Assembly (NCBI GenBank): GCA_027488905.1
Contig: JAIYAT010000014.1
Location: 1 to 64,000 of the forward strand
Reading direction: 5' to 3'
Source of the DNA: Bacteroidota bacterium
GTDB lineage: Bacteria; Bacteroidota; Bacteroidia; UKL13-3
DNA: 64,000 bases
Part shown: one piece after another, positions 1 through 64,000 of the stretch
How the letters are laid out: each line of letters begins with the position of its first letter
Position numbering within the stretch: position 1 is the stretch's first letter
The notes under the pieces: generated by a model
Database searches by the model: none
The model's input: only the letters and a program-made list of their open reading frames with translations
Told to the model about the DNA's origin: nothing
Translations under genes and position numbers: made by a program

Positions 1-566
1 CCAACCTGGATGCTATCGCAAATGGTTTGAACACAAGTAGAATCTTTCTTGGTTACTTTTAAGCAAACTTTGTATTTACCATTGTTTAAATAGGTTCTAA
101 AGGTTAGTCTACTATCGGAGGAAGTACCATCACCAAAGGTCCATAAGTACCTGTAGTTGGTATCATTTAAGGTAGCAGTAAAATAGATTTTCTTACTATT
201 TGTAGGGTCGTTTTGCTTGGTCCAATTGGCATTGCAAGTATTAGGCGTTTCTACATTTATGGTATCGCAAATAGTTTGTGTGCATGAGGAGTCCTTTTTG
301 GTCACTTTCAAGCAAACACGGTATTTTCCAGTAGTAGGATAAATATGGAAAGTTACTCTACTATCTGAAGAAGTGCTATCTCCAAAGGTCCATAAGTACC
401 TGTAATTGGTATCATTTAAAGTAGCTGTAAAATAATACTTTTTAAAATTATTTGGATCTTTTTGCTTTGTCCAATTGGCATTGCAAAGGTTCTGAGCGTT
501 GATTTCGCTTAGAGAAATGAAGGCAAAAAGAAAAAATAACGCGTTGAGTAGTGAGTGTTTTTTCAT
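1..566 (-). CDS. PKD-repeat secreted protein, N-terminal part (runs off left edge)
   Basis: Reading the minus strand from the ATG at 566 gives a basic, hydrophobic signal peptide ending near INAQ. Two near-identical repeats follow, each with YRYLWTFGDSTSSDSR- and GKYRVCLKVTKKDS-type cores. The WxFGDG-like core and the YxVCLxV strand are typical of PKD beta-sandwich domains. The repeat period is 249 bp (compare 14 with 263), about 83 residues. The stop codon lies outside the window, so total length and any C-terminal sorting domain are unknown. PKD arrays in this phylum usually belong to secreted or surface adhesins and enzymes. The function of this one cannot be read from the visible part. 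Confidence 0.75.
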   Translation of the reverse strand, partial: MKKHSLLNALFFLFAFISLSEINAQNLCNANWTKQKDPNNFKKYYFTATLNDTNYRYLWTFGDSTSSDSRVTFHIYPTTGKYRVCLKVTKKDSSCTQTICDTINVETPNTCNANWTKQNDPTNSKKIYFTATLNDTNYRYLWTFGDGTSSDSRLTFRTYLNNGKYKVCLKVTKKDSTCVQTICDSIQV

Positions 567-741
567 TGAGTTTAAACTTAAAGGTTATACATAATCCCCT
601 AAAAATCAAGTCGAAGTTAATAGAATTATTTAATAAAACAAATTTTCAAACCTCCCTTATTATTTTTAAGAAACCATTAAGTTCTCTAAACCTTGTCATA
701 TCGGGTTGGGTTCAAAATGAACCTAAAAACAATTCTGTAAC

Positions 742-1893
742 TTAATCTTTAAAGGGACTTCTCTCTTGCCAAACAACTTTTGGTTCGAGGTAATTGAACG
801 CGCACTCAAAAATACAATCAATCATAAAATTACCATGTTTAGCAAAGCCATACATTTCTTGTGGTTTGGCTCCTATAGAACTCTTTATTTCTAGGGCAGT
901 TCTTCCAAATTCGATTCTTTTAAACCCAGCGTTTATGGCATGCATTAGCATATCATAAAGCATATTTAAATAGAGCATTTTTTCACGCTGTACAGCATCA
1001 TCATAGCCTAAAAAGTAGGTATCTATTGCTTTTCCATTGTGGAATAGGGTATAAAACCCGATTAACTTTCCCTCTAAAAAATAGCCATAAACATGAAACT
1101 GGTCTTTCATTAACCCTTTAATCACACTAAAGTGGTTTTTAGCAAGATAGAAGGTGTTGAAATGCGCGTGTTTAGCCACATGAAGGTACAAATCATAAAT
1201 TTCACTTTCATATTTAAGGATATCAGCCAGGTTTAAGGTTCTTTTCTCAATACCCTCCGATTTCTTCCTAGCCCGCTTGTATTGGTCGCGGTATTTTTTG
1301 GCTAAGGCATGCATATAATCCTGCTCGGTATTCCACTGGAGGGGAATATCAAATACCATATTGGGCTGCGTAGTAAATTGAAAGTATTTATGAAACCCAG
1401 CTTTCAGGAAGATTTCCGCATCTGAATTCACGAAATCTTTGAAGGTAGTAACATGTACATTTATTCCTTTGTGCTTAAAAATCTCTTTCAGTTTTTCAGC
1501 GGCTAACTTCAGTGCCTTTACCGCTTCAATTTTATCTATTGTCTCTGCAAAAACAAAGGCATTTTGACCCGTAAACATATTGTTACCAAGGATAAGAATA
1601 TGGGCATTGAAGTTTTTAAATACAATATTTCTAACGGCAGTTACTAAGTGGTTATCTCTACTTCCAAAATTATCTAATTGGTTTAGGTTCAGAAACTGTG
1701 AAAGTGCAATTCCAACCAAGGTTTCATTTTGGTAAATCCCAATAAAATGGCAAATCATATTTGGGGGAGCTGATTGCTCTAATACTTGAAGGTAGGCGTT
1801 AGATAAAAATACATTTTCGGCACCTAATACATTCCATTCTAATGGGAGTTCCGAAACCTTATTAAAAATTTTGAAAGAGTAGGTTGTTTTCAA
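742..1893 (-). CDS. FemAB/GNAT-like acyltransferase
   Basis: A 383-residue soluble protein without a signal peptide. The second half resembles the Acetyltransf_6/FemAB-type GNAT fold. A basic stretch at about residues 200-216 (KKYRDQYKRARKK) is followed by a segment with GKLIGFYTLFHNG and a later RIEFGRTALEIKSSIGAKP motif, which recalls the CoA/aminoacyl-tRNA binding half of FemAB-like enzymes. Such proteins transfer acyl or aminoacyl groups to cell-envelope or small-molecule amines. The substrate here is unknown. The gene stands alone: the PKD protein gene starts 175 bp downstream and the REP region lies upstream. Confidence 0.6.
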   Translation of the reverse strand: MKTTYSFKIFNKVSELPLEWNVLGAENVFLSNAYLQVLEQSAPPNMICHFIGIYQNETLVGIALSQFLNLNQLDNFGSRDNHLVTAVRNIVFKNFNAHILILGNNMFTGQNAFVFAETIDKIEAVKALKLAAEKLKEIFKHKGINVHVTTFKDFVNSDAEIFLKAGFHKYFQFTTQPNMVFDIPLQWNTEQDYMHALAKKYRDQYKRARKKSEGIEKRTLNLADILKYESEIYDLYLHVAKHAHFNTFYLAKNHFSVIKGLMKDQFHVYGYFLEGKLIGFYTLFHNGKAIDTYFLGYDDAVQREKMLYLNMLYDMLMHAINAGFKRIEFGRTALEIKSSIGAKPQEMYGFAKHGNFMIDCIFECAFNYLEPKVVWQERSPFKD

Positions 1894-2291
1894 TTGTTAC
1901 GCTTATGGATGTTCGGGTTAGCGCCGTTATCATCATTGCGCAAACTTAAACAAAAGCTGAGTGTAGCCAAGGCGCTATTTAATTAATTCCCAAAAACATG
2001 ATTTTTCAGATGACCTTGAAAGCCTTTTTAAAACAAAAATTGCATTCCACCTCTTCCAAGCTGTGTTAGGAAGTTTCTTTTAAGTGGATGTAATGTTCGA
2101 TGGGCTGCCATCACGGATGTTCGATGGCTGCCATCACGGATGTTCGATGGCTGCCATCACGGATGTTCGATGGCTGCCATCACGGATGTTCGATGGCTGC
2201 CATCACGGATGTTCGATGGGCTAAACCCATCGTTGCGGTATTACGCCCCTTCAGGGCTGTACAAATCCCATAATCTGAAAGTGCGCAACGC
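1894..2291. repeat. Gene-free spacer holding a tandem array and REP-like hairpins
   Basis: About 400 bp without a convincing gene. The left half (to about 2088) shows no clear structure. The right half holds the 23-bp tandem array, a hairpin with stem CGATGGG/CCCATCG (2214-2232, 5-nt loop) and a GCCC/GGGC mini-hairpin near 2245-2257. It then runs into the 3' end of the transposase gene. Short open frames through the array are artefacts of the repeat. Confidence 0.7.
2091..2220. repeat. 23-bp tandem repeat array with internal dyad
   Basis: Four exact copies of a 23-bp unit occupy 2115-2137, 2138-2160, 2161-2183 and 2184-2206. A 24-bp variant precedes them (2091-2114) and a partial unit follows (2207-2220). 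Each unit carries the small dyad GATGG-CTG-CCATC, so the array is also a chain of mini-hairpins. The last unit merges into the larger hairpin CGATGGG-CTAAA-CCCATCG. There are no spacers, so it is not a CRISPR array. Confidence 0.9.
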
Positions 2292-2744
2292 TTAATCCCA
2301 AACATACTTTTCATCATATTCAACATTATACTTTTTAAGGAAGGTTCGGTATTCACTCTTAAATGAATTCTTATTATGATGTTCATGTTGGTTTGCTATG
2401 TAAGAAATTACTCTTTCAACTTGGGCTGGATTTACCGAAAACGCTCCATAGCCATCTTGCCAATAAAAGTTTTCATAACCTTTACCCTTGGTTTTTATCC
2501 ACTTTGAGGAATGAGATTTTAATTCTTCCATCAGCTTCATTAAAGCGATCTTTTTAGAAAGCATGCATAGGATATGAATATGGTCAGTATAACCACCTAC
2601 TATTATTACTGAGCATTCAAGTTTATTACAGATACCACCAAGGTAAGCATGTAATTCAGCCTCTACCGGTGGAAAAATTAAAGGTTCACGGTACTTGGTA
2701 CTAAATACCAAGTGAACATAGTTTTTTACTAATGACTGTCCCAT
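2292..2744 (-). CDS. REP-associated (IS200/IS605-like) Y1 transposase
   Basis: 150 residues, the usual size for single-domain Y1 HUH transposases. The HUH motif is DHIHIL (His55 and His57), the conserved WQDGYGAFSV segment lies near residues 95-104, and the catalytic tyrosine is probably Tyr115 in ERVISYIANQHEHH. These enzymes cut and rejoin single-stranded DNA at hairpins. No tnpB accompanies it, and it sits between REP-like hairpins, which favours a RAYT (domesticated, REP-mobilising) role over a full insertion sequence. The frame appears intact. The ATG at 2744 is the only sensible start. Confidence 0.88.
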   Translation of the reverse strand: MGQSLVKNYVHLVFSTKYREPLIFPPVEAELHAYLGGICNKLECSVIIVGGYTDHIHILCMLSKKIALMKLMEELKSHSSKWIKTKGKGYENFYWQDGYGAFSVNPAQVERVISYIANQHEHHNKNSFKSEYRTFLKKYNVEYDEKYVWD

Positions 2745-2780
2745 AGATTATATGATTAATTTCTTAATATTCTAAATACC

Positions 2781-2930
2781 AGCCCTGAAGGGGCTACATA
2801 TCCTAACATAGGGTATCGCCCTATGTTAAGCACGTACCTAAGGCATAGCCCTATGATATACACGAATATAATGCTATGAAACAAGTAGTGTATAAGGTGC
2901 TTGACGCCACACATTATAATAAGCACCTTA
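2781..2930. repeat. REP-like hairpin cluster downstream of nuclease gene
   Basis: Three dyads occur in 150 bp: AGCCC-TGAAG-GGGCT (2781-2795), TAACATAGGG with CCCTATGTTA (2804-2828), and TAAGGTGCTT with AAGCACCTTA (2893-2930, 18-nt loop). A weaker copy of the second (GGCATAGCCCTATG) follows near 2842. The cluster lies between the transposase start (2744) and the stop of the nuclease gene (2972), so it may also end transcripts from that gene. Confidence 0.65.
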
Positions 2931-2971
2931 AGGGCTGTACAAATCTCAAAAAATGCTTCTGTATTAACCAC

Positions 2972-4345
2972 CTATTCAATTCTTCTGAATATACTCTCCC
3001 ATATCTTCAACATCGCCAAGGTATCTAAGTGGCAATAGGCTAGCAATTCTTGGCGCAATTGTTCTTGGGCGCTTGGTTCAAGCCGACTCATTTGCCCATA
3101 CATAAAACTGGCAGTTCCTCCTTCTTGAATGGTTAAGTTTTGATAACTTAGTTCGGGCACCAACACGGGCAATATATTTTTAATGGAATAACTTCCTTCA
3201 AAGGCTTCGCTATAAACTATTGCTTTTCCTGGCCTAAATGGCGTCATAAGGTCTACGATACGCGCATGAATGGCCATTAGTTCTTCATGATAATCAGGAA
3301 AATCAATGGCCAATTTAGCTATGATGGTTTTCTCAAAACTCATGTTCCAAGTAACAATGCTGCCGCTTGAACCCAAATCTCTAATCATTTGTTCTATTAG
3401 TTCAGGTCGCGAGTCTAATACGCCATCTCCTAAAAAGGCTTTGTGTAAGGGCGTTTGGTTCAACCCAAATAAAACGTGCAAGGAATATTGAAATGGGATT
3501 TGTTGGTAGGGTCGAGAAAAATTAAATTCGGGTACCCCATACATAATGGTCTCAAAGTCGAAGAAAAATAAAGGGTATTTGAATTCTGCCGTATAGCTTT
3601 CCCATGCGTTCCTATTTAGGTGTATGGTTTGATCCAAAGCAGCACTTTCAACTGGGATTTCTTCAGGATTAGTGTTTTGAGCACTACAATAATCTGAAAA
3701 GTTACAAGCATAGGGCTTATTGCAATGTGGCCCCATTTCAATGTTTGGAATGGATTTGAGGTTTACCAGCTTTTTGAGGTCGGCAATATGCTTACCAATA
3801 AAATCTTGTTGCAGCAAAACTTCCTCCATCACCGACGAAGGTTTAAAAAGCTTACCCACTTCAAGTTCCCCAATGCGCACATATTCTTTATCGAAATGAA
3901 TCACTGAAAAATCGGCTAGGTTCAAACCGCTATTTGCCAAAACATAATATTGCAAAGCTACATCAGCAAGGTGTTGTTCTTTTACACTGTTGGTGGCTTT
4001 TACTTCATAAGCATAAAATTTATTTCCTTTTTGAACCAAAATATCCACCGCGCACAAGACATTATTGAACATAAAAGCCGCTTCGTAGATAACGCGGTAT
4101 TTGAATAATAACTCAGCAGTTCGTTTAACCGTTTTTAGGCTATGAAAGGGTTCTTCCCCTTGTGCATTTACGCCACCAGGAAACAATTGTTGTGCCAGCA
4201 AACCTACATCGGTGCCCGATTGAAACAAGGCCTGCGTGGCTTCATCTTCTGGGTTTGCTAGGGTTTTATGAAAGCGATTAAGATAAAAACGCTTGTGACA
4301 TTGCAAACCATATAGGTAGGTAGTTTTTGATATAGGAGGAAACAT
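2972..4345 (-). CDS. DUF2779 nuclease: Cas4-like PD-(D/E)XK domain fused to DEDD exonuclease
   Basis: 457 residues in two nuclease halves. N-terminal half: Asp100 (AVDILV), Glu113 and Lys115 (YEVKAT) form a PD-(D/E)XK core. Cys16 with Cys207, Cys213 and Cys219 reproduces the split four-cysteine Fe-S arrangement of Cas4/AddB-type RecB nucleases. C-terminal half: FFDFETI (Asp262, Glu264), TWNMSFEK near 331, Asp364 and HLD (Asp440) fit a DEDD RNase-H-like 3'-5' exonuclease. The architecture matches DUF2779 proteins. Activity is predicted from motifs, and the biological role of the family is not established to my knowledge. The DUF1826 gene lies 22 bp upstream on the same strand, so the two may be co-transcribed. 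Confidence 0.75.
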   Translation of the reverse strand: MFPPISKTTYLYGLQCHKRFYLNRFHKTLANPEDEATQALFQSGTDVGLLAQQLFPGGVNAQGEEPFHSLKTVKRTAELLFKYRVIYEAAFMFNNVLCAVDILVQKGNKFYAYEVKATNSVKEQHLADVALQYYVLANSGLNLADFSVIHFDKEYVRIGELEVGKLFKPSSVMEEVLLQQDFIGKHIADLKKLVNLKSIPNIEMGPHCNKPYACNFSDYCSAQNTNPEEIPVESAALDQTIHLNRNAWESYTAEFKYPLFFFDFETIMYGVPEFNFSRPYQQIPFQYSLHVLFGLNQTPLHKAFLGDGVLDSRPELIEQMIRDLGSSGSIVTWNMSFEKTIIAKLAIDFPDYHEELMAIHARIVDLMTPFRPGKAIVYSEAFEGSYSIKNILPVLVPELSYQNLTIQEGGTASFMYGQMSRLEPSAQEQLRQELLAYCHLDTLAMLKIWESIFRRIE

Positions 4346-4367
4346 AGCTATGACAAATGGAGGTGTA

Positions 4368-5066
4368 TTAGCAAATCAATAACAAACGATATTCCCCTTC
4401 GTTTTCTTTGGGTGCTCTATGAATGCAAGGAAGTACCTTTTGTTTTGGATGATCGACGGCCAAGCGCCATAGATGTCCTAATCCTAGATTTGTAGCGTTA
4501 GCTTGAGGATTAGCCTGATAATGTAAATCAAAATAATTGTCTATCAAAAAGCTTTCAAAATCCTCCGAAGAGCCCTTATGTAAATCTTCAAGTTTATTAC
4601 GAATTTCAGGAATTAGAATTTTTTGCGTGGCTTGGTTATTGGGAATGATATCACTTGGTGCACCGTAATACGTGCATAAAAAAGTATCTGTTGCAATGGG
4701 CGAACGATCTACATGAAACGAATACACATCAGTAGATATAAAATCAAAATCCTCATCTCTCTCATAACACTTAAGCAAATTGAGTGTAGGAGAAGCCCCA
4801 ATGTCGAATAATAACTTAAAATCATTAAGGATAATATTTCTAGCAACCTCTCCCCTTTCTGACAAATTGAGTGCTAATAAATCTTTAAGACTAACTTCTG
4901 TTACATTTTCTTTGAGTTGAAGCTTCTTAACAATGGCTTCAAAATCCCCTTCCAAATTCCTAAACCAGCACAGCGCATTCATTTCTCCTATAAAATTTTT
5001 AGTTACTAATTCAGGAAAACTAGATACCATTCCAATTTGAGGATTGTCAAAAAATGTAGGGCTCAT
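4368..5066 (-). CDS. DUF1826-like protein
   Basis: A 232-residue soluble protein with no signal peptide or membrane segment. The central stretch DVYSFHVDRSPIATDTFLCTYYGAP, split here as DVYSFHVDRSPIATD and TFLCTYYGAP, and the late CIHRAPKENEGEYRLLLIC end recall the DUF1826 family. In proteobacteria that family often neighbours zinc-responsive genes. No zinc regulator or transporter is next to it here. It is placed just upstream of, and probably with, the DUF2779 nuclease. The family call is from memory of motifs and the function is unknown. Confidence 0.5.
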   Translation of the reverse strand: MSPTFFDNPQIGMVSSFPELVTKNFIGEMNALCWFRNLEGDFEAIVKKLQLKENVTEVSLKDLLALNLSERGEVARNIILNDFKLLFDIGASPTLNLLKCYERDEDFDFISTDVYSFHVDRSPIATDTFLCTYYGAPSDIIPNNQATQKILIPEIRNKLEDLHKGSSEDFESFLIDNYFDLHYQANPQANATNLGLGHLWRLAVDHPKQKVLPCIHRAPKENEGEYRLLLIC

Positions 5067-5119
5067 TTATAGTTTAGAAAGTTCAATCAAAAATAAAGAA
5101 TGAAACCTAAAAGCAGGCA

Positions 5120-5144
5120 TTGTGATGAATTTTTAGTAGCTTTG
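5120..5144 (+). promoter_or_regulatory. Possible Bacteroidota sigma-A promoter
   Basis: TAGCTTTG at 5137-5144 fits the phylum's -7 consensus TAnnTTTG and lies about 20 bp before the ATG at 5165. A TTG at 5120-5122 could serve as the -33 element, but the spacing is shorter than usual. It would drive the T9SS protein gene. Confidence 0.35.
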
Positions 5145-5164
5145 ACCTTCAAAAAAACCAAAAC

Positions 5165-5863
5165 ATGAAAAAACTATTACTAGCCATTTGCTTATTGAGC
5201 GGCTTAGGAGCAATTGCACAAACCACTGACATGAAAATCACCTTGGTGAAACCAGCAGCAGATGCCAAAATTAACTCTGGTGTTCCATTTGACATTGAGT
5301 ATGTGATTACAAACAACAGCACCACACCAACTACACGAACTGATTCAATGATTGTACTTTTAATTTTGAACAATAATCAAGTTTTAAATATTCCAGGTGT
5401 GTCACCATTGGTTAACACCAATAGAATTCTTAATAACAATGATACAATTTTAAGAAGATTTAGAATTACCTTAAACATTACAGGCACTACTGGACCAGTT
5501 TCAGTTCCTTTCTGTGCAAGGTTGTATGCTCAAAATGGCAATGTAACCATCGACCCAGACCAAACTAATAATCTGTCTTGCTCTAATATTGCCTTACCAG
5601 TAAATGAAGTTGCAGCAGCCATTTCAGAAATGCGTGTTTACCCAAATCCAGCTTTGGATAAATTAAATATTTCTTTTGATTACAAGCATGCAAAAGAAGT
5701 AAGGGTAATGGATTTGAGTGGAAAGTTAATGAGCACAACTGCCATTGCTTCTAGCGAAACTCAAATTGAATTGAACAATTACTCAACTGGTATTTATTTG
5801 TATCAAATTATTGATACAGATGGTGCAATTATTCATACAAGCAAATTTAGCGTAAGCAAATAG
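5165..5863 (+). CDS. Small secreted protein with T9SS sorting domain
   Basis: 232 residues. A signal peptide (MKKLLLAICLLSGLGAIAQ) precedes a beta-rich domain of about 120 residues with phrases such as FDIEYVITNNSTTPTTRTD, like CARDB/DUF11-type domains. The last 75 residues are a type A T9SS sorting domain: MRVYPNPALDKLNI, an EVRVMDLSGK strand, and TGIYLYQII near the end. It is therefore likely exported by the Sec pathway, then by T9SS, and surface attached or released. No catalytic motif is seen. A strong terminator follows immediately, so it is probably monocistronic. Confidence 0.8.
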   Translation: MKKLLLAICLLSGLGAIAQTTDMKITLVKPAADAKINSGVPFDIEYVITNNSTTPTTRTDSMIVLLILNNNQVLNIPGVSPLVNTNRILNNNDTILRRFRITLNITGTTGPVSVPFCARLYAQNGNVTIDPDQTNNLSCSNIALPVNEVAAAISEMRVYPNPALDKLNISFDYKHAKEVRVMDLSGKLMSTTAIASSETQIELNNYSTGIYLYQIIDTDGAIIHTSKFSVSK

Positions 5864-5881
5864 TAGCTACTATTTCACAGC

Positions 5882-5933
5882 AATGCCCTTAAGTTTTGGT
5901 CGGTTTGAACCAAAATTTAAGGGCATTTTTTAT
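5882..5933 (+). terminator. Rho-independent terminator
   Basis: AATGCCCTTAA (5882-5892) pairs with TTAAGGGCATT (5917-5927), followed by a T run. The inner part of the stem (TTTTGGT/ACCAAAA) is built around one copy of the GGTTTGAACC motif. It sits 19 bp after the stop of the T9SS protein gene. Confidence 0.9.
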
Positions 5934-6078
5934 ATGTTATGATTTGGTTCAAACCAAAACATTGATGGTTTTAGAAAGTGATAAAATATGATTATTGATT
6001 GGGTAAATTTTATGTTTATTTTATAATTTAATAATATTGCGTTATTTTTAATATTATGCGCATCTTAAATGATTATAA

Positions 6079-7353
6079 ATGAATGACAAACTGATTAAAT
6101 TCTGTTATGTTTTGGCTAGTCTGTTAATGGTTGGATGTTACCAATACCCTATAAATCCTAAAGGTCTTAAAAACTACGAGGCAACTAGAATGGAAGGCTT
6201 GCCGCTAAAAACCGGTTTAAAATATGGTTTGCCATACATAAGAAAATATTGGCAGAAAAGTTATGAAAGACATGGACTTGGAGATATACCCTATTTCCCA
6301 AAAGAATCCAAAACAATCAATTTAAGTGATACAAATACCTTGCAATTAGCCTTTGTTGGAGATATTATGTGGATGAGAGGCAAGCAAAAGGACTTAGTAT
6401 CAAAAGAAGTAAAGTACTTTTTAGGGAGTAATCATTTGGTTTTTGGAAACTTAGAAACCCCTATTTCAATAAAACATCCGGTAAGAAAATTATTTCCAGA
6501 TTATGCTTGTTATAATGACGATACAAGTTTAATTCATGTTTTTTCAAAAGATTCACAACAATGCTTATTTAATGGAGTAAGCCTAGCCAATAATCATGCA
6601 ATGGATTTAGGATTAGAAGGATTGGCAACAACAGTTGAATACCTAAAAGCAAAAGGAGTTGTTACGATGGGAGCTTCTGCCAGTGAACCATTGCCACTAT
6701 ATGAAAAGTTTAAAGCAAAGGGTTTGTCTATCGGAATACATGCTGCTGCATGGGGATTAAATAATCCTGAGTTATTGCAAAATGAAGGGTTAGGTTTTCA
6801 TTACATTAAAGCTTTATCTTTTCCTTTTAGCAGTGATACCCTAACTCCATTACCAATAAAGGCATTGGCGAATATGGCTCAAGATTCTATTGACCTAAAA
6901 ATTGTCTTTATGCATTGGGGATTTGAGTTTGAATTCTATCCAGACACCCTGATACAAAATTTTGCTAAAGCACTTTCAGATGCGGGTGCAGATATTATAA
7001 TTGGAGCCCATCCGCATGTCATTCAACCCGTGGTTTATTTAAGTAGAGCGCATCAAAATAAACCTCCAACCTTGGTGTATTATTCGCTAGGAAATTTTTG
7101 TAGCCAGATGTACACAACCGCTTGTAAAACCGGCATGATTGCACATGTTGCTATAACCAGAAACAGCTTGAACCAACTGAATGCAAGTGCCCTACAACCT
7201 GTTTTTGTGTATACGCATAAAAGAGGTTGGGCCGCTAAAAAATCAAAATTACACTTGGTAACAATTCCTGCAATAGAAAAGCCTTTGGGTTTGCCTAAAC
7301 GAAATTGGAAGAAAATCAAAAAAGCATTAAGGGTATTTGATAACAATCAATAG
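6079..7353 (+). CDS. CapA-family lipoprotein (poly-gamma-glutamate capsule/metallophosphatase fold)
   Basis: 424 residues. A lipoprotein signal with lipobox LMVGC places the lipidated cysteine at residue 20. The body shows the CapA/PgsA calcineurin-like motifs in order: FVGDIMW, VFGNLETPIS, SLANNHAMDLG, FMHWGFEFEF, IIGAHPHVIQPV and YYSLGNFCS, which supply the metal-binding Asp/Asn/His set. The family includes PGA capsule synthesis proteins, but many members have no proven role, and no pgsBC/capBC gene is nearby. It is likely a periplasmic or outer-membrane-anchored hydrolase. Confidence 0.75.
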   Translation: MNDKLIKFCYVLASLLMVGCYQYPINPKGLKNYEATRMEGLPLKTGLKYGLPYIRKYWQKSYERHGLGDIPYFPKESKTINLSDTNTLQLAFVGDIMWMRGKQKDLVSKEVKYFLGSNHLVFGNLETPISIKHPVRKLFPDYACYNDDTSLIHVFSKDSQQCLFNGVSLANNHAMDLGLEGLATTVEYLKAKGVVTMGASASEPLPLYEKFKAKGLSIGIHAAAWGLNNPELLQNEGLGFHYIKALSFPFSSDTLTPLPIKALANMAQDSIDLKIVFMHWGFEFEFYPDTLIQNFAKALSDAGADIIIGAHPHVIQPVVYLSRAHQNKPPTLVYYSLGNFCSQMYTTACKTGMIAHVAITRNSLNQLNASALQPVFVYTHKRGWAAKKSKLHLVTIPAIEKPLGLPKRNWKKIKKALRVFDNNQ

Positions 7354-7400
7354 TAAAAGCAGAAGGCAATAATCTTTAGTAGCTTTTTAGCAACTAAAAA

Positions 7401-7418
7401 GGAGCCCCGAAGGGCTCC
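7401..7418 (-). terminator. Terminator of the OmpA gene
   Basis: A perfect 7-bp stem GGAGCCC-CGAA-GGGCTCC is followed on the minus strand by TTTTTAG. It lies 29 bp past the stop of the minus-strand OmpA gene. The plus-strand side has only a short T stretch, so it may end the capA transcript weakly as well. Confidence 0.8.
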
Positions 7419-7446
7419 CTTTCGACACAAAAAACCAACTCGAAAT

Positions 7447-8976
7447 CTATTGTAGAAATTCAACCTTGAATTCTACACGCCTATTTCTGGCTCTACCTTT
7501 TTCGCTATCGTTTGTATCCACTGGTTTTGTTTCTCCAAAACCATCAGAACTTACTCTCATTGGGCTAACGCCTTTTGTTATTAAATAATTAGAAACTGCC
7601 GCTGCACGGTCTTTGGATAAGGTATAGTTCATGTCATCGTCACCAACATTATCTGTATGCCCGCCAATTATCAATTTATAATCTGGATGCTCTGACATTA
7701 CTTTAGCAATGGCATCAATAATTGGAAACGACTCAGGTTTAATTATGGCTTTACCCGTTTCGAAACGAATACCTTGAAGGGCCTTTTGAAACAATTGTTT
7801 CACCTTTTCTTCAATTTCTGGACAGCCATAGTTTGCGGCAGTACCAGGAATATTCCTACATAAATCTATGTCATCATAAACACCATCATTATCAGAATCT
7901 GGGCAACCACTGTGTTGTGGGTCTCCTGCTACGGTTGAACATTTATCTATATTATCTGCAACACCATCATTGTCTGCATCCGGACAACCTAAAGTTGCTG
8001 CAGTCCCCTTTTCGGTTGGACATTTATCCAACCTATCTTCAATTCCATCTTCATCAGAATCTGGGCAACCTTTTAAAGCTGCATTTCCTCTAATATCTGG
8101 ACATTCATCCACTGCATCCAAAACGCCATCCCCATCCTTATCAGGACATCCATTGCTTATAAATAAACCAGCTAAGTCTGGGCATTTATCCAAATAATCT
8201 AATACGCCATCATTATCGGTATCTAAAGGACAACCATTGGCATCAACTATTGCCTCGGCAGGTGAATTTGGACATTTATCTTTACTATTTACAATTCCAT
8301 CCTTATCAGTATCATTATCTGTAGTACCACCTAAATCTAAGCCTATACCTAGCATATGGAACATAAATTTGTCATTACCAGTAGCCGAACTAAAATTCTG
8401 TGGATTATAATGTGCGGAGGTAAAATAGCCATAAGTAGCTTGATAATTTAATGTAATTTTATTGCTTACTCTAAGGCGAATTCCTAGTCCCCCAACAATT
8501 GGATAATCCATTCCTTCGTTAATACGCGGCCCTGTAAAACTTGCAACGCCAGCACCAGCAAATAAATAAGGCGCTAAACGACTATTTTCAGAAAGCATAT
8601 AGCCATTGTTAAGTTTATAACGCAGGTTTAAATTTCCTTGAAACATATCACCCTTAAAAATGGTATTGCCATTTGAGTAATAACCATAAGAACCAAAAGT
8701 TGTATTTACCGCAACATCAAACGAAGGAGTAATGTATCTTGAGACATTTAATCCTGCTGTTGGATTTTGGCGTATAGATTCATATCTAAAATCGCGGAAA
8801 CTGTTTCCATAATCGCCAGAATAAATACTAAAACCAGCCATTAATCCTAAATTCCATTTTTTATCAGCAGTTTGCGCAAAGGCAGCTGAAAATGAAAAGC
8901 TAATTATTGAAAGCAGTATGAAACCTTTCAATTGCGTTTTTCGCTTAAGGTATGAGTGCACAGGTGAATTTATCAT
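7447..8976 (-). CDS. OmpA-family outer-membrane protein with TSP3 repeats
   Basis: 509 residues. A signal peptide ends near AAFAQ (about residue 35; an internal Met may be the true start). Residues about 40-215 form a beta-barrel-like domain. Residues about 222-390 contain seven or so thrombospondin type 3 calcium-binding repeats of the D-x-D-x-DG...DxCP type. The C-terminal 100 residues are an OmpA peptidoglycan-binding domain with the signature GGHTDNVGDDDMN and a terminal RNRRVEFKVEF. It likely links the outer membrane to the cell wall. It is monocistronic, with a hairpin terminator downstream. Confidence 0.88.
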   Translation of the reverse strand: MINSPVHSYLKRKTQLKGFILLSIISFSFSAAFAQTADKKWNLGLMAGFSIYSGDYGNSFRDFRYESIRQNPTAGLNVSRYITPSFDVAVNTTFGSYGYYSNGNTIFKGDMFQGNLNLRYKLNNGYMLSENSRLAPYLFAGAGVASFTGPRINEGMDYPIVGGLGIRLRVSNKITLNYQATYGYFTSAHYNPQNFSSATGNDKFMFHMLGIGLDLGGTTDNDTDKDGIVNSKDKCPNSPAEAIVDANGCPLDTDNDGVLDYLDKCPDLAGLFISNGCPDKDGDGVLDAVDECPDIRGNAALKGCPDSDEDGIEDRLDKCPTEKGTAATLGCPDADNDGVADNIDKCSTVAGDPQHSGCPDSDNDGVYDDIDLCRNIPGTAANYGCPEIEEKVKQLFQKALQGIRFETGKAIIKPESFPIIDAIAKVMSEHPDYKLIIGGHTDNVGDDDMNYTLSKDRAAAVSNYLITKGVSPMRVSSDGFGETKPVDTNDSEKGRARNRRVEFKVEFLQ

Positions 8977-9058
8977 AATTTTTTTAATTTAATAGGTTAG
9001 AAATAACCTTAACAAACCTAGCTTAACACTATAGTTAAAGCTTTACATAAAAACAGAT

Positions 9059-11431
9059 TTACCTTACACTTTTCACATGTTTTTCAATGGTGAGTCGAGC
9101 CATTAGATAACACACCAAAGATTCTGCACCTTGATTGATATTCACATGATCTTCTTCAAGGCCATCATAACAACCACCAGTACTTGGATTATATACAATT
9201 TGGTTGAGTTGGTTATTTCCTAGAAACCAATTAAAACTATGTTTAATTAAGTCTTTATATTGCTCGAGGGGATAAAGCTTAATAAAAGTATCTAAGGCTA
9301 AAACCGTGTAACAAACATCTAGCGGTTGTTCTCCATACTTAGCAGAAACCACTCCCCTATGCAACCAAGTTTTGTTAGAAACTACACGAATTTGATCTTG
9401 ATGAAATATTTTGGAGATTAGAAAATCGAGGGTATACTTAGCTGTCTCTTTAAATTCTATTTTATTTGTGGTTATACCAGCCATTAACAAGGCTTCAGGT
9501 AAAACACTATTGGCATAAGTTAGATAGCTCTCAAACCACTGCCAACTAAAATCAGACTCATGCTTAAACATTTGAAATAAACGTTGACCTAACACTCCTA
9601 TTAAATAGGTTCTTACGCCAAGCTTCTCCTTTTGATTGGCATAAAATAGTCCTTTAATTGCAAATGCCATGGCTCGTGGAGAATGCATGTTTTCTATTTC
9701 TTGGTAACATTTATCAAGCGATGCTTCGGCAGTTTTGATATAAGCCTCTGGAAGGATAGCATGGTTAGAAATCATATAACCCAAAGCCCAAATAGCTCTG
9801 CCATTTGCATCAGAAAGGTTTACTAAATTATTCTGAGAGGTAAAATGTTTATCGATATTTACATAGTTAAGAAAAGCGCCTGAGGCTTGTTGGCAATAGC
9901 AAATAAAATTTAAATACTTAACTATAGAAAACAAATCTGTTTCATTTTGATTGCGTTCAAAATTCATACAAACCACAATCAAAGCCCTTGCGTTGTCATC
10001 AATGGTATAACCACTTGATTTGTCGGGATGACTAATCTCTGAAAATTGCAACATGCCAAATTCAGTAGTCATTTTGTTTAAATGCAAAAAATTTAAAGGC
10101 GGTAATCGGTAATTCAATGCGCTGCTTTTGAGCAGATTTTTCTCTGTTTTAGCGGCATCTACTTTATTTTTTTGATCCAATATTTGTTTGAAAAGTAATC
10201 CATGTGCAATAGCAGAATTCTCCCAGGCGGTTGAAGCAAACTTTTGTATAGAACTCGCCCTATACGACTTTCTCAATTCATCGCTCCCCAATAAAATGTT
10301 TACCGCATTACTTAGTTGATGGGGGGCGTTGAAATCTATGATTACACCAGAATTTCTGCTAAGCACTTCAATGGCATGAGGAATTGGTGTGGAAACTACA
10401 GGGCAACCGCAACTTAAGGCATAAGAAAAAGTACCACTAACCGCTTGATTTGGGTCTTTAGAGGTAAATAGATAAACATCAGTTAATTGCAATAATTCTA
10501 ACAAACTCTCCAAAGCAAAGTAAGAGTTAAAGAACTTTACATGTTTTTCAAGTTTTAATTCAATGACTAAATTCCTTAGTTTATCTCTGTAAATTTCACC
10601 TTCACTTTTTACAACAGAAGGGTGAGTTTTGCCAATAATCAAGAAAATCACATCTGGATTGTTTTCGATGATATTAGGAAGCGCTTCAAGGGTTAAATCA
10701 ATTCCTTTTCCGGAGTTCAATAAGCCAAAAGTTGACAATACTTTTCTGCCAAGAAGATTATATTTCTGTTTTAATTCCTCTTTGTTTTCGCCTTGAACCA
10801 AATGCGTTCCATGATGAATTACCTCTATATTTTCTTTTAAAAACCCATAATCATCTATTAATATCTTTGCCGCATTATTGGTCATCACAATTATTTTGGA
10901 GGAGGCTTTGCCAATCGCTTTTACATTAGACAATAAATCAGTATCAGGTTTTGGAAGGACGGTATGAAATGCAACAATTGAGGGGACTTTTAATTGGGTC
11001 AAAAAGTCTAAAAAATCCTTTTGATGTTCTTTTTGAAAGAACCCAAATTCGTGTTGAACCAAGACACATTCAATATGACTATTTTTATTAACAGAGTGAG
11101 CCAAATCAATATACCCTTTTCCATAATTGGTATCTAATACATACATTACTTCTTTAGGATAGTGAAAAGAAGATTCTCCATTTTCTAAGGCACAAACCTT
11201 TAATTGAAAACCAGGTAAATATTTATTTTGAATAGCATGAACCAAATCTTGGGAATAGGTTGCTATTCCGCATTCCCGAGGAGGATAAGAGGTTACAAAT
11301 AAAATTTGAGGAAAGATGTTTTCATATCTCTTGATATGCATGCTTTTCAAGGTTCTTTGAACCTTATTGAGTGGCTTTATGGGGGCATATGAACCCTCTC
11401 TTAAAACATTGTTATTTATCAGAAGTTCCAT
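9059..11431 (-). CDS. Glycosyltransferase (GT4-like) with C-terminal helical domain
   Basis: 790 residues. Residues about 40-415 form a GT-B glycosyltransferase of the GT4 type (PPRECGIATYS at 50-60, ALSCGCPVVSTP near 335-350). Residues about 445-790 form a second, helix-rich domain with phrases such as SDANGRAIWALGYM and GYTIDDNARALIV, resembling an alpha/alpha-toroid glycosidase-like fold. By eye the usual EX7E donor motif reads Q-x7-Y (QAVSGTFSY), so donor use may be unusual. The gene overlaps the GH130 gene by 20 bp, which implies translational coupling and a shared oligosaccharide pathway, probably mannose-based. The substrate is not known. Confidence 0.75.
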   Translation of the reverse strand: MELLINNNVLREGSYAPIKPLNKVQRTLKSMHIKRYENIFPQILFVTSYPPRECGIATYSQDLVHAIQNKYLPGFQLKVCALENGESSFHYPKEVMYVLDTNYGKGYIDLAHSVNKNSHIECVLVQHEFGFFQKEHQKDFLDFLTQLKVPSIVAFHTVLPKPDTDLLSNVKAIGKASSKIIVMTNNAAKILIDDYGFLKENIEVIHHGTHLVQGENKEELKQKYNLLGRKVLSTFGLLNSGKGIDLTLEALPNIIENNPDVIFLIIGKTHPSVVKSEGEIYRDKLRNLVIELKLEKHVKFFNSYFALESLLELLQLTDVYLFTSKDPNQAVSGTFSYALSCGCPVVSTPIPHAIEVLSRNSGVIIDFNAPHQLSNAVNILLGSDELRKSYRASSIQKFASTAWENSAIAHGLLFKQILDQKNKVDAAKTEKNLLKSSALNYRLPPLNFLHLNKMTTEFGMLQFSEISHPDKSSGYTIDDNARALIVVCMNFERNQNETDLFSIVKYLNFICYCQQASGAFLNYVNIDKHFTSQNNLVNLSDANGRAIWALGYMISNHAILPEAYIKTAEASLDKCYQEIENMHSPRAMAFAIKGLFYANQKEKLGVRTYLIGVLGQRLFQMFKHESDFSWQWFESYLTYANSVLPEALLMAGITTNKIEFKETAKYTLDFLISKIFHQDQIRVVSNKTWLHRGVVSAKYGEQPLDVCYTVLALDTFIKLYPLEQYKDLIKHSFNWFLGNNQLNQIVYNPSTGGCYDGLEEDHVNINQGAESLVCYLMARLTIEKHVKSVR

Positions 11432-12449
11432 TTTTTAATAATTCATTTAATAAATCAGACAGACATATAGTTACACTTGCAATTCTTTCATCGGCAGCAC
11501 CGTAATAAATATAAAGTAAATCATCTTCCACAATGGCCCCTGTAGGAAAGCAAACATTAGAAACAGTGCCCTTCATTTCCCATTCTTCTTCTGGCTTAAA
11601 CAATGGGTAAGGAAGTCTGGCAATTTCTTCATAAGGATTATCAAGCGCCAATAGAGAAGCACAGGCACAATAAACATAACCAGGAATAGAATCGTAAACG
11701 CCATGGTATATCAATAGCCAACCGAATTCTGTCTCTATTGGCGGGCAGCCAGCTCCAATATAACTAACCTCATGTGCGTACTTAGGACTAAGCAATACAT
11801 GATCTGGAAAATGCAGGAGGTAAACCTCCCAAAACTCTTCTGTTAGCTCAGATAATTCAAAAACAGATACAATTTGTATTTCTGGTTTGATCCGATGCAA
11901 GAAAAATATTTTACCATTGATTCTCCTTGGAAAAAAGACTAAATTCTTATCCCATAATAAAACCTTGTTGTGTCGGAGTTCCTTTAATCCTTCCCTTAAA
12001 TTAAACCTTACATACTTTTCGTGTAAAGCCACTTTAGAGCCAGCTAATTGGGAAAACTCCTTATAAGGTAGCTGAGGAACGATGATTCCTTTTTTCTCGA
12101 AATGTTTTAAATCTTTAGAGCAAGCAAAGGCGCTCAAGGCATTTACACCATCAAATGCTGTATAAGACAGCATATAGTCTTCATCCAACTTTACAATTCT
12201 AGGATCCTCCACCCCATGCGATTCATAATCAAAATGAGGAGAAAGGACAGGGTGAGTTTTTCGAGCGACTAGGGTTAAAGGATTAGAAAAAATGGCCTGT
12301 CCAATACTAGAAACATTGTCCTTCCCAATGGCTCGGTAAAACAGGTGAATCTCATTGTTTGCTGCAATTACAGCAGGATTGAGTACAGCACAACTTTCGA
12401 ACTCATTGGCAGTTTTTTCCAATAAAATTCCATTCTTAATTACTTCCAT
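11412..12449 (-). CDS. GH130 family glycoside phosphorylase
   Basis: 345 residues, the usual length for GH130. The five-bladed propeller motifs appear in order: LNPAVIAANNEIHLFYRA, GVEDPRIVKLDEDY, YTAFDG, GAGCPPIETEFGWLLIYHGV and YYGAADERI. Family members phosphorolyse beta-mannosides such as mannosyl-N-acetylglucosamine and mannooligosaccharides, or synthesise them in reverse. The overlap with the downstream glycosyltransferase suggests they build or recycle one glycan. There is no signal peptide, so it acts in the cytoplasm. Homologues are often mislabelled 'pesticidal protein Cry7Aa'; nothing here supports that. Confidence 0.85.
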   Translation of the reverse strand: MEVIKNGILLEKTANEFESCAVLNPAVIAANNEIHLFYRAIGKDNVSSIGQAIFSNPLTLVARKTHPVLSPHFDYESHGVEDPRIVKLDEDYMLSYTAFDGVNALSAFACSKDLKHFEKKGIIVPQLPYKEFSQLAGSKVALHEKYVRFNLREGLKELRHNKVLLWDKNLVFFPRRINGKIFFLHRIKPEIQIVSVFELSELTEEFWEVYLLHFPDHVLLSPKYAHEVSYIGAGCPPIETEFGWLLIYHGVYDSIPGYVYCACASLLALDNPYEEIARLPYPLFKPEEEWEMKGTVSNVCFPTGAIVEDDLLYIYYGAADERIASVTICLSDLLNELLKNGTSDK

Positions 12450-12579
12450 GATGTTGATTTTTTAAGAAAAGCAGTAGCTATTTGGTTCAATAAAAACCAA
12501 TTAGATTAAAATGCGAGAAACATATTTTCGCTAATTAGATGCTTAGCAAAAAGCCGAAAGGAATAATCGATTTACGGAA

Positions 12580-13641
12580 TTAAACGTCACCATTTTCGTT
12601 TCCTAACAATCGTCCCCAGGCTTCATAGCCTTGAAAATGATCTAGAGAAACCTTTAAAATAGCTGAAAATGGAATTGAAAGAAACATGCCAGATACACCC
12701 CACATCATTCCCCCTAAAACCACAACAAATACTGAAACCAAACCATTTACTTGTACCTTAAATGCTACAATTTTAGGCATGATTAAATTATTATCTAACA
12801 TTTGAATTACAATGTATAATAGTAAAACGTATAACGCATAAATAAATGGTTTAGTAGCAAGTACAACCAGCATGGGTAATGCAACTGCCACCATTCCACC
12901 TACATATGGAATTACGTTTAAGGCACCACCTAAAACTCCGAGTAGAATAGCATAGTCAACACCAATAATTAACAAACCAATTGCGTTCAAACCACCTACA
13001 ATAGCCGACTCTAACACCAAACCTTGTAGATAACTTCTAATAATACCATTGGTGGAGGAATAGATTTCTTGCACTTTTAACAATCCTTTATTTGCCTGTT
13101 GAGAAAACAAAACAGAGATCAATAAAGGACGATAATACAGCATCATAAATGTATACACAGGAATAAACAACAACCAAATTAGCAACTCACCAAAGGACAA
13201 TAAAAATGGTTTTAAAAAAGATTGTCCCGAGTTAAAAAAGGTAGAAGAGGCTTGTTTCATCCAAGTGCTCGTTTGAAGGTCACTTAGTTCAAATCTATTA
13301 GAAATCCAAAGTGTAAATTCTTTAACTAAAACATCCCATTTCTCTATAAAAAGAGGAACTGTATTTAGCAATAAAGTAAACTGTGAACTAATCCATAAAA
13401 TTAAGAAAATGATAACACCTAAAATTCCAATCAAAGGAATTGTTATTGCTAACACTCGGTTCAAACCTCTTTTATTTAAATTTGAAACCATTGGCTGCAT
13501 AATGATGCTAAAAAATATAGCAAGACAAAAAGGTATTAGCGCTTCTTTAAGAATTACTAAGGTTTGAACCAAAGCATATAAACCTAAAAATGCAATGGCA
13601 ATATTTACTAAAGGGGTTGCTTGTTTAAGGGGTGAATTCAT
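12580..13641 (-). CDS. AI-2E family transporter
   Basis: 353 residues with about eight hydrophobic segments and the conserved late region GVLGGALNVIPYVGGMVAVALP followed by LYIVIQMLDNNLIMPKIV, typical of the AI-2E/PerM family. Members export autoinducer-2-like molecules or act in ion and osmotic stress; the substrate cannot be told from sequence. Its start overlaps the end of the preceding gene (13625) by 17 bp, so it closes an operon with the holin-like and YtxH genes. Two exact copies of GGTTYRAACC lie in it (13458, 13561). Confidence 0.85.
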   Translation of the reverse strand: MNSPLKQATPLVNIAIAFLGLYALVQTLVILKEALIPFCLAIFFSIIMQPMVSNLNKRGLNRVLAITIPLIGILGVIIFLILWISSQFTLLLNTVPLFIEKWDVLVKEFTLWISNRFELSDLQTSTWMKQASSTFFNSGQSFLKPFLLSFGELLIWLLFIPVYTFMMLYYRPLLISVLFSQQANKGLLKVQEIYSSTNGIIRSYLQGLVLESAIVGGLNAIGLLIIGVDYAILLGVLGGALNVIPYVGGMVAVALPMLVVLATKPFIYALYVLLLYIVIQMLDNNLIMPKIVAFKVQVNGLVSVFVVVLGGMMWGVSGMFLSIPFSAILKVSLDHFQGYEAWGRLLGNENGDV

Positions 13642-14029
13642 TTGGCTTTTTTGAAGTAAGTTGGGCGATAATATTGAGAGCGATTTTAGTGTAGAGATGA
13701 ATAGTTTCTGTTTTGCTTTTCTCTTCCGCGGTTATTTCGGCTTGAACCAAGCCAGCTAAAATAATTTTGAATTTCTTATGTGTCTCTTCTTTCAAGTATC
13801 TATCTGCAAGATAACCCATACCTAAACCAAACAATCCAGTAAGCAGTTTTTCAGAAATGAACTTTTCAATTTTGATTTCCTTCAAACTATTTTTTACAAT
13901 ATTTATGGGCTGAAATTGATCTGAAACCTCAGAAAAACTCGCTTGAAGATGTTCCCATTGTTCTTGTTGCTTTTGCTCAAGATTTTGGATTAAGATATCT
14001 AATTCTTTTTGTACAGAAAGGGTATCCAT
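13625..14029 (-). CDS. Hypothetical protein of envelope-stress operon
   Basis: 134 residues that I do not recognise as a named family. The first third is a probable coiled coil (KELDILIQNLEQKQQEQWEHL). A short hydrophobic glycine-rich segment at about residues 65-80 (LLTGLFGLGMGYLAD) could be one membrane pass or amphipathic helix, and the end is helical. It is 3 bp downstream of the holin-like gene and overlaps the AI-2E gene by 17 bp, so it is almost certainly translated with them. Confidence 0.65.
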   Translation of the reverse strand: MDTLSVQKELDILIQNLEQKQQEQWEHLQASFSEVSDQFQPINIVKNSLKEIKIEKFISEKLLTGLFGLGMGYLADRYLKEETHKKFKIILAGLVQAEITAEEKSKTETIHLYTKIALNIIAQLTSKKPNEFTP

Positions 14030-14032
14030 GGG

Positions 14033-14371
14033 TTAAGACAATAGAGATTTAATAATATGTTGGTGAAAAAAGCTGTGAATTCGGTTTTTAAAAATTAGAA
14101 TTAAAAACAGCATGATTAAGAATACACCTGCTACTATTAAAAACCCAATAGTGTAGCTGCCTAAAAGGTGTCCCAGATAAAAGGAACAAGCTGCTGCAAG
14201 AAATAATAAGACCAAAGCTAACAAGGATAGCAATACAAAAAAATAAATTAAGTTAGTTCCAATTAATGAAAATTGCTTAATCATTTTGTATTTCCCAAGG
14301 CTTAAACTCGTTTTTAATAGCTCAGTTAATTCTAACAGCAAGGGTTCAAATAATTTAGTTTTTAAATCCAT
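14033..14371 (-). CDS. Phage-holin-family-like / DUF1469-type membrane protein
   Basis: 112 residues. Two strong hydrophobic segments (about 38-64 and 70-92) lie between amphipathic ends, and the N-terminal helix is LKTLLELTE-like. This layout matches the phage holin superfamily 6 / DUF1469 proteins that accompany YtxH genes in stress operons. It need not be a phage gene, and no other phage function is nearby. It is tightly linked to its downstream neighbour (3-bp gap). Confidence 0.65.
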   Translation of the reverse strand: MDLKTKLFEPLLLELTELLKTSLSLGKYKMIKQFSLIGTNLIYFFVLLSLLALVLLFLAAACSFYLGHLLGSYTIGFLIVAGVFLIMLFLILIFKNRIHSFFHQHIIKSLLS

Positions 14372-14385
14372 TTTAAAATAAGTTA

Positions 14386-14411
14386 AGGTTGGAGTTTTGC
14401 AACTCCAACCT
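14386..14411 (-). terminator. Hairpin between ytxH and holin-like genes
   Basis: A perfect 11-bp stem AGGTTGGAGTT-TTGC-AACTCCAACCT. On the minus strand it is followed by a mixed T/A stretch, so it may attenuate rather than fully end transcription from the ytxH side into the downstream operon. Confidence 0.6.
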
Positions 14412-14430
14412 AATTATTAAAGGTGTTGTG

Positions 14431-14694
14431 TTAAATACTTCCATGGGAAGAATTGTCTAGACCTACCAAATCTTTGGCTTTAGTCTTAACCATTTCAATG
14501 TCTGTTTTAAGTTCATCTAACAGTTCATTGTATTTATCACGCATACCATCGCTGAGGTCTGTGCCCTTAGCAGAAATTTTTCTTCTGGTTTCGCTGCCTT
14601 TGTCTGGAGCAAATAGAATTCCAAGCGTTCCGCCAATAACGGCTCCTAGTAATAATGCTCCAAGCACTTTACCAGTATCATTTGTTGTTTCCAT
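14431..14694 (-). CDS. YtxH-domain stress protein
   Basis: 87 residues. An N-terminal hydrophobic helix, VLGALLLGAVIGGTLGILFAP (given here as VLGALLLGAVIG and GTLGILFAP), is followed by DKGSETRRKI, the YtxH family signature, then a charged amphipathic helix. YtxH proteins are small, membrane-anchored general-stress proteins of unknown mechanism. Its ATG follows the stop of the lmo0937-like gene by 2 bp, so the two are co-translated. Confidence 0.85.
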   Translation of the reverse strand: METTNDTGKVLGALLLGAVIGGTLGILFAPDKGSETRRKISAKGTDLSDGMRDKYNELLDELKTDIEMVKTKAKDLVGLDNSSHGSI

Positions 14695-14696
14695 AA

Positions 14697-14849
14697 TTAA
14701 TATGATTTTCCTCTTATTACCCTAAAAATTACAGCAATAAAAGCGATGAGTAAAAGCAGATGTACAAAAGGACCTGCCTGAAAGCCAAAGTATGCCATTG
14801 CCCATATGATTACTAATAATATGGCCAAGTTGTAAAGTAAATTAGTCAT
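14697..14849 (-). CDS. lmo0937-family small membrane protein
   Basis: A 50-residue frame beginning MTNLLYNLAI and ending RVIRGKSY. Two hydrophobic helices flank a FGFQAG turn. This matches the lmo0937/DUF5670 family pattern (LLxxIWxxGFFxFxAGxxxHxLL...RxIRG). The function is unknown. Such peptides usually occur beside YtxH and CsbD genes, as here, and appear stress-linked. It is separated by 2 bp from ytxH. Confidence 0.8.
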   Translation of the reverse strand: MTNLLYNLAILLVIIWAMAYFGFQAGPFVHLLLLIAFIAVIFRVIRGKSY

Positions 14850-14930
14850 TTATTTAATTGAATTTTAGGCTCTGTCTAGGGTTGAAGTGTAACTAGAAAA
14901 ATCTAAGAAAAAAGCTCGTCCTTTATTAAA

Positions 14931-15368
14931 TTAGTCTTTGTTGTTCTCTCCAATGCCTTTTATAGCCTTACCCAATTCATCCATGTCATAACTAAATTCT
15001 TCTTTAAAGGAGTTCCAGTCTTCCTTTCCTTCTCTTTTAACTTCACGAATTTTTTTACGCATGTTTGAATTTTTAGTTTCTAATTCATCTATTAACTTCT
15101 CATTAGAAGTTTGAAACTTGTCCTTACTTTTTTTAACCTTTTTCCTCAACTCTGCCATAGCAACCTCATTGGCATCTATCTGAGCTTCGTAAGCTAATTT
15201 GTAACTTTCATAATCCTCAATAGAGTCTTTCTGCTCTTGCGCATACGCTTCTTTTTCTTGTGCTAAATTATCCTTAGCCTCTTGAACTTTTTTAGCAGAT
15301 GGACCGCAAGCCGCGACCAAAAAGAACATGCTTGCAACCAAGCTAAAAACTATTATTTTTATTTTCAT
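14931..15368 (-). CDS. Coiled-coil lipoprotein
   Basis: 145 residues. The signal peptide has lipobox LVAAC (Cys about 21). The rest is charged and helical, with Glu/Lys-rich heptads over about residues 30-125 and no aromatic core, so an extended coiled coil anchored by lipid is likely. It starts 10 bp from the stop of the CsbD gene, which points to one transcript. It is probably a periplasmic stress lipoprotein; no known family is claimed. Confidence 0.7.
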   Translation of the reverse strand: MKIKIIVFSLVASMFFLVAACGPSAKKVQEAKDNLAQEKEAYAQEQKDSIEDYESYKLAYEAQIDANEVAMAELRKKVKKSKDKFQTSNEKLIDELETKNSNMRKKIREVKREGKEDWNSFKEEFSYDMDELGKAIKGIGENNKD

Positions 15369-15378
15369 GATTTAAATT

Positions 15379-15567
15379 TTATAATTCTGAAATTAACTTT
15401 TGAAACTCAGCTTTAGATTTACCTAGCTTGGCTTCTAAACGTCCCATTAATTCATCTTTTTTTCCTTCAACATACATTAAATCATCATCGGTTAGTTCGG
15501 CATACTTTTGTTTTAATTTACCTTTTACTTCATTCCAATTTCCCATTAGTTCATCTGCACTTTTCAT
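15379..15567 (-). CDS. CsbD family stress protein
   Basis: 62 residues with the CsbD pattern: MGNWNEVKGKLKQKYAELTDDDL near the start, KKDELMGRLEAKLGKSK after it, and a final short helix. CsbD proteins are small soluble bundles induced by general stress. Their biochemical role is unknown. It probably shares a transcript with the downstream lipoprotein gene. Confidence 0.88.
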   Translation of the reverse strand: MKSADELMGNWNEVKGKLKQKYAELTDDDLMYVEGKKDELMGRLEAKLGKSKAEFQKLISEL

Positions 15568-15681
15568 AATATAATTAATTTATTGCAAGTGATTTCTTGC
15601 GTTACAAAATTCTATCATTGGCTTCGAAAAGTAATTACACAAACAGCTATAAGATTTACATTAATCACAGATTTTAGTTTA

Positions 15682-16038
15682 TTAAACCGACTCCTCATCA
15701 TATCCACTTTTTATTATAGTAGATAGCATTTTAAACCTTACACTAGCATGTATCGAATTTGGGGTATTAGCTGGTATAATAATAGATTGACCCGTCTCTA
15801 AAATGTTTAGCTTATCATCAATTACAACATTTGCCTTTCCATCTATCACTTGTATAAATGTATCAAAAGGTGTTATTTTACTTGACAAACCTTCACCAGA
15901 GTCAAAAGACACTGCAGTTACATTGCCGGTGGTTTTTCTAATAATTGTTTTCATCACTACGGAGTTTGGGATGTACTCAATGATTTCCACAACTATAAAA
16001 GCCTCACCTTTTTCAAGTTCGACATTTTCATTATTCAT
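15682..16038 (-). CDS. Cupin-domain protein
   Basis: 118 residues forming one cupin barrel: a central FIQVIDGKANVVID strand, then LETGQSIIIPANTPNSIHA, the second cupin motif with Pro and one His. The first motif lacks the usual pair of histidines, so metal binding is doubtful and the fold may act in sensing or scaffolding. It sits between two CsbD genes within the AraC-led stress cluster. Confidence 0.75.
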   Translation of the reverse strand: MNNENVELEKGEAFIVVEIIEYIPNSVVMKTIIRKTTGNVTAVSFDSGEGLSSKITPFDTFIQVIDGKANVVIDDKLNILETGQSIIIPANTPNSIHASVRFKMLSTIIKSGYDEESV

Positions 16039-16059
16039 GGTATAAATTTTATAAATAAA

Positions 16060-16083
16060 AGGACAGGCAAGAACACCTGTCCT
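16060..16083 (-). terminator. Terminator of second CsbD gene
   Basis: AGGACAGG (16060-16067) pairs with CCTGTCCT (16076-16083) over an 8-nt loop. On the minus strand it is followed by TTTTATTTAT. It lies just past the stop at 16092. Confidence 0.8.
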
Positions 16084-16091
16084 AAAATAAA

Positions 16092-16325
16092 TTAATGACT
16101 CTTAGCCTTAGCAGGCTCAGCATTTTTAAGTATGTTTAATACTTCATTGGTTTTCATTTTTAGCTTCTCAGCTAATCTAGCAACCAACTCATCCTCCTTG
16201 CCTGGTGCACATTTTAAATCTGCTTCTGTTAATTGAGCATACTTAGTCTTAAGTGCTTTTGATTGCTCACCCCAATGCGATGTTACCTTAAATGAGGCAT
16301 CATGCTTTGCAATTGTTTTGTCCAT
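16092..16325 (-). CDS. CsbD-like stress protein
   Basis: 77 residues from the ATG at 16325; an upstream in-frame start at 16376 adds 17 residues unlike the family. The core SHWGEQSKALKTKYAQLTEADL and GKEDELVARLAEKL follow the CsbD pattern, with a basic tail KAKSH. It is the second CsbD copy in 1 kb, diverged from the first. Terminator hairpin 16060-16083 follows. Confidence 0.75.
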   Translation of the reverse strand: MDKTIAKHDASFKVTSHWGEQSKALKTKYAQLTEADLKCAPGKEDELVARLAEKLKMKTNEVLNILKNAEPAKAKSH

Positions 16326-16422
16326 GATAATGGTATTTAGTGGTTTAATTTTAAAACCAAGACAAAGGTGAACCATTAAATATAGTAAAGGATTACACTA
16401 CACGTGTTTTAACTTACACAAA

Positions 16423-16986
16423 TCACATGTTCTCTAAATTCTGAACACGTTTTTGTTTCAAATTTTTGAAATAAGTTGGAGATAATCCTGTGATTTTTTT
16501 AAATTGATTTGATAAATGTCCAACACTTGAATAATGCAATTTATAGGCAATTTCTGTTAAGCTCAATTCATCATATAAAAGCAGTTCTTTTACTTTTTCT
16601 ATCTTATGAAGAATAATAAACTGCTGTATCGTTACTCCTTTTACCTCTGAGAAAAAATTGCTTAAATACGTATAATCATACCCTAATTTCTCGCTGATAT
16701 AATCCGAATAATTTACTTTGGGAATTTCATCCATGTAATGAATCATTTCTATGATAACATTTTTAATTCGCTCAATTAAAACACCTTTTTTATCGTCTAA
16801 TAATTCTAATCCAGACTTGGCCAAACGAGACTTTAACAAGGCATGTTGCTCAGCAGTCAAATCAGTGATAATATCTACCATGCCAAGCTCAACAATTAAG
16901 TGTTTAATCCCTAATTTATGCAACTCTTCCCTTACCAGCATTTTGCATCGTAAAGAAACCATGTATTTTATAAATAGCCGCATCAT
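16423..16986 (-). CDS. AraC-family transcriptional regulator
   Basis: 187 residues. The C-terminal half (about 90-185) is a two-helix-turn-helix AraC domain: GYDYTYLSNFFSEVKGVTIQQFI and LSLTEIAYKLHYSSVGHLSNQFKKITGLSPTYFK, each shown here as a recognisable segment under the family consensus. The N-terminal half is short (no cupin) and contains a possible small effector or dimerisation region. It is first in the minus-strand stress cluster and is the natural candidate for its regulator. ATGs at 16986, 16983 and 16962 are all possible starts. Confidence 0.8.
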   Translation of the reverse strand: MMRLFIKYMVSLRCKMLVREELHKLGIKHLIVELGMVDIITDLTAEQHALLKSRLAKSGLELLDDKKGVLIERIKNVIIEMIHYMDEIPKVNYSDYISEKLGYDYTYLSNFFSEVKGVTIQQFIILHKIEKVKELLLYDELSLTEIAYKLHYSSVGHLSNQFKKITGLSPTYFKNLKQKRVQNLENM

Positions 16987-17112
16987 AGCGTGTCAAGGAG
17001 CAATTATCTTGACAAGGTAGGTTAATAAAATGGATATCTGTCTAAAAAGCTTATTTATAATATTAAGGTTTGAACCTAAAATAGGTTTAATAACAGTATT
17101 TAATCTAATAGG

Positions 17113-18657
17113 CTAGCGCACCAAACAGAGTTTATAAGCAGATTGCTCATGCAACAAATAATAAATACCATCAAAACATTTACTATCTAATCTAATGCTG
17201 AATGTTTCTTCATTGTAATTGCAATCAAATAACACCTCTCTTCCCAGTCCATCGATAACTTTCAAAAGGCTTGGGTCAACCCTTAAACCAGAAATCTTAA
17301 AAGCTCCAGTAGCACTAGGATTTGGAAAAACTTCTAATGATTCTTTATTTTTATTTTCACAAGTTAAACTTTGTTCAAGCAGTTTATAATAATTGCCATC
17401 TAAGTCTAATTCAAAAAGATTAATTCTTGCTTGGTTCAAACCAACACCTGAGGGAATTGAAAATGATGCGGCATACTTTACCATTTGATTTGAATTCCCT
17501 TTTGCAGGAATAACTTTCTCGTATTCTTTTCCATCTATTGTAACTTTAAGAACAAATGCCTTGCTATTGCTTTCGCTGGCAGTGCTCCAGGTTACCAGAA
17601 TGTTTTCAAGTTCATTGGGCTTGCATAAAGCCTCAAAGTTTAATAAAGTAATGGGTAAGGTATTACACTTAGACTTCCAGAAATCAACAAGCGGTGTATT
17701 AGCCGGGGTATTGCTGGAATTGTAATTAAGGCCACCTAAGACATAAGCATTACAGCCTACAGTAAAACCTAAGGTAAACTTGCGCGTAAGGCCAGGAAAA
17801 TTAGATTTTGGAGTCCAAACCAAAGTACTATCCAATTGCCAAACAGTATTAAAAGTAGTTTGCCCTAACCCTGCTTGGCCAAAACATAAAAACCCTCTAT
17901 TGTTCAGACTCATGCCTGTTCCTCCAACAATGCTTCCAAAAGGAGTACTAACACTAGCCCAAGTATTGGTATTAGGGTTATATTGGCGCGTGTCTGTTAA
18001 TAAGCTTCCATTTCCAATCCCATTAGTAACATAACCATATATACCAAATGCAAAAGCTGTAGCAAAACCTCTTCCATTGGTTGCAAAAGGTGGATTGTTA
18101 ACATCTGGAATGGCAGCTTTATTGGTCCATGTATCAGTTGTAGGATTATATTCTCTCATGGAGGATAGATATGGCGTCAAAGTTGGCGCTGCAGTGCTAG
18201 TTCCACCCCCCACATAGGCTTTTCCGTTTACAACAAAAGAAACGCAATGTTCTCTTGGAAAAGTTGCAATATTAGATTTCTGCGTCCAGGTATCGGTTGA
18301 TGGATTGTACTGCCAAAGGTCTAACATTTGTCCAGGCGTTGTTCCGTAACTGCGTCCGCATGTAACATACCCATAAGGATCAATGGCAAATCCAGTAGCA
18401 TTTGAGCGTGTTCCTGGAGGGAAAACCGCTTTTCTAGACCAAGTAGCAGTTACCGTATTATAGCTCCATAAACGTGAAGTATCTGGGGGTAAATAATAAA
18501 TGTTTGAACCAATGACAAAGCCACAGCCATAGCGGACAGAAATAAAAGTGTCCAACACCGTTTGAAAGGGCAAATTAGGAAGCTGAGTCCACGTTTGAGA
18601 CTTCCCTTTAAAAATTGAAAAGGATAAAAGCAGTATCAAAAATAAAAACTTCCTCAT
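17113..18657 (-). CDS. Secreted kelch-repeat protein with T9SS-type C-terminus
   Basis: 514 residues. A signal peptide (MRKFLFLILLLSFSIFKGKSQ, shortened here to MRKFLFLILLLSF) is followed by about six kelch repeats to residue 330, each with Y(N)xxTxTWxxK and a preceding GG/GY turn, which make a beta-propeller. A linker resembling an Ig-like domain precedes the last 80 residues, EVFPNPSATGAFKISG...GIYYLL, a T9SS sorting domain with a divergent end. It is likely a surface glycan- or protein-binding propeller. No enzyme motif is seen. Confidence 0.75.
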   Translation of the reverse strand: MRKFLFLILLLSFSIFKGKSQTWTQLPNLPFQTVLDTFISVRYGCGFVIGSNIYYLPPDTSRLWSYNTVTATWSRKAVFPPGTRSNATGFAIDPYGYVTCGRSYGTTPGQMLDLWQYNPSTDTWTQKSNIATFPREHCVSFVVNGKAYVGGGTSTAAPTLTPYLSSMREYNPTTDTWTNKAAIPDVNNPPFATNGRGFATAFAFGIYGYVTNGIGNGSLLTDTRQYNPNTNTWASVSTPFGSIVGGTGMSLNNRGFLCFGQAGLGQTTFNTVWQLDSTLVWTPKSNFPGLTRKFTLGFTVGCNAYVLGGLNYNSSNTPANTPLVDFWKSKCNTLPITLLNFEALCKPNELENILVTWSTASESNSKAFVLKVTIDGKEYEKVIPAKGNSNQMVKYAASFSIPSGVGLNQARINLFELDLDGNYYKLLEQSLTCENKNKESLEVFPNPSATGAFKISGLRVDPSLLKVIDGLGREVLFDCNYNEETFSIRLDSKCFDGIYYLLHEQSAYKLCLVR

Positions 18658-18730
18658 AATTCATTGATTAATAGTCAAAACTAATTGATATAATCAAGGT
18701 ATTTTATGTTTAAAGTCAGGAAATTAATTT

Positions 18731-19249
18731 TTATAGCTGCTTCCACATAATCTTATTTTCATAGGTATTTTGTTCCATATGATACAACGCGTTTCCAATC
18801 CATTTATAGTTTTGTCTTTCATAAAATGCAATTGCCCTTTGGTTTGAAATGAGCACCCAAAGCCACAGGTCTAGGTAACCATTTGATTTCACAATATTTT
18901 CAACCTCTGCAAGTAATTTGAACCCAATCCCTTGCCCGCAAAATCTTTCAAGAATATATAATTTGCTAAGTTCTGGAGCAATTTGATTATTGCATGGGCA
19001 TGTTTTATCAAATTCAATTTCTGCTACACCTATCAAATTTTCATTATAAGCAGCAACAATAATTTGATCAGGATTTTGAGTAATGGTGCGTTGAAGTCGC
19101 TCTGGTGAAAAGTGTTTAACTAAAAAATTGGCAAATTCATCAGAAACCCCCTCCTCTGAATAGGTATGAATGTATACCTGCTTAAATAGGATAGATAGTT
19201 TTAATACATCAGTTTGGTTTGCCCTTCTGTAAATGATGTTGTTGTTCAT
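18731..19249 (-). CDS. GNAT N-acetyltransferase
   Basis: 172 residues with the GNAT order: LIGVAEIEF strand, KLYILERFCGQGIGFKLLAEVE as motif A (R/Q-x-x-G-x-G/A acetyl-CoA loop: FCGQGIG), then LWVLISNQRAIAFYERQNYKWIG as motif B. The N-terminal part resembles acetyltransferases acting on small amines. The substrate is unknown. It is a single gene. Confidence 0.8.
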   Translation of the reverse strand: MNNNIIYRRANQTDVLKLSILFKQVYIHTYSEEGVSDEFANFLVKHFSPERLQRTITQNPDQIIVAAYNENLIGVAEIEFDKTCPCNNQIAPELSKLYILERFCGQGIGFKLLAEVENIVKSNGYLDLWLWVLISNQRAIAFYERQNYKWIGNALYHMEQNTYENKIMWKQL

Positions 19250-19322
19250 AGGTTCAAATAACTATCTATTTTAGTAAAGTGCTTATTTAGAATATTGTGC
19301 GATCAATAATAATCTCGAAATA

Positions 19323-19790
19323 CTATTTTAAAGTTGGCTTCAAATTCAAAATGACTTGGTTTAAATGGTCTGAGGCTTTTTTAAGCAATGCCATTCGCTT
19401 TCTAGAGCGTCGGAAAAAGCGAGAGATTATAAATAGCAAAATAGCAATAGTAAATACTGAAATATAGGCTAATGTTTCTGCATTGCTGATGATGGTTTGT
19501 AACTCAAAAAAATCTTTGCTGGCGCTAGGAAAGTTATTTGAAATGCTATCCATCTTACCTACAAAATAAGTTACATAATAAAGACCTGCAACTAAAGTTA
19601 CTAAACTGAATAGTAATAAAAGATACTCTAAAGCATAAATTAAGCCAATTCTCAAATACCTAACAAAGAAATTGCTTGCTAAAGTCGACTTAATTTCCTC
19701 TAACAGGATAATGTTATTAGAAAGGTCAGTATTCGTTTTATTAGGATATTCAAAACTAGCATTATGGTTTTGATTTTGATCAGTTGTCAT
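19323..19790 (-). CDS. Two-helix membrane protein, unknown function
   Basis: 155 residues. A polar N-terminus is followed by two hydrophobic helices (about 50-72 and 102-122) and a basic stretch RFFRRSRKRMALLKK, then an amphipathic tail. I do not recognise a family. Its upstream region (19829-19874) carries a displaced 46-bp copy of the 3' end of the LRR gene, so its original promoter neighbourhood was altered by the insertion described there. Confidence 0.6.
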   Translation of the reverse strand: MTTDQNQNHNASFEYPNKTNTDLSNNIILLEEIKSTLASNFFVRYLRIGLIYALEYLLLLFSLVTLVAGLYYVTYFVGKMDSISNNFPSASKDFFELQTIISNAETLAYISVFTIAILLFIISRFFRRSRKRMALLKKASDHLNQVILNLKPTLK

Positions 19791-19828
19791 CTTGTTTGGT
19801 TTCTTGCAAGGTAAAGGAATTAACTCGC

Positions 19829-19874
19829 ATTAAACCAACAATATCCTAAAACCTGATGTCTGTTTCTGGTAGGG
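19829..19874. repeat. 46-bp direct repeat, outer copy (copy A)
   Basis: Matches 20935-20980 at 45 of 46 positions (single T/C difference at 19844). It contains a displaced copy of the last codons of the LRR gene (…ETDIRF-stop, minus strand) plus 17 bp beyond the stop, but no LRR gene continues from it. Confidence 0.92.
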
Positions 19875-19933
19875 TTAAAAAAAACATAACACTTGTTTTG
19901 ATTTAAAAAAAGGACATTTTATTAAGGAAGTTC

Positions 19934-20776
19934 CTATGATAATTTACTAACAGCTTCTAAAATTGATTCTACGGATTCCTTTTCCAGTTTTGAAAATGCA
20001 AACCATTTCTTTCCCAAATCTTTTAAGGAGGCCCCTAAATGGTAAATGTCTGTATTATCCAAAATTAAAAATCGATCATGACTTTTAGAAAATTTCCTTA
20101 TTACAAAACCTTCGTATTGCTGGTTTACTTTATCAATATCTAATTGCAGACTTTTATGGATATTGTCACAAAGTAGTTTCACTTTAACCGTTTTTTCCTT
20201 TTTAGATAAATGCAATAATGTGCTTTCATCTATATAATTGTCAATTAGGATAATTTCCCTTTTTGCACTCCTTATTAATCTGGAGGCCAATTCGTATGCA
20301 TCAAAAACCTGCCCATCAAAAAAAACTCCTTGAGTTGGAATAAAGGGTGAATTTATTTGTATTTCTAACTGATTAACCTTTTGGCTAATTTGATTTACTT
20401 TATTTTCTAAATTAATATAATTGTGGTGAATTGAAAACCCTTTATAGAGATACTCATGTAATACCTTTGTAGCCCATATCCGAAATGCAATGCCATGTTT
20501 CGATTTAACCCGATACCCAACAGAAATAATAACATTAAGGCTATAAAAAACAACAAGTTTATCTGAAAAAGGAATATGCACTTTTTGCATATTCCCTTTT
20601 ACATTTAACTCTTCATCAGAAAAAACATTTTTAATGTGTCTAGATACAACTGATTGATTCCTTTGAAAAAGTTTTGCAATTTGTTCTTGGTTTAACCAAA
20701 CTGTCTCCTCCTCAATTCTTACTTCTATTTGCTCAACCTCATTATTTGGTTGATATAAAATAATTTCACCTAACAT
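19934..20776 (-). CDS. RhuM-like DNA-binding protein with PLD-like C-terminal domain
   Basis: 280 residues from the ATG at 20776 (a GTG at 20782 adds two). Residues about 8-120 match the RhuM/ORF6N-type 'virulence' family: EETVWLNQEQIAKLFQRN, SVVSRHIKNVF, and the conserved YRVKSKHGIAFRIWATKVL. A coiled-coil linker (about 125-145) leads to a C-terminal domain, about 165-280, with EIILIDNYID, KVKLLCDN, SHDRFLILDN and IYHLGASLKDLGKKWFAFSKL, which looks like a single HKD-type phospholipase-D-superfamily unit (His-Asp-Arg-Phe). An upstream 14-bp hairpin may be its operator. Roles in defence or toxicity are guesses. Confidence 0.8.
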   Translation of the reverse strand: MLGEIILYQPNNEVEQIEVRIEEETVWLNQEQIAKLFQRNQSVVSRHIKNVFSDEELNVKGNMQKVHIPFSDKLVVFYSLNVIISVGYRVKSKHGIAFRIWATKVLHEYLYKGFSIHHNYINLENKVNQISQKVNQLEIQINSPFIPTQGVFFDGQVFDAYELASRLIRSAKREIILIDNYIDESTLLHLSKKEKTVKVKLLCDNIHKSLQLDIDKVNQQYEGFVIRKFSKSHDRFLILDNTDIYHLGASLKDLGKKWFAFSKLEKESVESILEAVSKLS

Positions 20777-20798
20777 AATCACTAATTCGATTAAAAAA

Positions 20799-20841
20799 CA
20801 AAAGCTTGTTAATTTGATTTTATCATTTTAACAAGCTTTTG
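20799..20841. promoter_or_regulatory. 14-bp perfect inverted repeat before the RhuM-like gene
   Basis: CAAAAGCTTGTTAA (20799-20812) and TTAACAAGCTTTTG (20828-20841), with a 15-nt loop, begin 23 bp upstream of the ATG. The position fits an autoregulatory operator or an mRNA hairpin. It could also end transcription entering from the LRR side, but no T run follows. Confidence 0.6.
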
Positions 20842-20934
20842 CAAATTAGCAATTGAATCTAATCAATGATTATTTAAACAATTTTATGCAAAATATAAAT
20901 CTTACAAATTGGAAAAATGCTATAAAATTGAGGA

Positions 20935-20980
20935 ATTAAACCAACAATACCCTAAAACCTGATGTCTGTTTCTGGTAGGG
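20935..20980. repeat. 46-bp direct repeat, gene-end copy (copy B)
   Basis: Contains the true 3' end of the LRR gene (stop at 20952-20954) and 17 bp beyond it. It is the partner of 19829-19874. Confidence 0.92.
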
Positions 20981-21884
20981 CTTTTTTAAGACGATTACGG
21001 GAATCTTCATCAAAGTTGCTTCCTTTCAAAACCAGTAATTGTAGTTTTTTCATTGAATACAAAGCCTCTGGTATTTCAGAAAACTGATTATCGGTTAACA
21101 CCAAAGTTTCTAGCAATATTAGTTTTTCAAAACCTGATGGGAGGCCATTCAATTGGTTATTGGTTAAAACCAGAACCTTCAATCTTCTCAACTCTCCAAA
21201 GCTTCCGGGCAATTCTGTCAATTGATTATTTTCTAGTAATAATGTTTCCAAGTTTATCAATTTACTAATTTGATCGGGCAAAACCTGAATTTGATTATCT
21301 CCTAAATCTAAGGTTTTCAATCTTGTTAAATTGGCAATTGATTCTGGCAATCTGCTCAAAGTATTATGGCTTAGACTTAAGTTTTTAAGGAAAATCATTT
21401 CTGATACTACCTCGGGGAAATTTGAAAACTTATTGTAGGCTAATTCAAGTGTTTCTAATGACTTCAATCCAGCAAAACTAGTTGGTAGGGCATTCAATTG
21501 ATTTTTTTTAAGCTGCAACTCTTTAAGACTTTTCAAATTTCCAACTGCGGGGTCGATGCTATTCAAAAGGTTTTGGTCGGCAATGAGAATATTTAACTTT
21601 TGCAGGTATTGCAAAGAGGCAGGTAAGCTTGTTAATTGATTTTTCATGAGGTTAAGCATAACCAAATTCTTGAACGCAACTATACTGTCTGTAAGTTGGG
21701 TAAGCTTTTGTTGCCTAAGGTTTAGAACATTCACCTGATTGGGCGCTTGGTAGGCTTCAGCTAAACTTAAGTAAGCTTTTAAAGGTGTACCTCTTTGAGG
21801 ATTTGTTTTTGCTTGTTTAGTTTTTTGAGCAGCAAGCGCAAAGGATGCTAAAACTAAAAAGGTAGTAAAGAGGATATTTTTCAT
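20952..21884 (-). CDS. Secreted leucine-rich repeat protein
   Basis: 310 residues. A signal peptide (MKNILFTTFLVLASFALAAQ) precedes ten or so LRRs of the L-x-x-L-x-L-x-x-N-x-L-x-x-L-P type spanning about residues 60-295, for example LPASLQYLQKLNILIADQN and ELPGSFGELRRLKVLVLTNN. No LPxTG, T9SS or kinase domain is present, so it is a free secreted or periplasmic LRR solenoid for protein binding. Its last codons lie inside the 46-bp repeat; the reading frame remains intact. Confidence 0.85.
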   Translation of the reverse strand: MKNILFTTFLVLASFALAAQKTKQAKTNPQRGTPLKAYLSLAEAYQAPNQVNVLNLRQQKLTQLTDSIVAFKNLVMLNLMKNQLTSLPASLQYLQKLNILIADQNLLNSIDPAVGNLKSLKELQLKKNQLNALPTSFAGLKSLETLELAYNKFSNFPEVVSEMIFLKNLSLSHNTLSRLPESIANLTRLKTLDLGDNQIQVLPDQISKLINLETLLLENNQLTELPGSFGELRRLKVLVLTNNQLNGLPSGFEKLILLETLVLTDNQFSEIPEALYSMKKLQLLVLKGSNFDEDSRNRLKKALPETDIRF

Positions 21885-21896
21885 ATAAACAAAATT

Positions 21897-21923
21897 AATG
21901 CGGCGGCCTTCGGCCGCCGCATT
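21897..21923. terminator. GC-rich bidirectional-looking hairpin
   Basis: A perfect 12-bp stem AATGCGGCGGCC-TTC-GGCCGCCGCATT, strikingly GC-rich for this genome, lies between the LRR start (21884) and the stop of the PhoX gene (21945). On the minus strand it is followed by AATTTTGTTTAT. It probably ends the long PhoX transcript. Confidence 0.8.
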
Positions 21924-21944
21924 TCAAAATAAACAAATAGCAGT

Positions 21945-24900
21945 TTATTTAACAATAACTTCTGAGATTTTCTCTTCACCATAACTCACTTCTATCACAT
22001 AAGAACCTGCTGGAACTTGGCTTACCTCCAACTTAAATAAGTTATCTCCATCTACTCCAATAAAGTTTTGTTGAACCAATACTTTTCCATTTAAATCCAA
22101 TAATCTAACCAAGGTTGGGGAAGCAAACTCTTGGTTCAAACCAATATGAATAACATTTTGGAATGGAACAGGGAAGATTTGAACCGAGGCTGCAACGCCT
22201 GCTCCTAATCTTATGATACGAACGCTTGAATAACTATACTTTCCATCAAAATCTACTTGTTTCAATCTATAATAGTAAGTGCCAATTGCTAATCCAGCAT
22301 CTAAATATGAATAAGACTTAACAGTTGTACTATTTCCTGCACCAGCAACTGCGGCAATGGTTTGATAATTGATTCCATCCATAGAACGCTCTACTAAAAA
22401 GTGTTTGTTATTAATTTCAGAGGCAGTTGACCAATTTAGCATTACTGCATCCTCACCTTTTGCCTTTAAATAGAAATCATAAAACTCTACTGGCACAGCT
22501 GCCATAGCTCCTAAGAATTTCTTGTTGGCTATAATTACAGTATTACTCACATTAAAAATCACCGAATTTCCTGCTGCATCCAAGGCACTGGTTGTATTAG
22601 TACTTGATGCACCCATGATTGATAAAAATCCAAACCTGTTGTCTGGTGTAAACGTTAAACCACTTGATTCGCTGCCAGATGGTGTAGTAGCATAAATATC
22701 AACTTTAGGAGCAAATGGTGTGTGATCTGGCCTAATTACCCAAATATGACCATTACCGCCATCTTGCTGTGCCCAAAGATTTCCTAAATTATCAAAACTT
22801 AAATTGTCAATTCCAGAACCCCAATTTGCAGATTGTGTGCCACCACCTTCTACATTCATAGTATAGTTAACTGAGGCATTTCCTACATAATCCTCAAAAT
22901 TTGAAACTGTACTTCCATTGTCGGTAAATCTGTAAATACGTGCATTGTTCTTACTTGTAAAATATATCATTCCATTGATAGGACTTATCTCAACATCTTC
23001 TACCCCATTAAAGTTTGTTCCACCTAAACCAGAAGCAATGGAAGGTATTGTATTTCTTTGTGTTTGTGTTTGATTTGAAACTAATACCCACGTTCCAATT
23101 GAGCCATTGCGTTGCAAAACATATAATGTGCCGCTGTCCATTCTTGTTTTTTGGAAAGCTACGAATTTATAAACACATGAAGTTCCACCATCTTCTCCAT
23201 AATATGCAGTTAAACTATCATTTTTTAGCACCACATTCTCATGGTTCATTCTACCCATTGCCCAAAGTTTGTCCCTAATTCCATCACTGTTATAATCCAT
23301 AACTCTTCTGGTAACCGGACTGTACTCCACTAACCAGCCAACATCTTGGTAACCATCTGCATTTACATCACCTGCATTAAACGATTCTTCTGCAGTAATA
23401 ATGGTTCCCCATGGCGTAACACCACCAGAACAATTTCTAGTAAATTGAACTACCCCTGGGTCTGTGGTTACAACCTTTCCAGAAGAATCTCTAACCCATG
23501 TGCCAAGCGTATCCTTAAAGGTTAAATAAAATACACTCACACCACCTGGTGTATTTTCTTCATTCACTCCCAAAATACCATTTTTACTGCTTCCGTTTGA
23601 AGAAACAAAGCCTGTAAAATCTAGGTTTGAACCAACCGTTCCACCTAAATTATGTGTTTGACCTTGTCTTCCAATTTGTTGAAAGGTATGGTTGCTTGGC
23701 TGTTTCAATATTTGGTTTCTAGCTTGAGGCACAGATGCAAAGCAACCAATATGCAATGAATCTACACATGGATTAAATGAGGCTGGCACTGGGTAAATCC
23801 AGAAAGTTACTGAATCTTTATATAGACCTGTACTATCAGTAATACGCAACCATGAAACACTTGAATTTATGTTTGGTAATCCGTAAGCAAAGGGTTTGTC
23901 ACTAGCCAATCTGTTATTTGCTATGGTTGTCCAAGTAGCACGATTATCCGTAGACAACTCAATTTTCACCCTATTTATAGAAGGTACATTATACCAATTG
24001 ATAGCTAGGTTTTGTCCAGCAGCCGCAGATTGAGAAGCCGTTGGATTTGTAAAATTCAAAGTACGTGGATCTTGTTTTACTTCCATGTCAAAAGTAATGT
24101 CAGAGCTTGTTCCATCTCTTTGGTGCAATTCAACCGCTAAGGTATTTTGCCCATTAATCAATAAAGTTTTCGGTATATAAAAATCATAATAGGTTCTTTC
24201 GAAAGCACCATCCACAATACTAGCAGCCCAAGTTAAATAGTTAATAGTTCCTGTGTCTGGCATATTTGTTTTAAAAATTTCAACACCATTTAAGTAAACA
24301 ACTGCCCCGTCATCTCTCATGATGCTAAACACCAATGAATCTGCAATAGCAGCAATATTAGAAACATTAAAATGCTTTCTAAAATAGCTGGTAATGTATT
24401 TATTAGATGAATTTGGCCCAAACCCTAAAGTTGTTGCACTTGGATCACCATAGCCTAAAATGCCAGGACCATAATTCCAATTACCATCATAAAAACTTGG
24501 TGAACGCCAAGCTGTTCCTTGGTCAGAACCATTGTCTAAATAATACCATTCACTGTTTTTGGCCACTGGAAAATTAACAACAGTCATTGCAACACGCTTA
24601 GCCGAAACTTCTAAGTCGAAACCCTTATCATTACTTTGTTTGCTAACTTGATGTATTTCCACAGCCAAGGTATTAATACCATTAACTAATGTGTTTGGAA
24701 TTCTAATTTCTTCAAATGTTGTTTCGGCTGCACCGTTTACATCAGTTAAAGCCAAGGTTGAGTCTGTAATAATTCCAGCAGGCATGTTTCTTCTAAATAC
24801 TTCCAGTCCATTTAAGTAAACCACCGCACCATCATCTCTTAACAACTTAAAAATTAAAGTGTCAAATCCGGCAGTGTTTGTCATGTTAAACTGTGTTCTA

Positions 24901-25736
24901 AACCAAGTGGTAACATGTTTATTGTTAGAGTCGTTTCCAAAAGAAACAGTTGTAGTTGCTGGGTCGCCATATCCAAATTTAGCTGACTTAAATGCCCAAG
25001 TACTGTCGTTGTAACTGCTGCTTGTCCAAGTAGCACCAGGATAAACACCATTGTCTCTAAATTTCCAAACAGAACCTGCAGTTAAAGGAAAAGCAAGTGG
25101 GCTAAAGGTGTTTTGTGTATAGTAAACAATTAACTGAGGTGCAAATGTGGCACTTCCGTTAAAGGAACGTGCGTTTCTCACACCACTGCCATTTAATATA
25201 AACGTAACTGCATTTCCGGTATTCCAAGAAGCTTGGTTTATTGCGGTTTGAACCAAAGCAGCAATATTTGGAGTTTTTTGTGCTGGACCTCTATTGTTTG
25301 CACAACAAGTGCCCCAAGTTGCATCTGTACTACCAGCCCAGGTAACAAAAGAAGAAGATAAAGTGCGTGAACTAATATCATTGATTGTGGCAGCAAAAGT
25401 GGCAGAATTAGCAGCCAATTCTGCACGTATGGTTGCCGCACCACTCACTGGGGCTTTGTCGCCATTGGTGGCAAATTGTATAAAAGCACTGTCGATAATC
25501 ACTCCTTTAGGAATGGAAACTCCACTAAAACGGATTCCAATTAATTGATTATTACTTCCATCAGTGGTAATTTCTAAATCTGAGCTAGTTAAATCCATCG
25601 CTCCAGTAGAAATTCTTTGCTCAGCATCATCACTACCTGTTGAAACATAACGTGTAAAAGTACCACTCACTTGGCTTTGGGCCTTCAACGAAAGAAAAAT
25701 AATAAATAAAAAAAAGATTTTGTTTAAGTGTTTCAT
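21945..25736 (-). CDS. Large T9SS protein with DNRLRE, paired lectin-like and PhoX (DUF839) domains
   Basis: 1,263 residues from the ATG at 25736; a 7-codon upstream extension lacks signal-peptide character. Order: signal peptide; DNRLRE-like domain (about 25-210); two homologous 150-residue galactose-binding-like repeats with GYGDP…WFRTQFN…RDDGAVVYLNGLEVF patterns; an Ig-like linker; a PhoX/DUF839 region (about 680-1090) with GGVTPWGTIITAEESF and MGRMNHENVV; then a T9SS type A C-terminus (QIFPVPFQN…GSYVIEV). PhoX enzymes are Ca/Fe alkaline phosphatases. Here it is likely secreted to the surface for phosphate scavenging. Substrate and activity are inferred from the family. Confidence 0.78.
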   Translation of the reverse strand: MKHLNKIFFLFIIFLSLKAQSQVSGTFTRYVSTGSDDAEQRISTGAMDLTSSDLEITTDGSNNQLIGIRFSGVSIPKGVIIDSAFIQFATNGDKAPVSGAATIRAELAANSATFAATINDISSRTLSSSFVTWAGSTDATWGTCCANNRGPAQKTPNIAALVQTAINQASWNTGNAVTFILNGSGVRNARSFNGSATFAPQLIVYYTQNTFSPLAFPLTAGSVWKFRDNGVYPGATWTSSSYNDSTWAFKSAKFGYGDPATTTVSFGNDSNNKHVTTWFRTQFNMTNTAGFDTLIFKLLRDDGAVVYLNGLEVFRRNMPAGIITDSTLALTDVNGAAETTFEEIRIPNTLVNGINTLAVEIHQVSKQSNDKGFDLEVSAKRVAMTVVNFPVAKNSEWYYLDNGSDQGTAWRSPSFYDGNWNYGPGILGYGDPSATTLGFGPNSSNKYITSYFRKHFNVSNIAAIADSLVFSIMRDDGAVVYLNGVEIFKTNMPDTGTINYLTWAASIVDGAFERTYYDFYIPKTLLINGQNTLAVELHQRDGTSSDITFDMEVKQDPRTLNFTNPTASQSAAAGQNLAINWYNVPSINRVKIELSTDNRATWTTIANNRLASDKPFAYGLPNINSSVSWLRITDSTGLYKDSVTFWIYPVPASFNPCVDSLHIGCFASVPQARNQILKQPSNHTFQQIGRQGQTHNLGGTVGSNLDFTGFVSSNGSSKNGILGVNEENTPGGVSVFYLTFKDTLGTWVRDSSGKVVTTDPGVVQFTRNCSGGVTPWGTIITAEESFNAGDVNADGYQDVGWLVEYSPVTRRVMDYNSDGIRDKLWAMGRMNHENVVLKNDSLTAYYGEDGGTSCVYKFVAFQKTRMDSGTLYVLQRNGSIGTWVLVSNQTQTQRNTIPSIASGLGGTNFNGVEDVEISPINGMIYFTSKNNARIYRFTDNGSTVSNFEDYVGNASVNYTMNVEGGGTQSANWGSGIDNLSFDNLGNLWAQQDGGNGHIWVIRPDHTPFAPKVDIYATTPSGSESSGLTFTPDNRFGFLSIMGASSTNTTSALDAAGNSVIFNVSNTVIIANKKFLGAMAAVPVEFYDFYLKAKGEDAVMLNWSTASEINNKHFLVERSMDGINYQTIAAVAGAGNSTTVKSYSYLDAGLAIGTYYYRLKQVDFDGKYSYSSVRIIRLGAGVAASVQIFPVPFQNVIHIGLNQEFASPTLVRLLDLNGKVLVQQNFIGVDGDNLFKLEVSQVPAGSYVIEVSYGEEKISEVIVK

Positions 25737-25759
25737 TTTGAACCATATTTGGTTCAAAA
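25736..25759 (-). promoter_or_regulatory. Hairpin abutting the PhoX start codon
   Basis: TTTTGAACCA and TGGTTCAAAA form a perfect 10-bp stem with a 4-nt loop. On the mRNA the 3' arm runs into the ATG (…CAAAATG). It would cover the translation start region. Each arm is half of the dispersed GGTTYRAACC motif. Confidence 0.55.
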
Positions 25760-25829
25760 ATGACCCTATAACATTATAGAATTGACAATATAGCTTTAAG
25801 GAATTGTAAGGCTTGTGTTATAAAAAAAA

Positions 25830-27038
25830 TTAAGCCGTTCTCACCATTCTTGCCATATAAAAACCATCGAAACCACTCTCACTTGGAAGCACAATTTTCT
25901 CTTCTTCTAGTGTAAAACTTGTATTTTTAGCTAAAAAAGTTTTCACCTGCTCTTGATTTTCGGAAGGCAAAATACTACAAGTTGCATAAACAAATTTACC
26001 TCCAACTTTAACAATATTGCAGTATTCTGTTAAAATTTCTTGCTGCTTTTCTTTAATATGTTCAATAAAAATCTGACTCAATTTCCATTTAGCATCTGGA
26101 TTTCTTTTAAGCACACCTAAACCAGAACAAGGTACATCCAACAATAATCTATCAGCGGTACCAAAGAGTTTTTTAATTGTTTTTGGACCTTCAATCAAAC
26201 GGGTTTCCAAGTTGCTTACTCCTGCCCTTCTCGCGCGTTTTTTGGTTTCATCCAATTTCCATTGCTCAGTATCTAAACTCAATAATCTTCCTTTGTTTTG
26301 AAGAATAGCAGCAATATGCAAACTTTTTCCTCCGGCACCTGCACAGGCATCAATCACGCGCATCCCAGGTTCTGGCTGTAAAAATTCTGCAACCAATTGT
26401 GAGGAAGCATCCTGAACCTCAAACATGCCTTCTTGAAACTCAGGCAATGAAAACAAATTCTGACGTTCCTTTAAAAACAAACCATCCTTACAACCTTTTA
26501 CTGGTTCTGTTTCAATTTTCTTTTCTTTAAGTGCCGTTGCTAAATCCTGCTTTGTAATTTTTAAAGTATTGGTTCTAATAATTACTTGTGCTTGTAGGTT
26601 CAAGGCCTCTGCTTCTATGTTCCACTGCTTGCCAAGTTCTTTATACAACAAATCATCCATCCAATCTGGGTAAGAATAAATAATCTTTCTTTGAGTTTTT
26701 AGAACCTTATAATTTCTTTCAATTTTCTTGGTATCAACATTTTTAAATTCCTCCCAATTTGGAATCTCTAGGCCTTTTAACAATTGCCAGGTGCCAAACA
26801 AGGTATATAAATTGGTTTCATTCAAGTCGTGCTTTTCTAATTCAGAAACAGCTTTAATTAAGCGCCAATAGCGAACCATATCATAGGTGTTTTCAGCTAT
26901 AAATGCCCGATCGCGCGCTCCCCATAGTTTGTTTGACCGTAAAACACGTTCTAGCACTTTATCGGCATAACGGTTCTCGGCAAAAATTTGATAAATAGAT
27001 TCGTTAACAGCCTTAATTAGGTTTAAGTGAAATTTCAT
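25830..27038 (-). CDS. RsmB/NOP-family RNA cytosine methyltransferase
   Basis: 402 residues. An N-terminal NusB-like helical part (about 1-100) is followed by a Rossmann SAM methyltransferase: DACAGAGGKSLHIA (motif I), LLDVPCSGLGVLKRNPD (motif IV with the releasing Cys) and YATCSILPSENQEQV (motif VI with the catalytic Cys). Both cysteines needed for m5C chemistry are present. It is likely rRNA or tRNA m5C methyltransferase. It is monocistronic. Confidence 0.9.
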   Translation of the reverse strand: MKFHLNLIKAVNESIYQIFAENRYADKVLERVLRSNKLWGARDRAFIAENTYDMVRYWRLIKAVSELEKHDLNETNLYTLFGTWQLLKGLEIPNWEEFKNVDTKKIERNYKVLKTQRKIIYSYPDWMDDLLYKELGKQWNIEAEALNLQAQVIIRTNTLKITKQDLATALKEKKIETEPVKGCKDGLFLKERQNLFSLPEFQEGMFEVQDASSQLVAEFLQPEPGMRVIDACAGAGGKSLHIAAILQNKGRLLSLDTEQWKLDETKKRARRAGVSNLETRLIEGPKTIKKLFGTADRLLLDVPCSGLGVLKRNPDAKWKLSQIFIEHIKEKQQEILTEYCNIVKVGGKFVYATCSILPSENQEQVKTFLAKNTSFTLEEEKIVLPSESGFDGFYMARMVRTA

Positions 27039-27215
27039 TCAATAGTAGCTTTAAATAATTCGAAGCTACGAAGGTAGGTAAATATTCATTTGAGCGGGCA
27101 TCACATTCTCAAATCCTATTACCAAACTAAAAAGTTTAGTAAATTTTATATGGTTTTTGCTTCTTATAAGTTCAAAACGCTTAAAATTCTATCTAAAAAT
27201 TGGCTCAAAAAAAAC

Positions 27216-27246
27216 ACCCTGCAACTTTTAGATAAAGATGCAGGGT
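27216..27246 (-). terminator. Terminator of the 27.3-27.7 kb gene
   Basis: ACCCTGCA (27216-27223) pairs with TGCAGGGT (27239-27246). On the minus strand it is followed by GTTTTTTTT. Confidence 0.85.
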
Positions 27247-27289
27247 ATTATATTTTTCAAATTGAAGCCAAATCATTGGCCAAAATCTA

Positions 27290-27673
27290 TTATAGAACTG
27301 GACTTAAAAACTTTTCAAATTCTGCTTTCAACTCGCCATAAATTTTTTCAAAAGTTTCAAATTGGTCTTTTAGACCTTCTGGCTGTTCAAACAATCTACG
27401 GTCGCTTGCAACAGGGTTTTCCGCTGCATTTTGAGCCAATGCTGCATCTGCTAGTTTAAGGTCATGATTTAAAATATCAATCACCTCTCTTTGACGGATA
27501 AACTGATTTTGGAAGTGTTCTACCTGTTTTAATATTTCAGAATTGTTGTTTCTTGAAGCAACTTCGTCTAAACGATTTTGCCAAGTTGCTAATTCATCTT
27601 TACAAAAAGCCAAACTTTTCATCCAAGAAGTGAAGTTTTGGTGAATTTCACCCATGTGTGCTCTATTTTCCAT
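27290..27673 (-). CDS. Hypothetical helical protein
   Basis: 127 residues, soluble, without a signal. It is Glu/Lys/Gln-rich and helical throughout, with WxxxL and FxNQF heptad-like spacing (residues about 15-75), so a short coiled coil or four-helix bundle is likely. I do not recognise the family. It is followed by a strong terminator and stands as a single gene divergent from the sigma factor gene. Confidence 0.6.
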   Translation of the reverse strand: MENRAHMGEIHQNFTSWMKSLAFCKDELATWQNRLDEVASRNNNSEILKQVEHFQNQFIRQREVIDILNHDLKLADAALAQNAAENPVASDRRLFEQPEGLKDQFETFEKIYGELKAEFEKFLSPVL

Positions 27674-27872
27674 ATATATTAATTGAAATTTTCTTATCTA
27701 AGGTCAAAATTAGGTGATGAGGAAGGTCTGAAAAATGACATCCGTCATACCTGCTGTAAAAATTAATTGATTTTAAATCAATGCTATTTATCTCCCTGAA
27801 AAACAAAATCTTAAAAAAAATCTTAGGAAACTAAAGCAACTTTTTAAACCAATTGGGTCAAATGTACGGAAA

Positions 27873-28442
27873 ATGAAACATGATACTGCTGAACATACCT
27901 TAATTCGCGATTGCATTAAAGGCAAGTCGGCTGCGCAAGAGGCATTGTTTAAAAGGTATTATGGAGCTATGATGCAAATTTGTAGAAGGTATGCTTCAAA
28001 CCCAGATGAGGCTAAAGACCTAATACAAGAGGGTTTTATTAAAATTTTCCAAAACTTAGAAAAGTTTAATGGCAATAGCAGCTTGCAAACTTGGATGAGT
28101 AGGATTATGATAAACTTGGCTATTGATGCCTATCACAAAGGAAAAAAGCATCAAAACGAAAGTTTAGAAGAATCTTTTTCCTTAGCAGAAGAGCACGGTT
28201 ATATGGATAATCCATTGATGCATTTAGAACCTGAAAAGGTTTTGGCTTTGCTGCAAAAGCTACCTTCAGGGTATAGGACAGTTCTTAACTTATTTGCAAT
28301 TGAAGGTTACTCTCATAAAGAAATTGCAAGTAGCTTAGGGATTAGTGAAGGTACTTCTAAATCACAATTGGCCAAAGCCAGAGCTATGTTACTTCAAATG
28401 GTTGAACCGATGTTAAACAAAATTGTACATGAACTTGAATAG
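27873..28442 (+). CDS. ECF-type RNA polymerase sigma factor
   Basis: 189 residues. Region 2: FKRYYGAMMQICRRYASNPDEAKDLIQEGFIKIFQNL, seen in parts as CRRYASNPDEAKDLIQEGF, and LQTWMSRIMINLAID. Region 4: KLPSGYRTVLNLFAIEGYSHKEIASSLGISEGTSKSQLAKAR, the helix-turn-helix near the end. Size and layout match sigma-70 family ECF factors common in Bacteroidota. It overlaps the next gene by 14 bp, a probable membrane anti-sigma partner, so they form one unit with the PKD/T9SS gene. Confidence 0.92.
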   Translation: MKHDTAEHTLIRDCIKGKSAAQEALFKRYYGAMMQICRRYASNPDEAKDLIQEGFIKIFQNLEKFNGNSSLQTWMSRIMINLAIDAYHKGKKHQNESLEESFSLAEEHGYMDNPLMHLEPEKVLALLQKLPSGYRTVLNLFAIEGYSHKEIASSLGISEGTSKSQLAKARAMLLQMVEPMLNKIVHELE

Positions 28443-29700
28443 TGATGATTTTTATAAAACTTTAAAGGAACGCCTTGAACAGCTTCCTGAACAAGAACCC
28501 ACAGAGGCTGACTGGGAAAGTTTTGCAGCAATTAATCTGCAAGGAGAAAAAAAGAAAAAGTCGATTCTTTGGTATATAATCCCAGTAAGCTTGTTTTTTA
28601 GTGTTACACTTTTGGGTTATTTTTTCTTGGTTCAAACCAACATAAAAACAAGTAAGGTAGCAGAAACCTCAGTAGTTGCAAGGAAAGGTTCTATAGCCAG
28701 AACCTTTTCCAGTGCAACTAAAACTAATTCAAGCCAAACTGTTCCAACCAAAAAAAATAATAACCCAGTTAAAAGTGCCAAAACAAAAAGTAAAAAGAAT
28801 ATATCTATAAAAAACATTTCCGAGCCAACTGAATCTTCTTTCAATACAAATAGCAGCCTTGTAAACACCAGTTCAACATCTATTAATTCTCCTATTTTAG
28901 TATTGTCTGAACCCAATACTATTGCAACAACAAACCCAGAAATTTTAAATATTTGGTTAGCCTCCAAAGGAGTTCAGGCGCTGCCATCAAACCCATTTTA
29001 TGCAGTTCCAAAACCCCTAACATTGGTTTCAAACCGAAAAATAAAAAGACCGCTTCAATCAGACTGGATAAGTGTTTGGGCCATTCCTGTGGTAACCAAT
29101 GATAAGAATAATTCGATTAAGTATGGCGCAGGATTTCAATTAGGAAAAGATTTTGGAAAAGGATGGTTTATTTCTGCAGGTTTAGAATACGCTCAAGTAA
29201 ATTCCCAACAATCCCAAAATTGGAAGCATTCCTTTGAAAGTCACGATTTGATAAGAATTGACACTAACCTAAGAATGGATGCAAGTTTAAACAGAATAGT
29301 TATGGTAATGGATTCTGTTTATGATTATAGAAACCATGAAGAAACTGTTTCTCGCAAAACTTACAACAATACCAGAAACATTGATATTCCGATTGAACTA
29401 GGATATGGAATTGGAGTGGGAAAAATGATGATTACTAGCTCAATTGGGATTTATAACCGAATTAATTATATACAAACCAATCAATTAGAGGCTTATCCCT
29501 TAAGTAAGAACGAAAATTCTGCTTATTCAGAAAAATACTCATACCAACTTTTAAGCAGCTTAGGCTTGTCTGCTGCTTACCCAATAAACAAACGTTTATG
29601 GGTTCAAGCCGCTCCTAATCTTTTGTTCAATCCATTTGAAAGAAAGATAACCCACAATGAAACCCGATTTAGATTTGGAATCAAATACTATTTAAATTAA
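28429..29700 (+). CDS. Putative membrane anti-sigma/outer-membrane-barrel-like protein
   Basis: About 423 residues from the ATG at 28429. The first 45 residues are cytoplasmic-like (DDFYKTLKERLEQLPEQEPTEADW), then there is one transmembrane helix (about 48-70), a Ser/Thr/Lys-rich linker and a beta-rich C-terminal part with alternating aromatic strands (GAGFQLGKDFGKGWFISAGLEY). This resembles the sigma-linked proteins of the phylum that join an anti-sigma-like head to a beta-barrel-like tail. The anti-sigma role is inferred from overlap with the sigma gene. Confidence 0.6.
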   Translation: MNLNSDDFYKTLKERLEQLPEQEPTEADWESFAAINLQGEKKKKSILWYIIPVSLFFSVTLLGYFFLVQTNIKTSKVAETSVVARKGSIARTFSSATKTNSSQTVPTKKNNNPVKSAKTKSKKNISIKNISEPTESSFNTNSSLVNTSSTSINSPILVLSEPNTIATTNPEILNIWLASKGVQALPSNPFYAVPKPLTLVSNRKIKRPLQSDWISVWAIPVVTNDKNNSIKYGAGFQLGKDFGKGWFISAGLEYAQVNSQQSQNWKHSFESHDLIRIDTNLRMDASLNRIVMVMDSVYDYRNHEETVSRKTYNNTRNIDIPIELGYGIGVGKMMITSSIGIYNRINYIQTNQLEAYPLSKNENSAYSEKYSYQLLSSLGLSAAYPINKRLWVQAAPNLLFNPFERKITHNETRFRFGIKYYLN

Positions 29701-29706
29701 AAAATC

Positions 29707-31929
29707 ATGAAAAAAACCATTAACCTTTTGTTATTATTTTGCCTAATGCTCCCAAACATGGTTTGGTCGCAAACGTGCCAGCCCATCTTCGATTATTACA
29801 AACGAGGAAAGGATGTGGTATTCTACATCGACTCAAAATTTCCACTAAATCCATACTATATCTGGAATTTTGGTGATGGAAGTTTTGAATATTCAATTGA
29901 TGATTATATAGCAAAATCTTACAGGGACACAGGAACTTTTAGTGTTTGTTTAACAGACAGCTTTTGTGCAACAAATAATACCTTTTGTGACAGCATTAAA
30001 ATTTCGAATAACATTCCAGTTTATGCAGATTTTTCATATACCCTAGAAAGTACAGGAAAAATAACACTTTACAATGAAGCAAGTTCTAGCTCGCCAATAG
30101 TTCATTATTATTGGGATTTAGGCGATGGTACCGCCTTAGAAGGCGAAAATGATTCTTTGGTGCATAATTACAAAGCAAGTGGCACCTATCTAGTTTGCAT
30201 GTATGCATTTGACCAACAAAAAAATTACAATTACCAATGTTCTTCCATTGTGGTAATTGCACCTGACCCTTGTTATGCAGGTTTTACTTCAACCATTGCA
30301 AATGGCGAATATTATTTCTTAAATCAAAGTGTTTTTTCTGGTGATAGCGCAACTTGGTTTTGGGATTTTGGCGACAGCACTTCAAGCACTGAAAGAAATC
30401 CAAAACATACTTATGCAGCTGCAGGAAATTACAGGGTAACTTTACAAATGAATTATCCTTGTAATAGCACCTATAGTTGGCCTATCTACTACCCAGGACC
30501 TGGTCTTTGCAATTTAAATGTATCAGCATCTTTAATCAATCAAAAGGCTTTAATCTCTATAAGCGACACTTTAAACTTTCCAACTATCTATCACATAGAA
30601 TTTGGAGATGGCCAAAGTTTAACCACAGCAGACAAAAATATCGAACATTTATATAACGATACTGGAAATTATGTCATTGTTGTTCAAAGTAACTTTCCAA
30701 TGTGTGGTGATGTTTTTGGCTTTACCTACGCCAGAGTTAATAGTCTTGAACCAATCTGTCGGTCGTCATTCTATGCTTTTCCAGGAGATACTGATGGAAA
30801 CAAAGTTTTTGTGGTAAGTAATTCTCAAATTGCTGCCAATGGAAACAACAAATCCTACATCAAAATTTTATGGGGAGATGGAAGTTCTGAAATAGATAGT
30901 CTTAATCAAATATATTACCAACATGCCTATGATTCTGCTGGCATTTATACCATTAAAATGATTGTATCCAATCAGGTAAATTGTGCAGATACCAGTTATA
31001 AAGCTGTAGGGGTTGGTCCGGTTTATCTTGTGAGTGGAACGGTGAAACAAGGCAATGCAGGCGCCTCCTATAATTATGTAAATGCCTTTATGTTTGAGCC
31101 ACAATCAGGCATGCTTTCATATGGTATTTCAACCTTCACCAACGATACAGGCTATTACGAATTGTATTTGAGAAAAGGATATTATATTATTCAAACTGAC
31201 TTTTCTTTTGACCCAAGTTTACAAGAATTCTATTTGCCTACTTACTACGGCGATAAACTTAACTGGACAGGAAGTGATGTGCTTACCATTTTAGGAAACA
31301 GAAGTGGTTTAGATATCAACCAAATCCCATTCAATCCAATCAACCAAAATGGAGGAAAAATTGCTGGAACCGCAAAATTTGGAAGAAATGTAAAACTTGA
31401 TGGAGAAACCATTCCTGAAGGAAAACCAGCGGAAAAAATGCTCATATTTTTATTAGATGGCGAAGGAAAACCTGTTGCTTTTACCCATACAGACCCAATG
31501 GGCAAATTTGAATTCAGTAACATTGGCGCTGGTAACTTTACTGTTTGGGCAGAAATGCCAGGCAAAATGACTATTCCACCTTATGTTTCGCTTGCCAACA
31601 ATACCTCTACAGCAGAAAATATTAAAATTATCATTGGACAAAATAGTGTTACCTCATTGTTTGATAATAGACCTATTACTGAAAACTTCAATTTTGAGAT
31701 GTATCCAAATCCTACCACAGGCAACGTAAGCGTACAATTAATGAACACCGCAAGCGATATTGCATCAATAGAAGTTTATGACTTGTTAGGAAAACAATCA
31801 GAAGCGACTGTTTCAATCGATAAAAATGCTGCAAGCATAAATGTATCAAGCTTGCAGAATGGTTTGTATTTTGTAAAAGTAATTGATGCCAACGGCGCTA
31901 GCATCAGCAAAAAGCTGTTGAAATATTAA
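29707..31929 (+). CDS. PKD-repeat T9SS surface protein
   Basis: 740 residues. A signal peptide ends near MVWSQ. Five or so PKD domains follow, each with WxFGDGS/T and GTYxVCxxxxD-type strands (for example WFWDFGDSTSSTE, WGDGSSEIDS), to about residue 440. Then come a carboxypeptidase-like/SdrD-B-like domain (about 445-660), with AGTAKFGRNVKLDGE, and a T9SS type A domain ending LQNGLYFVKVIDANG. It is 6 bp behind the barrel gene, so it is probably in the sigma operon. It is likely an adhesive or matrix protein on the cell surface. Confidence 0.82.
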   Translation: MKKTINLLLLFCLMLPNMVWSQTCQPIFDYYKRGKDVVFYIDSKFPLNPYYIWNFGDGSFEYSIDDYIAKSYRDTGTFSVCLTDSFCATNNTFCDSIKISNNIPVYADFSYTLESTGKITLYNEASSSSPIVHYYWDLGDGTALEGENDSLVHNYKASGTYLVCMYAFDQQKNYNYQCSSIVVIAPDPCYAGFTSTIANGEYYFLNQSVFSGDSATWFWDFGDSTSSTERNPKHTYAAAGNYRVTLQMNYPCNSTYSWPIYYPGPGLCNLNVSASLINQKALISISDTLNFPTIYHIEFGDGQSLTTADKNIEHLYNDTGNYVIVVQSNFPMCGDVFGFTYARVNSLEPICRSSFYAFPGDTDGNKVFVVSNSQIAANGNNKSYIKILWGDGSSEIDSLNQIYYQHAYDSAGIYTIKMIVSNQVNCADTSYKAVGVGPVYLVSGTVKQGNAGASYNYVNAFMFEPQSGMLSYGISTFTNDTGYYELYLRKGYYIIQTDFSFDPSLQEFYLPTYYGDKLNWTGSDVLTILGNRSGLDINQIPFNPINQNGGKIAGTAKFGRNVKLDGETIPEGKPAEKMLIFLLDGEGKPVAFTHTDPMGKFEFSNIGAGNFTVWAEMPGKMTIPPYVSLANNTSTAENIKIIIGQNSVTSLFDNRPITENFNFEMYPNPTTGNVSVQLMNTASDIASIEVYDLLGKQSEATVSIDKNAASINVSSLQNGLYFVKVIDANGASISKKLLKY

Positions 31930-31977
31930 TTTCATTAATGGTAATTGTGGCGGCATTGTAATACAGTGTCCCATAAA

Positions 31978-32097
31978 ATATGGTTTCCATAAAAACAGGG
32001 TTACCATAAAAACAGCAGGGACAGGCAATTGCCTGTCCCTACTGTTTTTTTTATTGCCTATCCTTGTTGTTTTATGGAATGGTTTTGGTTCCATACC
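31978..32097. repeat. Imperfect long inverted repeat / terminator region
   Basis: The centre is a perfect 24-bp palindrome at 32017-32040. It is flanked by AACAG…CTGTT arms and an outer imperfect pairing of TTCCATAAAA-CA with TG-TTTTATGGAA. The left arm contains a tandem duplication of a ~17-bp CCATAAAAACAG unit. It sits between the T9SS gene and the TlpA gene and ends in a T8 run, so it terminates transcripts. The outer arms suggest a small MITE-like relic. Confidence 0.6.
32017..32050. terminator. Strong bidirectional terminator
   Basis: A perfect palindrome reads AGGGACAGGCAA joined to TTGCCTGTCCCT, extended by CTGTTTTTTTT on the plus strand. It ends the sigma operon. Confidence 0.85.
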
Positions 32098-32177
32098 TCT
32101 TAAAAAACCGTTAAATCTGTTAATACTTGCAAGCAATCTATGTTTTTATGTAATTTCACGGCGTTAAAGTGAACATT

Positions 32178-33701
32178 ATGCTTAAAAAAATTATATTTAG
32201 TTCCTTGCTAGTAGTAAGTTTTGGGTTGAACCTAAGCGCTCAAAAAAAGGATCAAAAGGATACAAAGCCTGCAAAAAAAGAAGTGGTTGCCTCAAAACCT
32301 AAAGAGGCTTTTAACATCAGCGTTACCTTAAAAGGCTTTCCAAATCAAAAATTCTATTTGGGCTATTACTTTGGAGACAAACAATACCTTCGCGATAGCG
32401 GAAGCACCGATGCGAGCGGAAAAATATCATTTAAAGGAGATGAACCTTTAGAAGGAGGTATCTATTTAATTGCCACTGCTCAAAAATCATTGATGTTCGA
32501 CTTTGTTGTCACTGAACAATTCTTCTCTTTGGAAACCGACTCTTCAGACCTCATCAAAAATATGAAGGTCAAAGGTTCAACAGAAAACGAAGTCTTTTTT
32601 ACGTATACACGTTATACCTCTGTAAAGGGAAAACGTGCTTATGAATTGGATGAACAAATAAAAGCAGCTAAGGCAGCTAAAGATACCGCCACACAAAACA
32701 AACTCGAGGCAGAATACAGAAAAATCACTTCCGATTTAATGGAATACCGCAAGGAATTGATGAAAGCTCACCCAAATGTGTTATTAAGCAAAATCTTCAG
32801 AATCATGACGGATATCGATATTCCTGAAGCTCCTAGAAACGCAAAAGGTGATATCATTGATTCAAATTTTCAATACCAATATTACTATAAACATTACTTC
32901 GACAACTTTGATTGGGCAGATGAGCGCATCGTTAGAACACCTGTTTTCCACGGAAAATTAGAAGGTTTTATGAAACGTTTAACCCCACAAATTCCAGATA
33001 GCATTATCAAATCTGCAGACATTGTTCTTGGCAAAGCAGCTGCCGGTAAAGAAAATTTCAAGTATTGCCTATTTTGGATTACGAACCATTACGAAACCTC
33101 TCAGTTTATGGGAATGGATAAGGTTTTTGTACATATGGTAGATAATTATTATGCAAAAGGAAAAGCATTTTGGGCAGACGAAACTGTCATAGCAAAAATG
33201 CAAGACCGAGCCAACAACTTAAGAAACAATCTGCTTGGAAATAAAGGTCCAAACTTAACTATGCTCGACTCATCATTTGTGTATCATAGCCTTTATAACC
33301 TAAGAGCTAAATACACTTTATTAGTATTTTGGGATGCAGGTTGCGGAAAATGCAAGGAGGAACTCCCTAAACTCAAAAAGATTTTTAATGAATACAATCC
33401 TGCAGGCAAAGAAAAACCTACTAAACCAGGTACATTACCTGAACCAAAATTTTTCGATATTTACGGGGTGAGCCTCACGCCAAATGTTGAAGATTGGAAA
33501 TCTTACCTTAGAGAAAATAAATTACCTTGGTTAAATGTATATGACCCAAGCAATGAAACTGGCTTCAGAAGACTTTATGATATTTATAGCACACCTGTTC
33601 TATACATCTTAGACGAAAACAAAAAAATTATTGCAAAACGCATTAGTGCAGACCAAATTCAGGAAATTATCAAAGATCACGAGCAACGTAAAACCAATTA
33701 A
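32178..33701 (+). CDS. TlpA/thioredoxin-like lipid-free secreted protein (DUF4369 + thioredoxin)
   Basis: About 507 residues from the ATG at 32178 (a GTG at 32169 is in frame). A signal peptide ends near LNLSAQ. Residues about 35-130 match the DUF4369 N-terminal domain (FNISVTLKGFPNQKFYLGYYF). A helical middle follows. The last 130 residues are a thioredoxin fold with FWDAGCGKCKEELP (CxxC near residue 390) and PWLNVYDPSNETGFRRLYDI. It is a probable periplasmic thiol-disulfide oxidoreductase of the Bacteroidota type. It is 3 bp before bshB1, so thiol chemistry is shared by context. Confidence 0.82.
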   Translation: MLKKIIFSSLLVVSFGLNLSAQKKDQKDTKPAKKEVVASKPKEAFNISVTLKGFPNQKFYLGYYFGDKQYLRDSGSTDASGKISFKGDEPLEGGIYLIATAQKSLMFDFVVTEQFFSLETDSSDLIKNMKVKGSTENEVFFTYTRYTSVKGKRAYELDEQIKAAKAAKDTATQNKLEAEYRKITSDLMEYRKELMKAHPNVLLSKIFRIMTDIDIPEAPRNAKGDIIDSNFQYQYYYKHYFDNFDWADERIVRTPVFHGKLEGFMKRLTPQIPDSIIKSADIVLGKAAAGKENFKYCLFWITNHYETSQFMGMDKVFVHMVDNYYAKGKAFWADETVIAKMQDRANNLRNNLLGNKGPNLTMLDSSFVYHSLYNLRAKYTLLVFWDAGCGKCKEELPKLKKIFNEYNPAGKEKPTKPGTLPEPKFFDIYGVSLTPNVEDWKSYLRENKLPWLNVYDPSNETGFRRLYDIYSTPVLYILDENKKIIAKRISADQIQEIIKDHEQRKTN

Positions 33702-33703
33702 TA

Positions 33704-34423
33704 ATGACGAAACTCGCTATTTTGGCTTTTGCAGCTCACCCAGATGATGCAGAACTTTCTTGCAGTGGAACTTTGGTTACACACCTAAAAAAAGGCTACA
33801 AAGTTGGCATTATAGACCTAACACGGGGAGAGCTTGGCACCAGAGGTTCTGCAGAATTAAGAAGTCAGGAGGCTGCAAAGGCTTCAGAAATCATGGGTTT
33901 AACCATTAGAGAAAACTTAGGGTTTAGAGATGGCTTTTTTACACACGATGAAACGCACCTAAGGGAAGTCATTCGAATCATTAGAAAATACCAGCCAGAA
34001 ATTGTGTTTGCCAATGCAGAAACAGACAGGCATATCGACCATGGCAGAGCAGCTGATTTAGTGCACGATGCATGTTTTTTATCTGGATTGCGAAAGATAG
34101 AAACTACTGATAACGGCAAAGCTCAGGAGGCTTGGCGACCAAAGCAAGTGTATCATTATATCCAAGATAGAATTACGAAACCTAATATAATTGTTGACAT
34201 CACTGATTCATTTGAGGAAAAAATGGCCTCCATTGCCGCTTATGGAAGTCAATTTTATGACCCTAACTCTAATGAACCTAAAACCCCAATTTCTACCAAA
34301 GAATTCATCGAAGCCATTAAAGGCCGTTGCATGGAATTTGGAAAAGAAATAGGTGTATCGTATGCGGAAGGCTTTACAGTAAGGAGAAATATTGGAAGCA
34401 AAAATTTGATGGAGCAGCTTTAG
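33704..34423 (+). CDS. bshB1: BshB1, bacillithiol biosynthesis deacetylase
   Basis: 239 residues. The PIG-L/LmbE fold is clear: AAHPDDAELSCSGTL (His12, Asp14, Asp15 zinc site), DLTRGELGTRGS, a mid HxxH-like DRHIDHGRAADL and YHYIQD. The RGELGTRG and EAAKASEIMG features favour the BshB1 subgroup that deacetylates GlcNAc-malate in bacillithiol synthesis. It starts 2 bp after the TlpA gene stop, so it is translated in the same unit. Confidence 0.9.
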   Translation: MTKLAILAFAAHPDDAELSCSGTLVTHLKKGYKVGIIDLTRGELGTRGSAELRSQEAAKASEIMGLTIRENLGFRDGFFTHDETHLREVIRIIRKYQPEIVFANAETDRHIDHGRAADLVHDACFLSGLRKIETTDNGKAQEAWRPKQVYHYIQDRITKPNIIVDITDSFEEKMASIAAYGSQFYDPNSNEPKTPISTKEFIEAIKGRCMEFGKEIGVSYAEGFTVRRNIGSKNLMEQL

Positions 34424-34441
34424 AATAAGCTTAATCTTCAT

Positions 34442-35158
34442 TTATAAGAAACGCTGTTTTCTTAGTAGCCTTATTTTAATATTATCATAGACTAAGCCAA
34501 AAAGCAAGATTACCCCAACAATTGCCAATACTTTTAGCTCAATGATGGTATAAAAATACCCTCCAAACAATCCCCCCAAAAAAAAAAAACTTATAATAGT
34601 TATTCTAAGTTTAATCGACGAAAAAAGCTTTTCTCTTTGCTCTTTTAATTTGTAGAAAAGCAACTGAGAAAGCTCTATACCTAAATCAGTAAACAATCCT
34701 GTTAAATGGGTTGTTCTAACTGTTGCATTAGAAATGGAGGTAACCAATGAATTTTGCAAGCCCATTGCAAAAAGTAGCAAGAAAGCCAAAACATTTGGTG
34801 CTGTCTTAATTATAAAATCACCCAAAAAAGCAGCGAAAATCAAGATTGTGCTCTCTATCAAAAAAGGAATTCTATAAATCAATCTGTCATTTATTTTAGA
34901 AACAAATTCTATTAAAAAATTGGAAAAGAATGAGCCTAAAAAAAAGAATAATATATATAAGAAATAAATAAACCCTTGTAGAAAATTTAATTTAAAAACC
35001 TCATCTACAAAAAAGGCAAAATGTCCGGTTACATTGGTTGTAAGCTTTTGAACCGCCAAAAATCCAACAATATTAACCACTCCTGCAACAAAAGACAAAA
35101 GCGAAGCTATTTTTAGGTTATGCTCAAGCGTTCTAGTTTTACCTTTATGCCTAAACAT
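34442..35158 (-). CDS. YoaK-family (DUF1275) membrane protein
   Basis: 238 residues with six hydrophobic segments. Typical DUF1275 features are GVVNIVGFLAVQKLTTNVTGHFA near the start (in part ...TNVTGHF) and GLQNSLVTSISNATVRTTHLTGLFTDLGIE, the hallmark TTHLTG segment. The function is unknown. It is convergent with bshB1 (18 bp between stops) and shares the strand with the LysM gene 13 bp upstream. Confidence 0.85.
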   Translation of the reverse strand: MFRHKGKTRTLEHNLKIASLLSFVAGVVNIVGFLAVQKLTTNVTGHFAFFVDEVFKLNFLQGFIYFLYILFFFLGSFFSNFLIEFVSKINDRLIYRIPFLIESTILIFAAFLGDFIIKTAPNVLAFLLLFAMGLQNSLVTSISNATVRTTHLTGLFTDLGIELSQLLFYKLKEQREKLFSSIKLRITIISFFFLGGLFGGYFYTIIELKVLAIVGVILLFGLVYDNIKIRLLRKQRFL

Positions 35159-35171
35159 TTGAAATCACTTT

Positions 35172-36827
35172 TCAATTCGTTTCCTTCGAGGTTGTTTCTT
35201 CATCCTTGGTTACCCCATTAATCCAAATTTGAATGTTGATTTTCTCATTTTCAACTTTCAAATCTAAGGCTGTGGGCCCATCAATTAAAACAATAGTACC
35301 TTTTGGTAAACCTGCTGGTAAAGGTCCAATTACCCTAGCAATAGTTTTCTCGTAATTATCCCTGTTTTGCAAAGTAATAAATTTACCTTTTTCTACATCA
35401 TTCACATAAACACCCTTAAAGGTTTTAGTTTTATCATAATAGGCAAAACCTTTTATGGTTCTTTCAAAAAAACTTGTAGTTGGGTTAACCGTAGCTTGAG
35501 TAACAACCGTGCGTTGGTAAGGTGAAATACTTGCTCGCTCACTGTTAATGACAAGCTCCTGTCCCTCTCTTACTCTATAATTTAATAAACCATTCCAATT
35601 GATAATATCTGTTGCACTCACCTTATATTTCAATGCAATTGATTGTAGTGACTCCTCTCTTTTTACCACATGAATGGTTTTCTTATTTCCATGTCCTTTG
35701 CTTTGGTTTACTCCCTCCACCTCAATAGCATTTTCCTCTGCAATACGCATAATTCTAGTATCAAACTGATAATCCATCTGACGATAATCAAACAATTTAT
35801 AGACAACACCATCTGGATGGATATAAGTTGTGTCCAAATAATCTATGTTAGCCAATGCAGCTTTCTTTTTGAGTTGTGCAGCTGTTAAAGGCTTTGATTC
35901 CTCAACAGGCGCCTTTTCAACTTGCTTTGGTGTTTCTTCTTTTTTTACAATTTTTGTTGCTAATACTTCTGGTAAGGGCTTAACTTTCCTTTCAACTATT
36001 TCTGTTGTATCACCTTTTGGTTCATCAAGGTCCTTCTTTGCTAATACAGGTTTAGTTGGAGCAGGTTTTGGTGCATCTAGGTCTTTTTTAACGGCTACAG
36101 CTTTGGTTGGCGCAGGTTTTGGAGCATCTAAATCTGGTTTTGTCTGAATAGGTTTAGCGGCCACCACCGGTAATTCATTTGTAGTTGCTTTCTGTTCTTT
36201 TTTGGTTACGGTTTGAACCGATTTTTCAGTTGATTTAGCAATTGGTGCATCTGAATAAATAGGGATTTTTATCTTCTGACCAACCTTAAGTTTATAGATT
36301 TGCAAGTCATTTTCTCTAATTATATCATTAGCGTCCACCGAAAATGAATTGGCTACTTGCTGCACGGTTTGAGGCGAGGAAACTACATAGGTATTAAAAG
36401 CTACTATTGGCCTTCCCGAGCTTTTCACTTCTGCTTTTGCTTCTTGTGTGGTGCTTAGTACAACTTTATCCTCCACCTTTTTGGTATCATTGGAAGTAGG
36501 CAATGTTGTTGCTATTGGTAAAGATGATTGCGCTAATGGCTTAACCTCAGGAGCTTTTAGGTCTCCATATTTTTCTGAATTTAGTGGAATCTTAAGCAAT
36601 TGACCTGGATATGGTTTTTCTGCAAGCAATGGATTGCTGCTTAAGATAACAGATTCTGATACTCCATAACGCTTAGCCAATTGTGGCAATCCTTCATTTT
36701 TAATTACACGGTGAATGATAAATGTATTAGCATCCCTTTTTTCAATCCTCAAAGAATCCTTTGGACCTCCAAAAGCTAATAAAACTAAACTAAACTGCGC
36801 AAATAAAATGAAAAGGCTTTTCCTCAT
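35172..36827 (-). CDS. LysM peptidoglycan-binding protein
   Basis: About 551 residues from the ATG at 36827 (one at 36833 adds two). A signal peptide is followed by two N-terminal LysM units (about 35-85, FIIHRVIKNEGLPQLAKRYGVSESV; and about 145-195, YVVSSPQTVQQVANSFSVDANDI). A Pro/Lys/Thr-rich linker contains a repeated DLDAPKPAPTKAVA-like unit (about 215-275). A third LysM lies near 390-435 (HVVKREESLQSIALKYKV), and a C-terminal DPBB/RlpA-like segment follows. It is likely a periplasmic cell-wall protein that helps cell-wall remodelling or division. Confidence 0.82.
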   Translation of the reverse strand: MRKSLFILFAQFSLVLLAFGGPKDSLRIEKRDANTFIIHRVIKNEGLPQLAKRYGVSESVILSSNPLLAEKPYPGQLLKIPLNSEKYGDLKAPEVKPLAQSSLPIATTLPTSNDTKKVEDKVVLSTTQEAKAEVKSSGRPIVAFNTYVVSSPQTVQQVANSFSVDANDIIRENDLQIYKLKVGQKIKIPIYSDAPIAKSTEKSVQTVTKKEQKATTNELPVVAAKPIQTKPDLDAPKPAPTKAVAVKKDLDAPKPAPTKPVLAKKDLDEPKGDTTEIVERKVKPLPEVLATKIVKKEETPKQVEKAPVEESKPLTAAQLKKKAALANIDYLDTTYIHPDGVVYKLFDYRQMDYQFDTRIMRIAEENAIEVEGVNQSKGHGNKKTIHVVKREESLQSIALKYKVSATDIINWNGLLNYRVREGQELVINSERASISPYQRTVVTQATVNPTTSFFERTIKGFAYYDKTKTFKGVYVNDVEKGKFITLQNRDNYEKTIARVIGPLPAGLPKGTIVLIDGPTALDLKVENEKINIQIWINGVTKDEETTSKETN

Positions 36828-36921
36828 GAACATTACATTTTTTCAAATGTAAACTATTTTATTTAACATAAAACCATAGTTATCTGAAATTTATATGTTG
36901 GAAACCATATTTCTTATACAA

Positions 36922-37218
36922 CTACTTCACTTGTTGTTCAACCAATAAGCTCCATGCAATAGGCTTATCATTGAATTTATTCTTGGTATGTTCCCAAGTA
37001 TTTTTGAATAGTTCACTAAAGCGATATTTATTCAAATGCACTTCAGATTCCCATAAAGAATAGGTAAACAAGACATTGGGTTGATGTGCATCTCTCAATA
37101 GGGTCAAACCTTTACAACCTTCAAAACCAGCAATTTGATCCTTTACAGTTTCGAATAATTCTAAAAAAGCTGGTACTAAGCTAGGTTCAAAACTCATTCT
37201 GACAATTCTGTTAATCAT
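36922..37218 (-). CDS. Antibiotic-biosynthesis-monooxygenase-like protein
   Basis: 98 residues from the ATG at 37218 (an upstream in-frame ATG gives a cysteine-rich tail unlike the family). The ABM alpha/beta fold is seen in IVRMSFEPSLVPAFLELFETVKDQIAGFEGCKGLTLLRD, shown here by its core FLELF...GFEGC, and in FTYSLWESEVHLNKYR. It is a likely small cytoplasmic dimer acting as a quinol or heme-type monooxygenase, or an orphan member. It is divergent from the DinB gene. Confidence 0.78.
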   Translation of the reverse strand: MINRIVRMSFEPSLVPAFLELFETVKDQIAGFEGCKGLTLLRDAHQPNVLFTYSLWESEVHLNKYRFSELFKNTWEHTKNKFNDKPIAWSLLVEQQVK

Positions 37219-37295
37219 ATGAGCAAATATAAAACATTTAGTCTCCAATATAAATCTGAAATACTTACATTAATTTGCACTTCATTTTAATTCTT

Positions 37296-37817
37296 ATGAT
37301 ACATAAACCTCATTCAGGCGACATTGCCGAATTCTATCAAAAATATATAGATCTTGTGCCTCAAACCAATGATTTGCTAGATGAACTTTATCAGCAGCAT
37401 TTAGATACCGTTGATTTGGTAACCTCTTTAGATGATGAAACCTTGCAATTTGCCTATGCTCCTGGAAAATGGACTATTCAAGATATTCTAATGCATTTAA
37501 TGGATTGTGAGAGGATTTTCTGTTTCAGAGCTTTAGCCATAGCTAGAAACGACCAAACCCCTTTGCCTGGATTTGATGAAAACAGCTATGCCAAAAACAC
37601 CAATGCCAATTCTCGTCGGATTTTAGATATTGTAAGAGAATTTTCTGTGTTAAGGAGCAGCACCATAGAACTATTTAGAAGCTTCGACGCTGCACAACTT
37701 GCTAGAATAGGAAATGCTAATGGCAAAGCAGTGAAGGCTTCTGCTTTGGCATGGGTAATATGTGGCCATGAAATCCATCATCGGAATATTATTGAAGAAA
37801 GGTATATCGGTAAATAA
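37296..37817 (+). CDS. DinB-family protein
   Basis: 173 residues from the ATG at 37296; an upstream in-frame ATG adds seven hydrophobic residues. The four-helix DinB bundle is shown by APGKWTIQDILMHLMDCERIF with its DxE/H metal ligands, and by ALAWVICGHEIHHRNIIEERY with the C-terminal HxxxH. DinB_2 members bind a metal; many are thiol-dependent S-transferases (bacillithiol in Firmicutes). The bshB1 gene 3 kb away makes a bacillithiol role worth testing. The substrate is unknown. Confidence 0.8.
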   Translation: MIHKPHSGDIAEFYQKYIDLVPQTNDLLDELYQQHLDTVDLVTSLDDETLQFAYAPGKWTIQDILMHLMDCERIFCFRALAIARNDQTPLPGFDENSYAKNTNANSRRILDIVREFSVLRSSTIELFRSFDAAQLARIGNANGKAVKASALAWVICGHEIHHRNIIEERYIGK

Positions 37818-37905
37818 CCTAAAGCTTAACAATTAGTTATTGTATTTTTCTTGCTACTCTTAGGAAAGTTGCCTAAGCTCGCCCGATATTTTTAAACTCA
37901 AAAAA

Positions 37906-38853
37906 ATGACTGAAATTATTCTTTCAATTGTTGCAGGCCTTGTCCTATTTTTATTTGCAGTCAATAATTTATCTGACACCTTAAAGTTAGCCCTTGGCGA
38001 TAACGCGCACTATTGGATTACTAAATTTACTTCAAATACTTTTAGTAGCTTATTGGTTGGTTTGGTAGCAACAACCTTGTTAGATTCATCCTCTGCAGTT
38101 ATTATCATTACAATTGTTTTGGTTAATACCAATTTTTTGACCTTCAGGCAAGCAATGGGTATTGTATTAGGCGCAAATATTGGAACAACCGTAAGTAGCC
38201 AGATTATTGCCATGAATGTTGGAAAATACTCACCTATTCTCCTGCTTTTTGGATTTATACTGATAATAATTTCAAAATCGAGTAGGATTAATAACGTTGG
38301 TAAAGTAATCCTTTATTTTGGAGTGCTTTTCTTTGGATTATTTACCATGGAGAATGCTGTGGAGCCGCTTAAAAACCATGAATTATTTTCTGAATGGATG
38401 AAGAAAACTGAACAACCAATAATTGGGGCCTTAATTGGCGCTGTTGTAACATTGATTATTCAGTCATCCTCTGCCACTGTTGGTATGGCTATCATTTTAG
38501 CCAAAAAGGGCGCATTAAGCCTTGCTGGTGGTGTTGCTGTTATGCTTGGCGCTGAACTTGGAACTTGTAGCGATACATTAATAGCTACCATCAAAGGAAG
38601 CAAAGCTGCAATTAAAACAGGGCTGTTTCACCTTACCTTTAACCTAATATCAATTATTTTAGGCCTAATTCTATTTAAACCTTTTATAAATATTGTCGAA
38701 CTGATTAGCGCTGGCGCTTCTATTGAAAGGTCATTGGCCAATGCACATATGCTGTTTAACTTTTTTGGGGTATTGGTTTTTGTATGGACCCTACCCCTGT
38801 TTGAAGCAGTTCTTAACAAACTACTTCCAGAAAAACCAAGTGTTTTATCTTAG
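37906..38853 (+). CDS. Na/Pi-cotransporter family protein
   Basis: 315 residues with eight to nine hydrophobic segments. Two inverted halves carry the Q-S-S-S motif of this family: LDSSSAVIIITIV (about 62-74) and IQSSSATVGMAIIL (about 185-198). GANIGTTV and GAELGTCSDT mark the halves. There is no C-terminal PhoU domain, unlike many YjbB-type members, so this is the short form. It is likely a sodium-dependent phosphate transporter. Its end overlaps the next convergent gene by 9 bp. Confidence 0.88.
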   Translation: MTEIILSIVAGLVLFLFAVNNLSDTLKLALGDNAHYWITKFTSNTFSSLLVGLVATTLLDSSSAVIIITIVLVNTNFLTFRQAMGIVLGANIGTTVSSQIIAMNVGKYSPILLLFGFILIIISKSSRINNVGKVILYFGVLFFGLFTMENAVEPLKNHELFSEWMKKTEQPIIGALIGAVVTLIIQSSSATVGMAIILAKKGALSLAGGVAVMLGAELGTCSDTLIATIKGSKAAIKTGLFHLTFNLISIILGLILFKPFINIVELISAGASIERSLANAHMLFNFFGVLVFVWTLPLFEAVLNKLLPEKPSVLS

Positions 38854-39741
38854 GATATAAGCACTTTGATGAACAAGTGTGCCTTCCATATATATTTCAA
38901 TGGTGTAGGTACCCGACTCTAAAATGCGTTCATCGTTTTCATAAGCCAAACATAAATTTTGCTTTTCACCGCTATAATTAACTTTTTGACTTGCAGTTGC
39001 AAAAATTGTTTCTCCTTTTGCATCCTTAAATTCAGCTTTAGTAAATCCTAATAATGGCTTTCCATTAGGTGCAACAATTACCAAATAAGCCATTTTATCC
39101 CCAGATTTAGTAATCTTGTTATCCATTATTGTAAAGCACGACTCAATTTTATTTGTGCGCTTTGCCAAAACACTCTCCGTAAACTTGCCATTTCCTCTTT
39201 TCTTAAATGAAGCCATTTTAACATATTCTACCTTAAGCTGAGAAGCGGTAAGTACCTTTTCCTCTAACAAATTCTTTTGCTCATTTAAATCTGTTACAGA
39301 TTCATTTAAATCTGCATTTTCATTTTTTAAAGCTTGGTTTTCTGCTAATAACACATCAATTTTCTCTAAATACTCATCTCTCAATTTATACAATTCGGCC
39401 ATCTGAACTTTCAATTCGGCACTCAACTTTTGCGAGTTTTTCTCTGAACTAAGTAATTTTCTAATCTTAGCTTCTTGCATGGCTATCTTGCCATTTGCAT
39501 CATTTAATAAGGTATCTAGGTTTCCAGCAATGCCTCTATATTTCTCTAATTCCATAGAAACACTTGATAGCTCTCGCTCAACATTTGCTTGGTCATTTTT
39601 CAAACTATCTACCACATTGATATGAGAAACTACCGCAGAAGAATGACTTTTATATTGATAAATATTTACCCCAATTGAGGCGATTAATAATAAAAGTAAT
39701 ATCGTTAAAGTACTTTTATTTTTGTTAGGTTCTGTTGTCAT
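38845..39741 (-). CDS. Membrane-anchored coiled-coil protein
   Basis: 298 residues. One N-terminal transmembrane helix (about 11-27) is followed by a long heptad-rich coiled coil (about 35-170) and a small beta-rich C-terminal domain (about 185-298) with FTIMDNKITKSGDKMAYLVIVAPNGKPLLG. I know of Bacteroidota envelope proteins of this look but cannot assign a family. It is probably periplasmic. The convergent overlap with the Na/Pi gene is 9 bp. Confidence 0.62.
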   Translation of the reverse strand: MTTEPNKNKSTLTILLLLLIASIGVNIYQYKSHSSAVVSHINVVDSLKNDQANVERELSSVSMELEKYRGIAGNLDTLLNDANGKIAMQEAKIRKLLSSEKNSQKLSAELKVQMAELYKLRDEYLEKIDVLLAENQALKNENADLNESVTDLNEQKNLLEEKVLTASQLKVEYVKMASFKKRGNGKFTESVLAKRTNKIESCFTIMDNKITKSGDKMAYLVIVAPNGKPLLGFTKAEFKDAKGETIFATASQKVNYSGEKQNLCLAYENDERILESGTYTIEIYMEGTLVHQSAYILR

Positions 39742-39905
39742 ATGGGTTTTATTTAAATTTTGAATTATTTGTTATTCTCTTTAAAAAATGATTCTCAAAG
39801 TTATAAAAACCATTGGCTTTTCCCAGTATATTTCTTAACACAATTTAATCACCCTTTTCAAAAGTGTTATTAATTGATAAAACCTTGGTTCAAACCGAAA
39901 AACGC

Positions 39906-41183
39906 TTAAACCACTGTACCTGCAGGAATAATTGCACCTTTCTTAATGATCACAATCCCCTCCTTAATGCAATATTGCTCTGTTTCTGTATCTTCCAAAT
40001 GCAATCCACCTACAATGGAAACATTATCCCCAATTCTAACATCTTTATCTATAATGCAATTTTCGAATCTACTGTTACTGCCATATCCCATAACAATACC
40101 ATGTTTTGGAGCCATTAATTCTTCCATGGTTTCATAGGTATCATTTCCAAAGGTTACACAGTTTTTCATTACCGTGCCCGCTCCTATTCTTGCCCTATTG
40201 CCTATGATGCAGTTTTCTATTTCTTTACCTTGCACAATACACCCCTCTGAGATTACAGCATTTTTTATTTTGGTGTCTTCACCAAACTTGCTTGGAGGCA
40301 ACATCCTTGCTCGGGTATAAATAAATCGCGTATTATCATACAAATTAAAACTTGGTAAGCCTTTGGCCAAATCTAAATTTGCCTCAAAATAACTGCTAAT
40401 GGTTCCGATGTCTGTCCAATATCCATTATAAGAATAACCCTTTACTTTAAGGTTGTTTAATATGGCGGTTGGAATAATTTCTTTTCCAAAATCTGTATGA
40501 TGCGGATGCTCTGCAAACAAACGATGCAAGGTGGCTTTGTTAAAAACATAAATACCCATAGAAGCCAAATATTCATTGCCTTTTTCTTTTTGTTCTTGGC
40601 TTACAGGGCTTATCCAACTTGACAATTCTTCACTCTTTGGCTTCTCTATAAACTTATCTATAAAGCCATTTTCATTTACCTTCATGATGCCAAATCCCGG
40701 TGCATCTTCCTTATTCACTGGAATGGTTGCAATGCTTATTTCTGCGCCAGAGGTCACATGTTGATTCACAAACTCGCGCAAGTCCATTTGGTACAGCTGA
40801 TCCCCACTTAAAATAAGAATATAATCATGGTCATGGTCTTCCATGTGCGTAAAAGATTGCTTCACAGCATCTGCTGTTCCTTGAAACCATTTTTCGCTGC
40901 CAGGCCTCTGTTCTGCTGCTAAAATATCTACAAAGCTGTGGCTAAACATGTCAAAGTGATAGGTATTCTTTATATGCGCATTTAAGGAGCGTGAATTGTA
41001 TTGGGTCAATACAAAAATTCTTCTAATGCCCGAATGCAAACAATTAGAGATAGGAATGTCAATTAACCTATACTTTCCTGCTATTGGCACTGCGGGTTTA
41101 CTTCTAATTGAAGTGAGTGGATATAACCTTGAACCCGCTCCTCCACCTAGAATTAGGCACACTACTTTAATTATTTTTTCCAT
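39906..41183 (-). CDS. glgC: Glucose-1-phosphate adenylyltransferase
   Basis: 425 residues. The nucleotidyltransferase start GGGAGSRLYPLT at 12-23 is followed by SNCLHSGIRRI, GTADAVKQ, and LSGDQLYQMDL. A left-handed beta-helix tail begins near 300 (KNAVISEGCIVQGKEIENCIIG). It makes ADP-glucose for glycogen. It is next to glgA (3-bp gap), so the pair is an operon. The C-terminal regulatory residues for effectors cannot be assigned by eye. Confidence 0.92.
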   Translation of the reverse strand: MEKIIKVVCLILGGGAGSRLYPLTSIRSKPAVPIAGKYRLIDIPISNCLHSGIRRIFVLTQYNSRSLNAHIKNTYHFDMFSHSFVDILAAEQRPGSEKWFQGTADAVKQSFTHMEDHDHDYILILSGDQLYQMDLREFVNQHVTSGAEISIATIPVNKEDAPGFGIMKVNENGFIDKFIEKPKSEELSSWISPVSQEQKEKGNEYLASMGIYVFNKATLHRLFAEHPHHTDFGKEIIPTAILNNLKVKGYSYNGYWTDIGTISSYFEANLDLAKGLPSFNLYDNTRFIYTRARMLPPSKFGEDTKIKNAVISEGCIVQGKEIENCIIGNRARIGAGTVMKNCVTFGNDTYETMEELMAPKHGIVMGYGSNSRFENCIIDKDVRIGDNVSIVGGLHLEDTETEQYCIKEGIVIIKKGAIIPAGTVV

Positions 41184-41186
41184 AGT

Positions 41187-42596
41187 CTATTGATAGTATA
41201 ATGAAATGTATTTTTTAACAGCCGTTTCCCACGAGAAATCTAACTTAATTCCCAATGCGCGAACATGGTTGAAAGTATCATTGGAATAATATAAATCTTT
41301 GGCCCTGTAAAGACTATAAAGAATATCCTCCACAGTGCCTTGGTTAAACTTGATGCCATATCCCTCAAAGTCACCAAAATCTTTCACAGAATCCTTTAAT
41401 CCGCCCACGCTTCTAACAATTGGAATGGTTCCATACCGTAATGCATACATTTGGTTTAATCCACAAGGCTCTACAAAAGACGGCATTATTAAAAAATCTG
41501 CAGCTGCATACATTTCATGCGCCAAGGTCTCATTATAGCCAATATAGTTGGCAACATTCTCTGGAAATACACCAGAAATATGCCTCAGCGCCTCTTCTAA
41601 ATTTGGTGAACCAGACCCTAATAAGAAAAAGTTCATTCCCCTTGTTTGATGCACAAATTCCCCAACCGATGGCGCAATTAAGTCTCCTCCCTTTTCGCCC
41701 GTTAGCCTGCCAATAAATACACATAAGGGTAAGCTAGGATCAAACCGAAACCTATTGCAAATTTCTTCTTTGTTTTTCTGTTTGAACCCAAGCCAATTTT
41801 GCTCACTCAATTTATGGGTTAAATAGGCATCGGTATTGGGATCCCATACTTGCGTGTCAATCCCATTTAGAATGCCAAAACTTTTATATGCGTATTCTTG
41901 GTATAGCCACGAATAGGAACTTTGTTGTTGCTGAAGTTCCTGCAAGTATCCTTCGCTTACTGTAGTTACCTTATGGCTGCATTTAATAGCCGTAGCCAAA
42001 GGGTCAATTCGGTTATCCCATTCTAACAATCCACCAACTTCTCTTGGAAAATGTGGAAAGAAACGGGCATAATCATGCGAAACTGGGGCAGTATAAAGGC
42101 CATTATGAATGGTAAAAATAGTTTTTATATTTCTTAAGGGATGAAAATCATAACAATGGGCAGCCATAAAAGCTGCATACCCACAATGGTGATCATGCGC
42201 ATGCAAAATGGCTGGCTTTTTCTCCCAACTGTATATCCAATGCAATACAGCCTGCTGAAAGAAGATAAATCTAAAGGCATCATCATCGTAGCCATACACT
42301 TGGTCTCTAAATAAAATACCAGGAATATCCACCATGTATAAATCAAAGCCCAAGGTATCTTGTACTGCCTTTACAATATGAAAAGGGATATTGAAATGTT
42401 CAGTGCTGCAAACTCCTTCAAAAACTGAATGAGAAACGTGCGCAGCATTCCATTTTAAGTTATACCTAGGCATTACCAAACAAGAAGGCACGCCTGCTTG
42501 ATTAAGGTATTTAGGTAAGGCACCCGCCACATCTCCTAAGCCACCAACTTTGGCAACCGGAAAACATTCTGCACTTAAATGGATTACTTGGTACAT
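41187..42596 (-). CDS. glgA: Glycogen synthase
   Basis: 469 residues. The GT5 signature KVGGLGDVAGALPKYL is at 16-31 and HDHHCGYAAF near 135. The C-terminal half has GRLTGEKGGDLI, PSFVEPCGLNQMYALRYGTIPIV (shown by its core FVEPCGLNQMYALRYG) and the EPCG motif of the ADP-glucose site. It elongates alpha-1,4-glucan and acts with the downstream glgC. Confidence 0.92.
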   Translation of the reverse strand: MYQVIHLSAECFPVAKVGGLGDVAGALPKYLNQAGVPSCLVMPRYNLKWNAAHVSHSVFEGVCSTEHFNIPFHIVKAVQDTLGFDLYMVDIPGILFRDQVYGYDDDAFRFIFFQQAVLHWIYSWEKKPAILHAHDHHCGYAAFMAAHCYDFHPLRNIKTIFTIHNGLYTAPVSHDYARFFPHFPREVGGLLEWDNRIDPLATAIKCSHKVTTVSEGYLQELQQQQSSYSWLYQEYAYKSFGILNGIDTQVWDPNTDAYLTHKLSEQNWLGFKQKNKEEICNRFRFDPSLPLCVFIGRLTGEKGGDLIAPSVGEFVHQTRGMNFFLLGSGSPNLEEALRHISGVFPENVANYIGYNETLAHEMYAAADFLIMPSFVEPCGLNQMYALRYGTIPIVRSVGGLKDSVKDFGDFEGYGIKFNQGTVEDILYSLYRAKDLYYSNDTFNHVRALGIKLDFSWETAVKKYISLYYQ

Positions 42597-42605
42597 AATT
42601 TTGAA

Positions 42606-44081
42606 TTACAACTTAAACATTTCCTGAATATTTTCAAATATTTCTGCTTTATGTAGAAAGTTATTTCCAGATTTAACATATTCATAATCATTCGCCCAAA
42701 TTTTATGATGGGCTGCTAAATCAGCCAAAGCATTCAAAATATAATCTAATTCGGCATCCGTGGTGGTTGGGTGCAAAGACATGCGAATCCAACCGGGCTT
42801 TTCTGTAAAATCACCTTGATGTATTTTATTGGTAATGCGGTGACTAAATTCTTTCTCTACCCCTAATAAATAATGGCCATAGGTTCCAGCACAAGAGCAA
42901 CCCCCGCGCATTTGAATGCCAAACCTATCATTGAGCATCTTAACCCCTAGGTTATAGTGCATTTCATCAATATAAAAAGATATTACTGGCAATCTATCTT
43001 GTATGTTTTCAGCTAAAATATGAAGGTTTTTGATTGGCTTTAGCTGTTCAAAAATTCTACCAACCAATTGATGTTCCCTTTCTCGAATTGCCTCCACGCC
43101 CATTTGCTCTTTTAACTTGATACACAAAGCCGTTTTGATGGTTTGCAAAAAGGCTGGTGTTCCGCCATCTTCTCTTTGCTCTATATCTTCCAAATATTCA
43201 TGCTCACCCCAAGGGTTGGTCCATAATACGGTTCCCCCACCTGGTTGATCTGGAATTTGCTTTGCGCCATACATTTTTTTATTAAAGATTAAAACGCCAC
43301 TGCTTGCCGGGCCGCCTAAAAATTTATGTGGCGAAAAAAAAATGGCATCCAAAGATTCTGCTTCATTTGCAGGATGCATGTCTATTGCCACATAAGGTGC
43401 AGAGCAAGCAAAATCTGCAAAACATACTCCACCGGCAGCATGCATTAAAGCTGCAATTTTGTGGTAAGGTGTTTGAATACCTGTAACATTAGAACAACCC
43501 GTTACCGAGGCTATCTTATACTTTCTATCCTTATACTTTTCTAGCAATTGGGATAGGCTATTTAAATCCACCAAGCCCTCTGAGGTAGGCGCAATAATCT
43601 CAACCTCTGCCAAGGTTTCAAACCAAGAAGTTTGATTGGAATGATGCTCCATATGGGTAACAAAGACCACTGGTTTTTCACTTTCAGGAAAGTTTAGATA
43701 AGGCAAAACTTGGGAAGGAACTTTTAATCCTAAAATACGTTGCAATTTGGCCAAAGCGCCTGTCATTCCAGAACCCACATTAATTAAAACATCCTCTTGG
43801 CTTGCATTCACATGTTTTTTAATGATTTGCATGGCTTCATGGTAAGCATGCGTCATAAATGTGCCCGTATAATTGGTTTCGGTATGGGTATTGGCAACCA
43901 ATGGTCCAAACGTTTTGATAAGCTTATCTTCTATGGGTTTATACAATCTTCCGCTAGCGGTCCAATCGGCATACACCAAAGGCACTTGCCCATATGGCGT
44001 TTTAAAGCTATGGTTTGAACCAATGGTATGATTTCTAAAAGGAAGAAAATAGTTTTCGTTGTAGAGGGGGTGCTTAGTCAT
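42606..44081 (-). CDS. Aminotransferase class V-fold PLP enzyme
   Basis: 491 residues. The PLP-binding lysine is in SPHKFLGGPASSGVLIF. Other class V features are NVGSGMTGALAKLQ near 100, THMEHHSNQTSW, and DFACSAPYVAID before the Lys. The enzyme is longer than a typical cysteine desulfurase and lacks its catalytic Cys loop by eye, though a late GGCSCAGTYGHY segment is cysteine-rich. Exact reaction unknown. It is 10 bp upstream of glgA on the same strand, so it may share a transcript. Confidence 0.78.
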   Translation of the reverse strand: MTKHPLYNENYFLPFRNHTIGSNHSFKTPYGQVPLVYADWTASGRLYKPIEDKLIKTFGPLVANTHTETNYTGTFMTHAYHEAMQIIKKHVNASQEDVLINVGSGMTGALAKLQRILGLKVPSQVLPYLNFPESEKPVVFVTHMEHHSNQTSWFETLAEVEIIAPTSEGLVDLNSLSQLLEKYKDRKYKIASVTGCSNVTGIQTPYHKIAALMHAAGGVCFADFACSAPYVAIDMHPANEAESLDAIFFSPHKFLGGPASSGVLIFNKKMYGAKQIPDQPGGGTVLWTNPWGEHEYLEDIEQREDGGTPAFLQTIKTALCIKLKEQMGVEAIREREHQLVGRIFEQLKPIKNLHILAENIQDRLPVISFYIDEMHYNLGVKMLNDRFGIQMRGGCSCAGTYGHYLLGVEKEFSHRITNKIHQGDFTEKPGWIRMSLHPTTTDAELDYILNALADLAAHHKIWANDYEYVKSGNNFLHKAEIFENIQEMFKL

Positions 44082-44409
44082 AAAAGCGAATTAAGTAAAG
44101 CGAATTTAGGGTAATTTTCTATAAAGAATAAGCCATTAGGTTTCGGTTTGAACCAAACAATAGTCAATTCAATTTAGAAGGGATGTAAGCCCAGTAATTT
44201 CAGACCACAAAGAATTTGGCAAAGGTGTTTTTGAAATAGGAATGTTTTTAAGTTTATTCAAACCCAGCTGATGCTTGAAGGTTCAAACTACCTTTGTTTT
44301 TTTGCATTTTTTGAGCACTTAACAAAAACTAATAATGGGTATTTTTTGGATGTATGAGAAGGGGTATATTTGTTTGAAGGCTAATAAGTACTTCGGGTGT
44401 TTATGAGTT
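44082..44409. other. Gene-free stretch at the edge of the accessory region
   Basis: 328 bp without a gene. It contains one exact GGTTTGAACC (44145-44154) and a near match at 44279-44288. The rest shows no repeat or hairpin I can support. It marks the junction between core genes and the accessory region. Confidence 0.6.
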
Positions 44410-44421
44410 ATGGGCAACTTT

Positions 44422-45141
44422 ATGAAACGACAACACTACATATTAAAAATTGAAAGTCCTTGCAAAAAGGATTGGACTTCAATGACGGGAGATGACATTG
44501 ACAGAAATTGTTCACATTGTTCAAAATTAGTTTCAGATTTGACTCAACTGAATGATGACCAAATATTGGAAAGGATTAGGAAAACAAACGGAAAACTATG
44601 TGGTCGACTAACAGAGAAACAACTACAACGAGACTATGTAGTAAACAACCAAGGAGACACCAACTCTTTAATTCCAAAATTTTTAAGCGGACTTCTTTTA
44701 CTTGGTTTGGCTGACAACATATATGCTAATGAAGTGAAGATAAAAACAGAAATTGTTGAAAACCTACACTTAGACGAAAATAGAAATAGAGATAAGGAAG
44801 AACAAAAAATAGCAAGCAAAGACAGTTTAAAAAATATCATTGAAGGACAAGTAATTGACGCTGAAACCAAAGAACCATTGATGTTTGCAAACATCATACT
44901 TAAAGACAAGAAAATTGGGACAATTGCAGATGAAAATGGGAATTTTAAATTGGTAATTCCTGAAAGTTTAATCAGTGAACAAATAACAATAGTAATTAAA
45001 TACGTTGGTTACAAAGAGACAGAATTTGTAATCAAAGCGACAGATTTGCCGCAATTAAAAAAAATACTGATAATTAAAGCTGAACACGCTTTAATGGGAG
45101 AAATAGTGATTATAAAGAAGAAAAGATGGTGGCAATTTTGA
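44422..45141 (+). CDS. Protein with cysteine-rich head and carboxypeptidase-like regulatory domain
   Basis: 239 residues from the ATG at 44422 (an ATG at 44410 adds four residues). The first 70 residues have a conserved-looking CxxxW…CxxC…C pattern (SPCKKDW, NRNCSHCSK split here as NCSHCSK, LCGRLTEKQLQ) found in Bacteroidota membrane proteins. A hydrophobic segment (about 85-100) follows. The end (about 140-239) is a CarboxypepD_reg/'CarbopepD_reg_2' beta-sandwich (IIEGQVIDAETKEPLMFANI). It is likely a membrane-anchored sensor or transporter-associated piece. Function unknown. Confidence 0.65.
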   Translation: MKRQHYILKIESPCKKDWTSMTGDDIDRNCSHCSKLVSDLTQLNDDQILERIRKTNGKLCGRLTEKQLQRDYVVNNQGDTNSLIPKFLSGLLLLGLADNIYANEVKIKTEIVENLHLDENRNRDKEEQKIASKDSLKNIIEGQVIDAETKEPLMFANIILKDKKIGTIADENGNFKLVIPESLISEQITIVIKYVGYKETEFVIKATDLPQLKKILIIKAEHALMGEIVIIKKKRWWQF

Positions 45142-45289
45142 AGAAGAAAATAAGAAAAACGACATAAAACACGTGTTTGGCGGCAATAAGGGCTTGAGGA
45201 TTTAAAGGGAAAAGAAAAGGTGAAAAAGTTTATTTTTGGATTAAAGCGCTGAGGCGAATAAGTGCTAAAAAATCCCTAACTGCGCCAAG

Positions 45290-45320
45290 CGCCCAAACGC
45301 TATGCGGGCATTAATGGGCG
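45290..45320. repeat. Spacer inverted repeat, cassette-like
   Basis: CGCCCA (45290-45295) and TGGGCG (45315-45320) form a short inverted repeat in an otherwise GC-rich spacer between the carboxypeptidase-like gene and the PaiB-like gene. The spacer also contains GGCGGCAATAAGGGCTTGAGG-like sequence near 45181 (core GGCGGCAATAAGGGCT). Confidence 0.5.
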
Positions 45321-45350
45321 ACCAATTCAAACAGATAAACAAACAGAAAT

Positions 45351-46019
45351 ATGTACAACTTTTCATACTTTAAAGAAAAAGACAAGCAAACAATTTTGGA
45401 CTTCATAGAAGAAAATCCATTTGCATTTATGACGGGTAGTTTTTTATCAGGTAAACAGGTAGCCACACAAATACCAGTTTTACTTGAAGAAAGAAATGGC
45501 GAATTATTTTTGCAAGGACACATTATGCGAAACACAGACCACCATAAGGCTTTTATTGAAAATCCAAACGGACTTCTGATATTTACTGGACCAAGTTGTT
45601 ATGTAAGCGCCTCCTGGTATAGCAGTCCTCATATTGGTTCTACTTGGAATTATATGAGTGTTCACGTAACTGGTCAAATCAATTTTATGACAGATGAAGA
45701 ACTAATAAGCTTTATGCGAAAACTCACTTTGAAGTTTGAAAAAGGTAATACACAATCATTAACATTTTATGACAATCTTCCTGACCAATTTTTGAGCAAA
45801 ATGATGCCAGCAATTGTTGGCTTTGAGATTAAGGCAGACAACATTGAGAATGTTTTTAAACTTAGCCAAAACAGGGATGAAAAAAGTTATGTGAATATTA
45901 TGTCCAAATTGGAAGAACAAGGTGGGCAAAGTGCATTGATTGCTTCTGAAATGAGAAAAAGACAATCTACACTATTCCCAGAAGGAATTGAATGGGACGG
46001 TTCAAAATTTGACTCATAG
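45351..46019 (+). CDS. PaiB-type FMN-binding negative transcriptional regulator
   Basis: 222 residues. The PaiB/FMN-binding split barrel shows in SFLSGKQVATQIPVLL, GELFLQGHIMRNTDHHKAF, GPSCYVSASWYSSPHIGSTWNYMSVHVTG (its core YVSASWY…TWNYMSVHV is the family signature) and a late LPDQFLSKMMPAIVGFEI. Such proteins pair with acetyltransferases in some genomes; here a GNAT gene follows 27 bp later. The DNA-binding role is not proven for this branch. Confidence 0.82.
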   Translation: MYNFSYFKEKDKQTILDFIEENPFAFMTGSFLSGKQVATQIPVLLEERNGELFLQGHIMRNTDHHKAFIENPNGLLIFTGPSCYVSASWYSSPHIGSTWNYMSVHVTGQINFMTDEELISFMRKLTLKFEKGNTQSLTFYDNLPDQFLSKMMPAIVGFEIKADNIENVFKLSQNRDEKSYVNIMSKLEEQGGQSALIASEMRKRQSTLFPEGIEWDGSKFDS

Positions 46020-46046
46020 ATAAGATTCATCAATTTATAACAAATA

Positions 46047-46496
46047 ATGGAAATTAAGAAGCTCAATCTTAATGAAGTCTCAGATTTCAGAGACTTGGTA
46101 GAGATTTTCAAAGAAGTTTTTGAAAATGAAGAACCAATATCCGACAATGAGCATTTGGATAAATTACTCTCCAATCCAGACTTTATGGTATTTGTTGTAA
46201 GAAAAAACAACAAAGTGGTTGGTGGCTTAACAATCTATATTTTACACAGATACTATGGTAAAAATCCAATTGCTTATATTTATGATGTTGGGGTTACACC
46301 TGATTTTCAAAGACAAGGTTTGGGCAAAGCTTTAATTGAGGAAGTTTGCAGATATTGCAAGGACAATGGATTTGAAGATGCTTATGTAGAGGCAGAAAGT
46401 GACGACATTTATGCAGTGAATTTTTATAGAAAAACAAAATTTAATAGTGAAATGAATGCAATACACTTCACTTATACCTTTGACAATAAGAAATAG
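46047..46496 (+). CDS. AAC(3)-I-like aminoglycoside N-acetyltransferase (GNAT)
   Basis: 149 residues. The order and wording recall AAC(3)-I enzymes: VEIFKEVFENEE, LLSNPDFMVFVVRKNNKVVGGL, YIYDVGVTPDFQRQGLGKALIEEV (the RxxGxG acetyl-CoA loop), then AESDDIYAVNFYRKTKF. The length matches the family. Real resistance activity cannot be judged by sequence alone, and other small-amine GNATs share this look. It is part of the cassette-like series. Confidence 0.6.
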   Translation: MEIKKLNLNEVSDFRDLVEIFKEVFENEEPISDNEHLDKLLSNPDFMVFVVRKNNKVVGGLTIYILHRYYGKNPIAYIYDVGVTPDFQRQGLGKALIEEVCRYCKDNGFEDAYVEAESDDIYAVNFYRKTKFNSEMNAIHFTYTFDNKK

Positions 46497-46540
46497 AAGA
46501 GAATAACTACGACCGATAACAACATCTACCCAAACGGCTT

Positions 46541-46561
46541 AACTAAGACCTCCCGAAAACG
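46541..46561 (+). repeat. Conserved 21-bp spacer motif, first copy
   Basis: AACTAAGACC-TCCCGAAAAC-G between the AAC-like gene and the next ORF. It matches 47251-47271 at 18 of 21 positions and is flanked upstream by CCAAACGGCTT. Confidence 0.75.
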
Positions 46562-46577
46562 ACAAGAATACCCACAA

Positions 46578-47174
46578 ATGCGAAAAGAAGAAATCATAGG
46601 TAAGACGATAACAAATATCTATTCAATCGTAAAAATAGAAGTGGGTGGCTTAGACCATGGTGAATGTTTTATAGAACTTAACAACAAAATTATCATAGAC
46701 ATACCTTTTGGTTTTTGTGAGGATATTTGGGTTAAGGACTTGGACAAAGACGCGCTAAGCCTTTTTGATGACTTATCCGACTATACAGTTTATCACATAA
46801 ATGAGAACAACAAAACAGTTGGTGAAATCGCAAACAACTACCAAAGGCAAAGGCGGTCAATTTTCAATAAACTTCTAAGCGTTTTATTCGGACACGAAAT
46901 TGCGATAAAGGAATATCAACCATACAAAGTTGAATATAAAGAAAACAAATTAAAGCATATCAAAGATAGAAAAATAACGGACTTCCTTTGGTATGATGAC
47001 GAAAGCGAGAAAGGCTTAATCCTTCTTGAAAACGGCTACCTAATAACCGAAACAAATTTTGCACCAAACGGGACTGGGCTAGCTGGACTAAATTTTTATG
47101 AGAACTTAAACGACTTGACACTTGCAAAAGGCAGTGACTATTTTAAACTTACAGACCAAAAAGTCATCCGCTAA
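46578..47174 (+). CDS. Hypothetical protein
   Basis: 198 residues, soluble, without a signal, rich in Asp/Glu/Asn/Lys, with no motif I can name. Late strands LILLENGYLITETNF and the WYDDE segment suggest a small alpha/beta fold. It stands alone in the cassette-like series with a conserved spacer motif on each side. Confidence 0.6.
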   Translation: MRKEEIIGKTITNIYSIVKIEVGGLDHGECFIELNNKIIIDIPFGFCEDIWVKDLDKDALSLFDDLSDYTVYHINENNKTVGEIANNYQRQRRSIFNKLLSVLFGHEIAIKEYQPYKVEYKENKLKHIKDRKITDFLWYDDESEKGLILLENGYLITETNFAPNGTGLAGLNFYENLNDLTLAKGSDYFKLTDQKVIR

Positions 47175-47250
47175 CACAAGTTTGACGCAATGGGGCTAAA
47201 AAAGTTTGTGCTAAAGAGTGGGAACTTTATGCGTCACTTTAACAAACCGA

Positions 47251-47271
47251 AACTAAGACATCGCCAAAACG
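47251..47271 (+). repeat. Conserved 21-bp spacer motif, second copy
   Basis: AACTAAGACA-TCGCCAAAAC-G in the spacer between the hypothetical and FkbM genes. The same spacer contains GACGCAATGGGGCT (near 47187) and TGCGTCAC (near 47230), which form a complementary GACGCA/TGCGTC pair. Confidence 0.75.
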
Positions 47272-47299
47272 GTTGCATTTATAACAGAAAAAAAATAGC

Positions 47300-48088
47300 A
47301 TGGAAATTATGAAAATAAAACAGAGCTTAAAAAAAATACCTGTTCTTGGTAAATTATTGATACTTCTCAATAGGAGGTTCTTCATTAAAAATGGCGCTCT
47401 TTATGACGCACCTTCAATTTGGCTTAATAAACTTCTTAATGAGGATAATGTTCAAATTGTTCAAATTGGCTCAAACGATGGTGTAAATGGCGACCCTATC
47501 TATAATTTAATAAAAAAAAACGCAAAGTGGAGAGCTCTTTTTGTAGAACCAATTCCTTACTTATTTGAAAGACTAAAAAATAATTATGGTACTGATAGTC
47601 GATTTTCATTTGAAAATGTCGCTATTAATGAAGGGACTAAACAAATTTTCTTTTCGGTAAAAGAAGAAGCCAATATCGACTTGCCTAATTTACCAAAGTG
47701 GTATGACCAATTAGGGTCTTTTAACAAAGAAAACATTCTTAAACATTTAAATGGAATTTTAGAGCCTTATATAATAGAAACTGAACTTTTAGGAATGAGT
47801 TTAAATGAACTTTTCAAGAAAAATAACATATCCAACATAACATTATTGCATATTGATGCAGAAGGTTATGACTGGAAGATTCTGTCACAATTAAATTTAG
47901 ATTATATCAAGCCACAAGTAATCTTAATTGAACATAAGAATTTAACTAGAATTGAAAACCAGAGTTTGATTAATTTCTTAAGATCAGAGTATCTAATTTT
48001 CAGATTAGGAGGTGATTTGATAGGAATACTAAACAATTACGAAAATAAAAATAACGTTAAAAATCTCAACGGAGAATTGATAGCGTAA
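47300..48088 (+). CDS. FkbM-family methyltransferase
   Basis: 262 residues. SAM-binding VQIGSNDGVNGDPIYN (about 50-65), FVEPIPYLFERLKNNY, and late LLHIDAEGYDWKILSQLNLD match FkbM-type O-methyltransferases. These often methylate sugars of surface glycans, which fits the glycosyltransferases nearby. ATGs at 47300 and 47309 are both possible starts. It is the last plus-strand gene of the cassette-like series. Confidence 0.82.
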   Translation: MEIMKIKQSLKKIPVLGKLLILLNRRFFIKNGALYDAPSIWLNKLLNEDNVQIVQIGSNDGVNGDPIYNLIKKNAKWRALFVEPIPYLFERLKNNYGTDSRFSFENVAINEGTKQIFFSVKEEANIDLPNLPKWYDQLGSFNKENILKHLNGILEPYIIETELLGMSLNELFKKNNISNITLLHIDAEGYDWKILSQLNLDYIKPQVILIEHKNLTRIENQSLINFLRSEYLIFRLGGDLIGILNNYENKNNVKNLNGELIA

Positions 48089-48158
48089 CCTAAAAACATC
48101 AGCATGAAATTGGCCGTTCAGTGGTTATATGAAGCTTTGTTCTTCGTATCAAGTTCAG

Positions 48159-48213
48159 TGGCGGCAGAAAGTTCCTTGCTTCTAAATCGCCAAGTTCTTT
48201 TAGCTGCCAACCG
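48159..48213. repeat. Spacer inverted repeat after FkbM gene
   Basis: GGCGGCAG near 48160 and CTGCC near 48204 bracket an AGTTC…-rich stretch. GC-rich sequence of this style differs from the AT-rich genes on either side and resembles the spacers at 45.2 and 47.2 kb. Confidence 0.5.
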
Positions 48214-48337
48214 TTACCCCAATTTAATCAACTAATTAATAGTATAGAACTTAACCTGATACTTATACTATGTTTTCATTCGAAAAATCAACAATAATCT
48301 TGTACTATTTACCCTCAACATGCTTTCAAGAAAAGAT

Positions 48338-49204
48338 TTAAACTCTTGAAAGTTTGCGTTTTATTTTTTTTAGTCCTGAAGTATAGATTTCTTTTAAGCC
48401 AACCATAAAAATTCGTTTAGATTTGGCCTTATATTTAATCATTGGTATTTTAGTAGGTAACAACATCCACATATTACCTGCAACAAAAGTACGTGGAGCA
48501 GTTGCATGATTTATTTTTTTTAGAAGGAGCTCCATATTTTCTTCAGTACTTTTTTTAGTATTAAAACGACCGTGTAAAACCCTTACATTTCCATTTAATT
48601 TGCCATAGGTTGCAAACCTACAATTATCTTCTTCCGCCAAAGGAGCAATCGAAATTCCAGAATAAAAAGAAGCAATTCTAAATGCAGTTTGATCGCATGA
48701 ATAAACTCCGATATTCGGATGTTTTGCTGATAATTCATCGTAAACTTTAAGAGATGCTGTCAATGTTTCAATCGTCTTTTCGGATTTTTTAAAAAAAACA
48801 ACACCCAAATTTACCTCCTTAAAACTTTGAGGGACTTCTATTCCAGATGGAAGAAAATCCTTGTACCGTCTATCTCCACTAATAGCCATGTCGAAATATT
48901 TTAATATTTCCCAACAATCATCTAATGAAGCACCAATGTATACATCTGTATCCAAAAAAAGAGTTTCATCATAGGGTGATTGAAGCATAGAAACAAGTTT
49001 GTCTCTTTGTGGACGACGTCCTGATTGTTGAATACGAACAATTTCATCAAACACATTTTCTTCGGCAGCAAACTCAGGTAGATTTGTATAAAGTGTGATA
49101 GGCCAATTCATATGCTTACGAAATGACTTGGCAGAAAAAATAGCCTCCTCTACAAATTCTTTCCCTATGGCCATATAGATTACACCTCTGCTTTGCTTCA
49201 ACAT
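48338..49204 (-). CDS. Glycosyltransferase-like protein (GT-A fold)
   Basis: 288 residues. The GT-A-type DxD is FLDTDVYIG (about 98-106), preceded by RDKLVSMLQSPYDETL; NLGVVFFKK and SCDQTAFRIASF are also in line with nucleotide-diphospho-sugar transferases of the GT8-like group. A basic tail (KKIKRKLSRV) may bind membrane. The start ATG overlaps the stop of an upstream remnant (ATGTTGA), a layout of coupled genes. Donor and acceptor unknown. Confidence 0.7.
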   Translation of the reverse strand: MLKQSRGVIYMAIGKEFVEEAIFSAKSFRKHMNWPITLYTNLPEFAAEENVFDEIVRIQQSGRRPQRDKLVSMLQSPYDETLFLDTDVYIGASLDDCWEILKYFDMAISGDRRYKDFLPSGIEVPQSFKEVNLGVVFFKKSEKTIETLTASLKVYDELSAKHPNIGVYSCDQTAFRIASFYSGISIAPLAEEDNCRFATYGKLNGNVRVLHGRFNTKKSTEENMELLLKKINHATAPRTFVAGNMWMLLPTKIPMIKYKAKSKRIFMVGLKEIYTSGLKKIKRKLSRV

Positions 49205-49380
49205 GTGGCTATCAAATTAAATGTTTTAAACATACGATTAAAACAGGGCACACAAACTAAATAATATGCCTTGTTAAGTTTCTTACTATCCCTAAACCAT
49301 TTGGAGTTTAAGCCATTTACTAGTTTATCAAATTGAAGGCAATTTTTGTCTCCGAAATCGCCATCTTCGGGTAGGTTCAA
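49198..49380 (-). pseudogene. Short frame coupled to the glycosyltransferase; possible gene remnant
   Basis: About 60 codons from a TTG at 49380, with no ribosome-binding site or ATG. The frame ends ATC TGT TGA in overlap with the ATG of the next gene, the way real upstream partners end. The peptide (…NGLNSKWFRDSKKLNKAYYLV…) looks like the C-terminal end of a larger protein. Upstream in frame a TGA closes it. I cannot name the family. A truncated glycan gene is the likeliest reading. Confidence 0.3.
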
Positions 49381-49512
49381 AACGTTAAGGTTTTTTATTG
49401 TTCAATTATTATTCTCAGATGAAAAGGTAAAGGAGTGATTTTAAAAAATAAAGTCAATAAATGATAATTGGTTTTAGTTCTAATTCTTGCCTAAAACTTA
49501 GAACTTAATAAG

Positions 49513-50343
49513 TTACAAATCCAACCTTTCAACTTTTTTTCCAAATAATACTCTCTTTAGTCTTGGAAACAATGCTTTCCAAAGCCCACCATCTATGTGT
49601 ATGCGCCTATCACTCGTCCAAACAAGGGCTTTATTATTGGTTACTTGATGTAAAACACCATAGCCTTTTTCTCTAAGTTTTACAGCTAACCAACCATCTT
49701 CATTTTTGCCTTTAGGATGGTCATAGCCATTTACATCTATTCCTTGCACTCTTCTATAACCTGAATTAAAGCCATAAACATTTACCGCTTCATCTTTTTT
49801 ATGCATTCTAATAAACCGCGAAAAATCAGCTATGTATTCATAAAAAAAATAGATCATTCTAAAAGTATTTCCTGTAGGGATAAATGCAAATCGACCATAA
49901 ACAAGTGTTACCTTTTCATCCAAATCTAAAGGCTTGGTCATTTCCGCTACCCATTCCTTTGGATAAATTGAATCGGCATCTGCATTTAAAATATAATCAC
50001 CTTCTGCAACTGCAAGACCTGCATTTCGAGCAGCAGTAATACCTTGTTTTGTTTCAAGAATACATTTTACACCCATCGATTTTACAAGTGCTTCTGTATT
50101 GTCTTTAGAGTTGTTGTTAACTACAACTATTTCAACAACTTTATCGGTTTCATTATGGCATAAAGAATAGAGGGTTTGAACAATATTTTCTTCTTCATTA
50201 TAGGCTGGAATTACAATACTCACATTGGGCGCACCTGTTTTACGTAAACGCAAATAGGCTTCTTTTACTTTTTCTACAGCATTTTGCTGCTGATGAGCCG
50301 TCCAACATTCTTTTACATAAGAAGAAACAAAAATAGGGCGCAT
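49513..50343 (-). CDS. Family 2 glycosyltransferase
   Basis: 276 residues. The GT2 N-terminus VSIVIPAYNEEENIVQTLYSL (in part IVIPAYNEEENI) is followed by VVNNNSKDNTEALV, GITAARNAGLAVAEGDYILNADADSIYP with the DxD (ADADS), and a later GYDHPKGKNEDGWLAVKLREKG acceptor region. It transfers a sugar to a surface glycan or lipid. The ending has a helix with basic residues (RLKRVLFGKKVERLDL). It belongs with the FkbM gene and the 48.3-kb glycosyltransferase. Confidence 0.85.
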   Translation of the reverse strand: MRPIFVSSYVKECWTAHQQQNAVEKVKEAYLRLRKTGAPNVSIVIPAYNEEENIVQTLYSLCHNETDKVVEIVVVNNNSKDNTEALVKSMGVKCILETKQGITAARNAGLAVAEGDYILNADADSIYPKEWVAEMTKPLDLDEKVTLVYGRFAFIPTGNTFRMIYFFYEYIADFSRFIRMHKKDEAVNVYGFNSGYRRVQGIDVNGYDHPKGKNEDGWLAVKLREKGYGVLHQVTNNKALVWTSDRRIHIDGGLWKALFPRLKRVLFGKKVERLDL

Positions 50344-50347
50344 ATTG

Positions 50348-50509
50348 TTAAAAAATTAATTGTTGTACTTTCAAGCTAATAGCTGCACCATGCCCTTCGG
50401 TATCTGCAATTTTTTGCATTAGTGAAGCGCTCATTCTAGCACTATTGGGATGGCTCTGTCCAATTGCATCTTCTTGATGTGTTCTGAGGATTAATTTAAT
50501 TGAAGCCAT
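50348..50509 (-). pseudogene. Short integrase-N-terminus-like remnant
   Basis: 53 residues. The start MASIKLILRTHQEDAIG recalls the Arm-DNA-binding N-terminus of Bacteroidota tyrosine recombinases. The rest does not follow the family and the frame stops after 53 codons, so it could also be a small unrelated peptide. It lies 4 bp from the start of the GT2 gene, on the same strand. Confidence 0.3.
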
Positions 50510-50967
50510 TTATATCTGACATTAAGAATGTTGTACTATGTTTAAAATCTGAAGCAAACGAACGAAATCATTACTAAGATTGACTTTAACAATGAGGTCA
50601 ATTATATACAATAAAACAACATTTAGTACAACAAAACAAGATTTACTATGCTATTTTAAGCATTATTTTTAACATCAAAAATCATAAACTCAATAAATAT
50701 AGACACTACAAAGCATTTTGTAATAATGAATAAAAAAGGGAACATTGGTGGTAAAAATCACCAACTTCACCCTACCCGCAATTCACTTTTGCTTTAATTT
50801 AAGTAAATTTATATTTGTTATTTTTTACTTACTAAACTAAAGGTCAAGCGCCAAACCGTTTAGTATAAGATAAAAGTCATCTCCGTTTCTGAGATTTTTT
50901 TTATGCCAAGAATCAGTTTGGAGTGTGAGTCTTGAGCAAGAGTTTACAAAAAAGAATTAATTAACAT
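50510..50967. other. AT-rich gene-free stretch
   Basis: About 450 bp with no gene. TGTTGTACTA at 50529-50538 and TAGTACAACA at 50624-50633 form a 10-bp inverted repeat about 85 bp apart, and GTTGTACTT recurs near 50363. No promoter, tRNA or terminator is evident apart from these. Confidence 0.55.
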
Positions 50968-51303
50968 TTATCCTTTATATACAATATTTTCATTACCCCA
51001 TTTTTCCATTTCGTTTAAAACAGGTGATAGACTTTTACCTAGTTCGGTTAATTCATATTCTACTCGTGGAGGAATTTCATTATACTGCTTTCTTGTCACC
51101 AAACCATCTTCTTCCAATTCTTTCAGTTGTGCTGTTAATACCTTTCTAGATAGATTAGGAATGCGAGCAGAGATTTCTCCAAAGCGTCTTTTTTCAGACC
51201 TTAAACAATACAAAATGACTGGCTTCCATTTCCCACCAATTAATTGAAGCATACCCGTTACCGGACATTTAATTTCTCCCTTTTTTGCTGCGTTTGTTAC
51301 CAT
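50968..51303 (-). CDS. HxlR-family transcriptional regulator
   Basis: 111 residues. The winged helix is complete: CPVTGMLQLIGGKWKPVILYCL at 19-40 (shown by GGKWKPVILYCL), RRFGEISARIPNLSRKVLTAQLKELEEDGLV and ELTELGKSLSPVL. The first Cys (CPVTG) is the usual redox- or electrophile-sensing position in this family. It is divergent from the NmrA gene, with paired repeats between them, so autoregulation and control of the plus-strand pair are likely. Confidence 0.9.
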   Translation of the reverse strand: MVTNAAKKGEIKCPVTGMLQLIGGKWKPVILYCLRSEKRRFGEISARIPNLSRKVLTAQLKELEEDGLVTRKQYNEIPPRVEYELTELGKSLSPVLNEMEKWGNENIVYKG

Positions 51304-51324
51304 TTCGTTACTGCTATTTTATAG

Positions 51325-51380
51325 GTTACCCAAATGTAACTTGTTACTATTAAAAACTAATATTAGTTACTTTGTGTAAC
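51325..51380. promoter_or_regulatory. Paired operator-like repeats between HxlR and NmrA genes
   Basis: GTTAC-CCAAAT-GTAAC at 51325-51340, overlapping GTAAC-TT-GTTAC at 51336-51347, and GTTAC-TTTGT-GTAAC at 51366-51380. Three GTTAC/GTAAC dyads within 56 bp of the divergent promoter region fit HxlR-type binding sites. Confidence 0.75.
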
Positions 51381-51412
51381 AATTATAATTATTAAATCTT
51401 AAAAAACAAAAA

Positions 51413-52294
51413 ATGATCTTAGTAACAGGAGCAACAGGAAATTTTGGAAAGTCAGCAATTGATTTTCTTCTAAAAAAAGGCATTTCTTCAACCAATATCG
51501 TTGCATTGGTAAGAGACGAAGAAAAAGCAACCGACCTAAAAAGCAAAGGAGTTGCTTTACGTATTGGCGATTACGACAATTACAACTCCCTTCTAAACGC
51601 TTTCATTGGCATCGAGAAATTACTCTTTGTATCAGGAAGTGATGTTTTCAATCGCGAAGCACAACATCAGAATGTGGTAAAAGCAGCCAAAGCTTCTGGC
51701 GTAAAACATATTGTTTACACCAGTTTTCAAGGAAAAAACGAAACAGAATCTTCGCCGCTTTGGTTAGTTGCTCAATCACATCTTCTGACAGAAACTTGGT
51801 TAAAAGAAAGTGGTATGGATTATACCATTCTTAAGAATACGCTCTATATGGATTTTGTTCCTGCTTTTCTTGGCGATAAGGTGTTAGAAACAGGGATAAT
51901 TTATTTACCTGCAGGTAATGGCAAAGTGGGAGCGGTTTTGCGCTCTGAGATGGCTGAAGCCACTGCAAATATCTTAACAAGTTCTCATCACGCTGGAAAA
52001 ACTTATCGGTTTACCAACCAAGAAGCGTTTTCTTATCAAGAGATTGCTCAGCAACTGTCTGAAATTACGGGTAAAACAATCAACTACATTTCTCCAACAG
52101 CGGAGGAATATGCACAAACCTTAACAGGATATGGCGTGCCTGCCGACTTCATTGGCTTGTTTTCAAGCTTCGCGGTGGCTCAGGCAAATGGAGAATTGGA
52201 AATGGTTGGTTCAGACTTATCGCAAATTCTTGGTCGCAAATTAACCTCTGTAAAAACATTCTTAAATCAAGTTTATTCACCTTCAAACAATTAA
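51413..52294 (+). CDS. NmrA/QOR2-like NAD(P)-binding reductase
   Basis: 293 residues. The Rossmann start ILVTGATGNFGKSAI at 2-16 has GxxGxxG (GATGNFG). GVKHIVYTSFQGKNETE and the downstream LTETWLKESGMDYTILKNTLYMD resemble NmrA-like/SDR family proteins such as quinone oxidoreductase 2. Divergent HxlR control suggests a role in electrophile or quinone stress. The metallo-hydrolase gene starts 4 bp later, so they are co-transcribed. Confidence 0.85.
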   Translation: MILVTGATGNFGKSAIDFLLKKGISSTNIVALVRDEEKATDLKSKGVALRIGDYDNYNSLLNAFIGIEKLLFVSGSDVFNREAQHQNVVKAAKASGVKHIVYTSFQGKNETESSPLWLVAQSHLLTETWLKESGMDYTILKNTLYMDFVPAFLGDKVLETGIIYLPAGNGKVGAVLRSEMAEATANILTSSHHAGKTYRFTNQEAFSYQEIAQQLSEITGKTINYISPTAEEYAQTLTGYGVPADFIGLFSSFAVAQANGELEMVGSDLSQILGRKLTSVKTFLNQVYSPSNN

Positions 52295-52298
52295 AAAC

Positions 52299-53186
52299 AT
52301 GAAATCAATAAAATCACTTCTTTTCATTATTATCTTCAGTTGGTTCACAGCCATCAATGCTCAAACTATACCAACTGGAAGTTTTTGGACGGTTACACAA
52401 AACAAAGACGTAAAAGTTCACACGTATATGAGTCCACCTGCCATGTTTGCAAATACAAGCCATATCATAGAGCTAAAGAACGAGCTCATTATTGTTGACG
52501 GACAATTCTTTGCACCTTATGCACTTGAATTGAAAAAATTTACGGATTCACTAGGCAAGCCTGTAACAAGGTTTTACATAAGTCATGACCACCCCGACCA
52601 CTACATAGGATTTGGTGATGCATTTCCAAATGTAAAAGTGTATGCCTTGGCTGAAACAAAAACGTCTATTGAGCAGACTGGACAAGGCGTTCTTGAGCAA
52701 AGACAGGCACAATTTGGACCTATGATTGCAACTAAATTGAATAAGCCTTCTTTTATTCAGCAACCAGGTGAGGAAACAATTGGAAATGTGAAATTTATCT
52801 TTGAAAAGTCTTTGAATAACGAAGCGGCTGTTTCGCTTGTAATCAAACTTCCAGAACTTGGAGTATACATTGCCCAAGATATTGTTTACAACAAAATCCA
52901 TTTATTCATAGAAGGCAATACAAAAGGTTGGGAAACCTCCTTAAACAAAATTATAAATGAAAAGAGGTATAAAACAATTTTAGCTGGACATGGAAAAGAA
53001 GGTGGGATAGCTCTTTTAAATGAGAATTTAAAGTATTTAGCTTTTGTTAATGAAACAATCATGAAGTCAAAAAACAAGGAAGAATTTAAGTCCGCCATCC
53101 TCAAAAAATATCCTGAATATGGTGGAGAACAATTGCTTGACATTTACCTAAACTACTATTTAAAGCCCAGCAATTGGATAAAGTAA
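52299..53186 (+). CDS. Secreted MBL-fold metallo-hydrolase
   Basis: 295 residues. A signal peptide ends near FTAINAQ. The metal motif is SHDHPDHYIGF (HxHxDH), with a later AGHGKEGG as the fourth-ligand region. The missing NxK-type lactamase residues and the whole size fit a non-lactamase MBL hydrolase. It lies 4 bp after the NmrA gene and shares control by the HxlR regulator. Substrate unknown. Confidence 0.82.
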   Translation: MKSIKSLLFIIIFSWFTAINAQTIPTGSFWTVTQNKDVKVHTYMSPPAMFANTSHIIELKNELIIVDGQFFAPYALELKKFTDSLGKPVTRFYISHDHPDHYIGFGDAFPNVKVYALAETKTSIEQTGQGVLEQRQAQFGPMIATKLNKPSFIQQPGEETIGNVKFIFEKSLNNEAAVSLVIKLPELGVYIAQDIVYNKIHLFIEGNTKGWETSLNKIINEKRYKTILAGHGKEGGIALLNENLKYLAFVNETIMKSKNKEEFKSAILKKYPEYGGEQLLDIYLNYYLKPSNWIK

Positions 53187-53206
53187 ACTGCTCATTGTTT
53201 AGCTAT

Positions 53207-53241
53207 TTTAGGAAGTATGTCGAAAAGCCATACTTCCTAAA
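53207..53241 (+). terminator. Terminator of the NmrA/MBL operon
   Basis: A 13-bp perfect stem TTTAGGAAGTATG (53207-53219) and CATACTTCCTAAA (53229-53241). It is 20 bp past the MBL stop. Confidence 0.85.
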
Positions 53242-53341
53242 TTTGAATAAACACAAAGAGAACTCAATTAATGAGCGAAAGTATTTAGGGCTAATGGTTA
53301 ATTGAAACTTTGTAAGCGTTAATAAATACGCTTAAGATACC

Positions 53342-53418
<77 letters not shown>

Positions 53419-53504
53419 TAGTCTGCCTTTAAAACAAATAAACTTCATTAGTATAAAAGCTTAGCAATAAGCAAATCACTAATGAAGTTTGATTATAATG
53501 TTAT

Positions 53505-53786
53505 CTATGCTTCTGCAACCACAGCTTGCGCTGCAATTGGCTCAACAGAAACAAATGAACGGTCATTTGCTTTCTTCTTGAAAACAACTTTACCATTTAC
53601 AAGTGCAAATAAGGTATGGTCTTTACCAATTCCTACGTTTTCACCTGGGTGATGTTTAGTGCCTCTTTGACGAACGATAATGTTACCAGCAGTAGCATAT
53701 TGTCCACCAAATATTTTTACACCTAATCTCTTACTATGGGATTCACGACCATTCTTCGAACTACCTACCCCTTTTTTGTGTGCCAT
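53505..53786 (-). CDS. rpmA: Ribosomal protein bL27
   Basis: 93 residues. The N-terminus [22 protein letters not shown] is the family signature (MAHKKG…GRDS-like), followed by [39 protein letters not shown] in recognisable segments. It is part of the 50S subunit near the peptidyl-transferase centre. No N-terminal cleavable extension is present, unlike Firmicutes. It is 19 bp downstream of rplU in the usual L21-L27 order. Confidence 0.98.
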
Positions 53787-53805
53787 GTTTTTTCTCTCCT
53801 TTTAA

Positions 53806-54117
53806 TTAAGCGTTGATTGTGTCAATTTTAATTTTGGTAAAAGATTGACGGTGACCGTTTTTCTTTTCATAACCTTTTCTGCGCTTTTTCTTGAAGATAA
53901 TCACTTTATCTCCTTTTAGGTGAGATAAAACGGTTGCCTTAATATTAGCACCAGATACTGTAGGTAAACCTACTTTAACATTTCCGTTGTTGTTAATCAA
54001 CAACACTTTTTCGAGTTCAATGCTGGCGCCTTCGGCATGTGGCAATCTATGCACATATACCGTTTGGTCTTTTTCAACTTTAAATTGTTGGCCAGCAATT
54101 TCAACTATTGCAAACAT
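53806..54117 (-). CDS. rplU: Ribosomal protein bL21
   Basis: 103 residues with the standard start FAIVEIAGQQFKVEKDQTVYVHRLP and the basic end KKKRRKGYEKKNGHRQSFTKIKI. It binds 23S rRNA. It lies directly upstream of rpmA. Confidence 0.98.
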   Translation of the reverse strand: MFAIVEIAGQQFKVEKDQTVYVHRLPHAEGASIELEKVLLINNNGNVKVGLPTVSGANIKATVLSHLKGDKVIIFKKKRRKGYEKKNGHRQSFTKIKIDTINA

Positions 54118-54193
54118 TTATTTATTATTTAAGGACCGCAAATATAAGGAAGCGCTTTTAAAATACAAATAGTTGGAAGAAATATAAATTAAG

Positions 54194-55627
54194 CTAGCGT
54201 CCGCTTCCCTGCAAAACAGTTAAAACTGTGTATATCAATATTCTAAAATCAACTGCAAGGGAGCGATTCTCAATATACAAAATGTCAAACTTTAATCTAT
54301 CTACCATTTGCTCCACATTTTCGGCATATCCATATTTAACTTGCCCCCAACTGGTAATGCCAGGTTTTACGCGCAACAAATGCTTGTAATGGGGTGCAAT
54401 CCTAACAATTTTGTCAATGAAAAATTTTCTTTCTGGCCTAGGTCCAACTAAACTCATTTCACCAATTAGCACATTATAAAACTGAGGCAATTCATCAATT
54501 CTATATTTTCTTAACCACTTTCCTACCCTAGTGATTCTATTATCATTCTCTTTTGATAATTGTGGTCCAGCAGCTTCTGAATCTACAATCATGGTTCTAA
54601 ACTTGAAAATATTGAAGGGTTTACCTTTTAGTCCAATTCTCTCTTGTTTATAAAATATAGGGCCGTTTGAACCTAACCGTACGATGATTGCCACAAACAA
54701 AAACAAGGGGAAAAAGGAAACCAAAACAAAAACGGAAACAAGCACATCAATCATTCTTTTTAGAATCTTTTGCCATTCGGGCATAAAGTCGTGGTTAATT
54801 TCTATAAGCGCCGTACCAATTACATTGTTGATTCTAACCTGTCCACTCATTAAATCATACAAGTCAGGAATGATTTTTATAACTACCTTCTGGTTTTCCA
54901 GAATATTGCTTACCTCATTGATTTCATTGTGCCTAGAGCTTTCAATTCCTAGTATAACTTCTTCTATATCATACTTCCTTATTAATTCTGGCAAGTCGGT
55001 ATAACTTCCAAGATCTGGCAAAATGTATTGTAAAATATGAGCTCCATTGTCATTTATTTCCCTAACATAACCCACAAAGAGATTGCCTTGCATTGACAAA
55101 GGGTTCATTAACTCCTCCACAACGGTTAAACTTTTTTGATTGTTTCCCACCACTACTGTTTTGAACCCCAATTTTCCACTTTTAATATAAGACTTGATAA
55201 TGGTTGCTTCGAGCAGCCTAAAGAATAGGGTCAAACCGAAATTTAAAACAAATAGTACCAAAATACTGCTGTAGTAAGACTGATAAGAACTTACTTCATC
55301 ATCTAGCAGCAGAATAAAAAACAATAAAACTACGCCAATAACAGTAATTCCAAATGTTTTAGAAATCTCATTAATCCTAGATTTCCGCCAAACATCTTTA
55401 TAATGTCCAGCTAAATAATATAAGCTAATCCAATAAATTGGGATCAATACTAAAGCATAAAAAAAATTAGTATCTAACTCTACTGGAATCTTGTATCCAA
55501 ATTTATAGGATTCAATGATTTGTTTTCTGTAGGCAAAAAAAATGGACCAAGCCAGTCCTGCGGAAAAAGCATCCATAAACACAAACAACTGGGTATGTGC
55601 TTTTCTTTTTTTAATCAAGGTAAACAA
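54194..55627 (-). CDS. Polyprenyl glycosylphosphotransferase (WbaP/WcaJ-type)
   Basis: 477 residues. Four or five N-terminal hydrophobic segments (about 15-125), a Rossmann-like CoA-binding-like domain (about 140-260), one further membrane segment near 290, and the bacterial sugar-transferase domain: YKQERIGLKGKPFNIFKFRTM, RIDELPQFYNVLIGEMSLVGPRPE, shown in parts. These catalytic signatures mean it loads the first sugar-phosphate onto undecaprenyl phosphate for capsule or exopolysaccharide. It overlaps the lipoprotein gene by 17 bp. Confidence 0.9.
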   Translation of the reverse strand: MFTLIKKRKAHTQLFVFMDAFSAGLAWSIFFAYRKQIIESYKFGYKIPVELDTNFFYALVLIPIYWISLYYLAGHYKDVWRKSRINEISKTFGITVIGVVLLFFILLLDDEVSSYQSYYSSILVLFVLNFGLTLFFRLLEATIIKSYIKSGKLGFKTVVVGNNQKSLTVVEELMNPLSMQGNLFVGYVREINDNGAHILQYILPDLGSYTDLPELIRKYDIEEVILGIESSRHNEINEVSNILENQKVVIKIIPDLYDLMSGQVRINNVIGTALIEINHDFMPEWQKILKRMIDVLVSVFVLVSFFPLFLFVAIIVRLGSNGPIFYKQERIGLKGKPFNIFKFRTMIVDSEAAGPQLSKENDNRITRVGKWLRKYRIDELPQFYNVLIGEMSLVGPRPERKFFIDKIVRIAPHYKHLLRVKPGITSWGQVKYGYAENVEQMVDRLKFDILYIENRSLAVDFRILIYTVLTVLQGSGR

Positions 55628-56483
55628 TCTTTAAATTGTCAATCCAGGCTTCAGGATTGGCAACTGAACCTTTAGAAAACCTTAAAAACAATCGATATTG
55701 CATTCCCGATCCCCTTTTGTTGATTTCGGGCTCAAAATTTAAATAGAGTTTATTCCAATTACTGATAGGGTTAGTAATAAACATTGGAAATTGCTTGGTT
55801 TCTCCAGAGGAGCTTGTAGCGTACAAACCCACCGTAATTGGAATATTTCCTTTATAATCCATTTCAAAATAAAAGGGTGTAAACCTTGGCCAACTTGTAT
55901 AAACTTGTGAGTAAACTTCAAGAATTCCCTTTGGGTCGGCACTTTTCAATTCAATTCTACCAGCGAAATTCCCAGGTGTAAATGCACCTTCTCCCTTATC
56001 TTTAATAATAGTATCCCCAGCTTGTTTCAAAGCAGGGTTGTATTCAAACCTCGAGCCATTGCCATCAAAATCCTCAATAAAAGGGAAAACTGTATTGCTC
56101 AAATATGAAAAGGTAGCCTCAACGGTATCGGTTTCGAGTTGAACCAAATCAACCTCTTTAGAGAAAGAGGTAAACATTGGGTAAATAACTCTTTGTTCTA
56201 AATTTCCATCCGACTTTACCGCAGCCGTAAATCTAATTTTAGTTTTACCTACCTTCTGAATTGGAACGTTTGCATCAATAAAGTGCAGGCCTCTAACTAT
56301 CTCATTCTCAAAAACCCAGACATCATTGATGGCAGCGGAAGGAAACCCTTGAGAATTGTCGGATGGTGTTTTAAAAATAGGCTTTGCAACATGCACATAG
56401 GAAGGTAAAAACACCTCTCTGTCAGAAACTTTGCAGCCATACAACAATAATAATCCAATAAAAATGATATTTCGAATTCGCAT
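55611..56483 (-). CDS. Lipoprotein linked to polysaccharide priming gene
   Basis: 290 residues. Lipobox LLYGC puts the lipid on Cys16. The body is beta-rich, with GRIELKSADPKG near 170 and an AWIDNLKIVYLD end, perhaps a carbohydrate-binding-like sandwich; I cannot assign a family. It overlaps the priming transferase gene by 17 bp, suggesting a part in polysaccharide export, binding or surface attachment. Confidence 0.65.
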   Translation of the reverse strand: MRIRNIIFIGLLLLYGCKVSDREVFLPSYVHVAKPIFKTPSDNSQGFPSAAINDVWVFENEIVRGLHFIDANVPIQKVGKTKIRFTAAVKSDGNLEQRVIYPMFTSFSKEVDLVQLETDTVEATFSYLSNTVFPFIEDFDGNGSRFEYNPALKQAGDTIIKDKGEGAFTPGNFAGRIELKSADPKGILEVYSQVYTSWPRFTPFYFEMDYKGNIPITVGLYATSSSGETKQFPMFITNPISNWNKLYLNFEPEINKRGSGMQYRLFLRFSKGSVANPEAWIDNLKIVYLD

Positions 56484-56513
56484 CCCTTGCCAAACTGTTA
56501 TTTAACAAAAGTA

Positions 56514-57443
56514 TTATCTTTTATTGATATTTAGCTTATCAATAATTTCGTGGGCTACCTCCAAACTTTGGAAATTGTTATAGTGTGTTCTTAAATTTAA
56601 GGAATGATTAGAGATAGAACTAGCAAAATAGGATAATTCCCTTTTTATCATTTCAGACAGGTTTTTAGTTTTTGCAATGTTTAATTCTTGTTCTGCTTGC
56701 TCGGGTACGGAAGCATTTAACATACTCACCTTAAAATTATCCAAATTAAGATTATAAGTGCGGTTCTTTTGAAAAAAGCGAACTACATTCTTTTGCTCCG
56801 ATTTAAAATTACCACATACCATGTTTAGCACACATCCATTATCAAATTCAATTCTGGCATTAATAAAGTCGATATGACTATGGTGCAAGGAAGCACCTGT
56901 GGCCCTGATACGTTTCACATTAGCCTTTACTAAACTCAAAATTAACTCCAGTTCATTTAGCAATAAATCAAAAACCAAATTTTCGGCACTGTAATTAATA
57001 ATGCTTTCGTCAAACCTAGCGCATTCTATGTAAAACGGATTATCAAGCAATCGCTTCAGCATTTGATAATTAGGATGAAACTTATCATGATGAGAAACAT
57101 GTAATTGAATATTTGCCTCATCCGCCAGTTCATTTAATTCTTTTGCTTCCTCCAAGTTTTCACTCAAAATCTGATTCACAAATACATGCTTACACTTTCT
57201 AATAGCCTGACTTGCAAACTGGTAATGAGAACCTACGGGGGTTAAAATATCTACTGCTTCAACTTTGTTGATGAGATCCTCATAAGTGTCAAACCTCACC
57301 AATTTATATTTCTCCTCAATCAATTTAGCACTGGCACTATCATGGTCATAAAAGCCAACTAGGTCGAACTCTTTCAGTTCAACCAGCTTCTCTATATGAC
57401 GTTTACTAAAATCGTTGGCGCCTGCTATGCCAATTTGAATCAT
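56514..57443 (-). CDS. Gfo/Idh/MocA-type oxidoreductase
   Basis: 309 residues. A Rossmann N-terminus with IGIAGANDFSKRHI (GxGxxG degenerate) and the family linker AVDILTPVGSHYQFASQAI…KHVFVNQIL is clear. The usual catalytic EKP reads NQI here, so catalysis may be impaired or altered. The C-terminal half is divergent. It lies 30 bp upstream of the lipoprotein gene on the same strand and probably acts on a sugar nucleotide or inositol-like substrate. Confidence 0.7.
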   Translation of the reverse strand: MIQIGIAGANDFSKRHIEKLVELKEFDLVGFYDHDSASAKLIEEKYKLVRFDTYEDLINKVEAVDILTPVGSHYQFASQAIRKCKHVFVNQILSENLEEAKELNELADEANIQLHVSHHDKFHPNYQMLKRLLDNPFYIECARFDESIINYSAENLVFDLLLNELELILSLVKANVKRIRATGASLHHSHIDFINARIEFDNGCVLNMVCGNFKSEQKNVVRFFQKNRTYNLNLDNFKVSMLNASVPEQAEQELNIAKTKNLSEMIKRELSYFASSISNHSLNLRTHYNNFQSLEVAHEIIDKLNINKR

Positions 57444-57678
57444 TTACTTTATTGATTGGGTCAACAAATGTATTTTTTGAAACCTATATAAATGCGACAT
57501 CTTATTTTTAGATTTAAACAAGTTTACCTAAGCTTATCACAAAAATTATACACCCAACATTAAATATTTACATGAATTTATTAAAAGTTGCCTTTTTGAG
57601 AATGTTTGCTGAATTCTGTTAATAAAATAGTTCTTTTAGGGTTGCGAATTCAATCGCTAATCAGTCAATTTGCAAGTT

Positions 57679-58329
57679 ATGCTTCAACCAGATACTTACA
57701 AGGATAAAGGTGCCAGAAAACTTTTGGTTCAAGAATTAAAAGAAAAAGGAATAACCGATGAGAAGGTGCTGCATGCAATTGCCAATGTACCACGCCATCA
57801 ATTTATTCATAAAGATTTTAGGCATCATGCCTATTTGGATAAAGCTTTTCCTATTGGTGAAGGCCAAACCATTTCACAGCCTTATACTGTTGCCTATCAA
57901 ACCCAATTACTTCAGGTTGAACCAAATAATAAAGTTTTAGAAATAGGCACAGGATCTGGCTACCAAGCGGCAATTTTAATTGAAATGGGTGCCAATCTTT
58001 TTAGTATAGAAAGGCAAGAAAAACTATATCTTAAAACCAAAAAACTATTCATTGAACTTGGCTATAATGCCAACCTCTTATTGGGCGATGGTTCCATAGG
58101 ATGTGAAAGCGAAGCTCCCTTTGATAGAATCATTGTTACGGCAGGTGCCCCAAAAATGCCCAATTCCCTAATTCAACAACTTGCCATTGGTGGCATTATG
58201 ATTATTCCTGTGGGTGATAATAACAAGCAAACCATGCATATTCTTATCAAGAAAACTGATGGTACTTTAGAAAATATAGCCTTGGATGAGTTTAGATTTG
58301 TGCCACTCATTGGCACCCAAGCTTGGTAA
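57679..58329 (+). CDS. pcm: Protein-L-isoaspartate O-methyltransferase
   Basis: 216 residues from the ATG at 57679 (a TTG at 57670 adds three). Conserved motifs: FPIGEGQTISQPYTVAYQTQLL, VLEIGTGSGYQAAILIEMGA, LGDGSIGCESEAPFDRIIVTAGAP and IGGIMIIPVG. It repairs isoaspartyl damage in proteins. It is convergent with smpB (5 bp between stops). Confidence 0.93.
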   Translation: MLQPDTYKDKGARKLLVQELKEKGITDEKVLHAIANVPRHQFIHKDFRHHAYLDKAFPIGEGQTISQPYTVAYQTQLLQVEPNNKVLEIGTGSGYQAAILIEMGANLFSIERQEKLYLKTKKLFIELGYNANLLLGDGSIGCESEAPFDRIIVTAGAPKMPNSLIQQLAIGGIMIIPVGDNNKQTMHILIKKTDGTLENIALDEFRFVPLIGTQAW

Positions 58330-58334
58330 TTAGC

Positions 58335-58784
58335 CTACTCTACGCGCTGCATTGCCCTTTTTACGTCTCTTTCTTTTATGGTTTCTCGTTTGTCAAACGA
58401 CTTTTTACCTTGCCCAATGGCAATTTCTAGTTTTAGAAAACCTCTTTCCGACTCATAAATTTTTATAGGTACTAAGGCAAATCCCTTTTCAGAACCTTTT
58501 ACTTTTAATTTATGTAGTTCGCGTTTTTTCAAGAGTAATTTCCTGAGCCTAAAAGGCTCATGATTATTGTAACTTGCATGTTTCAAGGTGCCAATATTCA
58601 TCCCTTTGATAAACAATTCATCATCCTTAAAAAAACAATAAGACTCACTGATGCTGCAATTTCCCATCCTAATGCTTTTCACTTCTGTGCCATGCAATTG
58701 CATTCCAGCCACAAATTTTTGAATTAGGTTAAATTCAAATGATGCACGTTTATTTAATATATTTACCTCTTTTGGTAGCGCCAT
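58335..58784 (-). CDS. smpB: SsrA-binding protein SmpB
   Basis: 149 residues. The signature is NKRASFEFNLIQKFVAGMQLHGTEVKSIR (in parts), ISESYCFF, HEPFRLRKLLLKKRE and the basic C-terminal tail GKKSFDKRETIKERDVKRAMQ. It binds tmRNA for ribosome rescue. The tmRNA gene is not in this window. Confidence 0.96.
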   Translation of the reverse strand: MALPKEVNILNKRASFEFNLIQKFVAGMQLHGTEVKSIRMGNCSISESYCFFKDDELFIKGMNIGTLKHASYNNHEPFRLRKLLLKKRELHKLKVKGSEKGFALVPIKIYESERGFLKLEIAIGQGKKSFDKRETIKERDVKRAMQRVE

Positions 58785-58803
58785 TGGATTGCAAAAGTAG
58801 GTA

Positions 58804-59199
58804 TTATGAACTTAACTCCGCAAAAAGCCTTTCAAGTTTTGCCTTCTTCAATATCTTTTGGCCTTGCTCTCCGTGTGCTACCAATCTTTCACCACACTTA
58901 ACTTCATAACCGCAAACAATTTCGTTTCTTTCTAAGCTTTTTATCACCGAAGTAATCTTTATTTCTGAACCAACCAATGCTGGAGAAACATGGTTGATGG
59001 TTAAAAAAGTACCAATACCCTCTTCATCTTCTTCCTTCATCGCTAAAACAAATAGCCGGCAACACCATTCTGCATCTCTTCCTAATGCAAAAGTGGCATA
59101 AACAGGGTGAACGGTACCTGTTTCAAAAGTTGCAGTATCACTGCTTTGAACAATAAGTTCAAAAGTCATTTCATCCCCTACTTTAAATAAATTTATCAT
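58804..59199 (-). CDS. Thioesterase-like (FlK-type hot-dog) protein
   Basis: 131 residues with one hot-dog fold. VQSSDTATFETGTVHPVYATFALGRDAEWCCRLF and LTINHVSPALVGSEIKI match the fluoroacetyl-CoA thioesterase group; the conserved HVSPALVGSEI segment is clear. It is a cytoplasmic acyl-CoA hydrolase of unknown substrate. It is 1 bp from the Nramp gene and may share its transcript. Confidence 0.75.
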   Translation of the reverse strand: MINLFKVGDEMTFELIVQSSDTATFETGTVHPVYATFALGRDAEWCCRLFVLAMKEEDEEGIGTFLTINHVSPALVGSEIKITSVIKSLERNEIVCGYEVKCGERLVAHGEQGQKILKKAKLERLFAELSS

Positions 59200-59200
59200 A

Positions 59201-61078
59201 CTATTTAACCACTAATACTGGAATATCTAATTTATGCCGAACAGCCTCAACTGTGCTTCCAAATAACAAGTCCTTTATACCTTTATGCCCATGTGCCCCC
59301 AAAACAAGGAGCTGAGAATTGCTTTCAATAACAATCTTTGATATCCCTTTAGCTCTAGCGCCATAACCAAGTACATAATCCACCTTATACCCACTAGCCT
59401 CTAATTGATTGGCATATTCTTTCATAACACCAGCATCATATAAAGACTCTTCATCCATAACCTCTTCCCCATATTTAACAGCAGTAGCAGATTCAATGAT
59501 ATGTATCAAAACATATGCTGTTTGCTTTCCTCCTAAACTTACGGCATGCTGTATACTTAGTTTATCTTGCTTGCTAAAATCAACAGCAATAGCAATTTTG
59601 TCAAATTTTGAAACCTTTTCAAAGACCAGTTTATCAACTGGCAAATGTGGCGTCAATCGCATACTTCTGGCCTTTTTAAACCAAGGATGAAAGCTTATGT
59701 ATCCTAATAAAATACCAACATAAGTTAATACTATAAAAATTAGGTAACTAAAAATTTGGTTCGAACCTACCTCTGAATCTCTAAAACGTGTTACTTCGTC
59801 TATTACCAAACGAATATTTAATCCTACAATAATTATGGCAGATGCCCATGCCAATATCTTTACCCAAGGTTTGTTCTTAAATTCACCCATTAATTCTGGG
59901 TTATTTGTAAAGTGAATTAAAGGAATTACTGCAAATCCAAGTTGCAAACTCAAAATTACTTGGCTCAAAATGAGTAATTCTCCAAGCTCTCTATCTCCAA
60001 AAAATACGAGCGTAATAACAGCAGGTAAAACAGCAATTAGGCGTGTTAGCAATCGTCTAATCCACGGGCTGATTCTTAAATTTAAATAACCTTCCATTAC
60101 TATTTGCCCAGCCAATGTTCCAGTAATGGTAGAACTTTGTCCTGCAGCAATTAAAGCAATAGCAAATAAGGTAGGTGCCATGTTTCCAAAAATTCCGTTT
60201 AACAAGGTATGTGCATCGGTAATGTCTGCAACACTATAATGACCATTTTTGTAAAAAGCGGCTGCTGCCAAAATAAGAATGGCTGCATTAACAAAGAATG
60301 CTGCATTTAAAGCTATTGCCGAATCTAAAAAATTGTACTTTAATGCACCTTTTATTCCCTCTTTGTTCTTTTTTATTTTTCTGGTTTGAACCAAAGAAGA
60401 ATGAAGATATAAGTTATGAGGCATCACGGTTGCGCCTATTATGCCAATTGCAATGTAAAGCGACTCACCATCTAGTGCGCTAGGAATAAAACCACTCGCT
60501 ATTTGGCTAAATTCAGGTTTAACAATTATCATTTCGGCAAAAAATGAAAGTCCGATAATGCTCACCAGACTTACAATAAATAACTCAATTTTTCTGATTC
60601 CTTTATTTATCAAAAACAACAATAAAAAAGTATCTAAAACAGTAATAAGAACACCATATAACAAGGGCAAATCAAATAGCAAATTTAACCCAATTGCCAT
60701 TCCAATAATCTCGGCTAAATCTGTTGCGGCAATTGCAATTTCTGCAAGTCCATACAACGAATAGTTAACCCAAGATGGGTACTGCTGCCTGCTGGCTTGG
60801 GCCAAATCCCATCCTTTGACAATACCTAATTTCGCTGATAAGGTTTGCAATAAAAGTGCAATCCAATTACTTAATAATAAGACCCAAATTAAACTATAGC
60901 CAAACCTGCTACCTCCGGCAATGTCTGTGGCCCAATTACCTGGGTCCATATAGCCTACACTTACTAAATAGGCCGGACCAATAAAGGCAAGAAATCGTCG
61001 CCAACTGCCCGAACTTTTAGTAGTATCTACACTTTCATGCACCTCACTTAATGACTTTTCCGACATTTCTTTTTTCAT
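59201..61078 (-). CDS. mntH: Nramp (MntH-type) metal transporter fused to UspA domain
   Basis: 625 residues. Residues about 25-440 form the Nramp transporter: DPGNWATDIAGGSRFGYSL with the metal-binding DPGN, and MPHNLYLHSSLV as the second ligand segment. About 11 hydrophobic segments are seen. Residues about 490-625 form a UspA domain ending LGAHGHKGIKDLLFGSTVEAV, a G-2x-G-9x-GS/T nucleotide-binding motif. The cytosolic Usp tail probably senses ATP or stress. The start overlaps the regulator gene as ATGA at 61075-61078, supporting this start and translational coupling. Confidence 0.88.
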   Translation of the reverse strand: MKKEMSEKSLSEVHESVDTTKSSGSWRRFLAFIGPAYLVSVGYMDPGNWATDIAGGSRFGYSLIWVLLLSNWIALLLQTLSAKLGIVKGWDLAQASRQQYPSWVNYSLYGLAEIAIAATDLAEIIGMAIGLNLLFDLPLLYGVLITVLDTFLLLFLINKGIRKIELFIVSLVSIIGLSFFAEMIIVKPEFSQIASGFIPSALDGESLYIAIGIIGATVMPHNLYLHSSLVQTRKIKKNKEGIKGALKYNFLDSAIALNAAFFVNAAILILAAAAFYKNGHYSVADITDAHTLLNGIFGNMAPTLFAIALIAAGQSSTITGTLAGQIVMEGYLNLRISPWIRRLLTRLIAVLPAVITLVFFGDRELGELLILSQVILSLQLGFAVIPLIHFTNNPELMGEFKNKPWVKILAWASAIIIVGLNIRLVIDEVTRFRDSEVGSNQIFSYLIFIVLTYVGILLGYISFHPWFKKARSMRLTPHLPVDKLVFEKVSKFDKIAIAVDFSKQDKLSIQHAVSLGGKQTAYVLIHIIESATAVKYGEEVMDEESLYDAGVMKEYANQLEASGYKVDYVLGYGARAKGISKIVIESNSQLLVLGAHGHKGIKDLLFGSTVEAVRHKLDIPVLVVK

Positions 61079-61737
61079 CTAGATTTTTTCAATAAAACGT
61101 TTCGAGCAACTTCATTGCTAATCATTATTGGAATTCCTCCCTCTATTTTTATTCTTAGTGATTGGTCAAAATCACTTTTAGAAATAATTTCAATTCCTTT
61201 TCCTAGAACCAGTTGGTTCTTTTCTAAATGTTGCAAAAACAAACTGCTATGATTTACCACTCCACTGATTACACCAAATTCACCAATTCCCAATTCACTT
61301 ATTTTATAAAGTTCAATTCTTTGAATCAACCCATTCTTTCCTGGAATGGGATCTCCATGCGGGTCGTTTTCTGGAAAACCAAGAAATTCATCTAAACAAT
61401 CAATTAATTTGGTTGACTTTATGTGCTCTAGTTGTTCAGCTATGTCATGAACTTCATCCCAGGAAAAATTCAACTTGTCGTATAAAAAAGTCTCCCATAA
61501 CCTGTGCTTTCTAATCATTTCCAAAGCCATCTTCCTGCCCAACTCTGTCAACTCTACTCCTTTGTATTTGGCATAACTGAGTAATTTCTTTTCTGAAAGC
61601 TTTTTAACCATATCCGTAACAGATGCAGCTTTTGTTTGCATAATTTCTGCAATTGCATTTGTGTTAACCGAAATTCCTGACTTTTCTTGAAGTTTATAAA
61701 TTGCTTTTATATAATTCTCTTCTGTAAATGAATACAT
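61075..61737 (-). CDS. mntR: DtxR/MntR-family metal-dependent regulator
   Basis: 220 residues. The N-terminal winged helix ENYIKAIYKLQEKSGISVNTNAIAEIMQTKAASVTDMVKKL is followed by RKHRLWETFLYDKLNFSWDEVHDIAEQLEHIKS with metal-ligand Asp/Glu/His, CLDEFLGFPENDPHGDPIP, then an SH3/FeoA-like end (residues about 150-218). Manganese and iron are equally possible; the coupling to an Nramp gene favours manganese. It lies beside the 28-bp palindrome at 61749-61776, which is likely its own operator. Confidence 0.9.
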   Translation of the reverse strand: MYSFTEENYIKAIYKLQEKSGISVNTNAIAEIMQTKAASVTDMVKKLSEKKLLSYAKYKGVELTELGRKMALEMIRKHRLWETFLYDKLNFSWDEVHDIAEQLEHIKSTKLIDCLDEFLGFPENDPHGDPIPGKNGLIQRIELYKISELGIGEFGVISGVVNHSSLFLQHLEKNQLVLGKGIEIISKSDFDQSLRIKIEGGIPIMISNEVARNVLLKKSR

Positions 61738-61748
61738 ATTGCAATATT

Positions 61749-61776
61749 AATATTTTTAGACTAGTCTAAAAATATT
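61749..61776. promoter_or_regulatory. 28-bp perfect palindrome, MntR/DtxR box
   Basis: AATATTTTTAGACT followed by AGTCTAAAAATATT makes a perfect 28-bp inverted repeat centred at 61762/61763, 12 bp from the mntR start. The TTAGACT-AGTCTAA core fits DtxR/MntR-type boxes. It suggests the regulator represses itself and the coupled transporter. Confidence 0.88.
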
Positions 61777-61838
61777 TTTTCATTTAATCTTAAAATCAAT
61801 TTTTTATTTAAGCTGTTCATTCTTTAATATTGAATCAT

Positions 61839-62003
61839 ATGTGGAAAAAGTTTAGTTCTTATATCGCTTTCTGGAGAAAACCAGATCCTGACAGTCCGTC
61901 ATCCTTTAATTTAAAAGTCATGCACGGAATCAACAGGATAAGTATATTTATGTTCATTTTTGCGCTAGTTGTCATAGTAATTCGGCTGGTACGGTCTTTG
62001 TAA
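61839..62003 (+). CDS. DUF6728-family small membrane protein
   Basis: 54 residues from the ATG at 61839. It begins MWKKFSSYIAFWRKPDPDSP and continues NLKVMHGINRISIFMF, the pattern of DUF6728 proteins in Bacteroidota, with one C-terminal transmembrane helix (about 36-52). Function unknown. It is upstream of and same-strand with the peptidase gene, 23 bp apart. Confidence 0.75.
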   Translation: MWKKFSSYIAFWRKPDPDSPSSFNLKVMHGINRISIFMFIFALVVIVIRLVRSL

Positions 62004-62026
62004 ATTTTCTTTTAAATTTTAATAGC

Positions 62027-62698
62027 ATGATTATATATATTATTATTCCATTGGCATTAAGTTTTTATGTTAGTTGGAGGTTTAAGTCAAAGGTCAAAGA
62101 GTATTCACAAGTAGGTCTTGCCAATCACATGACAGGTGCTGAGATAGCTGCCATGATGTTAAAAGATAATGGCATTTATGATGTCGAAATTTTGAGTTCT
62201 GAAGGAGAACTAACCGACCATTATAACCCAGAGAAAAAAACTGTTAATTTAAGTCATGATGTATATTATGGCAGAAGCGTTATTGCTGCGGCAGTTTCTG
62301 CACATGAGGTTGGTCATGCAGTGCAACATGCAAAAGGATATGCTTGGTTAAAGTTTAGATCTTCTGTTGTTCCTGTGGTTAGCATTGCCTCAAAATATGT
62401 GCAATGGATTCTTTTAATTGGTGTTTTTACAATTAATGCATTTCCAGCATTGTTGCTATTAGGAATTGTATTGTTTGCATTAACTACAATATTTTCAGTT
62501 ATAACCTTGCCAGTAGAATTTGATGCAAGTAAAAGAGCATTAGCTTGGTTAGATACAAAAGGAATTGTGAGAAAAGAGGAATATCCAATGACCAAAGATG
62601 CCTTAAAATGGGCAGCTAGTACTTACATAGTTGCAGCAATTGCCTCAATTGCAACTTTACTTTACTACCTTCAAATATATATGGGAAGAAGAGATTAA
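62027..62698 (+). CDS. Zinc metallopeptidase (YugP-like)
   Basis: 223 residues. The zinc motif is SAHEVGHAVQHAKGY (HExxH), with flanking hydrophobic segments at the N-terminus, about 115-160 and about 195-218. This is the YugP/neutral zinc metallopeptidase family of membrane-embedded peptidases. Substrate unknown. It overlaps the prmC reading frame by up to 68 bp if that uses its first start. Confidence 0.85.
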   Translation: MIIYIIIPLALSFYVSWRFKSKVKEYSQVGLANHMTGAEIAAMMLKDNGIYDVEILSSEGELTDHYNPEKKTVNLSHDVYYGRSVIAAAVSAHEVGHAVQHAKGYAWLKFRSSVVPVVSIASKYVQWILLIGVFTINAFPALLLLGIVLFALTTIFSVITLPVEFDASKRALAWLDTKGIVRKEEYPMTKDALKWAASTYIVAAIASIATLLYYLQIYMGRRD

Positions 62699-63563
62699 TC
62701 TTCCTTACTTATTATCTGCTTTGAATTCGACTGAATACTTTACCTTATTGGTTAAAGACTTATGCCAACTTTATGATGAAAATGAGGCGAAAGCCCTCTC
62801 CTATTGGATATTTGAAGACATTCTCCTCATTAAAAGAGCACACCTCAAAATCATTGAAAAGGAGTTTAATTTAGGCGAAGAATTAAAGCTGAACCAAGTT
62901 AAAGTAAGATTACTCAAAGGCGAACCCTTGCAATACATTCTAGGCTATGCATGGTTTAAAGACTTAGTATATAAGGTAAATCCAAGTGTGCTCATTCCTC
63001 GCCCAGAAACTGAAGAACTTGTAGATTGGGTGCTAAGCGAACAGCATAATTCAAATTCGTTTCTAGACATTGGCACAGGCAGCGGATGTATTGCAATAAG
63101 CCTGAAACATGCCTTGCCTTTAAAAGAAGTTACAGCAGTGGATATTTCTGAGGAGGCGCTAGCAGTTGCGGCAAGCAATGCCAAACAAAACAATTGCAAA
63201 GTGAATTTTATTATAGCCTCTGCTTTAAGTTCAAGTGGACATCAAACCCTACAAAACTTAAATGCAGAGGTTTGGGTAAGCAATCCGCCCTATATTTTGG
63301 CCTCAGAAATAACACAAATGCACCCTAATGTGCTAGAATTTGAACCTCATTTAGCGCTGTTTGTAAATGATATAGACCCCTTACTTTTCTATAAAGAAAT
63401 CACTGACGCCTTTATTGGTTCAAACCGAACCCATAGCCTTTACTTTGAAACAAGCGAGTTTTATGAGGAAGCCTTGAACCAATGGCTACCGTCGACGGGC
63501 TTAAAAAGCCATTTACGTAAAGACATGCAAGGGAAAACACGGATGCTTAAGTTGATGAAATAA
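62631..63563 (+). CDS. prmC: Peptide chain release factor N5-glutamine methyltransferase
   Basis: Up to 310 residues. The release-factor-binding N-terminal helix bundle is followed by the methyltransferase core [20 protein letters not shown] and the catalytic [12 protein letters not shown] (NPPY). It methylates the GGQ glutamine of release factors. The ATG at 62631 would overlap the metallopeptidase by 68 bp; a TTG at 62721 gives the usual length of about 280, so the start is uncertain. Confidence 0.9.
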
Positions 63564-63598
63564 TTTTATTATTTTGCCAGCTTAATATTCAAATTTTA

Positions 63599-64000
63599 AT
63601 GAAGAGAATTTTACTGCTGGCTTTGCTTTGCATTCAATTGCAAGCAAATGCCCAAACAAAAACTTTTGTTAACGAAACCAAGCAATCTCCCGATGGCAAA
63701 TACACCTACACCATCGTTAGCAACGACCCTTTGAAAGCGCGCACCTATGTGCTAAAAAATGGACTTACGGTGATATTGGCCGAAAACCACAAAGAGCCAC
63801 GCATTCAAACTTATATTGCCACAAAGGCGGGCAGTAAAAACGACCCAGCAGACAATACAGGATTGGCGCATTACCTTGAGCATATGTTGTTTAAGGGTAC
63901 AGACAAGTATGGTACTAAAGATTGGGCAAATGAAAAAGTTCAATTGGATATTATTGATGGCTTATACGAGCAATACAATAAAACCACCGACGAGGCTAAG
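63599..64000 (+). CDS. M16-family zinc peptidase, N-terminal part (runs off right edge)
   Basis: 134 codons are visible. A signal peptide ([19 protein letters not shown]) is followed by [31 protein letters not shown] and the inverse zinc motif [13 protein letters not shown] (HxxEH), the mark of M16 (pitrilysin-type) peptidases. It is likely periplasmic or membrane-associated. The window ends before the second half. Confidence 0.9.

What the first reader, a model, noticed from the sequence alone, without database searches (positions are those of the whole stretch)
2972..4345. Cas4-like Fe-S nuclease fused to a DEDD exonuclease
Two nuclease domains in one 457-residue protein: PD-(D/E)XK with a split four-cysteine cluster, and a DEDD exonuclease. 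The combination suggests concerted DNA end processing. It is adjacent to a mobile REP unit and to a DUF1826 gene, but no CRISPR array is in the window.
Basis: partly seen in the sequence, partly recalled or inferred. Interest (0 to 1): 0.5.

Follow-up and report, generated by a model that had tools for sequence, protein, structure and literature searches.

The report
Two-nuclease DUF2779 protein, Cas4-like plus proofreading-like
This is a real but already described kind of bacterial protein that joins two DNA-cutting domains, one like the CRISPR protein Cas4 and one like the proofreading part of DNA polymerases; its job is unknown, and several distant relatives sit among anti-virus genes.

Summary
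Confirmed: window 2972-4345 (-) encodes a 457-aa protein with an N-terminal Cas4-type PD-(D/E)XK nuclease (D101, E114, K116; Cys16 + Cys208/214/220) and a C-terminal DEDDy exonuclease (D263, E265, E338, Y437, D441). An AlphaFold model (mean pLDDT 90) matches Cas4 over residues 1-225 and family-B DNA polymerase exonuclease domains over 256-457. The pairing is not new: a 2014 survey recorded DUF2779 proteins as containing DUF83 and as presumed 3'-5' exonucleases. New here: in 67 homologues the DEDD-side residues never vary, whereas PD-(D/E)XK residues changed in 7 (at least three changes on the tree) and the cysteine set is incomplete in 9. DUF2779 loci lie near WYL regulators (13 of 64 within 10 kb, about 0.5 expected) and type I restriction genes (6 of 64, about 0.7 expected). 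The window's own copy does not: its genome gave no Cas1 match, its nearest neighbours are not recognised defence genes, and a genome of the same genus holds only a decayed remnant at this site. REP and DUF1826 neighbours look incidental. Most likely an accessory DNA-end nuclease. Verdict: new member of a known, uncharacterised family; modest interest.

The parts
2972..4345 (-). DUF2779 gene, 457 aa, Cas4-like nuclease + DEDDy exonuclease
3671..4345 (-). N-terminal Cas4-type PD-(D/E)XK domain, residues 1-225
   Evidence: Pfam PF01930 over 99-221; VIA-align to Cas4-containing chain 7mi4_A, Z 13.4, rmsd 3.8, 183 aligned, model 1..225
4298..4300 (-). Cys16, first of four putative [4Fe-4S] ligands
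   Evidence: Cys in 59 of 67 homologues
3998..4045 (-). PD-(D/E)XK core D101 ... E114-V-K116
   Evidence: all three kept in 60 of 67 homologues
3686..3724 (-). Cys208, Cys214, Cys220, the other three putative cluster ligands
   Evidence: all four Cys kept in 58 of 67 homologues
2975..3580 (-). C-terminal RNase H-like 3'-5' exonuclease domain, residues 256-457 (holds the DUF2779 match)
   Evidence: Pfam PF11074 over 260-387; VIA-align to family-B DNA polymerases, best 8g99_A Z 15.1, rmsd 2.9, 174 aligned
3551..3559 (-). Exo I motif D263-F-E265
   Evidence: D and E kept in 67 of 67 homologues
3332..3346 (-). Exo II-like motif N334-x-x-F-E338 (Glu where the DEDD consensus, as recalled, has Asp)
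   Evidence: E338 kept in 67 of 67; N334 in 49 of 53 short-form and 0 of 14 long-form homologues
3023..3037 (-). Exo III motif Y437-C-x-L-D441 (DEDDy type)
   Evidence: Y, C and D kept in 67 of 67 homologues

Best explanation
A stand-alone accessory DNA-end nuclease with two active sites in one chain. The N-terminal Cas4/RecB-type domain, held by a probable [4Fe-4S] cluster, grips an end or a single-stranded tail and can cut it. The C-terminal domain, built like the proofreading exonuclease of family-B DNA polymerases, removes nucleotides from the 3' end. The 3'-5' exonuclease is the indispensable activity; the Cas4-like half is a loader and second cutter that some lineages have disarmed. The most likely role is clearing linear foreign or damaged DNA, in some hosts alongside restriction. 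Shown by computation: both folds (as predicted), the motifs, purifying selection, the unequal conservation, the family's neighbourhood signal, and the lack of a Cas1 link in the genomes searched. Inferred: metal and cluster binding, substrate (DNA rather than RNA), polarity, cooperation of the two sites, and the biological role.
For: Fold: model pLDDT 90.3; C-terminal half to pol alpha Z 15.1 and E. coli Pol II Z 13.7; N-terminal half to Cas4 Z 13.4; Foldseek's top three rows are Cas4 chains. Motifs: D263/E265/E338/D365/K389/Y437/C438/D441 in 67 of 67 homologues. Unequal loss: PD-(D/E)XK residues changed in 7 of 67, at least 3 changes on the tree; cysteine set incomplete in 9 of 67, one change. 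Selection: dN/dS 0.11. Context: WYL within 10 kb at 13 of 64 loci (expected 0.49), HSDR_N at 6 of 64 (expected 0.70); tRNA-synthetase control 0 of 64 with the rows entered (expected 0.64) and 1 of 64 with all rows that one search listed (about 0.9 expected in proportion). AAA ATPase - DUF2779 - WYL in tight order on two plasmids and PDDEXK_4 - DUF2779 - WYL on a third. Accessory: 9 of 19 genus genomes, 43 of 296 in a phylum sample; decayed remnant in G005.
Against: No biochemistry for DUF2779 came up in the searches made (subscription papers are mostly not held). The window's gene has no recognised defence gene beside it. No neighbour family, grouped by BLAST, lies within four genes at more than 7 of 63 loci, so there is no obligate partner. 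Of 105 neighbours of short-form genes scanned, no defence family matched more than 2 and many matches are housekeeping or secreted proteins (only the 25 commonest families are shown). HSDR_N is not enriched for the short form, to which this protein belongs (1 of 33, 0.38 expected). WYL proteins also regulate DNA-damage responses (PMC9122601 passages), so WYL linkage does not single out defence. The loci are partly related and no correction for kinship was made. Three of seven plasmid loci viewed have no WYL gene within 7 kb. Glu instead of Asp at the third position could lower or change exonuclease activity.
Confidence: 0.5

Rival explanations
1. A chromosomal DNA-repair or recombination end-trimming nuclease, not a defence protein: it tidies 3' and 5' ends at breaks or flaps, Dna2- or AddB-like (recalled) without its own helicase.
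For: The window locus and many neighbours of short-form genes are not defence genes. In L083 the gene lies beside a long polymerase III alpha-like gene and a DinB-like gene (labels by eye; one of 105 neighbours matched DNA_pol3_alpha). Long-form members of genus g110 (family f44) lie 7-24 kb from one tRNA-synthetase gene in 6 genomes, which suggests a stable core position.
Against: Patchy: 18 of 60 relatives and 43 of 296 phylum genomes, with decay in G005. WYL enrichment in both forms and HSDR_N enrichment in the long form.
Confidence: 0.25
2. An RNA or nano-RNA exonuclease: the DEDDy half degrades short RNA, with the Cas4-like half as an RNA or end-binding platform.
For: DEDD enzymes include many RNases (recalled). 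In Mycoplasma bovis a DUF2779 transposon mutant came out of the same cell-culture growth screen as a nanoRNase (NrnA) mutant (PMC7373297, passages).
Against: The nearest folds are DNA polymerase proofreading domains and Cas4. The same screen also yielded DNA replication and RecD genes.
Confidence: 0.1
3. A CRISPR adaptation nuclease that carries both kinds of prespacer trimmer (Cas4 and DEDD) in one chain.
For: A DEDDh exonuclease can replace Cas4 in prespacer processing (PMC10284694, abstract).
Against: No Cas1 match in the own genome. No association with Cas1 among 60 genomes: 7 of 18 with DUF2779 and 13 of 42 without, Fisher p=0.56. No CRISPR-like array in the window.
Confidence: 0.02

Closest known systems
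DUF2779 family (Pfam PF11074; family F.17 of the RNase H-like survey, PMC3985635)
   Same: Same domain over the cut-off; the survey states that F.17 contains DUF83, which resembles PD-(D/E)XK nucleases, and that the family presumably has 3'-5' exonuclease activity (passages).
   Different: Nothing in architecture. What is added here is residue-level conservation, a structure model and a neighbourhood test.
COG2251 (predicted RecB-family nuclease, PF13482 RNase_H_2 + DUF83)
   Same: Also contains DUF83 next to an RNase H-like exonuclease domain according to PMC3985635; RNase_H_2 weakly matches this protein.
   Different: [quoted passage not shown] here RNase_H_2 is below its cut-off and no AAA or helicase domain matched.
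Cas4 (e.g. Pcal_0546, PDB 4r5q; Cas4 of 7mi4)
   Same: Fold of residues 1-225, split four-cysteine set, D...E-x-K core.
   Different: No Cas1 in the genome, extra DEDDy domain, weak sequence similarity (24.4 bits to PF01930; below the NCBIfam cas4 cut-off).
Proofreading exonuclease domain of family-B DNA polymerases
   Same: Fold of residues 256-457; D-x-E and Y-C-x-x-D motifs (the polymerase motifs are recalled).
   Different: No polymerase domain; Exo II Asp (recalled) replaced by Glu.
UU173 family (NCBIfam NF045869)
   Same: Distant match, 60 bits; the model is 650 positions long, near the size of the long-form homologues (617-683 aa open frames).
   Different: Far below its 225-bit cut-off; this protein is of the short form.

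Membership tests
DUF2779 (PF11074) | profile match above the gathering score | tested here: met
   125.5 bits, cut-off 23.3
DUF2779 (PF11074) | DUF83/PD-(D/E)XK partner domain as in family F.17 | tested here: met
   PF01930 24.4 bits, cut-off 22.7; PMC3985635 passage
Cas4 as CRISPR adaptation protein | four cysteines and PD-(D/E)XK core | tested here: met
   C16, C208, C214, C220; D101, E114, K116
Cas4 as CRISPR adaptation protein | gene linked to cas1/cas2 | tested here: not met
   no Cas1 match in the genome
Cas4 as CRISPR adaptation protein | NCBIfam cas4 equivalog cut-off | tested here: not met
   9.2 bits, cut-off 65
DEDDy 3'-5' exonucleases | D-x-E and Y-x3-D motifs on an RNase H-like fold | tested here: met
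   D263/E265, Y437/D441 in 67 of 67; fold of the model
DEDDy 3'-5' exonucleases | Asp in Exo II | tested here: not met
   Glu (E338) in all 67 homologues; D365 is also invariant but lies outside the motif, and no superposition of catalytic residues was made
DEDDy 3'-5' exonucleases | 3'-5' exonuclease activity | not testable with these tools
   needs an assay
UU173 family (NF045869) | curated score | tested here: not met
   60 bits, cut-off 225
known anti-phage system (PADLOC) | match to a system model other than Cas4 | tested here: not met
   6 families matched at E up to 1, all Cas4

The most novel reading that the evidence does not exclude
DUF2779 proteins are the nuclease of an unrecorded group of defence modules (AAA ATPase - DUF2779 - WYL, and add-ons to type I restriction operons). 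The polymerase-type 3'-5' exonuclease does the destroying, and the Cas4-like half is a loader that may lose its catalysis. The window's copy would be a strayed or orphaned member.
Probability: 0.3. Interest if true: 0.55.

Novelty: new member of a known kind. Interest (0 to 1): 0.33.

Why it matters
The family has been named for more than a decade, and no assigned function came up in the searches made. That the exonuclease half is invariant while the Cas4-like half is repeatedly disarmed, and that relatives keep company with WYL regulators and restriction genes, turns an annotation ('domain of unknown function') into a direct test: plasmid-borne ATPase-DUF2779-WYL operons can be cloned in a laboratory strain and challenged with phage.

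Tried and rejected
CRISPR adaptation role: rejected, no Cas1 match in the genome and no co-occurrence.

DUF1826 as partner: rejected. In the 7 genus genomes that hold both genes they are neighbours in 2 (G000, G009) and on different contigs in 5 (G001, G003, G007, G010, G013). The other genus copies of the DUF1826-like gene do not share the window's neighbours either, G005 excepted (flanks of about 1.5 kb only), so relocation in this genus is not special to DUF2779, and I do not claim mobility of DUF2779 on that ground.

REP unit as functional partner: rejected. REP-like repeats lie beside the remnant in G005, which fits decay next to a repeat, not cooperation.

Sequence search of solved structures gave nothing firm: KmAgo E=0.14 for the single protein, Cas4 4r5q E=0.87 for the profile. 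The other two Foldseek rows under E=0.001 are large spliceosome chains at probability 0.35 or less. Known phage records gave only 6 partial hits (16% of the query), all in Helicobacter heilmannii phage records.

Limits of the counts; 57 of the 60 DUF2779-positive genomes were used (G041, a fragment at a contig end, and G228 and G295, both under the cut-off, were left out). Positions were copied by hand; two genes with long open frames (G153, G310) were put by hand with the short form, following the alignment; the last weak HSDR_N rows (about 14) were not entered, none of them near a DUF2779 gene. The first control used about 103 rows; when I checked the other 47 listed rows, one control match lies within 10 kb (G283, 6.8 kb), so the control is 1 of 64, not 0. 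One search's list is itself capped. N6_Mtase was listed incompletely and is not counted. Residue counts use 67 homologues of at least 400 aa; shorter fragments, identical rows and the frameshifted copies (L012, L041, L032) were dropped. The context count leaves out six duplicate loci. A2 holds 105 neighbours picked by hand, nearly all from a list of 202 genes. A3 holds 57 of 103 ORFs from 13 of the 19 viral-collection loci. The tree is a quick search with some long branches.

Full report
Observation. ORF 2972-4345 (-) encodes 457 aa. Pfam places DUF2779 at 260-387 (E=2e-36) and Cas_Cas4/DUF83 at 99-221 (E=3.5e-5, over its cut-off); RNase_H_2 is weak and under its cut-off. PADLOC gives only Cas4 models. 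NCBIfam gives the UU173 family far below its cut-off. The gene evolves under purifying selection in both halves (dN/dS 0.11 overall, 0.11 for residues 1-225, 0.09 for 256-457, against the 93%-identical L002).

Structure. AlphaFold2 on a 29-sequence alignment gave mean pLDDT 90.3. Foldseek's best three rows are Cas4 chains (4r5q E=8.8e-5, 8d3l_I, 7mi4_A). VIA-align gives family-B DNA polymerases over residues 256-457 (8g99_A Z 15.1, rmsd 2.9, 174 aligned; E. coli Pol II 3k5o_B Z 13.7, rmsd 2.5, 148 aligned) and Cas4 over 1-225 (7mi4_A Z 13.4, rmsd 3.8, 183 aligned). By fold the C-terminal half is therefore a polymerase-proofreading type exonuclease domain. Catalytic residues were not superposed; their assignment rests on motifs.

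Conservation. In 67 homologues of 400 aa or more (53 short-form, 14 long-form), D263, E265, E338, D365, K389, Y437, C438 and D441 are invariant. D101, E114 and K116 are all kept in 60 of 67; they are changed in L062, L065, L066, L067, L073, L076 and L078. All four cysteines are kept in 58 of 67; the other 9 are L022-L027 and L029-L031, of which those with a named organism are Patescibacteria or Giovannonibacteria. The two defects do not overlap. On a quick maximum-likelihood tree built without the trait columns, the PD-(D/E)XK change needs at least 3 events and the cysteine change one; such counts cannot tell gain from loss.

Distribution. The gene occurs in 18 of 60 relatives (9 of 19 in the genus) and in 43 of 296 genomes drawn from the phylum, the own genome counted in both. 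A scan of species genomes with the window protein found 31 loci, some in Ignavibacteria and Patescibacteria. Of 72,556 plasmid records 30 hold a match, 27 of them over at least 80% of the query. The viral collection gave 19 loci on 18 contigs; phage records gave only 6 partial matches.

Locus history. In G005, same genus and without a DUF2779 match, the order GNAT - Y1 transposase - [site] - DUF1826-like - CapA-like is kept. The site holds two stretches of the gene (nt 237-316 at 92.5% and 434-659 at 85.4% identity), which correspond to parts of the Cas4-like half; no match to the exonuclease half was found, and REP-like 30-nt repeats lie beside it. So the gene was present at this site and decayed in G005: it is dispensable there. 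Elsewhere in the genus its neighbours differ.

Neighbourhood. No neighbour family, grouped by BLAST, lies within four genes at more than 7 of 63 loci, and that one is confined to related loci. Against this background two families are over-represented. WYL lies within 10 kb at 13 of 64 loci in 57 genomes (0.49 expected from copy number and genome size), and HSDR_N at 6 of 64 (0.70 expected). The tRNA-synthetase control gave 0 of 64 with the rows entered (0.64 expected) and 1 of 64 with all rows that one search listed (about 0.9 expected in proportion). By form: WYL 8 of 31 long and 5 of 33 short (0.31 and 0.18 expected); HSDR_N 5 of 31 long and 1 of 33 short (0.32 and 0.38 expected), so restriction linkage is a long-form signal. 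The loci are partly related, so Poisson values would be optimistic. A genus relative (L085, 68% identical) has the gene in one direction with HsdR (HSDR_N at this place) and an HsdS-like gene, beside a GmrSD-like gene (both labels by eye). L113 (G199) has it next to a methylase and HSDR_N gene; L020 has it next to genes that resemble HsdR, HsdM and HsdS (by eye and BLAST).

Plasmids. I viewed 7 of the 30 plasmid loci. A WYL gene lies within 7 kb in 4 of 7 and directly downstream in 3 of 7 (gaps of 60, 1 and 5 bases). In Diaphorobacter and Rhodoferax an AAA ATPase precedes DUF2779 and WYL follows; in Rhodoferax the next genes include two that match the PADLOC candidate PDC-M27. In Aliarcobacter a PDDEXK_4 nuclease (PADLOC candidate PDC-S26) precedes it. 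In Planktothrix a ResIII-type helicase and an HATPase gene (match to MzaB) precede it, and a protein with a weak PLD match follows. In Selenomonas a WYL gene lies 3.3 kb away on the other strand. Croceicoccus and Hydrogenimonas show no such order. Among 57 ORFs scanned beside 13 of the viral-collection loci, the commonest were DNA methylases (7), GmrSD (3) and ParB-like (3) in Pfam, and terminase large subunits matched 3 in PHROGs. PMC9122601 (abstract and passages) reports that 48% of BrxR homologues (WYL regulators) co-localise with phage defence systems; the same passages name WYL regulators of DNA-damage responses, so the link is suggestive, not specific.

Literature. 'DUF2779' occurs in 6 held papers and 'PF11074' in one. 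PMC3985635 (passages) places PF11074 in the 3'-5' exonuclease clade and says that F.17 and COG2251 contain DUF83. A term search of PMC5704561 on Cas4 phylogenomics found no DUF2779. PMC7373297 (passages) lists a Mycoplasma bovis DUF2779 transposon mutant with a growth defect in cell culture. Of the six papers I read passages in two only; those passages report no biochemistry of DUF2779 and no WYL or type I neighbours, and I cannot speak for the rest or for papers not held.

Conclusion. What is added is an unequal-conservation argument that the exonuclease half is the core activity, and a neighbourhood signal that makes a defence role testable for the family, not shown for this locus.

Noticed in passing
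window 2103-2242: Perfect 23-nt tandem repeat, about five copies, just downstream of the Y1 transposase ORF.
   Followed up: no
window 2292-2744 and 2806-2825: REP-associated-type (IS200-like Y1) transposase with a REP-like palindrome; in G005 (L139 about 4272-4391) the same palindrome forms a 30-nt-period array beside the decayed DUF2779 gene.
   Followed up: partly
L088 7844-10341 and L092 5912-8474: Two genus relatives carry a reverse-transcriptase-like gene and a DnaB-N-like gene (both labels by eye) next to or near DUF2779.
   Followed up: no
L012/L088 3723-5101: The DUF2779 copy of one genus relative (G001) is split between two frames, which may be real decay or an assembly error.
   Followed up: partly
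L083 10547-14716: DUF2779 lies next to a DNA polymerase III alpha-like gene and a DinB-like gene, an SOS-mutagenesis-like pair (labels by eye).
   Followed up: no
L151 and L158 (one viral-collection contig, 55 kb): Two DUF2779 genes on one contig.
   Followed up: no
G137, G207, G283, G306, G330, G342 (genus g110): Long-form DUF2779 genes lie 7-24 kb from the same kind of tRNA-synthetase gene, as if at one conserved chromosomal place.
   Followed up: partly
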